From Spirogloea muscicola (lineage: Eukaryota > Streptophyta > Zygnematophyceae > Spirogloeales > Spirogloeaceae): a stretch of DNA of 50,460 nucleotides. The notes below the pieces were generated by a model. That model ran no database searches and was not told the origin of the DNA. It was given only the letters and a program-made list of their open reading frames with translations. The stretch covers positions 193,471 to 243,930 of the forward strand of contig WELB01000183.1 in assembly GCA_009602725.1 (NCBI GenBank), written 5' to 3'. This document shows positions 1 to 50,460 of this stretch, piece after piece (positions within the stretch are counted from its first letter, which is position 1; each line of letters opens with the position of its first letter). Both the position numbers and the translations under genes were made by a program.

Positions 1-4920
<4,920 letters not shown>

Positions 4921-5319
4921 TCTGCTTAAGAGGCTTGTGAACCTGATACATGGCTCACCGTTGAGGCATCAATTCACACTTACATTGAGGATTTCAGCGA
5001 CCCTCTCTCATGACTAGTCCGGTCTCAAGGCCAGCCGAAGTCATCACTGAGCATGGGAACCATACCTACAACAAGTGATCATTCATAGTCATACATTGAA
5101 TATAGCTTGTAAAGATCGAAATGGAAATCTTTCATATTTGTAGCACTGGAATCCTGCAGCGTATCATCATTTTGACATGACGGCCCAGTGACTGTTTGTT
5201 TTGAGTACACAATCAATGGTTGTTTCACTGGCTCTGTGTGAGTAACTTTCACAGCAGATAACGAACTTCTGTTTCCTGTCGCCGTCGCCACTGCTGCCAC
5301 CGCCGCCACCGGTGAAAGC
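4921..5319. other. Intergenic, RadA 3' flank
   Basis: This stretch lies between the RadA stop and the inverted methyltransferase repeat. I see no gene. It would hold the RadA 3' UTR, but no polyadenylation signal could be assigned with confidence. Confidence 0.5.
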
Positions 5320-6115
5320 TCAGCGGGCATCGAGCACGCATTGGTCATGCCAAGAAGGCATGGGTAGGCGTGAAGGTCTGGGCTCATGCTTGGACCCGTA
5401 CACTGGCATAACCTCTCTTCCAGCATCTAGCGCCATATATGCATATAATCCTGGAGGCCGGTATTGTTTGTTGATGCAGATCTGCATCATCTTTGCCGGT
5501 GCCAAGTTGGTCCAATGAACCCTTCTGCGGTCTGCCAGCGAACCAACAAAAGCCGCATCCAATATTGTAGGAGGCCCAAAGATGTCGCAAACGGTCGTAA
5601 AAGCAAACCGCGCCAAGGGTTGGCTATCTCGAGGTTCAACATTCTCAATAATGTAACCAACCGGTCGGGTCAGCCTTGCTTGTATCGCGTGCATAACTTC
5701 AAACATGGGTATGAAAAGAGCTGTGTCCTTCTGAGCAAACCCGAGGCGCCTTTGCTCATACCGCTGAAACCCTGACACGGAAAACCTGCCACAATCAAAT
5801 CCACTGAAGGAAAGCGGTGCAGCATTCCGGGCTGGGCTGCTTTGGTAATGTTTTCGGGCAACATTGTATCCCATTAGGCGAAGCTTAATGGTTGAAGCAA
5901 AGTCGGGTATCGGCGGGTATGGCGGGTCAGGTATTGGTGGAGCAAGTAGTTGATGTGGTGTTGTGCGGTTTGACGAGCTTCATCGTCAATGTCAATGTAG
6001 AAATACCTGGCCACCTTGATGTGGCTCTGACACGCTGCCTTCAACCCATTCGCAGTGCCACCAAACAGCTCCGCCATCACAATGCCTTTTTCTGGCAAAT
6101 GCCAGTCAATTACAC
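5320..6115 (-). pseudogene. Decayed DNA cytosine-5 methyltransferase, left (minus) arm
   Basis: Read on the minus strand, the copy contains C5-methyltransferase motif I (VMAELFGGTANGLKAA), an intact motif IV with the catalytic PCQ (Cys codon at 5775-5777), motif VI (GYIIENVEP) and a motif VIII-like RRRVHWTNL. It is broken twice. An in-frame TAA lies at 5874-5876 between motifs I and IV. An extra two bases after GFSGMSKG shift the frame into ASGLLRRT, while the true continuation GFAQKDTALF is found in another frame. It also carries a short in-frame insertion before YPTLL that the right arm lacks. No N-terminal regulatory domain is visible. Family membership is clear from the motifs. Origin (retrotransposon cargo, virus or host gene) cannot be told from the sequence alone. 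Confidence 0.85.
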
Positions 6116-6869
6116 CATGGTAGAAAACCCCCATCCAATCCACCATCTCGGTGTAATTGACTGGAATTTGCCAGAAGAAGGCATTGTGATGGTGGAGCTG
6201 TTTGGTGGTACTGCGAATGGGTTGAAGGCAGCGTGTCAGAGCCACATCAAGGTGGCCAGGTATTTCTACATTGACATTGGCGACGAATTGATGACGAAGC
6301 TCGTCAAATCGCACAACACCACATCAACTACATGCTCCGCCAATACCCGACTTTGCTTCAACCATTAACCTTATCCTAATGGGATACAATGTTGCCCCAA
6401 GACATTACCAAAGCAGCCCAGCCCGGAATACTGCGCCGCTTTCCTTCAGTGGATATAATTGTGGCAGGTTACCTCTGTCAGGGTTTCAGCGGCATGAGCA
6501 AAGGCCTCGGGTTTGCTCAGAAGGACACAGCTCTTTTCATACCCATGGTTAAATTTATGCACGCAATACAAGCAAGGCTGACCCGACCGGTTGGTTACAT
6601 TATTGAGAATGTTGAACCTCGAGAAAGCCAACCCTTGGCGCGATTTGCTTTTACGACCATTCGCGACATCTTTGGGCCTCCTTCAACACTGGATGCGGCT
6701 TTTGTTGGTTCGCTTGCAGACCTTAGAAGGGTTCATTGGACCAACTTGGCAATGGCAAAAATGATGCAGATCTGCATCAACAAACAATACCGGCCTCCAG
6801 GATTATATGCATATATGGCGCTAGATGCTGGAAGAGAGGTTATGCCAGTGTACGGGTCCAAGCATGAGC
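5382..6869. repeat. Long inverted repeat, arms about 735 bp, spacer about 35 bp
   Basis: The left arm 5382-6115 is the reverse complement of the right arm 6151-6869 at high identity, with a few substitutions and small indels. Anchor pairs are 5390 with 6861, and 6115 with 6151. The spacer is about 6116-6150. Each arm carries one methyltransferase pseudogene, arranged head to head about the spacer. The element sits between the 3' ends of two convergent genes, RadA and UBA3. No target-site duplication or terminal repeat was recognised at its edges. Confidence 0.9.
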
Positions 6870-6900
6870 ACCACTTCAAATATTACAGTATGCACACAGA
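6150..6900 (+). pseudogene. Decayed DNA cytosine-5 methyltransferase, right (plus) arm
   Basis: This is the mirror copy of the minus arm. Motif I (VMVELFGGTANGLKAA) lies near 6190-6235, motif VI GYIIENVEP near 6590-6620 and motif VIII-like RRVHWTNL near 6725-6750. Three lesions are visible. An 11-base insertion follows YFYIDI near 6277-6290 and shifts the frame. The in-frame TAA at 6377-6379 is the same stop seen in the other arm. The motif IV proline is replaced by leucine (LCQ, 6473-6481). From 6389 to about 6900 the frame is open, so the catalytic core without motif I could still be translated, though activity is not expected. Homology to the other arm ends near 6869. Further reading frame past 6900 runs antisense into the UBA3 last exon and is not part of this gene. 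Confidence 0.85.
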
Positions 6901-7003
6901 GCACACAAATTGCTCCACAAAGGAAGGAGTAACCACGTTTAAGGTAATTGTTTTTTGCCCATTGGCTCGAGATGGTCACTATGTTCCCAGAGGAGGTATG
7001 GAA

Positions 7004-10000
7004 TCACGTATCAAAGGAGATCTGCACACGGAGCACGCCCACGAGCTTCTTGTCGTTCACGTTGAGGATGCCCCCTTGCCCACCCATGAGCTCGACCAAA
7101 GGGCGGCCAAGGTTCTCGTGCGTCATCTGCTCCAGGACCGGCGGCTGCTGCATGTAGAGGTTGGTCCCCCGATGCGACACGCTGGGCTGTGCCAGCTTTC
7201 CGCTGAAGCGCGGATCGTCCACGAGCTTCTGTATCAACTGAGGAGGCAACATTGGTTCAGCACACCTGCAGGCACAGCTAGAGCCAATGCTATACTGCCA
7301 CTGCAGGAAGAGAAGTCTGTCGAAACTTCAAAGACAGCTTTGCACATATCGGCACTTGATTGCATATTGTGACAGTATTCTGCCCTTTTGCCAGCGCACA
7401 GAAGGCAGGGGCCTGGAGACAAAGTTGGACACGCTGGACCTTGGACCTAGGCCACAAGAGTATGCGGGTTATGCAAGGCACCTCTCGCAGCGTCAGGGAC
7501 GAGGGCACACGAAGCGGCACGCTGGGGCTGCAGACGATGCAAGCGGCATCTTTCTCGTATGACACTGTGTGCGTGTAGACGCCCTGACTGCCGACATACC
7601 TGAACAGCCACAGAGTGGGTCGGCAGCCCTCGTAAGATAGACTCATAAACCCCAATTTCCAGACTTCATCAATCAGCAATATCTCTAAGCAGCCTCAGGA
7701 GCTTAAGATTTCAAAGCTGAGCAGACAAGGAAGACCAATATCCAACAATGACATGCTCTTACGATATGATGGACATGCAAGCTACTGCAAGTCAGATACC
7801 TTGCAGATACTCGCAACACAGCATTTGCATCGGGCTCAGCAGACGAGCGCCTACGGCCAACCTCAGCTGGTCGTGAGAAGCAAGCTTACATCATATAGTT
7901 GTCCATGCCAGCGCTGCACATGGTGGCGGTCTTAAGCGTCTCGAGCGCACACGTGGCAGCGATGATTGCATTAGAAGAAGCAATTGCAGGGATGATGTTC
8001 TTAACGACCCCCTGCAGTCAGGAGGCGCATCAATCACCCTCCAGCTCATGATGGCATTGAGAAGTTGGATCGCACTCGGCAGAAATATCAGATTGGGATG
8101 ACTCATGTGCAGACTACATTGTTAATCTACACAAAGCCGGCAACTAGTGCACAAGCTTTGTTACAAGGGTTCTGAAAGCCTGCACACAACTAACAGCCAG
8201 TACAAATGGGCAGTGATGTTGCCTGAGTAAGAGAGTAGGTGACCCCTGTGATGCTGAACAGCTCTGCTCGTCTCAATGCCTACTCACATGCAAAACAGAT
8301 CATGCCTGAGATCCCAGACATCACCCACTGAGGAGGTCACAAACACAGGCGAGCGAGTGAAGGTTGCTGACCAGCGAAGCAACTCAACAAGCTGTGTGGT
8401 CGGAGCTAATATTGGAGCTATTAGTTAGCCTGCAGGAGTAAAGTCATGCCACAGTACATCACCTTGTTATACACCCACTTCATGTGCTCAGCGTCGTCCG
8501 CGTCAAACTGGCTATCTGCTCGCTCCTGAATACAACAACTAGAAAAATATTGTGTCATGCAGAACAGGCATAAGTTACAAGAGCTCACAGGCTATGCTTT
8601 CCCGCATGTCAAAAAGAGGACAGAATATCGAGTCAACTGTATGGGATTGCACTCTCGCTCTGACACAGAGCCTGGCGGTCCAGGTAATCAGTCTCTGAGA
8701 AGCTCATGAGCTGCGATGCAAGGTGCAACAGCTTATTACCTGGCCCCAGAGGATGAGGTGAGCGTACTCGATGCAGTGAGCCGGGGAGCGCGGCGTCTCG
8801 GCGAGCGTGCAGAGAGGGTACGTGACCTGCGGCGGGAAGAGCCACAGTGTGCAGTGGAAGCACGGCGTGATGCCGGGCAGGATGACTCTCGCGTGGCCCC
8901 GGAAGCCCTCCGTCCCGCCGTCCACCATCGGCGTGACGCTCGCCAGGTCCAGCTCACCTTCCTCGCTGTACTCTGGTCGCGGAAGCTGCCGAAGCAGGGT
9001 TGTCAGCGCTATGGCGGAACTGTGTCAGACACTGACACAGGCTCAGCGGAGGCTGCGCACCTTCAGATCTACAAACGAAACTCCACAACTTGTGGACCAG
9101 AAAACTCATCTTACTACAACAAACTCATACAAAACCACACCTGATAACACCTAACAATCAAGCTCCCAAAGATCAGATCAGGGCCCCAAGCTTGCTACTC
9201 ATACGAGAGTCCTCCATTTCTTGACAGCCAATGCTTCTCCAGCATTCATGAAGACCCTGTCTAAGAATGACTGCATAAGGCAGCATGTCCAGCATGCCCA
9301 CCTAGGAAGCTGCAGACGACTGAGTTGATCCAGCCCCGGGCCTCGAGCGAGTCCAGGCCCAGGACGATGATCTGGAAGGTGCGGTAGAAGTCGGGGTCCT
9401 TGTCCTCAATGCGGCAGAAGTGTGGCGTGACGTTGACGCCGGAGACGCGCTGCATGACACGTTCTGCGGCCACCTCCGCCTTGGCCTTGCCCACATCCTG
9501 CATCCTGCGAGGCCACACTGAGCCGGTCGGTCACTGCTGCAAGAGCTTGCAACTCACAAGAGCTTGTCTGCAAGCCATGATAGCAGGCGGAGTCTATACG
9601 GACAAATACAAAAGCCCTGCTGCAAATTAAACAGACGCTCAGGCCCTGGAGAATTCGTCAAAGCCAGTCATCTCTGTGAAACCATGTGGGAGTGTAGCCC
9701 GTTGCACTCATAGCCGTGCCAATACCAAGTGATTATTGACTGCTGGCCAGAAGGAGAGCGTGCCCACTTCAAGCAGGTGCTGAGGCTGTATGATTGTGGA
9801 CCTTTCTGTCGCTCCGGCCTTGTCAGTCAATGCTTGCTCTCTGGGTGCATGCAAGACTTGCCCAGAGGACCAGATGAGGTTGCGGGTCTCCGACTTGGGG
9901 GCAGACGGACCGGAACAGGAACTGGCGGTTGAGGTTGGAGACGTCGATGGTGTCCATGTCGATGACGTCGATGGAGCCGAAGCCCGAGAGCGCGAGGTCC

Positions 10001-10074
10001 TTGAGGAGCTCGCAGCCCAGGCCGCCGGCGCCCACGACCAGCACGCGGCAGCTCTCCTGCAGGAACTCCCGCAC
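7004..10074 (-). CDS. UBA3: NEDD8-activating enzyme E1 catalytic subunit
   Basis: UBA3 pairs with APP-BP1/AXR1 to adenylate NEDD8/RUB and pass it to UBC12. Eight exons fit in phase on the minus strand: 10074-9911, 9504-9302, 9008-8740, 8525-8463, 8279-8223, 8011-7890, 7599-7482 and 7237-7004. Visible features are the nucleotide-binding segment [37 protein letters not shown], the GWINS segment, [17 protein letters not shown], the zinc-site CxxC (CFHC), and the catalytic Cys in [11 protein letters not shown] (codon 8809-8811). The C-terminal E2-binding fold ends [19 protein letters not shown]. The first one or two exons, about 40 residues before VREFLQES, were not identified. They may lie near the GC-rich gap at 10582-10608. 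The intron after 8223 begins with GC. Identification is firm. Confidence 0.94.
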
Positions 10075-10338
10075 CTGCAGCCATGGCCGCCCCGATCGGC
10101 CTCGCTGTAAGTCAGCAAGAAGAACTTCTTTGTTTGCTTAAATATCTGTATACTTTATTGTATAATATATAGTGTTTAATTGTATATCTGGTGTTATGGT
10201 ATGTCACTATCTAACAATGACTAACACTTCATAACTAGCCCACCAAGGCCGGATGGAGCTCGCAGCAAGCACCATGGGCCTAATTATGGCCGCCACCGGC
10301 AAGGCCTTGGAACCCGTGGAGCGACGAACAAACGTCTC

Positions 10339-10420
10339 GCCGACTCTTATCGCTAACTTTGCGTTAAATCCACCTCTGAGCCGACTCTACACGCTAGATT
10401 CGCGTTAATTCCACCTCTCA
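10339..10420. repeat. Two 41-bp tandem units
   Basis: Units 10339-10379 and 10380-10420 both begin GCCGACTCT and end CCACCTCTSAG, with substitutions between. A related GCCGACTCTAACG lies near 16415, upstream of NOMO, so this may be a promoter-associated motif rather than a random duplication. Confidence 0.6.
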
Positions 10421-10538
10421 GTCCTCCGAGGCAAAAGCACTGCAGCCCGGGCCCCGAGCGCTGGATCCCAGACCTCAAGGCCGCAGCACCCAGGCCTTGG
10501 ACCAGCCCCCGCGGCGCTGACCGCCGGCGTGCCGTTCA

Positions 10539-10539
10539 G

Positions 10540-10581
<42 letters not shown>

Positions 10582-10637
10582 NNNNNNNNNNNNNNNNNNN
10601 NNNNNNNNCGCCGCCGCCGCCGCCGCCGCGGCCGCGA
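10539..10637. repeat. GGC triplet tract around an unresolved gap
   Basis: A run of GGC triplets enters a 27-base N block (10582-10608) and GCC triplets leave it. The switch from GGC to GCC across the gap means the two sides are complementary and could form a long hairpin. That would explain why it was not sequenced. Confidence 0.8.
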
Positions 10638-10723
10638 CGGCGGCGCCGGCGGGGGGGCCGCCGAGAAGTCCGGGTGTGGACTCGGCCTCGCTCCTCGTCC
10701 CCCCGCGCCCTAATCTAGCCCTA

Positions 10724-10872
10724 ACTTGCGGCCACTAACGTGATACTAATTGATTACTAAGTGATTTTCCCACATGCTCCTTGCATACTGGTACTGCGAC
10801 TCTCTTTCCGACTTGCGGCTACTACTTATGATACTTATTGACTACCAAGTTATATTCCCACATCATCCTTGC
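10724..10872. repeat. Degenerate direct repeat, about 62 bp, offset 87-88 bp
   Basis: 10724-10784 and 10811-10872 align along their length. Both run from ACTTGCGG through GATACT and TTCCCACAT to CCTTGC. They are about three-quarters identical by eye. No coding potential is seen. Confidence 0.65.
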
Positions 10873-11160
10873 TTAGCAGTAATGTCATTCAGCGCTTCCC
10901 GGCCGTTTCGGACCTTGGCAATATTTTTCAGAGCTGGCTGTTCACAGCCCTCGGCCTCTTTCGGCTGTTAAACAGGGGATATCAAGCACCGGTCGCCACT
11001 TAGATCGCTGTGTGCTTTAGCGCATTTCCGACCCCTTCCACCTTTGAACAAAGAATACTACTGCTGCAGTGTCACTGAGGAACACGATTCTCCTGCGAGG
11101 CTTCATAGTCTGCAATAATCTTGGAATCGTAGCTCATCGATCAGAATCGGGTGGCACGCA

Positions 11161-13105
11161 TTACAAAGCGGCTGCTGCCGGCTCGTCAACAAACCACACC
11201 AGCTCGCCCTGCTCCGGACACACTAGCTGCACAGGCAGGGAGCCCTCCTCGACAGCGTCCCCAAAGATTGTCTCGAGCATGTCGGCCTTGCCGGCTCCAG
11301 CAGTCACGAAGCCGATGTGTGCGGCTGCATTGATGACAGGAAGTGTTAGCGTGATGCGTTCAGGTGGCGGCTTGGGCGAGTCGGAAATTGGCGCCACCCA
11401 TTTGGATGACTCCTTGATGAGGGGGTGATGGGGGAAGAGCGACGCGACGTGGCCATCAGGGCCCATCCCAAGGAGGATCAGGTCAAATCGCGGGCAAGGC
11501 CCCGACTGCCCCATTGGTGACGCAGTCTGCAGGACCGAGGCCGATACGAGGTGTCGCAGGTTGGTCTCGTAGTCATCTGCTGCACCCTCCACGGGCAGCG
11601 AAGGGTTGATGGCGTAGACCTGTCCCGGCGGGATGGCCACCTGCACAACAAATGCCGCAAAGCATATCGATGTCAGGTGTAAGTCACCAGGTCGTCTTGC
11701 CAGAATTGATAGTCAAGGTCAACGTGCCAGACCAATGCCAATAGATAGCTGCAAAGTAGGCCAATCTGTGTCGACTCTGAAGCAAGCCGAACCTTGGAGA
11801 GGAACTCGTCATTGGCAGCCTTGTAGTTGCTGTCGGCATTGTCTAGTGGCACGAGCCGCTCGTCCGCCCAGAAGACGTGCCACCGGCTCCAGTCGATGCT
11901 CCCCTTATAGGGCTCTTCAGCCAGCACACTGCACATTGGCATCCCATGCGTGGGGCGCCGTTGGGCGCAAGTCAAGTGACTCCCTCCAGCTACAGAATCA
12001 CTCAGATATTGACTGGACTAGCTAGAGATAGCATTACCCATACAGTCGCCAACACAAAATGAGTTGCACACTTTGTTGTAGTGCGTGTATCAGTAATGGA
12101 GCTGCATTTGAAGTGTTCTCATAGGGTAAGGGGCATCTCCAATAATTGTGTAGCATGCAGAGGTTACTTCAAAAAGTACGCACAAGACAACAGACTCAGA
12201 TGCGAAGGCAGGTGCCGTCATATGCTTAAGTCTGACAACGCTCACCCCAGAGCCTTGACGAGGGAACCCCCCGACAGGACGACCGTGAATGCTCCTTGCG
12301 CCTCCGCCGCAAGCTGCGCCACGTACTCTGCCAGGCCCTTCGCAAGCTCGCCCATGCCTGGCCACGCACATACCGCATGGGTCTTGAGCTACTCGACCAA
12401 GTCAGGGCCAGTGGTTCGAGCATGGGGTCAGCCTCGAGCTGCTTCTCCGTGGCATCAAGCCCCTTAGCCAATCGGTGAGGGCCACCATGAGGTGCAACGC
12501 AGACGTGCAGTCTCCAGCCTAGCAGATGGAAACCCTCCGTTTCGCGTTTCTGTAGCTCAGTTGGCACAGTAATCATTTGGTGACAGAAAGGTCCCCTGTT
12601 CAAGTCCGGTCATAGACCAAGAGCTCCTTCTGCCTTCTGAGCCAAACCGAGCCACAATGCCGGCACTTCCTGCCCTCGGCGGCGGCTGCTGGCGAAGGAC
12701 CGGAAGCCGCAGTCGCTAATGGAAAAGTGCAAAACAACGCCTCCAGGTGACGGTGAAGTCCAGGGAATAGAGGCTCCTGAGATATCTATCTCGAATCTCA
12801 GATAACTATATACGTCAGATATGTCACTGAATTGCATATCACATACCTGGATATGTCCTCAGCGTAGCCGGCCCCTTGCCGCCAACCGTGAGCTGCCGGC
12901 CGGCCGCCATCGCCGCCGCGCCACCGAAGCGCAGGGCCTCTGCACGCAAAATGCCGAATGCCAAGGCCATGACTTCGAGCCCCGTTAGCACAATGGCAGG
13001 CAGGCAAGATCGCGCGGCGCCGCCGGGATCGGCCCCACGGCCGCGTAGCGGGAGCTCACGGCGTCCACTGTGGAGCTGCCGGCCGCTGCCGCCGCCGCTC
13101 GCCAC
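11161..13105 (-). CDS. PGL: 6-phosphogluconolactonase, likely plastid-targeted
   Basis: The enzyme hydrolyses 6-phosphogluconolactone in the oxidative pentose phosphate pathway. Four exons fit in phase: 13105-12847, 12357-12246, 11928-11793 and 11640-11161. Conserved blocks are FTVVLSGGSLVKALG, the family signature WHVFWADERLVPLDNADSN, LILLGMGPDGHVASLFPHH, and INAAAHIGFVTAGAGKA near the C-terminus. Exon 1 gives a basic, Ala/Arg-rich leader followed by LRTYPGMGELAKGLAEYV, the usual start of the domain, so an organellar transit peptide is inferred. The start is either ATG 13105 (328 residues) or ATG 12970 (283 residues), the latter closer to the usual size. The stop codon is in the context TTGTAATG, which overlaps the TGTAA polyadenylation motif used by green algae. 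Intron 1 contains a tRNA-like element on the opposite strand. Confidence 0.92.
12546..12618 (+). tRNA. tRNA-like pseudogene or tRNA-derived SINE head
   Basis: A Pol III A box (TAGCTCAGTTGG, 12553-12564) and B box (GTTCAAGTCC, 12598-12607) are spaced as in a tRNA. The 73-base span fits the cloverleaf numbering, with a possible 7-bp acceptor stem (12546-12552 with 12611-12617, six pairs counting a wobble), an AGGTC variable loop and a TTGGTGA anticodon loop reading GGT. D-stem and anticodon-stem pairing is largely lost and the T stem has two mismatches. GGT is not a normal eukaryotic Thr anticodon. It is therefore not a working tRNA; a decayed tRNA or SINE is more likely. It sits antisense in PGL intron 1. 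Confidence 0.6.
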
Positions 13106-13589
13106 TCTCGCGACGACGGCGACGCGCGCGGGGGCCCGGCCAGCGGCGAANCGCTCATTTAATACCAGCAGCCGCGATCTCTTCTCTCCGCCCCTCCGCC
13201 CCTCTGCCGCGCGCGGCGGCGGCGGCGGCGGCGGCGGCTGCGGCGGCTGCTGTGGCGACGGTCATGGCCACCGCAGTCTCCAGTAGGCGGTAATGGGGGC
13301 GCTGACCTGGCACTCGTACGCCACGTGGGAGTGTGAGAAGTTGCCATGTGGCAAGGTTTAACACTAAGCACCATTTTGCAGGATCGAGGAGTCGCCCAAA
13401 AGTGCTTGGACTCTTCTCCCAGCCACCCGTCAATTCGGCCGCGCTTATCTTCCTGGGCGACTGTGGGGTCGCCTGAAACCGAAACCCTACACCTCACTGC
13501 TGAATTTGCTGCTGGGTTGCCATAGGAGACGAGCAGCTTTCAGAAGCCAGCCGGAATGAGATACAAGGTTGGGCAGAAATCAACAGTCG

Positions 13590-13672
13590 AGAAGGTCACC
13601 TAAGAAGAAAGGGCTCGCCCATAGAGAAGAGGGGCTGGCAAAGCCAGCCCAAAAAGAATGGACAATGTCCAA
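13590..13672. repeat. GC-hairpin dispersed repeat copy
   Basis: This copy has AGAAAGGGCTCGCCCAT, then GAGGGGCTGGCAAAGCCAG, then CCCAAAAAGAATGG. The same string occurs reversed and complemented at 14685-14750 and 15418-15475. The core GGCTGG/CCAGCC can form a short hairpin. Confidence 0.75.
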
Positions 13673-13870
13673 AGCCAAAGAAAGCGATGCCGAAGGACTA
13701 CCCTACCAAACACAACATCACACTAGGGAAGCTCAATACCCAAGCTATGGGGTCCGTCGGCTGCTGCAGTGGTAACGTAGCCCCCACTCAGAAGTTGCAA
13801 GTTACAGACTGGGAATACTGGGAGATGAAATGTCGGGAACACCAGGTCATGTGTGTGTTGGCCAGGTGGC

Positions 13871-13898
13871 CTGACAGCTGACAGCTGACAGCTGACAG
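13871..13898. repeat. Four perfect 7-bp tandem units
   Basis: The unit CTGACAG is repeated four times without error. No function is evident. Confidence 0.95.
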
Positions 13899-14339
13899 AA
13901 CACTCGCATATAGCTGAGTGCTGACGCATAATCATTCCATATATGAGCAGCCACTTGGACAATCCCAGGCCATGAGGTCGCTTGCAAGACACTTTGGGAC
14001 CATCCGGAAGTGGACAGGTTCGCTCCACTGGCACATCGCTGTGAACGGGGCTTTCGGGTCGCAGTGGCTGGACCTTTTTGGGACAGTGTCTCCTGTGTTG
14101 GTCCTAAAATCTCAACCTAAATGAAAGGACTACCCGTGGTGTGGTGGTTGCTTAGAAACAAGTATACAAGTATAAGTATCAAGTCATAGGGTAGGTCAGG
14201 TAGAGAATGATGTCAACAGCAAAGCCAACAGTTTGACGTGCACGACATTAGAAAGACTTGTCCACGAAATCGGAAAGATAACAATAAGTGGAGATGGACA
14301 TTGCTTAAGTGGAGCTACTCTCGTTATGAATGCCACCAA

Positions 14340-14425
14340 GATAGTGAAAAGCTCTTACAGAAGGAGGTGATGGCTGTGAAAGGCCAGCCCAAAAGCTTGC
14401 ACAAGGCATATGGGGAAGCCTAATC
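14340..14425. repeat. GC-hairpin repeat family, variant copy
   Basis: GATGGCTGTGAAAGGCCAGC and a nearby ATGGGGAAGCCTAATCAC match parts of copies at 36490-36530 and 45845-45905, which share GGCTGTG...GGCCAGCCC and GGGGAAGCCT. This marks a second end or module of the same family. Confidence 0.6.
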
Positions 14426-14639
14426 ACAAAATCGCAGATCACTCTGGTGACTGTCTTACAAGTTGGCCAACTTACGGCATGTCACTCACCAAGGGCGCAA
14501 GGTGCTTACATATACTAGAGGAGGCCAAGCTGAGCAAAGCATGGGGTGCCGCAACAGAAGCCCAAGGCTAAATGGCTCTACATCATGAGATCGAAAGCAG
14601 ACGTGAAGGGGGACATCAGTAAGGGAAAGTAGTCTCAAG

Positions 14640-14790
14640 GCGCTGCTGTGAGAAGCCAGCCCAGAAGAATCGAACAAGAGGGAAGACTCTTCTTTTTTGG
14701 GCTGGCTTGTCCAGCCCCTCTCCTCAATGGGCGAGCCCTTTCTTCCACTTGAGGCAATGGCTGTGAATGGCCAGCCTAGAGAGAAATTCA
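14640..14790. repeat. GC-hairpin repeat, paired modules
   Basis: TTTTTTGGGCTGGCTTGTCC with CTCCTCAATGGGCGAGC is followed by GGCAATGGCTGTGAATGGCC. Both modules of the family are therefore side by side here, about 20 bases apart. Confidence 0.7.
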
Positions 14791-15041
14791 ACGAGTTCGA
14801 AGTGGCCAACTTCTGAACAAATGAACAACTTCTGAAAGTGCCGGAAGGCGAAAACTCAGTAAGACCGTCGCATCAAAACAATTTGCGCAGTGTCAAATGA
14901 ATTCTATGCATGCGGCGAATTGCTGTCGGCAGGCTGCCAGGGTTGCAGCACAAGGCGCGGTCGGGCCCCGAGTGCCGCCGGAGAAAGTGGTCAACACCGA
15001 GGTCGTCGCTGGTCAACGAGTGGGGCCCGCTGGGCGATGTC

Positions 15042-15056
15042 GGGGGGGGGGGGGGG
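15042..15056. repeat. G15 homopolymer
   Basis: Fifteen consecutive G residues. Length is uncertain because such runs are sequencing-error prone. It could form a G-quadruplex. Confidence 0.9.
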
Positions 15057-15279
15057 CTCCGAATCCAGATGAACCTGTGACGCACTTCATTCGTCACTCG
15101 GACGGTAACAGTGACAGCGCCCGTCCAAGCACCTGCCACGCAGGCCGACCAATGGCTGGCTCGGCCCCAACCTACACATAGCATTGATTGGCAGAACAAG
15201 AGACGGTGACGATCCCGTTGATCCAGCTCCCTTCCAGCACCGTCACCTGTTGCCCTTTGCTCTACAATAGCCTCTTCAG

Positions 15280-15600
15280 TCCCCTTTGTAGCTGCTCCCT
15301 AGCCTCTCTGATTTGCGGCTGCTTAGCAGGGTTTACTGAGTGATTCGCAGCTGCTTTCTTCCTTCATGTGCTTTGTTTTCTTAGCGCTTCCTCTGGCCCC
15401 CCTTCTCGTACTTTGTTCATTCTTTTTTGGGCTGGCTTTTCCAGCCCCTGTCCTCAATGGGCGAGCACTTCTCTCTTTGTAGCTGCTTTACGCTTTTCGG
15501 CCCCTTTGAACCTTTGTCAATTCTTTTTGGGCTGGCTTTTCCAGCCCCTATCCTCAATTTTCCAGCCCCTCTCCCTTTTCGCAGCCCTTGCCCCCATTGG
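15280..15600. repeat. GC-hairpin repeat, two tandem copies
   Basis: GGGCTGGCTTTTCCAGCCCC occurs at about 15429-15448 and again at about 15528-15547, each preceded by TTCTTTTT and followed by TCCTCAAT. The perfect 7-bp stem GGGCTGG/CCAGCCC with a five-base loop is the family core. Confidence 0.8.
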
Positions 15601-16135
15601 GACTGCCACTTCTTCCTCGCTACCAACGATCCGGGTGTGGGACCGCACCGGGACGTGGTGAGGGGCGCGGGGGGTGGTCACGGGGGCCGTCAGGGTGGGC
15701 CAGGAATATGCCGCGGGTCGCCAGGCAGGGGGAGGCGGCGTCAAAGAGCCAGGAGGGGCCCCCCGGGAGGGAGGGCGCGGGCCCGGATATGCCGGGGGAG
15801 GAGGGAGGGGGGGGCCAGCCGCGGCGCCAGCTCGGACGGCCACGCTGGCACCCTGGGGCGACACATGCGCCACTCTGGCGGGGCCACTAGGCGGTTCCCC
15901 CACCGTGCAGCCGCCACGTCGGTGTCAAGTGGCGGGGCCGCTTCCGCGTTGGCGCGCACGTCGGCGCCACCACGGCGCCATCGTGGCGGGCGACGGGTCC
16001 ACAGCGACCGCCACGTCGGACGAGGAGGGGCCTCGGCCCGTGCTGAAACCCTTTTCGGCGCGCCACGTGGCACCAAGTCCGGCGGCGGGGGGCGCTCTCG
16101 TGCCGCCATTTAGAATCTGTCACTCCCTGGTCGAG

Positions 16136-16137
16136 CT

Positions 16138-16183
<46 letters not shown>
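16136..16183. repeat. GCC triplet tract
   Basis: About fifteen GCC units end at a possible ATG at 16184. The tract is typical of first exons and promoters in this window. It inflates open reading frames on both strands. Confidence 0.9.
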
Positions 16184-16185
<2 letters not shown>

Positions 16186-16539
16186 TGGCCGCACCAGCTC
16201 GTCGATGGCGGCCGAGCTGCCGCGAGCTCGCGCGCGCCGGAGGCCCTCGCTGATCGCCGCGCAGCGCCGCCGCGTGCGTGGCTGCGCAGCCGAGCCCCAC
16301 GCTGGCGCGCATGGCCGAGGCGGCCGGCCAGCCGCCGAGGGACTACAGCAACTTCTCGGTGATCGCCGCGGCGCTCGGCGCTCGCGGCACTGCGCCTGTT
16401 CTTAAGAGTCGTTCGCCGACTCTAACGATCCAGTCCTCCTCAGCTCCCCCTCGCAGGTTTTGCCCAGAGTCTGGAGACTTATCCCAGGTAACTCCAGCTG
16501 CTGATCCAATGGCTGCGGGCGCCACTTGCGACGGCGCAG

Positions 16540-19500
16540 GTTGTCCTTCTCAACAGCGAGGACCTTATAAAAGAGCGCGCGTCCTGCCTCCCCAACGGCT
16601 ACTACTTCATGCCGGTGCAGGACGCGGTGAGAGCTGCCACATTGTCTCACGAAGTAATATCTACTCTACCGACTTCACAATCTCAAGGTTTTAGTAAGTT
16701 CTCAGACAAGAAGAACAAGATTTCGGCTTCAAGGAGACGGGTTCGAGGTAAGAGGCAGCAGGGAGTCGCCAGGCAGCTTCTGGGCTGGCGGACCACGGCC
16801 ACTCCCTTGTACTTCGACTCGACTCGAGGGCAGCTCACTCATTAGCTGCTGTTGCCGCGGGTCTGGGCTGGCTTGGGTGGTCGTCTACGTGCAGGAGCAG
16901 TACACGCTCGTGGTGCAGGGCCCGGACGGTTGGTGGTTCAGCCCCGAGAAAGTAAGTTCCTGCTGCAAAGCTGTTGTGTGGCATCTTTGTATGTGGTCAG
17001 CTACCTCTGTTCCTCCTGTGATGGGACGACAAGTGAGGAAATAGGTAGAGAGGAGGGAGCCAGGGAACAGGAATGTAGGTCTGTCATACCAACAATGCCA
17101 CTGCTGCCGGGTGCTCTACTGTATTTGGGCACTGAGTAGGCAGTTGTGAAGGTACCTCTGGCAGTCAGTTACATGTGACTGTTTTAAGTGTTTTCCCAAC
17201 AATCGCTTCCTGGCAGGTTTCTGTGAGCACAGCCGACGGCAGCTGCCAGCCTGACCAGGATATTAACTTCAATTACACCGGGTAAGCGGCTGAGGCCAGT
17301 CCTCCGCACCTCTGCGTCGCGCTGCATCCACTTCCTTGACGTCGTCATAGTGGCCGACTTGTCGAAGCAAAAGACCTGTTATATTGCAAGACTCCCCAGT
17401 TGAAGGGGTGCGGTATGTTGCTCATGTTTTGTTCAGCTTCGGCGTGATCGGGCGCGTGCTCGGGGCGGTCGGCGGACCCAGCTGTCCCGCCAAAAAGGAC
17501 GACGGCCCCCAGAACGTGACGGTGCGCCTGATTCCGTACAAGGGCTGTGAGGAGGGCGACGAGGCCTGTGCCGCAGCTGTAGCGGAGGATCCTCGGGAGG
17601 AGCAGACATGCCCAACAGACAACCATGGGCTGTACGCATTTGGCAATCTCCTGCCTGGTGAGCATAGCTATGCCAAGTAGTGCGGCTCACTGCGACTGGC
17701 CACAAGGACCAGCGATATTTTGTGTAATTACTTGCTGTATTTGAGATTCTAGAGAGTACACTGAAAGAAGCAGAGCAGTCTTTGTAAGTGTTTGGTAAGT
17801 GGTGGTTGCACTAGTTTGCAGACTGTGTGAAAAGGTAGGGCGGCATATACTGGAGGCGCTTCGTGCTTCCATTGTCGCTGTTCTGAGCATACAAGCTCAC
17901 ACTGGCCTCCATGTCTGATCAATGGTTGCAGGCATTTACATCATTGAAGCCGAGCACGATGTGTACATGATCAATGCCACCGGCAAGCCGGACCTCCGCA
18001 AGTCGGTGGGTGCCAAGTTTGCTCGCCGGCCTCCCTTGTCCTGCCTGGCAGTCTCTGCAATCTCTGCACTGAGGTCAAGCGTGGCAGCCACTGTGTACAG
18101 TGCGTGTAGCATTCACGACCCAAGCAGTGTCCTTCCTCAGCAAAACCTTCTCCAGTGTGCCAGGCAGAATAGCACTGAAATTGTCCAGTGGATGCAGAGC
18201 TTGGAGTTGCCATGTCATAAGGTCTCAGATTGATCAGCCGACTGACTGAGCAGCAGCTGGGTGCAACTTGCTGCACCAGATCACGCTCCACTTTGACAGT
18301 GCGGCAACTGCGGACATATTCTACGCCGTCGGTTACGATCTGACGGGCTCTGTGGTCAATCAGGTCAGCATGTGATCAGCAGTAGCGCCATACTAGCTTT
18401 TGCCCTGTGCTCCATTGGTGCACTGCATGTGGCCACTGATGCCGGGACTCCACTTGCGATGCAGGGGAGCCCTGTTGCCGGCGTCCAGGTGTTCCTTTAC
18501 TCGGACGATGTGAGTGACGTACACTGCCCCAGTGGCGCTGGCATGGCCCCGGCCGGCCATGAGGCCGCACTGTGTGTTGCTGAGACGGCGCCCGATGGCA
18601 AGTTCGTCTTCCCGGTCGTCCCCTGTGGTAAGTTCCACGGGGAAGTGGTCAAGGGCTGCCCCTCCTCAAGGCCCATAACTTAAAGAACCTCTGATATGAA
18701 CTCTGTCATAGGTTGACCAATGTGGGTAAGTTGCTCACTATTACCAGATGCAAAAGTGCAAGCTTGCTGGAATCATGTCTACGACTTCGCTTGGCAGCAT
18801 TATATTGTGATGATAAATGACTTTGCCTCTGCACCTCTCTTTGACACCGGCTGCTTGCTGAATTCTTGTGGCGCAAACAGGCAAGTACACGCTTGTGCCG
18901 CACTATCAGGGCGAGGAGACAATCTTCGATGTGAAGCCAACCAGGTTGGACGTCACAGTCGGCCACAGCTCCACGGTGGTCGCAAAGCCCTTCCAGGTAG
19001 ATGTCCTCTTCATTGCCCCTGCAGGGACCCATAACACAACTTACGCCCCAGGCATTACCTCGTACAGAGGAAATAAACGGAGTTAACAGAGAGTCACAAG
19101 TCTTACTCTTCTAGAGGTAGGTACATTGTGCTAAGTTTCTCAATTTCAGGTGACCGGCTTCTCGCTGGGGGGCGTCGTGCTCGACCACGCGGGTACTGGA
19201 GTCGGCGGCGCAACCGTTTACATAGACGGCAAGAAGCGGACGACAACTGACTCCAGGGTGCGCAGAGCTTCGATACCCTAGCTTGGTCAGGGTCTGCGGT
19301 GTCAAGTCCAGTCACGCAGGATGTTGAAGCACACTGTGAGCATTTGATCAAGGTTTGCAGTCTTCTGAAAATTTGGGTTTCAGATTTCTGATGCAAATGC
19401 TGCGCTGCCTGGACAGGGCCGGTACAAGCTGGACCAGGTCAGCCCGACAACGCAGTACACTGTTACGGTTGCGAAGTCCCACTACAATTTCTCCAGGTTT

Positions 19501-22500
19501 GCAAGCTGCCTCTCAGGGCTTCTCTGGGTACTCTGTACTGGAGCATGTCCTTAAAGAGCATTGTGGCTCTCGGCAGGATAAGTGGGGCTTCAGCCTATTT
19601 GACCATCATTCTGCGTGTCTCCACAATGACAAAGCTAGAACCGGAATATTACACCTTGAATATCTGGAATAGTCGTGGATGCCCTTGTTCTCCTTATCGA
19701 TTCCTTGACGATATTTTGAGTCATGCTGAGCAGCCTGGACAGTATCACGGTGAAGCCCTCGCTGGTGGCCCTCCCAGAGATCCGCGCCACGCACTATGAC
19801 CTCTGCGGCAAGCTTCTTGTGAAGGAGAGGGCCTTCAAAGGCTCCCAGCAAGTGCGGATCTCGGGTTCGTCCATCAACGAGACCAAGGAGCTTGAGCTTG
19901 ACGAGTATGGCCAGGCTCCGTTCTGCTTCTCTGTAAGTAAGGCTTGGTCAATGCTACCCTTAGCTATTAGTTGTGCAGCTCTTAGCTGCAATATGTGCAT
20001 TGCAGTGTGACGGTACAGAGGCATGTATGATGTGGCTGCACATTGTTGTGTGCTGCCTTGACTCAGGAGACGCGACTTCAGTTACCAGCTTGTAAATTTG
20101 CCCAAAACATATCACGTCCTGACAAAAGCATGTTGTCAAGCAGGTTGCACCTGGCATCTACAAGGTCTCTCCTGCAATCTCAGGTGCCCATGAGGAGGCC
20201 GGCCTGGCTTACAATCCTAGAGAGAGGACAGTTGAGATTACGTCGTCGCCCTTCCTCCTGGCAAATTTCTCTCAGGTCTGAGTCGCCACCTCCACATCAG
20301 GGCTCCTTCTGGACATCATGAAGCAGAAGACATGGGTTTATCCAAATGTGTGACCTCACCTCGAGTGTATACACGTGTGGCAGCCAGGCTTTATTCATTC
20401 TTAAAAGATCTAAGCTTAAATGCTCACTTCCATCATCTTATGGTAGTCCTGGGCCAGCAATGGCCATCCTTCTCCTTTCTCCTTTCCATGTGTAGGGCGT
20501 GACGAGCATCTCTGGCACGGTGGAGTGCGTGGACCTCTGCTCCTCAGATGTCCAGGTGATGCTGAGCCGTTCTGGCGATAGCATGCCGTTGAAGACAGTC
20601 AACCTGACAGAGGACAGCGAAAGATTCAGCTTCCAGGGCGTCAAGCCTGGCAGCTATGTAGTCCAGGTACTTGCACGTTATTACACAACATACTTTTAGA
20701 CGTTGTTGCCAAACCCAGATTGCCTTGATGTTCCATTGCGTGAGGTTTATTACTTGGGTGCAGAAGCCTTCGAGGTTTCTGTTTGGTACTCATTTGATCA
20801 CTACGAGGTTGATGATTATGCCACCGTTTGCTACCATACATCCTTATGGGTGTTCAAGAGCTGGCATGACATTGTAGATTCACAAGCCCGTCAGAGGCCA
20901 GTTTGGCATCGAGGGTGACGACTGGTGCTGGAAGAGCAGCAGGCACGAGGTGACAATGGGGCAGGAGGACTTGACGGATCTCCACTTCAAGCAAGTGGGC
21001 TGGGTGATGAGAGCCAATGTCAGCCATCCCATAAAGAAGATTGCATGCCTCCACGATGAACTTCCACCTGTCTTCCTTGACTTCGAGGTGAGCCGACCTC
21101 TACCTTGCATCCCTGGTGGGGCTTGCTGTGCAGTGCTCCAGCACTTGCAACATTAGTTGGTCAGCGTGTTGTCTGTTAAATTTGCAACAGTGATGAGTCA
21201 TCTAGCATGTCTTATGTCTAGCATAAATAGCAGCAGCATATGATTTCGTGGGGTTTCTTTTGAGTACTAAGATTTCTACCATTTTGGTGGCCACAATGCA
21301 GAGGGGGTACAACGAGATGTGCATGAAGGCCCCAGGGTCGCACATGATGCTGATGATGGACCTCTGCGTGTACTTTGGGGCTCTGATGATTTCATACGAG
21401 ACCGAGATGCCCACGGTGCGGTAGCCGCCCTATTGTGCCTGCAATCTGCATTGGTTTCATTGGAGCTATACAATTCTCCTCATTTATGAAGCCAGAATTA
21501 GGCGTTTTGACCAACTGTCAGCTGTCTGTGGCTGTAGTTGTCTCATTGCTAGTTGTGCGCCCCATTACACTGTGCAGGTACTACAACTCCAGGCCAAGAT
21601 GCACCTCCTCCAGGGCACGATCAACGTCGACTCACGCATCACGCCTGATGCTGGCAACTTGACTGACCTTCTATACCCACACTTTTTCAAGCGCAACGAA
21701 ACGGGCTACAAATCATATGTTGACCTGCGAAATTGGGCAAGGCTTAGGAGCCGGCCGAATGCTACCTACCCGTATGCTGTGTACGAGTATGCATTTTGGG
21801 GAGACCATGGTCTGGATATGGTCATCAGGCCGTACCATGATGGCCGCATCACGGACCAATACATTGCGCTTCCCGGAGAGGACGTACCTGAGAATACATC
21901 AGAGCCAGAGGAGCCAGAGCCAGCTCCACTCGAGTAAAGTGTCATCCTTCCTGGCTGACTTACTGTCTCCTCGATATGTACGCAAGATGTCCACAGACAG
22001 GGGGAATCACGCTCAATACTTGGATTTACATGCAAGGAGGTTTGTCATCTCCTCTCAAACTGAGAGAAATAGCTGACTTATACACTGGGCTTTGCCTGGC
22101 TCCCAACAGGTCAGAAGCGAGCATTGGAGACGACGACGAGCCCGCAGTTGTTCACAGCACAACGTCCTCAACAACCGACATAGCCGAGGACGACAACGTA
22201 GGACAAGGACAGGGAGTTGGAGAAAGGATACCGGCTCCAGCAAAGCAAAGCTTGAAGAATTTCTTCAGGGAGGCGTCAATCTACAGTCCAGCAGTGCTTG
22301 GGAAGGCCACTGACATTGATGATATTGCCGAGATGCAGAAGGAAGGGCTTAACGTTGGTAAGTACACAGCTGACGACTTTAGGCAGATGCCACAGATCCT
22401 GGCCTTGCATACAGCAATTGTGAAAATGTGCACCTGGCAAATGTATGTGAGTCTGTCGTCCACTTGAAGCACAGGACTGCGGTTTGTGCTTTGTACCTGC

Positions 22501-25500
22501 TCTTGGAGGTAAGTTCAAGATAGGTCCAAAAAGTCCGAAAAGTCTCAGGTCTCCTTAAGGTAGGGCTTCAATGGGCTTCTATAGATATAAGCAACAGCGA
22601 AAATCTGATGTCAGAGTATGAGATGACATGATGAGATGAGTCATCATGAGATAATTCATCAGAGGCACACAATTGCTGGACTTACTGCAGGTGTGGAGTA
22701 CCCAAAGCCTGTTGAGGCGCCTGTTCAAGCTCCGTACTTACCCGAGTGAGACTCTGCTCAACAGCTGATCGTGCAAACAGTGCTTGTATCCAAGCACTTG
22801 TGAATGGTAGATAAGTTTGTTGTGAACTTGTGCACAATGTCAAGCAGGGGAGTCCTTCTGACATGGCACTTAGCTCTGTAACCAGGCAAGGAAACGATGT
22901 CTTAGTCGGGGGCTTATATTCCAAGATGGGTTTTGTTCTTGTCGTTACTGTCGTTGGTCAGATCATCTTTACTGGCAGATTAGCAGAACTCTGTTGGTGC
23001 TTCTTCCCCGCATTCAGGATATGACTAACTCTCATCTGTCACACTGCAGGGAGGAGCCACCGCAGCAGGCGCCAGAGGAGGACAAGGATCCTGGTTGGGC
23101 CGAGCTGCCCTATGACCCACTGGACGAGCTTCCCATGCGTGCCAAGCCCCTTCCTCCACAGGAAGACACGTGGCCTCCCCGGCAGCGCTTCCTGTTCTAC
23201 CCCGCCTTCCGCTACGTAAACTTTAAACCTTACATCCTAAACACCCTAAACCCTAAATACTAAATGCCTTAACCGTAAACCTTAAACCCCAGCCCTGCCA
23301 TAGCTCATCCCTTGGGCCACATGGTCTTGTTCTGAATCTGTATTGTAGCTATTACTACTTGAAACAACTCACTGTAATCTACCTCCACTACCTGTTCTAA
23401 ATAATTGCTGCCTCCCAGTGCCCCTGCCTTTTCGCTTGTTCTGCATGAAGCAGAGACACCTGACCTCTCACTGCTGCGCACTCCTTGCAACAGGCTAGCC
23501 TGCTGAGCGACGACTGTGAGCCTGAGATAGAGCCCTTTGAGGCACGCCCTGGAGTGTACATCAACGGCTCAGTCAGTCCTGCGCTCGAAGGCGTCAATGT
23601 CTCCGTGACCGCGACGACAGGGAGCTCCACAGCAGGTTGGGTGGCTGGCGAGGAGGTCCTCTGGGTAACCAGCGGGCCCGACGGCCTCTTCTTTGCCGGG
23701 CCCCTGTATGACGATGCTACCTACTCGCTCCAGGCTAGCAAGGTCAGTGGGTGATGCTCTTGCTATTCGCACTTTGAGTTGTCATATTAGATCTAGATTT
23801 TACTTTGCTTTTCTCTCAGCCATCAAAAAAGTTGGCATCCAATTGTCGCCTAAGTACTCATGATGATGTATGTGCAACACTCTTGGAGGGTCTGAGTAGC
23901 ATCGATGAGCTAGTGGCAGGCATCATTTGCAGGCATTGTCATGTCTGTGCTTCCGCAGCCCGGCTACCTCCTGAAGGACCTGGGAGGTAACTCCTTCCAA
24001 GCCGAAAAGCTGGCCGAGATCATAGTGCACGTGGTCGGAGGGACGGCCGCGGAGGAGCCGCTCCCCCCCGTCCTCCTGACCTTGACCGGAGCCGGGGGCT
24101 TCCGGAAGAACACGGTGTCGGGCGAAGGCGGCAAGCTCACAGTCCTCGACCTCTTCCCCGGAACGATGCATCTCAGACCCCTCCTCAAGGTATGGTGACT
24201 GTGGCATGTCCATTGTCATGTGGGTCTCCTGCGTGTAGATGCAAGCCCCTTTGGTACATCCTCTCATGTAAGTGATACGGCAACTGCACGATGAGCAGGT
24301 TTGATCAGCTTCCTCTTCAGATACACATTCCTAATGTCAATTATAACCAGTATCACTGATCAAGTTTACCACGATTTGTGAGCTCTGTTAAGAGATGGAC
24401 TCAAGACTCCCCTCCTCTCGCTTCTGCCATTCTTCTGTCCCCAGGAGTACAAGTTCAGCCCCGAGACAATGTCTATCAAACTTGGATCTGGCGAGACCAA
24501 GGGGGTGACATTCCATGCCAATCGCGTGGCATACAGGTACAATCTTATCTCTCAGCACACGACTTACAATGCCTGCTAAGATGAGCAGACTCGACACAGC
24601 TCTGCCATGCGTCAATCAGTAAGCACAGCAGAGGATGCCTGCTGGTGTGCCACGATAGAGTCCTGCACTGAAGTGGTTACACATTTCTAAAGGGTAACCC
24701 CTTCTTTTGCTGCTGCAGCGCGCTCGGAAATGTCACATCCCTGTCGGGCTCACCAGAGGCAGGCGTGCCGGTAGAGGCCAGGGCTGTCAAGGGAGGGTAC
24801 TATGAGACCACGGAGACAGACGTGAACGGCCATTTCAGATTGCGGGGGCTCGTCCCCGGCGTCCCGTATTCTGTCCAGGTCGTCTTGAAGAATGGGTCCG
24901 AGGGGTCCTCTCGCATCGAGAGAGCGGCCCCCAAGACTTTGGAAGTTCAGGTCAGCCTTCGGGCGTGGCACACAATGCGTCCACTCTCACCTAGTTTACC
25001 TCGACTGCTTTTTGTGCTGCATGCTGTACTGTGCCGGCTCCTTCCTTTGGTACTGTAGTATAAGTTGCATGCTGCTTTCTTACCACTTGATTCAGTTGCT
25101 TGCCTGTGCGAGCTCAGTGTCACGTTGATCGCGTAGGCAAGCTCGGCGAAGTACGTTAACATGGTCCCTCGCGTGCAGGTGTCGGAGGGCGCCAACGTCG
25201 AGGGCCTGCGGTTCGTGGTGTTCGACCGGGCGGTGGGCAAGACGTTGACCGGCCTCGTGGAGAGCAGCGCGGGCGCGCGGCAGTGGCAGCCCCACCTGGC
25301 GGTGGAGGTTGCGCACGCTGCAGACCCATCGCGTGTCGAGCGCACCCTCCCGCTCCCGCCCTCTCTCTTCTACGAGGTGCAGGACCTGCCCCGCGGCAAG
25401 TACGTCGTGCGGCTGAGCCTGAGCCTGCCGGAGAAGACGCACCAGCTGGAGCACGAGCCGGTGGAGGTCGACCTGCAGACGGACAGCCTGGTGCACGCGG

Positions 25501-25538
25501 CACCCCTCCGCTTCTCTGTCCAGGAGAAGGGCGACAAT
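16540..25538 (+). CDS. NOMO: NOMO (nodal modulator) family ER membrane protein
   Basis: NOMO is a large ER-lumenal protein of repeated carbohydrate-binding-like/Ig-like beta folds; it works with nicalin and TMEM147 at the Sec61 translocon. Twenty-four exons join in phase from 16540-16626 through 25179-25538, giving about 1302 codons. Diagnostic segments are LPNGYYFMPV, GPDGWWFSPEK, GRVLGAVGGPSC, FSLGGVVLDHAGTGV, DDWCWKSSRHEV, FKQVGWVMRANVSH, YEYAFWGDHG, ARPGVYINGSVSPALEGVNV, LDLFPGTMHLRPLLK, YYETTETDVNGHFRLRGLVP and PRGKYVVRLSLSLPEKTHQLE. The N-terminal signal peptide exon and the C-terminal transmembrane exon were not found. An acidic, proline-rich insertion of about 175 residues interrupts a normally compact region (exons 21578-21933, 22110-22357, 22691-22745, 23050-23215). 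One intron holds telomere-like repeats. Confidence 0.93.
23220..23290. repeat. Telomere-like array in a NOMO intron
   Basis: Immediately after the donor at 23216 come degenerate CCTAAA/CCCTAAA units, including two adjacent exact CCCTAAA copies near 23245. They are in the same orientation as in the RadA intron. The remainder of the 278-base intron shows nothing. Confidence 0.75.
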
Positions 25539-26433
25539 GTAGGTCCTCACCTCTTGTACTCTAGCGACACTATGCATCTAAGTTTACACGCCATCTTTGT
25601 CTGGACTGCTGACCAGTCTTGCCACCCTGAGCTAGCAAATTTGCCATGGTCTTTCTTAAGGGCTACAGCAGGCAATACATTTGGTGAGGATGCTGATGGA
25701 TATTGTTAGTGAATCCTGGATGTAACATGTCCCTCGCCTGTGACAGGATGGGAGATGTGTAACATCGCCTGATGGGAGCAGGCAATGCAAGTGGTGACTG
25801 TCATTAGCTTCACAGGACGGCCAATCTGACATTGCTTCAGAAGGCGAGAGTGCGAATTGTTCTTCAACGTGTCCACTTCTGCACCCGCCCTTGCGAGCGT
25901 GCATCGCCACAGCAAATATACGACCAAGCCTTCTGTCCGTCAACAAGTTACTGGCAAAAAACTGTCCTGTAAGAACAGGACTAACCATGGCAGCAGAAGA
26001 TATGCCTCGACTTGAGGACTTGGTCAGAAAGCACTGCGACCTTTTGATTTTGATACCGCTCCATTAAATTTTGTTAATTCCGTGCTGCAACTTGGTACTT
26101 TTTGGCTGCATGGCTGGCTCGAGCACTCATTGCATGCCCGACAGTGGACCACACGGCCCACACATCCCACATTGTCTGGTCTTGACAGTACGTCTTCACG
26201 TATTTGTCACGTGAACAAGGTTCTGCAAGCTCGGCCAGCCTTTTGCGTGCTCGCTCCTTGCAGCTTGCAGCGCAGCTGTACAACTTGCCAGCTTGATCTA
26301 AATCTGCTGCATGCTTGCAGATGCTGCAAGCCAATTTTGCCGGCAGACTGGCTGTTAGACACTGTATCCTACAGCTTCGCGCTTAGCTCAGATGACTTGG
26401 GCCTGGTCAGGTCCACTGGACTGCAGGGCTTTA
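25539..26433. other. Intergenic or unresolved NOMO 3' end
   Basis: NOMO proteins normally end in one transmembrane helix, and the expected exon should lie here. I searched the plus strand for a hydrophobic exon after an AG acceptor and found none that is convincing. A short in-phase exon from about 25671 would end the protein without a membrane segment. Confidence 0.4.
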
Positions 26434-29400
26434 TCAAGGTTCAGCCTGTGAGGTCTCAAAGCGGCCCTTGTCTGCATCAGTTGCAGTAGCCGCTGCAGAC
26501 TCCCCGTGGGCCTGCCTCTCAAGATCGAAGTTGAGCCTCTCGGCGGCCTTGCTTGGAGGGCCGATGGCACCATCATCGGCCTCCTCCGCCAGAACCAGCG
26601 GCGAGGCGCCCAACTCCGGCCCCAGCTCCAGCTCTTGTCCGATGACAGCATGATCGGCGGCCGCCTCGACGGCGCTACCAACAAGGGCCTTGGCCGCCCC
26701 CATCGCCGCCGCGGCAATGGGCTCGACGTAGCCGTGCGGCGGCCTGTACCGGGCAAGCTTACTTGGCGGTGTTGGTGGTGGTGAATTGTGTACGTAGGAC
26801 TCCTGACCATTGCCTGACTGTGGGGCCTGCACCAGGCCCTCGTACGCCCCACCTTTTATATCTGGCGGCGGTTGCGGAGCCGCAGTCGCTGGCATGGCCA
26901 ATGCGTCGTGCCTGTAGTGCACGCCCTCGAGCTCCTGCGGAACAGCGGCAGCTGCAATGGCAGTCGCGGCTTGCGCAAAGCTGGGGCTGGTGAGCTCCAG
27001 GCCCGTCCGGGCACGTGGGTGCTGGACGACTCCGCTAACAGGTGCTGCTGCCACAGCTGCTGCACCTGCACAAACAGGACTCTGCACGCCTTACTATCCA
27101 AAGCTAAGAAGTCCCATAGTAAAGATTTGTACTTGACGAGGGTAATGGTATGTCTCTATTGCCTCAACTTCCCAAGTGCCTTAGCTACAAAATTGAGACT
27201 ACAGGCTTACAGAGGCATGCAGCGCCTGCCATCTGGATTATCCAGCACAATCACTGTAACCTGACAATGTTGTCAGAGGCCAAGCTTCTGAGAGAAGCAA
27301 GACATGACGAGGCTAAGGCCGCAGGGTGCCTGTACCTCCAGGAAGAAGGCTGCGAAGCTCCCGAAGAGAGTAGAGGGAGGCGTTGTGCGTGGGGTTGTTG
27401 CCAAGCGTCCGAGCAGCAATGGAGGCCATGGCGGCCGCCGCCCTCTTCTTCTCAGCATAGCGCGCCTGAAATCAAGCACATGTCAAATGGAGAAATCTGA
27501 ATTGCATCAGTATCCAACACTTGAATACGTAGACGATGGGCAATATGAAAAGCACAATACTGAAGATCTTAGATATAAACCATAACACCAGACTTCGAAT
27601 TTAGCCAATCCTCCCAATCAAACATGACAGAGTACTCAACTCTGGTCCAGAAGCACTTGCACACTGAACTAGCATTCTGTTAGGCCCAACTTGGGACCTC
27701 GAACACGATCGAGCATGATCTCCGCAATTCAGACACACATAGGAACTGATCAGCCTGTGAAGCATCACCTGGCGAATGCGGCCTTGGGCGCGCCGCTTGA
27801 CGACCTTGGGGTCGCTGCTGCTCCGAGTCAGGCCCGACAGCGGCCCCCAGTGCTGCGACGCATGCTCCAGCGAGGCAGCGTCGCTCTCGCCTGCACGCTC
27901 GCCATCGTGCCCACCACTCGCTGCCGAGCGGTTGTACAGTATGCCCGCCGCAAGGTCACTGCCGCCCTGCGTCCCAGACCTGGGCGCCGCGTAGCTGACG
28001 TCCAAGTATGGCACACCATCCGCGTACGGAGGACCACCCAGGTTGGCGTTGCCCACGTCGCCTGGGAGCTTGCTAGCGGCTTGCACCTGGCTGGTGACCT
28101 TCAGGCCGTCGTTCTCCCGCCCTATCCCCTGTTGCGCCAGTCTCACATAGGAGAAGATAAGCTGTGAGCTGTGACCAAGCGAGACTATCCTAAGTTACAG
28201 TAATAGCAATTCTAAGCCAGCCCAAAAGCATCGGATGTACCATGTAGTGTTTGTAATGGGCCATAAAAGTTTTCAAGTGCTTAGCTTCCTACTCTCTCCC
28301 TGCGGTAAGCTGCCAATGGCAACCTTTTTTGCTTTGATTATAATTTGAATTATCTTAACATGAAAGCCAAGGCGAAAGCTGATTGCCCAGATGATGGCAC
28401 TACGCTTCTACAGAACCCTTGCAGAAGCAGACCTCACACCTGCTGGACCAGCATCGCCCGCTTCTTCTGCAAACACAGCAAGCAATACACGCAGACTCAG
28501 GATGCATGCCAAGAGCAGCAGACTTCCGTTCTTGACCAACTTCTACTGCCAGTGACCAAATGGCAAACTGATCATCTCCTCTGACTGTGCAGATGTGAGT
28601 ACACATCCACGCATTTAGAGCAGGGTGACTGTTATTTGGTCAATGTCAAAGTGAACTGTTGATTGGAGTACCAATAATCAGTTTCAGTACTTCTGCAGGT
28701 GGCATGCCCTCCAGCCCATCTGACCTGGGAGTACCGGGCCTGCCGGATCCTGCCCTGAACGCGCCGGCGAGCGATCCTGGGGTCCACATTGAGAACCCTG
28801 GCTCGCTCGAGGACACACATGAGTAGCAGCTTCCGTGGGACGGGCCACACCCTCAGCTTCTCCGACCTGTGGTACAAGCGTAGTACAAGCACGAGCAGCC
28901 TTGAGAGCTGGGACCAGCATGGACTTCACAGCGACACAATAGATATGTCTTGACAAGTGCCTGTGTGACAGAATGGTAGATGACTGTGCAGACAAGGGAG
29001 ATGCTTGGAGGTCTGTATTTGGAAGCAAGATCAGTAAAACACAATAAAACATGTACATACCTATGCCCATGCAGACAAGCAACCAAACACATGTAGGTGT
29101 CTGTAACGTGCAAAGCCGGATGCAGCTTCTAACTACGCATACAGGCAGGTGTCCTTCAAGGAAACACATTCGAAGCAGGAGCTCATGTTCTGATGGTGCT
29201 CACGAGGCGAATAGCTCCTGGATGTGCCAGTTCTGCTTCTGTGCCATCTGCAGGAGGAGCTCGCTACACAGAGCACGCCAAGTTCGCGTGCCCTCCCGGC
29301 GCTCCGAGCAGACTGCCCGAACCTCCTCCATGCGCTCACGGTCAAGGCAGTGCAGAGCATAGCATGGCAGGAAGCGCACGAGCCGCATGCGGTTGGCGTG

Positions 29401-31905
29401 GATCATGCCCTTGCGCTTGATGTACCGCATCACCTGCATGTTGATCTGCGAGCAGCATTGAAGGGTCAACGAAATGTACAACATGTGAGGCAACTTTTGC
29501 ATGCATAGCATTGCAGATTCTGTCACCATGTTGCATACTCATAAGCATGCAGTATTTGCTCACCACTTGACCTTGTTTGAAAAGGCCTTGATTGTCACCA
29601 CAACGTGCAGCCTCTTGCTCAGATGCAGACTTGGGTCAACGCTTAGCGCAGTCAAGAATGCATAACAGGATGTGTTTGTGCAAGATAAGTGAAATTCTGC
29701 CATCGTCACCTTCTCGGGGGGCTTGATGCCCTTTTCCAGTGCCTGGAGCTGAAGTTCCACCAGGGACTGCACCGCATCCTCGTAGAGTCCAAAGAGCTGA
29801 TCCACGCCCATGTGGCCCTCGCCTGTGCCCTCCTCGCTGACTGTCACCTGAGATGCAACGACATAGGACCTCCGTCATTCTCGATGCTGCGCCAAAGAGC
29901 CTCGCAGTTGCCTGGTAGAGCTCAGTGGCAGAGCTCCATGGAAGAGCATGGAGCAATGCGGTAAATGACGGCCATCGTGATGGTTTATAAAGTGTTAATA
30001 CACATCAAGAAATGGCAACAGCCCCATCTGTCTAACTACATTGCGCTTGAGAGGACATCGAGTATCTGATAAGAAAGTCCTCTGAACATGTCTGCAGAAT
30101 CTCATATATAGTGTTGGAAAGTCAAAGCTGCAGAAAGAGGACGTCGTCGCTCACCTTAAGAACCCCGTCTTCGCCTGCATGCGGCCGCGCCTCGCTGGTG
30201 ACTCTGCTCGGCACATCATCTGCCCGGCTGTTGTCGGCCTCGGCAGCACCTTTCGCCCCCGTGCCGACGTTCATCTTGTCGGCGTGCTCGACGTCGCCAG
30301 CCCACCAGCTGTCGTCGTCCTCCTCCTCGTCCGATTCGCCGGCAAGGCTGTCCATGCCGTCACCATCCTCGGCCCCAGCCCCGAAGGCCTCCCTCAGGAG
30401 GGCGTCTGCCACGCCCAGATTGAGCTCGAGGTACTGCTTTGGGAGAGGGGCCGCCACCGCCCCTGCTCTCACACAGCAATACAACGGTGACAGCAGGCGT
30501 CATGAGCAATCAAGACTGACAGCACAAGTGCCGCCACACCACTCGCATTGAACATGCAAAGGTCAGTGAGCACCTACGATTCATATACGAGACCTTCTTG
30601 CTCAATGCAGTTTTGCTCCTGTTACTCGTAGACATTTGCATGACCAGAGCTTCATAACTCACCTACCAACCTATGCTGGTCTCTGCTGTAAAGAAGGATA
30701 TACTCAGGGCAATGTAGGACGTCATATGACTTGGCCCCAGTGATTCACAACGTGCGTTCATTTTAAGGCCGTGCCTGGTCGAGAGAACTGCTGCCGTTGT
30801 AGCGATTGGTTGAGCCAGGTGTCAGGATCCTTGCCCATGAGCGACAGCAGCCCCTGGCCGGCTAGCCGCGTGACAGAGCGGGAGATGGCGATGGCCTTGA
30901 GCGTGCCCGTCTCCGGCTTCAGATCCCCAAGCCTGGCGGCTGCGGCGACCAGAGCGGTGTCGCCACCAAAGACCTTATCAAGCGTGAGGTGGGCCTGCAA
31001 GCTTCGGACGGTGAACGCGTGCCCATCCCGGAGGTTCTGGGCGAGCCAAAGCAAGCCGCCGTGTGAGGCTCATGGGCACCCACATCCGGTCAGTGAGTGC
31101 AGTGACACGGGGCGGAAAGCCCCTGCTAACTGAAAGCACATGCAGTCGCATTCCAGGCGGGTTCCCGGCAGCCGAGGAGGAGAGGAGCTCAGAGCTAGTG
31201 AAGCAAGCATGTGGGAACGCTGAGAGGCCAGAAGAGAGGTAGAGAGGTGGGCACAGCAGGCTCCTAGCCTGTGGCTCCGCTAGTATAGTCACGAACACCC
31301 TCTGTATGCACCTGGCTGGCTTTCACAGCCGCTCTTGTACTATCAGCAGCCGCATTCAGTCGTGTCATATAGGCATTAGAGGCATGACGAGGTTGAGGGT
31401 AGGAAAAGGGCTGGCCGACGCCACGAGGCATGGGGGCGGGAGGACAGGGGGAGAGGGTGGGGGCCGAGACATGGAGAATTATAGAAGCTCCTGTTATTAA
31501 ATCACTCAATCAACTTAGTAATGTTAAGATATCAATGAGCTGCTGTGAAAGCCAGTTAAGTGCATACAGAGAGGGTGCTCATGACTGGGGAGCCTCACCC
31601 GGTCGACGTGGTCTTGGAGAACCCGGTCGATGTGGGAGTTGATGAGCTGCCGGGCCTGCAGGTCGTCGCTGAAGCGAGCGGCGGCCGTGTCCGGCGCCGC
31701 GCCTTCCGCGGCGCCAGCCGTCGGCGCCGCAGCCGAGGCGGCCGGCGGNGCCCGGCAGCGTCAGCAGGTCCGTCATGGTCCGCGCCGCGCCCTGCGCCAC
31801 AGCCGCGGCGTCCGGCTCCGGCGAATGCGACGGCGGCGGCGGCGGCGGCGGCGTCGGGTCGGGCGCTGCCAGGACGTCGCCCGCCGGAGCTGCGCCGTCG
31901 TCCAT
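26434..31905 (-). CDS. Unrecognised multi-exon gene, conserved-looking
   Basis: I do not recognise the family. Likely exons on the minus strand are 31905-31599 (ATG at 31905, ending RQLINSHIDRVLQDHVDR), about 31063-30806 (LWLAQNLRDGHAFTVRSL), 30484-30122 (acidic, DEEEDDDSWW), about 29850-29690 (VDQLFGLYEDAVQSLVEL), about 29450-29180 (MQVMRYIKRKGMIHANRMRL), about 28860-28735 (DPRIARRRVQGRIRQARYSQ), about 28165-27766 and about 27470-27330. The last runs from about 27087 to the stop at 26434 and is low-complexity. The middle exons look helical and charged. QGRIRQARY occurs twice, once within an exon and once across a splice junction. The first exon contains an N at 31749 where the frame shifts. 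It could be two genes. The regular donors, acceptors and lack of stops support coding; the function is unknown. Confidence 0.55.
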
Positions 31906-32859
31906 GGCCGCCGTCGCCGGCGCGCCGATGGAGGGCCAGAGCCACGGTCGCCACAAGGACGTCAAGGGCAGGAGGCTCGCCGGAGGTCGCGCCGCATCTC
32001 GGGCCGCAAATCGCGGCGCGGAGCCCGCCGCGGTCCGCGGCGCGCGCTGCGGCGGGCCCGCCGGGCGCGCTATGGAGGGTCTGTGACGGGTGACCAGTCA
32101 GCCCGGGGGTGATCAGCGTGACGGAGGGACCCGTCCTCTGCGGGCTCCGTCGTGGGCATGGCCCGGGGAGGCGTTCCGGGCGACGTCGGCGACCGTCGGC
32201 CGCACTCTCCCGTCGTCGCTGCGGCCGTTTCGAACTGGCACGAGCCGCAGAGGAACCTCACCCAAATCTGGCGGTGGGCCTTTCTCGGGGACTTCATCGA
32301 GACCGCAGCCCCCCTCCCTCACTCACTGTTTAAAGAGGTCCCTGGATTGACGACAAACGTTTATTCACGACATTTGGACCCCGACTTGGCGGCGCTCCAC
32401 ATCTGGCGGCGGCGGAACTGCCGCCTCGACAGCCGCTATCAGGGAGTCGGCTTCCCCAGCTGCGGTGCCGCCATGGCCATAGGCCGCAGCCGTCGCCGCC
32501 GCCTCGCCGCCGCCGCCCGTCGCGCCAGGTGCTCCCCATCGTCGCGCTGAGGCGCCCAGGCGCCGCTACGGATCGGCCCTCGGGCTTGCTCCCTCCGACG
32601 TCTAGGCCTCGTCTCTCCGTCTCCCCCGGGCTCCGAGCTCGTCTATCGAGCGTCGATCCAGGCCAGAAGAGGCACACATGTACTTGATTAGCTAGCATCT
32701 TGCACTCGAGCTGCAAATTAAGCATAGCGCCTGCTCGTCCCAGCTCGATTGAGCCACCTCTCCGGTTGGGAGCTCGTGTTCCTGCTGTTCGACCTGCGAG
32801 TCACAGCGATATAGCCTGGATAGGGCAGCTGTTAGTCGTCTTCAAAGGGCTAGACTGTC
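31906..32859. promoter_or_regulatory. Divergent promoter region
   Basis: This GC-rich region separates the start of the minus-strand unknown gene and the start of the plus-strand hydrolase. It contains open frames on every strand that are explained by base composition. No TATA-like box or clear motif was identified. A shared or adjacent promoter is inferred only from the divergent layout. Confidence 0.4.
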
Positions 32860-35800
32860 ATGGCTGCAAGGCTTAGCTCCTTGAGGTCGACAGCCTTCTG
32901 TGGAAAGGTTTCGTCATCAGCATGTGACAGTTGGTCCAGTACTGTCTACACAAATTCGAGGCTGAGTGCCAGGCGGCATACAAGTCATCAGCCCTGCAGG
33001 ATCTCTGAACCAGGCCGAGCTGTCAATGCTTCCAGCAAGGCCGGCCCCCCCAAGGTGGTGCTTGGGGAGAGCGAGCTGAGCAAGCAGCTGGTCGCATCCT
33101 TGCCGGAGCTTCTGGAAGTATACAGGTGATGTGCCTTCTTGTTTGCTTGAGTTATGAACCTGTTTCACAATCATGTAGGCGTCCTTTCAAATGTTTCCAC
33201 CAGCAGGTGGTGCTCCTAGGAGTAAGATATGCAGACACTGTATCTAGTGTTGCCAACTGGACAATGAAGGGGAATGCTACTTCCAAACTCGTGTGCAATC
33301 CATCTTTCTAGCTGTAGCTGGTTTGCCAAGGCGCAATCTGGTAATTGCTGCATCAATTGCTTACACAAGACGAACCCTGCATGGCCAACTCTTGCAGGCC
33401 CACAGCCGGACTCAAGAATAGGCACGTTGGGACGATCTTTCCAGCCTTCTTCAGGTCCAAGCCAGACGTTCTCTTCAGGCGCGAGTGCCTGCGCATGCAA
33501 GATGGAAGCACCGTTGCGGTGGATTGGCCGATCGATGGTGCAGATAAGGAAGTGTGGAGGACAGAGCCTCGAGAAGATGCTCCCATCCTCGTACTCTTGG
33601 TGAGTCAATTACTGAGAGCACAAGCTGTAAAGTGAGCAAATCCGATAAAGCTCCTGCCATTAAGAAACCTTCTCCACTGCTGAAGATCGGCTTCCCTAGA
33701 TCTGCTTTCAACCACTTGTGACATGGCACCTTGCAGCCTGGACTGACAGGTGGGAGTGATGATTCATATGTCCGCCATATGCTTATTCGTGCTCATGCCA
33801 ATGGCTGGAGAGCTGTGGTCTTCAATAGCCGCGGATGCGCTGACAGCCCAGTCACCACACCACAGGTACAATCTGGTTTCCCAACTGATAATGAGCTATG
33901 CTCCCTTTAGGCGGTGGTTGAAGTACTTGAGAGTAGCAAAACAACTGGGATGTGTTGAATGGGCTCCTGTTAAAGTCTTCTCGCAAGCCTTGCTCGCCTT
34001 TGCGATGTGATTGGTTGCTCGCCCTTGACTGGCCCTTACGCTGGTGGTATAGGTCTATAGGTCCAGAGGTTATTCATGACCCAAGAGTATGAGGTGCTGA
34101 GGGTGTGACTCAAAGTTGTCAGCAAAGAGTCCCCTGATTGTTTGGGTAATTGCATACATAGAAGGACTACATCAAGTCATGACACTCATAATCTGCACGT
34201 GAGCATTTGTGGCTCTGTTGTAACAATGTGACTTGAATGTTGATCTTGCAGTTCTACTCAGCCTCCTTCACTGAAGACACTCGACAAGTAGTCAAGCACA
34301 TTGCAAGCTTGTACCCCGCTGCTCGCATGTATGCTGCTGGCTGGTCATTGGGGGCTAATATTCTTGTCCGATACTTAGGTCAGGTGAGCAATTGATAAAT
34401 GCTCAATCACTTCTGCAAAGCATGATATACTGCCTGCACACGGCAGTGGCTGCTCAATATGCAGGCCTTGGAAGATCAATGCTACGCTTTTCTTGCCAGT
34501 TTGCTTAATACGTTATCCAGGGCAGTCAGGATGATAGTGTCAAGGGTTGGTCTGTTGTCCATCAAGCAGGCAGTATTTGAATGTTTGTGGATTTTGCACG
34601 ACCTATGAGTGCAGGAGAAGGAGTTGACGCCTTTGTCTGGTGCAGTGTCGTTGTGCAACCCATTCGACCTGGTCAAAGCAGATGAAGACTTCCACAGAGG
34701 CTTTAACAAGGTTTACAATGGTAGCCTGGCAAAACAGCTGCGCAAGATTTTCAAGAAGTGAGCTATCTATGCAGCTACAAATTTTTATTGCACAGTACTT
34801 TCCATTGCATAAACATGTTCTGTTTCTACTCTGTACAAGGCCATTGGCAGCTGTCTAATATCAAAATACTCGCTCTGACACCCATTGAGCCGCCGTCGAT
34901 GGCAGACATGCTCACCTCTTCAAGGATGTTGGCGGGGAATTCAATATTCAGTTGGCTGCCAATGCCAAGACTGTTCGGCAATTTGACGATGCTCTGACAA
35001 GAGGTGACTAATACCTGAAGTCCTGCTCAACTTTCAATTGTCCTTTAAGAGCTCAATAATGAAAAACGAGGGCAGAAACTGCCAGATACTGCCCCTTCAC
35101 CTTTCTGTGCTCGTGGCTGCTCTTTGGCTTGTTCTTTCAAGTTTGTAATGACACCAACTAGTGGCCTAGCTAAGGTGGCAAAAGAAAGGATGCAAATTTG
35201 CCACAGGGAGTAGGCTGCTGTCCCAATGTGCAGTGTCATTTGGATACAAGTCGGTGGACGATTACTACTCTGATGCAAGCAGCTCCCGGAGCATAGAGGA
35301 TGTACAGATACCTCTCTTGTGTATACAGGTACAGCAAGGGCTTTCCCGACACGCAGAGTTGGGAACTACACGGAAACCATTACAGCGTGCATTGAATTTC
35401 TCTTATAAACGACTGTCTTCTTTGAGGGTTCCTAGTAATTTGTGCTTGATATGGCAGAAAGACATGCTGATGTGTTACTACAACAGGCTGAGGATGATCC
35501 AATCGCACCAGCTCGTGGCATTCCTTACACAGATATTAAGGTGTGAAATTGTTGACTATTCTGTAGTGATGAATGTCAATTGTTTGCAATCTCCATACTT
35601 AGTGAGTTCCAACCTGGCAGCTGACCCGCCCCTCATCATTGGGGCAGCAATGGCTCGTTGAGTTGATATTCTACAGTCGTTTGCAACTGATGCATGAGCT
35701 GCTGACATGGCTGTGTGAATGCCATCGCCCCAATTCTGAAGCTAAAGCTACTGCATTCTCCTGCAGGCAAATAGACATTGCATTCTTGTTGTGACGCCAT

Positions 35801-36018
35801 ATGGCGGACACCTTGGTTGGTGTGCTGGACCAGACGCCCCGTTTGGCGCACCGTGGACCGATGCAATTGTGATGAAGTACTTGATGAAGCTGGATGCAGC
35901 GCTCCTCGACAGACCCGCTTTTGAGGCGGCAGGCAGGGAGGCAGGGGAAGTGGAGCTGGTGGGCGCATATGACAGGAAAGCTGGTCCCGGAACGCCACCT
36001 CCCGGTGCCCCGTCCTGA
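32860..36018 (+). CDS. Alpha/beta hydrolase, EMB8/YheT family
   Basis: Nine exons fit in phase: 32860-33125, 33398-33599, 33737-33865, 34252-34383, 34615-34757, 34906-35003, 35234-35328, 35487-35540 and 35767-36018, giving 456 residues. The catalytic triad is visible: nucleophile Ser in GWSLGAN, Asp in AEDDPIAPARG and His in GGHLGWCAG. Other family blocks are RHVGTIFPAFFRS, LPGLTGGSDDSYVRHML, FNSRGCADSPVTTPQFYSAS, LCNPFDLVKADEDFHRGFN and YKSVDDYYSDASS. This matches plant embryogenesis-associated EMB8 proteins and bacterial YheT esterases; the physiological substrate is unknown. The first 60 residues are Ser/Arg-rich and low in acidic residues, so plastid targeting is plausible. A TGTAAA at 36027 could be part of the polyadenylation signal. 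Confidence 0.93.
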
Positions 36019-36229
36019 TTGGAGTTTGTAAAGGCCTGTGTGTTTCCTGATGTTAGTGCTTGCAGGGGCTTATGTGTGATCCCGATTGTGCTGATGTTAT
36101 GTGCATGAACACAGTACCACATTGTGCATTTTATGCTGACACATTGTCAGCAACCATCAGAGCCAGCTATGCCACTTATGCGTGTCAAGGTGCTAGGAAC
36201 AGTTTGTGCCATGGCTGCATCCTCAGCTC

Positions 36230-36765
36230 TTCCAAGATAAGGGTGGACAATGTCCAAAAGAAGCAGCTCGTTCACTTGGGGGGCGAGGGCCGTGAAAGAC
36301 CAGCCCAGGGAACATGGGCAAGGTCCAAAGGGCTGAAAGGCGTTAAAAGCACACAGCTATGCAAGTGGCTACAGCAAATAGGAGCTTACTAGCCTCAAGT
36401 CAGCAGCGCAAGTCGCAGTATCTTGGAGCCGAAAGAGTTACCCCAACAAATCCAGAAGCAGCAGCAGAAAGAAAGAAACAGCTCGTTTATATTGACAGCA
36501 GTGGCTGTGAGAGGCCAGCCCAAAGGTATGCAGCCAAAGAAGAAGTGGCTCTCCCAATGGGGGCAAGGGCTGTGATGAGAAGCCAGCCCGAACACAGACT
36601 TGACAAGGTTCGAAGGGGCCAAAGCCCGAAGGGGCCGAAAACGCTATCTCAGCCAAAGCGCAGCCGCCCGCAAGTGCGCTACAAAAGCACACAGCTATGC
36701 AAGTGGCTACACCACAAAGAAATCAACAGGAAGAGAGAGGGAGCGCTGAAATGAGAGAGCCGCAT
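36230..36765. repeat. GC-hairpin repeat cluster with a 335-bp direct repeat
   Basis: AAAAGCACACAGCTATGCAA followed by GTGGCTACA occurs at about 36346 and again at about 36681. Each copy is preceded by an AAACAGCTCGTT-like or AAGCAGCTCGTT string and a GGCTGTGAGAGGCCAGCC-like core (36280-36305, 36500-36525 and 36566-36590). GTGGACAATGTCC at 36242 matches 13660. This is a partly tandem array of the family seen upstream. Confidence 0.75.
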
Positions 36766-37059
36766 GCGGAACACCTGGGCAAGCGATCCGGCGTCACTGA
36801 AGTCGAGCAGCTAGCTCACTCGGCTGTTTTCGAAGGGAGCGTGGGCTCTGAAAAACCAACCCACAAAAGCCGTCCGGTTCCCGGTATCTATGGTCATCGA
36901 CCCGTTACATCATCCGCTAAGCACTAACTACAGACTATCGGTTAGCAAAATCCGCTACAATATGTGTAGCGAGGTCTCCTCCCCCCACGCGAAATCCACA
37001 CTCACACTGACGGAAAGACTGACGGAGAGAAGACAGCGCTCGAGTGCCACAGGAGCGGC

Positions 37060-37090
<31 letters not shown>

Positions 37091-37436
37091 CGCGGCGGCA
37101 GAGGCGCAGCCGGGAGGGATGGGGGCGGGCGGGAGCATTCACTTCCCCCCCACCACCTGGCTCTGCTGGCAGGTCCCTCCTCCCTCCCCGCGGCCGGCCT
37201 CCTCCCTCCCCTCAAACCGAAAGTAGTGTTATCACGCCACCTCCGTTCGGTCGCTCTGTCGCTCACTCCACCTGCCAGGAGAGGTGCGGAGCCCTGGCTC
37301 CGTGGCCTGACCCCGCAATATGCGGCACAGGGACCCCGGGCGGCCCACTGAGCGGGCTGGCACGTTGCCGAGCCCAACGACTAGAGCGGCAACTCTGGCC
37401 CTTGGAAAACGATGTCCTTAGGACCTTGTTCATACT
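36766..37436. other. Intergenic, DUF3172 upstream region
   Basis: It contains a GGC tract at 37067-37100 and GC-rich sequence, with no supported exon. It is probably the DUF3172 promoter and 5' UTR. Confidence 0.45.
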
Positions 37437-38468
37437 TTGGTCTTCCTCTCATTCATGCGCACCGCGCGCCTACCCTCTGATGGAAATGGAACAGAAACAA
37501 GGTTCTTCGAANGGCGGCGGCGGCGGCGGCGGCTTCGACGACGGCGGCGACGGGCCGCCGCCGCAGTGGCCATCGCCGTTTTCGGGGTCCAACAAGTTTT
37601 TGATGGCGGCGTGCTTCGTGGTGGGCATCGCCTTCGGCATCGCCGTCGACACCGTCGTGAACGTGGAGCCGTCCAACGTGGCGTCCCGCGAGGTGATCGA
37701 CCAGAAGACGCCAAACCCGGACATCTGCCTCGCCAACGGCATGTCCGCCATGGTGCTGGACCAGCGCCTCTTCATCTCCTTCAACCCGTGAGCCCCCTTC
37801 CCCGTTAGCCGTTAGGTTAGGGTTTAGGGTTATATTTAACGATGAAGCGTTAGGGGTCAGGGTTTAGGGTTTACCCTAAGCCCTCCATTGTTGACTGTAC
37901 TCCATGGCGGCTGCCAACGGGCATCTGCCAGCTCTCCTTCTCGGCTGCCGCTGCTGCCTGGCAGCCCATGGGCGAGTGTCTGATGGCTATGGGACTGTGA
38001 AGCGCCACTCCTTGGCTGCCTCGGCGTGCAGAGTTGCCTGCTTGGCTTGTCACCCGACGCTGCCTGGATCACAGTCTGTCTGTCTTTTGCCAATCTTCTC
38101 CATAGCGTTCATCTTAAGTTTGTGTCGAATGCAAGTCGTGGTCCTGACATGCAATTACTGCTGCCGCACTTGCCATGTGCTGGGGCCGCAGCTTCAATGT
38201 GTATGTGTCACAGGCAGAGGTGAAGCCAGGATGCGTCCTGCGCCAGAGCAACTGGCAGGTGCTGGAGAGCCGCGGCCTGGTGACGTCGGACGAGACGCGC
38301 GACTGCCGGCGCAACATGAACACGTTCGGGTTTGTGGGTGACCTGCGGCGCTCGCCCGAGGTCAACTGCGTGTACCACAGCGAGACGGCCGAGAACCAGT
38401 TCCTGCGCGACCCCGCCAAGGCCGCACTCGGCGACGGCTTCCAGCCCAAGGACATTGAAGACCAATGA
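37437..38468 (+). CDS. DUF3172 family protein, plastid or thylakoid type
   Basis: Two exons, 37437-37787 and 38192-38468, join as ISFNP|FNVYVSQAEVKPGCVLR in phase. The protein has a glycine-rich segment, one membrane segment (KFLMAACFVVGIAFGIAVDT) and the conserved block ENVASREVID-like ASREVIDQKTPNPDICLANG. It continues NMNTFGFVGDLRRSPEVNCV and YHSETAENQFLRDP. DUF3172 occurs in cyanobacteria, algae and plants, with no settled function. The frame upstream of the N at 37512 is ambiguous. If the N is a spurious base, translation starts at 37437 with a short basic leader. If it is real, ATG 37402 or 37480 is used. The intron carries telomere-like repeats. Confidence 0.88.
37811..37880. repeat. 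Telomere-like TTTAGGG array in the DUF3172 intron
   Basis: GTTAGGTTAGGGTTTAGGGT (37811-37830) and AGGGTTTAGGGTTTACCCTA (about 37859-37878) lie within 95 bases of the donor at 37788. The G-rich strand is the sense strand here, opposite to the RadA and NOMO introns. Confidence 0.8.
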
Positions 38469-39529
38469 CAGTGCCACTGGCCTGCTAGCGCCCGAATGGA
38501 CGATGCTCATGGTGACCGGGACCAGGATGAGAGGCCTTGGTTTGCACCCGAGCGCCGCTCGTCAGCATGATGGCCACCCATGTACCAGTGATCTAGCACG
38601 ATGTAAACCCCCCTCTGCAGCGCTTGCTAGCAGCTTGTGGAGCTTCAGGTGGGCAGCCTGAGAGGTGGCGCTGGAGAGATAGAGCGAGAGCATCTGGCCC
38701 TGCTCGCGGTGGAGGCTGGCGTGCACATCGCAGCGAAGCCATGGCCTTGACGGTGGTAACTGCCACTCTGTAGAGCAAGGATGCTGAGGCCAGGTTCCTC
38801 CGGTTCTTCAAGATGGATTGCAACAATATTATTAACAATGTAGATATTGTATTCTTCACTAACCCTACTGCTAAGAATCATAAATTTACATCAATCTAAG
38901 TGGTTCAGGGCTTTGTGCTGCCGCACTTGCATGCGGCAGCTGTGGTATATACTTGGCTGGCAGTAGTGACAGATGAGTAGATATTGGCGAAGTCAAACAG
39001 GTACTTCACCCAAAGGCACGTGCGTGACTTTGGGCATCTGTCTGGCTTGACAGATTTGCTTCGCAAGAAAGCACGGCTTCACACAACTCTTCAGGACTGC
39101 TTACCACAAAGCTGAAGGGTATAGAAGATGGACCTTGGAGTTGAAGAGATAGACGACCTCCGAAGACTTCTGCTCAGGTGTCGCATGGCAGGCGCGGCAT
39201 CACGTGGCCTGGGGAGGTGTGCTTATGCGTCCTCAAGCAGGGTTGCTGTCGGCTGAGTCCGGGCCCAGCTTGGTGCTCAGCCACCTTTCCTGCCACAAAT
39301 GCGCCACAGCGCTTGCTGGGGTCAGCAGATCAATAATGTGCGACTGTGTCCAAGTCCGTTCCCAACATCCCACTGAGGGCTCACTCGTGCTGCTGCTCGC
39401 TTTGTTGTTCAGCAGACTGTCAGACTTGCCAAATTGCGGGTACTGGTACATTGCTACACTGACTCCTGCATACATTATCTCATCAGCTTTAAGGCAATGA
39501 CAGTCTGAAGTATCAGGTTAGGCAGCCTA
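38469..39529. other. Intergenic, convergent 3' ends of DUF3172 and DUF1475
   Basis: No gene is supported. A hairpin lies at 38917-38940. Open frames on the minus strand at 38593-38881 have no recognisable domain and lack splice context. Confidence 0.5.
38917..38940. other. Perfect 9-bp stem hairpin
   Basis: GCTGCCGCA, a six-base loop and TGCGGCAGC. It is in the convergent intergenic region, about 590 bp from the DUF1475 stop and 450 bp from the DUF3172 stop. No U-rich tail follows, so it is not a bacterial-type terminator. Confidence 0.7.
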
Positions 39530-41002
39530 CTACGTCCACGGTGCATACCTGGCATGCCGGTCCTTGAGCAAGACAAAGTGGAGCGGGTCGCCAGGGCCAA
39601 GCTTCAGGAGCTGGACACCAATGTAGGTGTACGTTGCAATGCTGCGCGAAGGTGACCATGCTCGTCCGTTCAGCTGTCCCAGCAACGGCCATATCTGATG
39701 CAGAGCTCGCAAGCTGCTGTGGCAACCTCCTGTGGCAGCTCTGCCAAGGTTGCTGATCGGCAGGAGTCTCACCTGCCGAGGCAGATGAGGCCGATGCTCC
39801 ATGCAGCGCCAGCGAGCCAGCTGTCCTCCTTGTACAGCACCCAGCACTGTGGTGCAGCAGTAAGACAGAGCAGCTCAGGAGGACCCTTCAGCGCGTCATG
39901 TTGAGGTGGCACCCTGCTGCCACCCTCGACGGTGCTGCAGACTGATGCCCAAGCCTTTACAACCTCTTAACAATCTGAATGGGCAGCTTGAAGACACAGT
40001 CAGCTCCAGAACCTGGCAACTTAGCGCTCTGTGACTGACCACCCAACTTCATTACTCTTCAAATTCCTCTAGGTCCTACATCTGAAGCGTATCTGACGGC
40101 GTTTCAGCGGAGCCCGCGGCACGGGGGCTGCCTGCAACTGAGGGAGAAGGGTGAAAATACCAACACACAATGCAGCTGGATCTGGATAATTCTTGATCTG
40201 GCAGCCAACAGGAGTTATGAGCAGCTGCACGGTCTCAGCGACCACGGTCCCAGGTGGTGGCGGAGAGGTCTTGCTCGCGTGGGAGATTGCTTCACAGATT
40301 GCTCTCACAGCCACCGCCCTCTCCTGGAAGCGTCTCTTCTTCTCTTCCAGATGGATTACAGATGCTTTACAGTGAAAGGCCCCAAGTGAGGAGATAGGAA
40401 GCAGCGGACGCAGCCTTGGTTAGCGCTCATCCCCCTCCCTCCCACAGGACGTTCTTCCGTCAGGGGCTGGAGCCCCCTGGGACAAGCAGCCACCGGCCAG
40501 GCGCCATCCTGTGACTTGACCACAAGCAGCGGCGGTTGAGGGGGCCGGGCAAGGCGATGCACTCACGATGAGGAAGGCGACGTTGAGGTAGAAGTCGATC
40601 AGCGTCGCCTTCATCCACCTGTGGCAACGAGCAAAGCGGCAGCACCAGGACCGGTCAGGCCGCGGGCGGGCTTCGTGGGCGCCCACGTTCAGTGCCTCCA
40701 ATGATTTCCCAAGTGATCCTGAGCTTTGAAATCCATTTGGGCTTTGTCCATTCTTCTCTGCGCTGGTCTCTCACAGCCATCGCCCTCTACTGGACAAGTC
40801 TTCCTCTCTCGCAGCCATCCTTTCCCTCTAGCTTCGATCTCGGGGCGCACGGTCAGCCGGCGGCGAGGGCGGCAGAGGCGCACGGGGTGAGGATGTCGGT
40901 GCGGAACGGCGAGCCGTCCGTGGCGCAGGTGTACGCGACGGCGCACGCCATGGCCGCCGCGAGCGCGAAGGCGGCCGCCCGCGCGGCCGCCAGCACCGCC
41001 AT
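39530..41002 (-). CDS. DUF1475 plant-type membrane protein
   Basis: Four exons fit exactly in phase: 41002-40884, 40618-40567, 39846-39773 and 39641-39530, giving 118 residues, about the usual family size. Conserved blocks are YTCATDGSPFRTDILTP, WMKATLIDFYLNVAFLI (membrane segment), CWVLYKEDSWLAGAAW, SIGLICLGSIATYTYIGVQL and PLHFVLLKDRHAR. The protein should span the membrane about three times. DUF1475 proteins are found in land plants and algae and have no assigned biochemical role. Intron 1 (40619-40883) contains a copy of the GC-hairpin repeat near 40740-40830. The ATG at 41002 lies 197 bp from the oxidase ATG on the opposite strand. Confidence 0.9.
40735..40830. repeat. GC-hairpin repeat copy inside a DUF1475 intron
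   Basis: TCCATTCTTCTCTGCGCTGG, then TCTCTCACAGCCATCGCCCT, matches the family in reverse orientation, with diverged core. It shows that the family inserts in introns as well as intergenic DNA. Confidence 0.55.
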
Positions 41003-41198
41003 GGCCGTCGTCCGGCTCACGCCGCCTTCCGGAGGACTCGAGCTTCGCGGGTTAGCGGACTGACGCGGTCAGGGCCATGGTCAGGGTTAAGCGCGCCCGG
41101 GTCACGGTGACGGTGACGGCTGCCGTTAAGGGTTCGGAAGTCTGTCTGCAAAGCACGCAACAGAACAAGTGGCAACAAGTGGCGACGAGAGCGCAGCC
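41003..41198. promoter_or_regulatory. Short divergent promoter, DUF1475 and plastid terminal oxidase
   Basis: Two start codons face away from each other across 196 bases. The stretch includes ACGGTGACGGTGACGG and is moderately GC-rich. Both 5' UTRs and both core promoters must fit here unless transcripts overlap the neighbouring gene. No TATA box is visible. Confidence 0.55.
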
Positions 41199-41199
41199 A

Positions 41200-41233
<34 letters not shown>

Positions 41234-44200
41234 GTCGGCGGCGGCGTCGCGTCGGGGGCGGCAAAGGCGAGCCGGCTCGCCTCGNGGCCCGAGCCGCGCC
41301 GCGCGCAGAGCCGGAGCCGCCGGATGTGGCGCCGCCCCGGGAGGGGAAGGAGAGCTACGAGCGCTGGCTCGAGCACGGCGGCGACGGCGGCGGCGGCGGC
41401 GGCGGCGGCGGCGATGGGACGCCCGCCGAGACGGATCTCGGCGACGTGGCGGTGCCGCCCGAGAAGCGGGAGGTCGCCGGTGCGCCCCGGCTATCCTGGC
41501 GAACCTTTAGATTAGCTAGCAGTCGAGATGGAGGTGGAGGCGCTCGATGGCGCTGCCAGAAGACTGGCGATGGAAGTGGGGGTGACAGCGATGGCGGCAG
41601 TGGAGACGGCAAACCTGGCGATGGCGATGGCGGCGGCAGCGGTGGCGGCGGTGGAGACGGCGGCGGAGGCGGGTGACGGTGACGGTGACGGTGGAGGTGA
41701 CGATGACGATGACGCTGAGTTTATTGCTTGTGGGCGTTTTTTGCAGCGAGGACCAAGGTGGAGAGCTACGAGCGGTGGATCGAGCACGGCGGCGACGCCA
41801 CCGCCGCCGTGGCAGAGCCCGACAAGGGCCAGGAGGCCGGCCTGAAGCACGGCCTCGAGCCCGGCGGCGGCGGCAAGCCCAGGTTCGTGGCGTTCGACTA
41901 CGGCTTCCAGGCCTCGTTCCTGCGCCAGAACCCCACCGTGCCGCACAACGTCGCCAGGCTCGCGCTCGAGAACTTTGGGCGGGAGTACGAGGTCAGGCCC
42001 TTCCTCTGCCTCCCTCCTCCCTCCCTCCCTCTCCTCACTCCCTCTCTGTCTTCCCCCACTGCCCCTTTCTCCCCTCTTTCTCCTCCCTCTTCCTCCCTCA
42101 TCTCCCCCGCTGCTGGCTCGCTGATGCTCGACTTTGTGGCCACTCCTGGGCTGCGTCAATTGGGCTCCCCATGACCTCCGCGTCCCTGAGGTCTGTGTGG
42201 CGACAGGCGCTGCGCCGGAGCGTCCTCTTCACCGACTTCAAGGACAAGCCCAGTGCGTGAGAGCCTTCCGCAGCAGCGCCGCGACAGTCAGGCTCTACTT
42301 GTGTGGTACGGCTCAGTGATGCAGTGCCTTAAGAGAGGCTCCGCAAAGCGGTGCGCACTGGCAGGAGACAAGCAGCGGGGGCCGGTGGCGACGGCCCTGA
42401 CGCTCGCCGGCCGAGCCGCCGTGCTCCTCCTGCGCGGCATCGACAAGCTCCTGCAGCTGTATGACGGTCTGCCCGAGCTCAAGCCCAAAGAATGGGTGAG
42501 TGAGATTGCCGCCGCCGCCGGCGCACCACAACGCCTCCTGCCACTGGTCCAGCCGCCTATGGCTCCGCTGCGATGAGCGGGAGGGAGGAGAGGAAGGAGT
42601 GGAGGGAGGAGACGAGACTTCTGACAATGCTGTCATCCACTGCTGCGCACTGCCTACTGACCTCCTTCCTTGGCTGAGCCGCATCACAGGAAGGCGAGCA
42701 AGAGGTGGAGGAGCTGCGGCAGAAGCTGCAGGGGCTGCACCTCGACAACGACGGCGTGTGGGCGCGCGAGCACCGCCGGCCCCCCGTGCAGGCGCCGTGG
42801 GGCATCCTCGGCCCTTACTACATCCTCTGCTTTGTGCGCCTCTCCTTCTCCATCGTGCAAACCCATCTCGCCAGAAGCCTGCTTCGAGAAAGTGTGACGC
42901 TTGCGGTCGCCTGCTGCCATGGCTGACCGCTGCAGGTGCCGATGTGTGTGGCATGATCAAGCAGATGCTGGACGTGATCTTCAATGGCAGGCCCATCCAG
43001 CGCTTCTGGTTCCTGGAGACCGTCGCCCGCATGCCCTACTTCTCGTATGCCGCCCCGTCATCCGTCAACCCTCATGCGCTTTTCCCCCTCGTTGCCTCCT
43101 TGTTGGGTCATGCTTGATGATGCTTGATTTGGCTCATGTGAGGCGCCGCGGCCCGCAGGTACATCTCGATGCTGCATCTTTACGAGACGCTCGGCTGGTG
43201 AGCCCCCTCCTTAAACAACCTGGGTCACACACAAAAAATACACACTCGCGCATATGGCACATTCACAAGTCACTTCTAGAAGCATCAGGACTATATGGTA
43301 CGAATTGTGTCACCGCAAGTTCGATGGTCTCAGAGATCATAATCATCACCGGTCTTGCTACTGCACACCAATGCTGCAGTGGATGTTGCTGCCATGCCTG
43401 TTGGCCCAGGCTTTGCGCCAGGATCATTGCCGCTGACATACCTTTTGGTGCTGCCAGGTGGCGGGTTGGCGCAGAGGTCCGTAAGGTCCACTTTGCAGAG
43501 GTTAGTACATGGCCGGCGCCTTCGCTGGCCTGCACCAGCCTGTCTGCATGTTGGCCGCTTCCAAGCTGGGTGACCGGCTGCGTCAGTTGGCACCACTACT
43601 GTGCCTTGTGACATAGCCTCCGCGCTCACTGTGTTACAGGAATGGAACGAGATGCACCACCTGAAGATCATGGAATCGCTGGGGGGTGATCAGCTTTGGA
43701 TCGACCGCTTCTTTGCTCAGCACGCTGCCTTTTTCTACTATTGGGTACATGCGCTTCTCTTGATGCCCGGAAAGAGAGCCAGCATTTACTACAGTCGTTG
43801 TAGCATTGCTTTCTCACACATTGTCTTGTGTGAGTCTTTGAACTCGGCCCCTGAGCAATACACGTTTTATGAAGAGCACTGAGTATATGAGGGAAGAGGC
43901 CTGAGGAAGCTGCAATAGCATGTTTTGGTCGTATCACTCACTGACACTAATACCAGCTCTGAGGTCACAGCGAGGACGCATGCTGCACCTTGATATGAAT
44001 TGATGCCACCAGTGGCGGCCTTTGCTTGTGCAGATCTTGAACTTCATGTTCCTCGTGTCCCCCAAGGTGGCCTACAATTTCTCGGAGCTCATCGAAATGC
44101 ACGCAGGTCAGGGGCACCAAACAATCGCAAGAAGTTGCTGTGCACCTCCCAGCACTATGACATAGGCAATGCTGCCATTTGGTTACAATCTAGACTGAGA

Positions 44201-45014
44201 GATGCTCTCTTTGCAGCTTTGCAGCAGCTTGCAAGAGCGACTGATGCTGGGGTCACTCTCACTTGACACAGTTGACACGTACGGCGAATTCGTTGACGAA
44301 AACGAGAAGTTGCTGAAGAAGCTCCCACCATCGCCGGTGGCTCTGGCGTACTACGGTGGCCAGGACCTCTACATGTGAGCAACTGCTCCCCCTGCCTGTG
44401 ACCCTGAGACTATCTCTCCGCTTCCTCTTAGAGCTGCGCGCCTATCTTCCGCATGAAGCTTTGGTGTGCAGAAGTGAATGCTCATTAGAAGACGAAAAGC
44501 AGAAGTAATCAATCTGGTTGACCTGGATTGTCTTGCTGTGCAGTGCAGCGACATTCCCCAAAGGGCACTCACGTCTTTGCTTGGCTCTCCTTCAGAAGTG
44601 TAAGCTGAAAGCTAAAGAGCTACGTGGATCTCCTTGCTGCAGGTTTGACGAGTTCCAGACCGCGCAAGTGCCAGAGTCTCGGCGCCCAAAGATTGAGAGC
44701 CTGTATGATGTTTTCTGCGCCATAAGGGTGAGCGCATTGCCCGTCTGCAGTCTTCAGGATACTGGGTGCAACTGGATATGACTGGCTTGTTCCCTGTTGC
44801 TCAGTACATGACAATCTTGTGCTTCCTGTTTTCCACCGGCGGCGGCCTCACTAGAAGGCTCCTCCTCTGGTGCTCCGTGGTTTGTCAGGATGACGAGCAC
44901 GAGCACGTGAAGACGATGTCTGCGTGCCAGCGGCTGGACAGCCCCATCATCAGCCCCAACCGGCTCAAGTACTCAGCTGCCCAGACCGCCAAAGCGGTGG
45001 AGACCAAAGGCTGA
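41199..45014 (+). CDS. PTOX: Plastid terminal oxidase (alternative oxidase family)
   Basis: A di-iron plastoquinol oxidase of thylakoids (IMMUTANS type). Iron-ligand motifs are in order: [39 protein letters not shown] and [23 protein letters not shown] is also conserved. The protein ends AKAVETKG at 45014. Clear exons include 41199-41479, 41747-41991, 42207-42252, 42365-42495, 42690-about 42833, one ending near 43045, about 43159-43199, 43459-43500, 43641-43745, 44033-44105, 44262-44376, 44643-44728 and 44889-45014. The joint between about 42833 and 42936 did not resolve in phase. The N-terminal region holds two copies of ESYERW[LI]EHGG. The N at 41285 shifts the frame between ATG 41199 and the first repeat copy. 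An Ala-rich leader suits plastid import. Confidence 0.9.
41671..41722. repeat. GGTGAC hexamer repeats in a PTOX intron
   Basis: GGTGACGGTGACGGTGACGG continues into GGAGGTGACGATGACGATGA. It lies just upstream of the acceptor at 41746 and is intronic. Confidence 0.8.
41996..42115. repeat. Long polypyrimidine tract in a PTOX intron
   Basis: About 120 bases of almost pure C/T (CCTCCCTCCTCCCTCCCTCC and similar). A purine-rich tract of similar composition (GGGAGGGAGGAGAGGAAGGA) lies at 42579-42617 in another PTOX intron, so the two could pair in the transcript or form triplex DNA. Confidence 0.8.
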
Positions 45015-46147
45015 GGTCATGGCCGTGTGTACTAGTACTCTTGCAGCTCAGGCAACGAGCCAAGGAGAGCGGCAAGTTGCATGTCGTGCGGGTTCCAGCA
45101 GGCGCTGCAGGGCCCCGAAGGGTTCTCCTGAGGCTGTCCAGGCCAGCGCAAGAGCCCCTTATCTTCCATCTCCGACCTTGTTGCGCTATACATTGTGCAG
45201 TGTGCAGTGTTTTGTTGGTTTTGGTTTGCTTTTTTGGTTTTTGTCTGTGGCAGCTGGCCTGGCCAGCAAGGCCCATTATGATCATTTGCACTCGCATGAG
45301 TGCAGCACATATCGAGTATTGTATTGTACTCTCTTGTATACGATCCAGGCAGGGGTATGTGATTACACTGTCTTTCCCTATACAGTCTGACCGTGGCAGT
45401 ACTGTCAGTGGCTGCTCTCAAATCTGCCGTCTTCGTGTGTGTATGCAAGCAAGCAGTTGTCATGCCTTGCAGTGCTCGCAATCCACAGCACACATAATAC
45501 TGACACCGTCGAGGGGGTTAGAGTAAACACTGACAGCTTGTTTTGGTTGTCGCCTGGAATCCTTTTCTCCTGATTTTCCTCTGGAAAGTTTACCTATCAC
45601 AAGTGGTTCTGCCTTGGGCCTGAGCGCTTGTGGAGCTTGAGTTGGCCCCAGATCAAACATAGAAGACAAGGTATTGGAAGTTTTTGCATAAGCATGGCGT
45701 AGACAATTCTAATGCCCCACAAGCTCTGATCAGGTGCAGTACGTCTTGTCAACAAGCTGTTGGGATCCCACGCTCAAATCCCAACTTTGAGATTGAGACG
45801 GCCGGCAGTCATTTTGTCTTCTCGCTCAGGGAGGATTGAAAAGCTCATCAAAAGGTGGCTGTTAAGGGCCAAAAAATGGAGAAGGGTTACGGGGAAGCCT
45901 GACTCAGCAGAGTGGCTGCTACATACAGGAGTATAGTAACCTGTAGTCAATAGCAGCAGGAGACTCAAATAGCTCAGTCGAGTGATATGAGTCATATTCC
46001 GGAGTCCGTGGTCGCGTCCATTTTGCTGAGTCAGTTCCTGCAGTGCGAGAGCACTCGAGGCAGGAGCTTCATGCTGCACCGGCACTCCAAAGAGGACACG
46101 GGCTTTGGTCAGAGCGAGCTAGGAGGTGCAAACCATGGAGGCCGCCT
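45015..46147. other. Intergenic between PTOX and the minus-strand genes
   Basis: It contains a T/G-rich stretch at 45205-45245 downstream of the PTOX stop and a GC-hairpin repeat fragment at 45845-45965. No exon is supported. Confidence 0.5.
45845..45965. repeat. GC-hairpin repeat family fragment
   Basis: AAAAGGTGGCTGTTAAGGGC, then ACGGGGAAGCCTGACTC, then GTGGCTGCTACATACAGGAG, match in the same order modules at 14360-14425 and 36370-36400. Confidence 0.55.
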
Positions 46148-47527
46148 TCAAGATGACGGCGGGGCCGCCTGCTGCAGCAGCTGGCTTAGCACCTTGTTAT
46201 CAAGCTCCACGACCTTGAGGGAAAACGTGGGGGAGTGCAGTGCAGACAACTGGTATTGCTTCACAGCCAGCGGCGGCTCCAACAGCGACGGCTGGGGGCT
46301 GCTGGTAGCAACTGGCGAGGCCACCGCCGACGATGCCTCCGACTGCCGCCTTGGAGTGGCACCGACAGGGCCTCGCGGCAAGCTGCGCTTCGATGGAGGA
46401 TTCACCATCTGCGACCTGCCCAGCTTGGCTGGCCTACGCCTGCTGAAGCAGCCGCAGACTGCAGCTCCTTCATCGTCTCGGTCCTCTATGACTGCTGCCG
46501 CCGTCGTTATGGGCGGCTCTAGCGAGTCCGCCTTGGTCTCCGCTTGCATCTCATGCTTCAGCACCTCCTCGTCCACTGCACGCCACTCGGTCCACTCCTC
46601 TCGCGGCCCGGCGTCCTGGCGCGGCTTCCACTCGCCTGTCGTAGCCCAGTATGCATCCCTCGACTCCCAGTCCAGGTCGCAGACGGCTGCACAAAGAGTT
46701 CCTTGACTTGGTCAGCTTGCAGGACTGCAGTGGTCAGGCCCGACGCAGTACTCGCCAGGGTTGCGGTGCAGCAGGATAACATACGGCAAGTCCTGCAGAT
46801 GAGGGTACTCACAAGCAGGAGTTGCCGTGGCTTTGAGGCCATCTTGTGCAGGCTTCACAACAGTCGGTGGACTGGCATTTCCTTGGTAGTACATGGGCTC
46901 TGGATGATCAGCCAGCCTGCTGCGGTGCGCTGCGCTGGGTGAGGCGCATGACATGGGCTTCCTTGTGGGCGTGAGGAGGCCAGACAACGCGGACGGCTTG
47001 TCCGTGCTCTTGGCTATGTCCACCGTGACCTTGCTTGGCGAGTGGAGTTCTTTTGGCGACATGAGCCGCTGCCATCGCGTGCTGGCTTCCAACAAAGGAC
47101 CGGCACTGTCGGCCCTCACCAGGGCCCGTGGTGACGATGCCGCTGTCTGAGACGGGTTAGGCGTCCCCAGCTTGGGTGTCACCGCCTGTGGCGTCTGCGG
47201 CGTGGTCCGGGATGCCGTCAGCTTGGTCGACACCGATGGCAAGGTCTTGGAGATCAGCTGCTCAAAGAAGCTCCAGCCTTTGCCATTGGCAGCTGGCAGC
47301 TGCAACTTGCCTGCTGCGTGCAGCGGGCCGCAGGAGTCACCTAGCGCAGCCACATCCTCGTCTTGCAAGCTCCAGCTCCTGCTGATTGGCAATATGCTGG
47401 CCTGCTTCTGCAGTGAAAGCGACTTCCAGATACCACCCTGGCCGCTTTGCGGTTGTCTCTGGCCTTCCACGGGAACGGGTCTCGGAGAATCTCGCGATTG
47501 AGACCTTGGCCTCATCTGCAGTTGCAC
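46148..47527 (-). CDS. Unrecognised protein, Ser/Pro-rich C-terminal region
   Basis: Two long open exons on the minus strand, about 47527-46815 and about 46690-46148, are separated by a short intron. The first is Ser/Thr/Pro-rich and disordered-looking, with short blocks such as KGWSFFEQLISKTLPSVSTK and EYPHLQDLPYVILLHRNPGE. The second contains DLDWESRDAYWATTGEWKPR, a CGCFSRRRPAKLGRS patch and a stop at 46148. No domain was recognised. It may be the 3' part of the gene at 47740-49436 or a separate gene; a splice acceptor near 47518 (CTGCAG before ATGAGG) would allow either. Coding is supported by length of the frames and composition only. Confidence 0.45.
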
Positions 47528-47739
47528 TTAGGAGCAATTTGAGTTCTCCAATAATTAACCGCATGACACATTGCTTGCTAGGCCTGAGTCACGTTTACTT
47601 ATAAACCTCAGTCACTTAGACATAACTACCACACGGATGTAGCATGTCCATGCATCACTGTCCACGCACACACCATCTACAATTGGAGGACTTCTGCAAA
47701 CCTTCAAAAGCAAACAACAAAGTACATGTACACAGCCTC

Positions 47740-49436
47740 TCAATATACAGTGCCATCGGCCACCTGGGATGAGGGTCGGCTCACCCGCTGAATGACCGGT
47801 GTGTCCCACGGCCACGCTGTGAGTGCAAGGAGGGAGGCCGCCAGCAGCCCGGAGTCCAACCTCGGCTCCTCAGTCACCGCAAAAGCGCTTGTCGGTCCTG
47901 CTTGCGCGCCCTTGGCAGGTGCTACCTGGGCTCTGCTGCTATCGCTTGTCTTCTCAGCTGACTCTGTAGCAGCCCGTAGAACCTCATCATGCACTTCCTC
48001 TCCGCCCTTGTGCTTGGGCTCCAGGCCGTCAGGTGGCACCAAAGTATCTGCCGTTTTCGGGAGGTGAGAGCAGTACACGTAGAGGTCGAAACCATTGACA
48101 CGCTCCTGTTCCCACGTGGCCATGCTGAAGGACGGCTTGCAGCTGCTAACTGGCATATCTCTGCTGGAGTTGATTGCGTTGTTTGAGTCCATTATCAGTG
48201 TCAGATCACCCTAGTCAGAGATGTGGATGGACGCTGAGGAGCAGCAAGAGCCCTCGTCGTCTAGCAGTGGGAGGCCAGCAGATTCCGCGACCTGGAGCAT
48301 GTCGAAGGACGTTGGAAAGCGGCAGCTGAGGACATTCGGGCTCTTGGACTGTGCGAACAGTGTCGTGCACTGGTGGACGACCTCTGCATGCAGTGTGCGT
48401 TTGATCAGATCATAAATATTGACAAAAGCTAAGTGCAGAGGCATGTTCAGTTTGGGCAGCCTGCTGCCAATCACTACTAGGCAGCTGATCTTGTGGCAGA
48501 CGATCAAGCAAGGCAATGGCAGCTGGTGACGTCCACAAACGTGGCCACTCTCACACAAGTTGACCATCAGATCAAGAGCTCTGGACAAGCTTAGAGTCTC
48601 TTTCGTGCTCACCAACGTGCATTACAGCATTGGCTGTCCGAATGCTCTTGTCCTGCTCCAACCAACGCAGCTTCACGATGGCAAGTGCTGCGCAGGTCAC
48701 AGGGGACAGACGGCAGGCAATGGTGGGCGACCTTCCAAGGACGATCGTAGCCCCATACACAAGCCCAACCATCTTCGTCGAGACTCTGTGCAGACATCTA
48801 GTGACGTGCATAGCTCATCTGTCAGGCAGGCAAGCTCGTGTTAAGGTACGCATGGCTTCAGAGCTGCAAGCATGTGCTGCTGTGCTGCATGTGTACTGGC
48901 ATGTGCCACCGATATGACTGCCTACTGACCTCGAGCTCAGCACGACTAGCTCTTTGGACGCACTCGGAGCGTGACAATCTGATGATTGCGCCACTCATTC
49001 CTCATGCTCAGCCTGATCAGGTCGTGTATCGACATCCAGGGCTGTAAGCAGCAATGTCACCAGATGTGACGCGCATGCTAGCAGCCTGCAGCTCACCTGC
49101 CATGAGCTTGGTGATGTGGTCGTCGCTCCCGCCCTGACGCACCTTGGCGTTGAGCTGCTGCATGAGGTTCTTCCAGAAGTCCGATGAGGCCACCTCCATG
49201 GCAATCAGGTGCTCTGGCAGGTCGCAGTCGCTCAGGACAGCTTCCAGAGGCAACGCAATCTCGCAGACTTGGAGGTGCTTCTGGCTGGGGTCGTTGCTGA
49301 CATCCGCATACACGAGGCCGTCTGGCCTGATCTTTATAATGCGGCCGACGGCCGCCATGCCGGCAGCCAGTGGCCCGACCAAGCCGACAGCAGCGCAAGG
49401 ACGATGGATGATGGGAATGCGAGCAAGGATCGCCAA
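47740..49436 (-). CDS. Unrecognised multi-exon gene
   Basis: A likely first exon, 49436-49097, starts at ATG 49436 with a basic hydrophobic leader (MAILARIPIIHRPCAAVGLV). It continues GRIIKIRPDGLVYADVSNDP and SSDFWKNLMQQLNAKVRQGG, and ends at a GTGAGC donor in phase 1. A possible second exon near 48780-48615 reads KMVGLVYGATIVLGRSPTIA. A third near 48398-48225 reads EVVHQCTTLFAQSKSPNVLS. A last exon from about 48211 (TAG acceptor, then GDLTLIMDSNNAINSS) includes WEQERVNGFDLYVYCSHLPK and a hydrophobic LLAASLLALTAW, with a stop at 47740. I do not recognise the family. Exon joins after the first are uncertain. Confidence 0.45.
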
Positions 49437-50340
49437 TCTCCGCGTCCTAGTGAAAGGCCCGACGAGCTGCTCCTACGTCCGACTAGCACGGCAGCCGCGG
49501 CGCGTCCGCATGCAAATGTGAGCAGCCGCTGGCAGCGCTGGCGATGATCCGGCGACGATTCGCGATCACGATCACGATCACGCCAAGGAAGACGGCCTCA
49601 GTCCGGATGTTCTCTGCAACCCGGAGAACGGCCGTTCTGCACGGCCGGGCTGCTGCCGCCGCTGCCGCCGCCGCAATCGCCGCCGCAATTGCCGCCGCCG
49701 CCGCCGCCGCCGCCGCTGGAAGAGGTGGAGGCAGGCGNGCCGCCAGCCGCCACTGCCGCCGCAATTGCCGCCGCCGCCGCCGCCGCCGCCGCCGGAAGCT
49801 CGAGTGCAGGCCACGCTATGAGGGACTCTCGCCATGTTCAAGTCGGACAAACGGCGGAGCGTAACGGGACGCCGTCGGAGTCCCGTTATCGGACTGGGCG
49901 GGCCCAGGCTCCTCCTCCTCGTGACCAGGCGCCTCGCCCGCCACAGCCATGGCGACCTCGACGGCGATATCAGCCGCTTGGTGGGGCTGTGGTAACCCAT
50001 CCAGTGTCTTCGGCCGCGACGCCGGGAAAAACTCCCGAATTACTCGACGGATCTGCTCCGACGAGGGCCGCGCAGAGGACGCCCACCCCCCCTCCGGGCC
50101 GCGGGCCGTTGGGCTCTCGCTATGTTGGCGTCTGAATATAGATAAGTCGACGGGAGGGAGGTCAGTGCAGCAACGCCCGTCGGAGCCGTCTCGCGAATGC
50201 CCGTAGGTGGGTCCCCGCAAGCCGCGGCCGACAACTTGTCGGCAGGAAGAGCCGCGGCGCCGGTAAGGGGGCTCCCCCACCACCCCCCCGGGTTAACCCC
50301 CCGCGGGGGTCACTCGGCGGCGCGGTCAGGGTAACCCGCC
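49437..50340. other. GC-rich intergenic, possible divergent promoter
   Basis: GCC tracts at 49650-49800 surround a single N at 49738. Open frames on both strands here are alanine or arginine runs from triplets. The 3' half is GC-rich without clear exons. Confidence 0.45.
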
Positions 50341-50460
50341 ATGAGCTCTGCGGCGTACGCGGCCCCCCAAGCTCCCCATGGCGCCCTCCCCGCCCACCCG
50401 CGCCCCGACGCCGCCGCCGGCGCCGGCGCCGGCGCCGGCATTGGCGGCGGCAATGGCGGC
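50341..50460 (+). CDS. Possible 5' end of a gene running off the window
   Basis: An ATG at 50341 opens 40 codons without a stop to the window end, reading MSSAAYAAPQAPHGAL then a GAGAGAGIGGG stretch. The Ala/Gly-rich start resembles first exons of other genes in this window, such as PTOX and DUF3172. The frame is short and in GC-rich DNA, so it may be chance. Confidence 0.35.
   Translation, partial: MSSAAYAAPQAPHGALPAHPRPDAAAGAGAGAGIGGGNGG

Follow-up and report, generated by a model that had tools for sequence, protein, structure and literature searches.

The window that we analyzed, a 50,460-nt stretch of contig WELB01000183.1 of the alga Spirogloea muscicola (assembly GCA_009602725.1, positions 193,471 to 243,930 of the forward strand), contained an insertion in which two copies of a DNA cytosine-5 methyltransferase (DNMT) domain lay head to head. 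The domain came from a Ty3/Gypsy retrotransposon, a related site in the genome was empty, target-site duplication was absent, the two arms were sisters, the turn carried a short microhomology, and neighboring copies of the element elsewhere recurred in inverted and not in direct orientation. The reading that we favor, with a probability of roughly 0.7, is that the palindrome is a fold-back copy of retrotransposon (c)DNA that was captured at a chromosome break; within that reading, we infer the homoeology of the empty site, the cDNA donor, the capture at a break, and the end joining.

Structure and limits of the insertion

Self-BLAST of the window identified an inverted repeat at 5382-6869 with 88.5% identity over 1528 gapped columns. 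When the arms were aligned with each other, 687 identities and 38 mismatches were observed in 725 aligned columns, and there were an additional 44 gap columns. The first-pass annotation had described two decayed, head-to-head DNMT copies with arms of ~735 bp that were ~35 bp apart. The palindrome was real, and the sizes were close to the ~740-bp arms and 33-nt separation that we found, although gapped local alignment narrowed the spacer to 14 nt. The limits given at that time, 5320-6900, did hold the inverted DNMT arms, but the inserted unit was somewhat different (Table 1). No second inverted repeat with arms of >100 bp was detected in the window via self-BLAST (E up to 1e-8, low-complexity filter on), and an Rfam scan of the window yielded no match above the gathering scores.

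Both arms matched DNMT residues. The Pfam domain PF00145 scored in the right arm (E = 3.6e-6) and, in a six-frame search, in the left arm (22.6 bits). The reading frames were broken in both arms, and motif IV of the right arm was LCQ, not PCQ (we take I, IV, VI, and VIII to be the appropriate labels for the DNMT motifs).

Table 1. Features of the insertion and its surroundings, in window coordinates
Feature	Position	Strand	Basis
Whole insertion, ~1.6 kb, absent from C89 (L057)	5273-6879		Alignment to C89
5' leader piece of the element, 108 bp, sense; both ends are junctions	5274-5381	+	Homology to other copies
Left arm, antisense DNMT domain, approximately residues 323-584 of the 704-aa L018 frame	5382-6116	-	Arm alignment, DNMT matches
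33-nt loop at the turn, bordered by CACC (6113-6116) and GGTG (6150-6153)	6117-6149		
Right arm, sense DNMT domain; outer end ~10 bp beyond that of the left arm	6150-6879	+	Arm and C89 alignments
Left flank, 81% identical to C89	1524-5272		Alignment to C89
Right flank, 85% identical to C89	6882-10113		Alignment to C89
Last coding exon of the UBA3/ECR1-like gene (presumed name) with its stop codon (7004-7006), in a stop-to-stop stretch	7004-7327	-	E2_bind match

The right flank had one other match in the genome, C89, and the left flank matched C89 and had a third, short match at C265. The two flank blocks in Table 1 aligned to C89 with just 2 bases between them, and the limits of the insertion were set from this alignment. 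The empty site in C89 read CTTCTGT/ACATAAC, and the window read CTTCTGT, the insertion, and then ATATTAC. Thus, target-site duplication was absent, there was no clear loss of host bases, and the outer joins were near-blunt, with a doubt of 1 to 2 bp since the flanks differ by 15-19%. In other copies of the element, homology continued past both ends of the leader piece, which indicated that this piece had also been cut out and joined.

Based on collinearity at 81-85% identity, C89 is probably a homoeologue from genome triplication; a recent whole-genome triplication is reported for S. muscicola (PMC10487979), and its published assembly is given as 174 Mb (PMC11096116).

The window had several other features. 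Positions 1-124 were a run of 124 A nucleotides, and 227-265 was a short, imperfect AAACCCT array, a telomere-type unit in a contig-internal location. A run of N was located at 10582-10608 and single N positions at 13151, 31749, 37512, 41285, and 49738. Most of these were in or near GC-rich triplet arrays, and they probably reflect assembly uncertainty at triplet repeats.

The arms belong to a DNMT-carrying Ty3/Gypsy element

In related loci (e.g., L013, L018, and L024), the element had the order Gag, protease, DNMT, RT-RNase H, and integrase. Protease and DNMT shared one open frame in L013 (805 aa) and L018 (704 aa), with RT/RNase H and integrase located downstream. The DNMT, RT, RNase H, and integrase domains were confirmed via Pfam, Gag and protease were named by their position and the look of their sequences, and two L024 frames that we tested had no Pfam match. 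This homology assigns the window arms to the DNMT domain of a Ty3/Gypsy element with the Gag-protease-DNMT-RT-RNase H-integrase order; the window copy is decayed and retained only leader and DNMT pieces. Hence, the DNMT core that the first-pass annotation had considered free-standing was a domain of a Ty3/Gypsy polyprotein, as in L013, L018, and L024. The same annotation had likened it to DNMTs of algal and dinoflagellate retrotransposons; the retrotransposon origin was borne out, but the host is a zygnematophyte alga, not a dinoflagellate. Nor was the DNMT core unique, a case that, combined with half the average read depth, had been named earlier as counting against the palindrome: the genome contained at least 112 DNMT pieces.

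When the L018 DNMT was compared to solved structures, DNMT3A was the best match (E = 3e-5), and HhaI was close behind. L018 also contained a 302-bp direct repeat (98% identity) at 567-867 and 9063-9362; no terminal direct repeat as clear as this one was present at the element ends in the other 12 loci scanned. Searches for protein homologues yielded none for the window frame 6380-7372 (0 of 1459 candidates). With the L018 query and a 7-row alignment (7996 and 7993 candidates scored, respectively), a single homologue was recovered, the Spirogloea gene model P0001. This is EukProt model SM000028S10147 (s28:645431-648364), and DNMT and Gag pieces of C28 were located at those coordinates. All but one of residues 376-795 of the model were matched by exact 12-residue words from the C28 piece, and the remainder of the model lay outside the piece. 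A model name of this form, SM000027S09592, is also given for S. muscicola in PMC12290401. Because the sole homologue found was a Spirogloea model, no Klebsormidium or other relative was placed.

Divergent DNMT sequences were observed in the long open frames of L030 (C2:498800-501200) and L034 (C361:39100-41500), which shared 30% and 32% identity, respectively, with the frame of L013. These frames suggest that the element family includes more than one DNMT lineage.

Sister arms and a 4-bp inverted microhomology at the turn

A tree of 11 rows placed the two arms as sisters with support of 98/99. Derived states, which were scored at sites with agreement among at least 70% of six relatives, were shared by the arms at 14 sites, restricted to the left arm at 15 sites, and restricted to the right arm at 14 sites; the arms carried different changes at 2 sites. 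This pattern is what would be expected if one parent molecule had folded back and the arms had then decayed about equally. The extra ~10 bp at the outer end of the sense arm indicated that it had not been copied in full from the present left arm. We infer that the insertion occurred well after the window and C89 regions parted because the arm branch lengths in the tree summed to 0.060 per site, compared to 78-80% identity to C89 in the largely non-coding sequence next to the insertion, and because the C89 site was empty.

At the turn, the CACC/GGTG pair was separated by 33 nt. L009 had the same pair at the same spacing and place, and an intact pair was absent in the five other relatives compared; these comparisons were made for the turn of the window palindrome alone, and a 4-bp match can occur by chance. 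We also considered ATGGT/ACCAT, which is located inside the loop, as the microhomology, and it was dropped because CACC/GGTG fit the turn and L009 better.

Inverted pairs recur across the genome

The genome search covered 153 Mb in 471 contigs, and copies were taken from the best-scored candidates, with unequal coverage of the domains (DNMT, 131 of 281; RT, 127 of 698; integrase, 118 of 618; Gag, 115 of 339). Copies located ≤2 kb apart and overlapping in the element by ≥20 residues were designated a neighboring pair. Prior to counting, 131 RT rows were split by identity (63 at ≥46% and 68 at ≤43%), and 14 of 132 integrase rows were dropped because they had 29% identity and belonged to another Gypsy family.

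Among the matches listed, there were 26 inverted neighboring pairs and 0 direct pairs. The DNMT domain accounted for 18 inverted pairs among at least 112 copies; 9 were head to head and 9 were tail to tail, a split that includes links between neighboring palindromes at C66 and C91. These 18 pairs corresponded to 14 places on 13 contigs, with C66 and C91 contributing three pairs each. Gag yielded 6 inverted pairs among at least 94 copies and integrase yielded 2 among at least 78; RT of the DNMT-Gypsy family yielded 0 among at least 48, and RT of other Gypsy elements yielded 1 among at least 68. Direct pairs were absent in every case. When the matches listed were counted row by row, 2 direct DNMT pairs appeared, and we judged them to be a tandem-duplicated palindrome at C91. 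In the top 57 rows of each table, there were 7 inverted pairs for DNMT, 3 for Gag, 0 for integrase, 0 for RT, and 1 for RT of other Gypsy elements. Per copy, inverted pairs were more common in DNMT (18/112) than in Gag, RT, and integrase combined (8/220; Fisher P = 1.4e-4, from lists that are unequally complete and pairs that are non-independent).

We performed an arm test on 15 inverted repeats of family pieces, leaving out L041 and the non-element inverted repeats of L015, L017, L019, and L045, among others. The arms were clearly mutual nearest relatives in 13 cases; the margin was narrow for L014 (96% versus 94%), and L042 failed (94% versus 96-98%). In nine palindromes, gapped alignment yielded turn spacers of 14-54 nt (seven palindromes) or 108-113 nt (two palindromes), and the spacers in five looser palindromes were 171-333 nt. 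As a control, we counted compact repeats in 48 stretches (289 kb). Fourteen compact inverted repeats were in or at the element (117.5 kb) versus four outside it (171.9 kb), and there were three compact direct repeats, one of them the tandem palindrome of L028 (described below), which is in the element; the stretches are a non-random sample, as all but the window and L057 were chosen for DNMT, and C66, C91, and C19 were chosen on account of matches that had an inverted appearance from the outset. Most terminal repeats were left unmasked, so that some of the four outside repeats may belong to the element.

Several loci had more complex arrangements. L028 (C91:238600-243000) carried a DNMT palindrome in tandem (634-2024 and 2023-3413) as 1391-bp units that were 99.9% identical, followed by a sense Gag piece, which suggests a recent duplication of the palindromic unit. 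In L014 (C38:62300-72200), a long Gypsy-DNMT element, the segment at the DNMT/RT boundary (3634-4519) occupied its usual place in reversed orientation and was bordered by inverted duplicates. In L011 (C20:553700-563600), a segment from the DNMT linker and protease region, folded back on itself, was located at approximately 8120-9860, inside the integrase of another Gypsy-DNMT copy. L015 (C135:55200-65100) contained an inverted pair of a ~300-bp repeat at 3021-3611; elsewhere, this repeat was found mostly as single units (best 40 of 94), some near other Gypsy RTs. The L015 pair is one of the four compact inverted repeats counted outside the element. Because it belongs to another repeat, the process that makes palindromes is not exclusive to the DNMT-Gypsy family.

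Formation of the palindrome

The insertion consisted of overlapping inverted pieces of one donor, with a 4-bp microhomology at the turn and near-blunt joins lacking a target-site duplication, and it agrees well with the inverted insertions at yeast breaks (see below) in all but length. In the fold-back capture that we favor, a strand, most simply retrotransposon cDNA, would have folded back at CACC/GGTG, within the 5' portion of the DNMT domain, and its extension would have produced a hairpin with two DNMT arms. The hairpin product would then have been joined to the 108-bp leader fragment and captured via end joining at a chromosome break behind the UBA3-like gene, with no target-site duplication. 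This capture would have taken place after the C89 region separated, and the arms would have decayed independently from that point on.

The two DNMT polarities were equally common among the matches listed, so no single reverse-transcription step explains all of the pairs. This balance also fits an alternative that we consider unlikely for the window, although it fares best among the alternatives: a full or truncated element was already resident; after a break within it, the resected end folded back and was copied, and the remaining element sequence disappeared later. Similar pairs would be expected from chromosomal fold-back of this kind, which counts against a cDNA donor, and C365 (L021) and C17 (L009) do resemble elements in which one end carries a short copy in inverted orientation. 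At the window locus, only two observations oppose it, namely, the cleanly empty site in C89, which had no element remnant, and the ~10 extra bp of the sense arm, for which the present left arm could not have been the full template. Some of the palindromes may have a chromosomal origin. The excess of DNMT pairs over RT and integrase pairs, drawn from unequally complete lists, is unexplained by a neutral mechanism.

The neighboring gene and a possible role in silencing

The downstream side of the neighboring gene faced the palindrome, and its stop codon was 124 bp from the insertion. ThiF matches of this gene were found in minus-strand frames within 8707-10137, and E2_bind was terminal; we presume that this combination corresponds to UBA3/ECR1. 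Pfam yielded no match for the minus-strand frames 4322-4663, 4650-4907, 3386-3679, 3876-4073, and 1531-2103 or for the plus-strand frame 8780-9151.

The predicted fold of the palindrome RNA was -1329 kcal/mol, compared to a mean of -453 kcal/mol for 6 mononucleotide shuffles and a range of -465 to -588 kcal/mol for same-length pieces of the window (n = 6). A read-through transcript from the UBA3-like gene would contain the predicted hairpin, a form of RNA that the first-pass annotation had proposed as a source of small RNAs against methyltransferase genes, and, by analogy, a hairpin RNA like that of maize Mu killer is possible. Mu killer consists of part of a transposase gene duplicated in inverted orientation, and it illustrates that a locus built in this way from a transposon gene can act as a silencer in trans (PMC3440606). 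A Spirogloea counterpart would produce RNA via read-through or from an inner promoter, the RNA would form a ~740-bp hairpin that yields small RNAs against DNMT-Gypsy elements, and the locus would be kept by selection. We regard this as quite unlikely. The predicted hairpin geometry, the position of the palindrome in the path of a read-through transcript, and the higher frequency of inverted pairs in DNMT noted above (non-independent pairs among the matches listed) are all in line with it. However, the arms decayed about equally and with frame-breaking indels, as neutral sequence would, and the read-through model is disputed for Mu killer itself in PMC3440606, where silencing is tied to antisense transcripts from a promoter inside Mu killer. 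On a genome-wide scale, the inverted repeats concentrated in the DNMT domain might constitute an RNA-based memory against DNMT-carrying retrotransposons, in which copying accidents make hairpins and those yielding small RNAs are retained; we hold out little expectation that this is so.

A non-autonomous mobile element of the foldback or MITE type, with a fixed palindromic structure and a captured DNMT, is very improbable and was rejected. Several palindromes of the DNMT domain do exist, but they differ in center, length, and polarity and share no edges, there was no target-site duplication, and a second full-length arm pair was present in 0 of 24 genome matches. Finally, although the draft assembly contains N runs, an assembly or amplification chimera is hardly credible because 38 substitutions and several indels separate the arms, both of which have outgroup-polarized private changes, and because the edges of the unit coincide with those of the empty site in C89; moreover, comparable structures with arm identities of ~79-98% occurred at other loci.

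Comparison with known systems

DNMT-carrying Gypsy elements (in Klebsormidium) and the copying mechanism were already known, each separately. New here are recurrent, mainly inverted pairs in a zygnematophyte, together with a clean empty site; the open literature on Spirogloea retrotransposons and methyltransferases and on LTR-retrotransposon palindromes, as far as it was accessible and with most subscription journals falling outside this coverage, contained no prior report from Spirogloea. The window provides a natural, long fold-back insertion from retrotransposon sequence for which a related, empty site is available for comparison, and roughly a dozen similar loci in the same genome have neighboring inverted pairs and hardly any direct ones. 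These loci make it testable whether the palindromes were made by retrotransposon copying or by chromosome repair, and whether an alga of the land plants' sister group turns palindromes into small RNAs.

Ty3/Gypsy elements that encode DCM are reported to occur in charophytes (PMC6338049). Like the Spirogloea family, KnitGypsy-Dnmt3 of Klebsormidium nitens has a C5-methyltransferase domain in a Gypsy Pol frame and many copies in a streptophyte alga (PMC5890265). Unlike it, the Spirogloea family has many decayed and inverted copies. The two are likened by architecture; the main text of PMC5890265 makes no mention of inverted copies, palindromes, hairpins, small RNA, or siRNA.

Like Mu killer, the Spirogloea locus has a segment of a transposon gene in inverted duplicate, with a host gene next to it (PMC3440606). 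Mu killer is a silencer of a DNA transposon that was demonstrated by genetics, whereas the Spirogloea locus derives from a retrotransposon and is known from sequence.

Templated insertions at yeast breaks are the third system for comparison. In yeast, double insertions whose two pieces derive from one locus are described as commonly inverted and very rarely in the same orientation; the inverted ones have inner microhomologies of 2-11 bp and outer microhomologies of 0-4 bp, and breaks can also receive Ty cDNA (PMC11724301). The yeast cases are experimental, and their inverted pieces are tens to hundreds of bp long (medians of 50 and 150 bp), whereas the Spirogloea insertion is natural and aged, with arms of ~740 bp. 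The two systems have in common the overlapping, opposite pieces of one donor, the short microhomology at the turn, the near-blunt outer joins, and the rarity of pairs in the same orientation.
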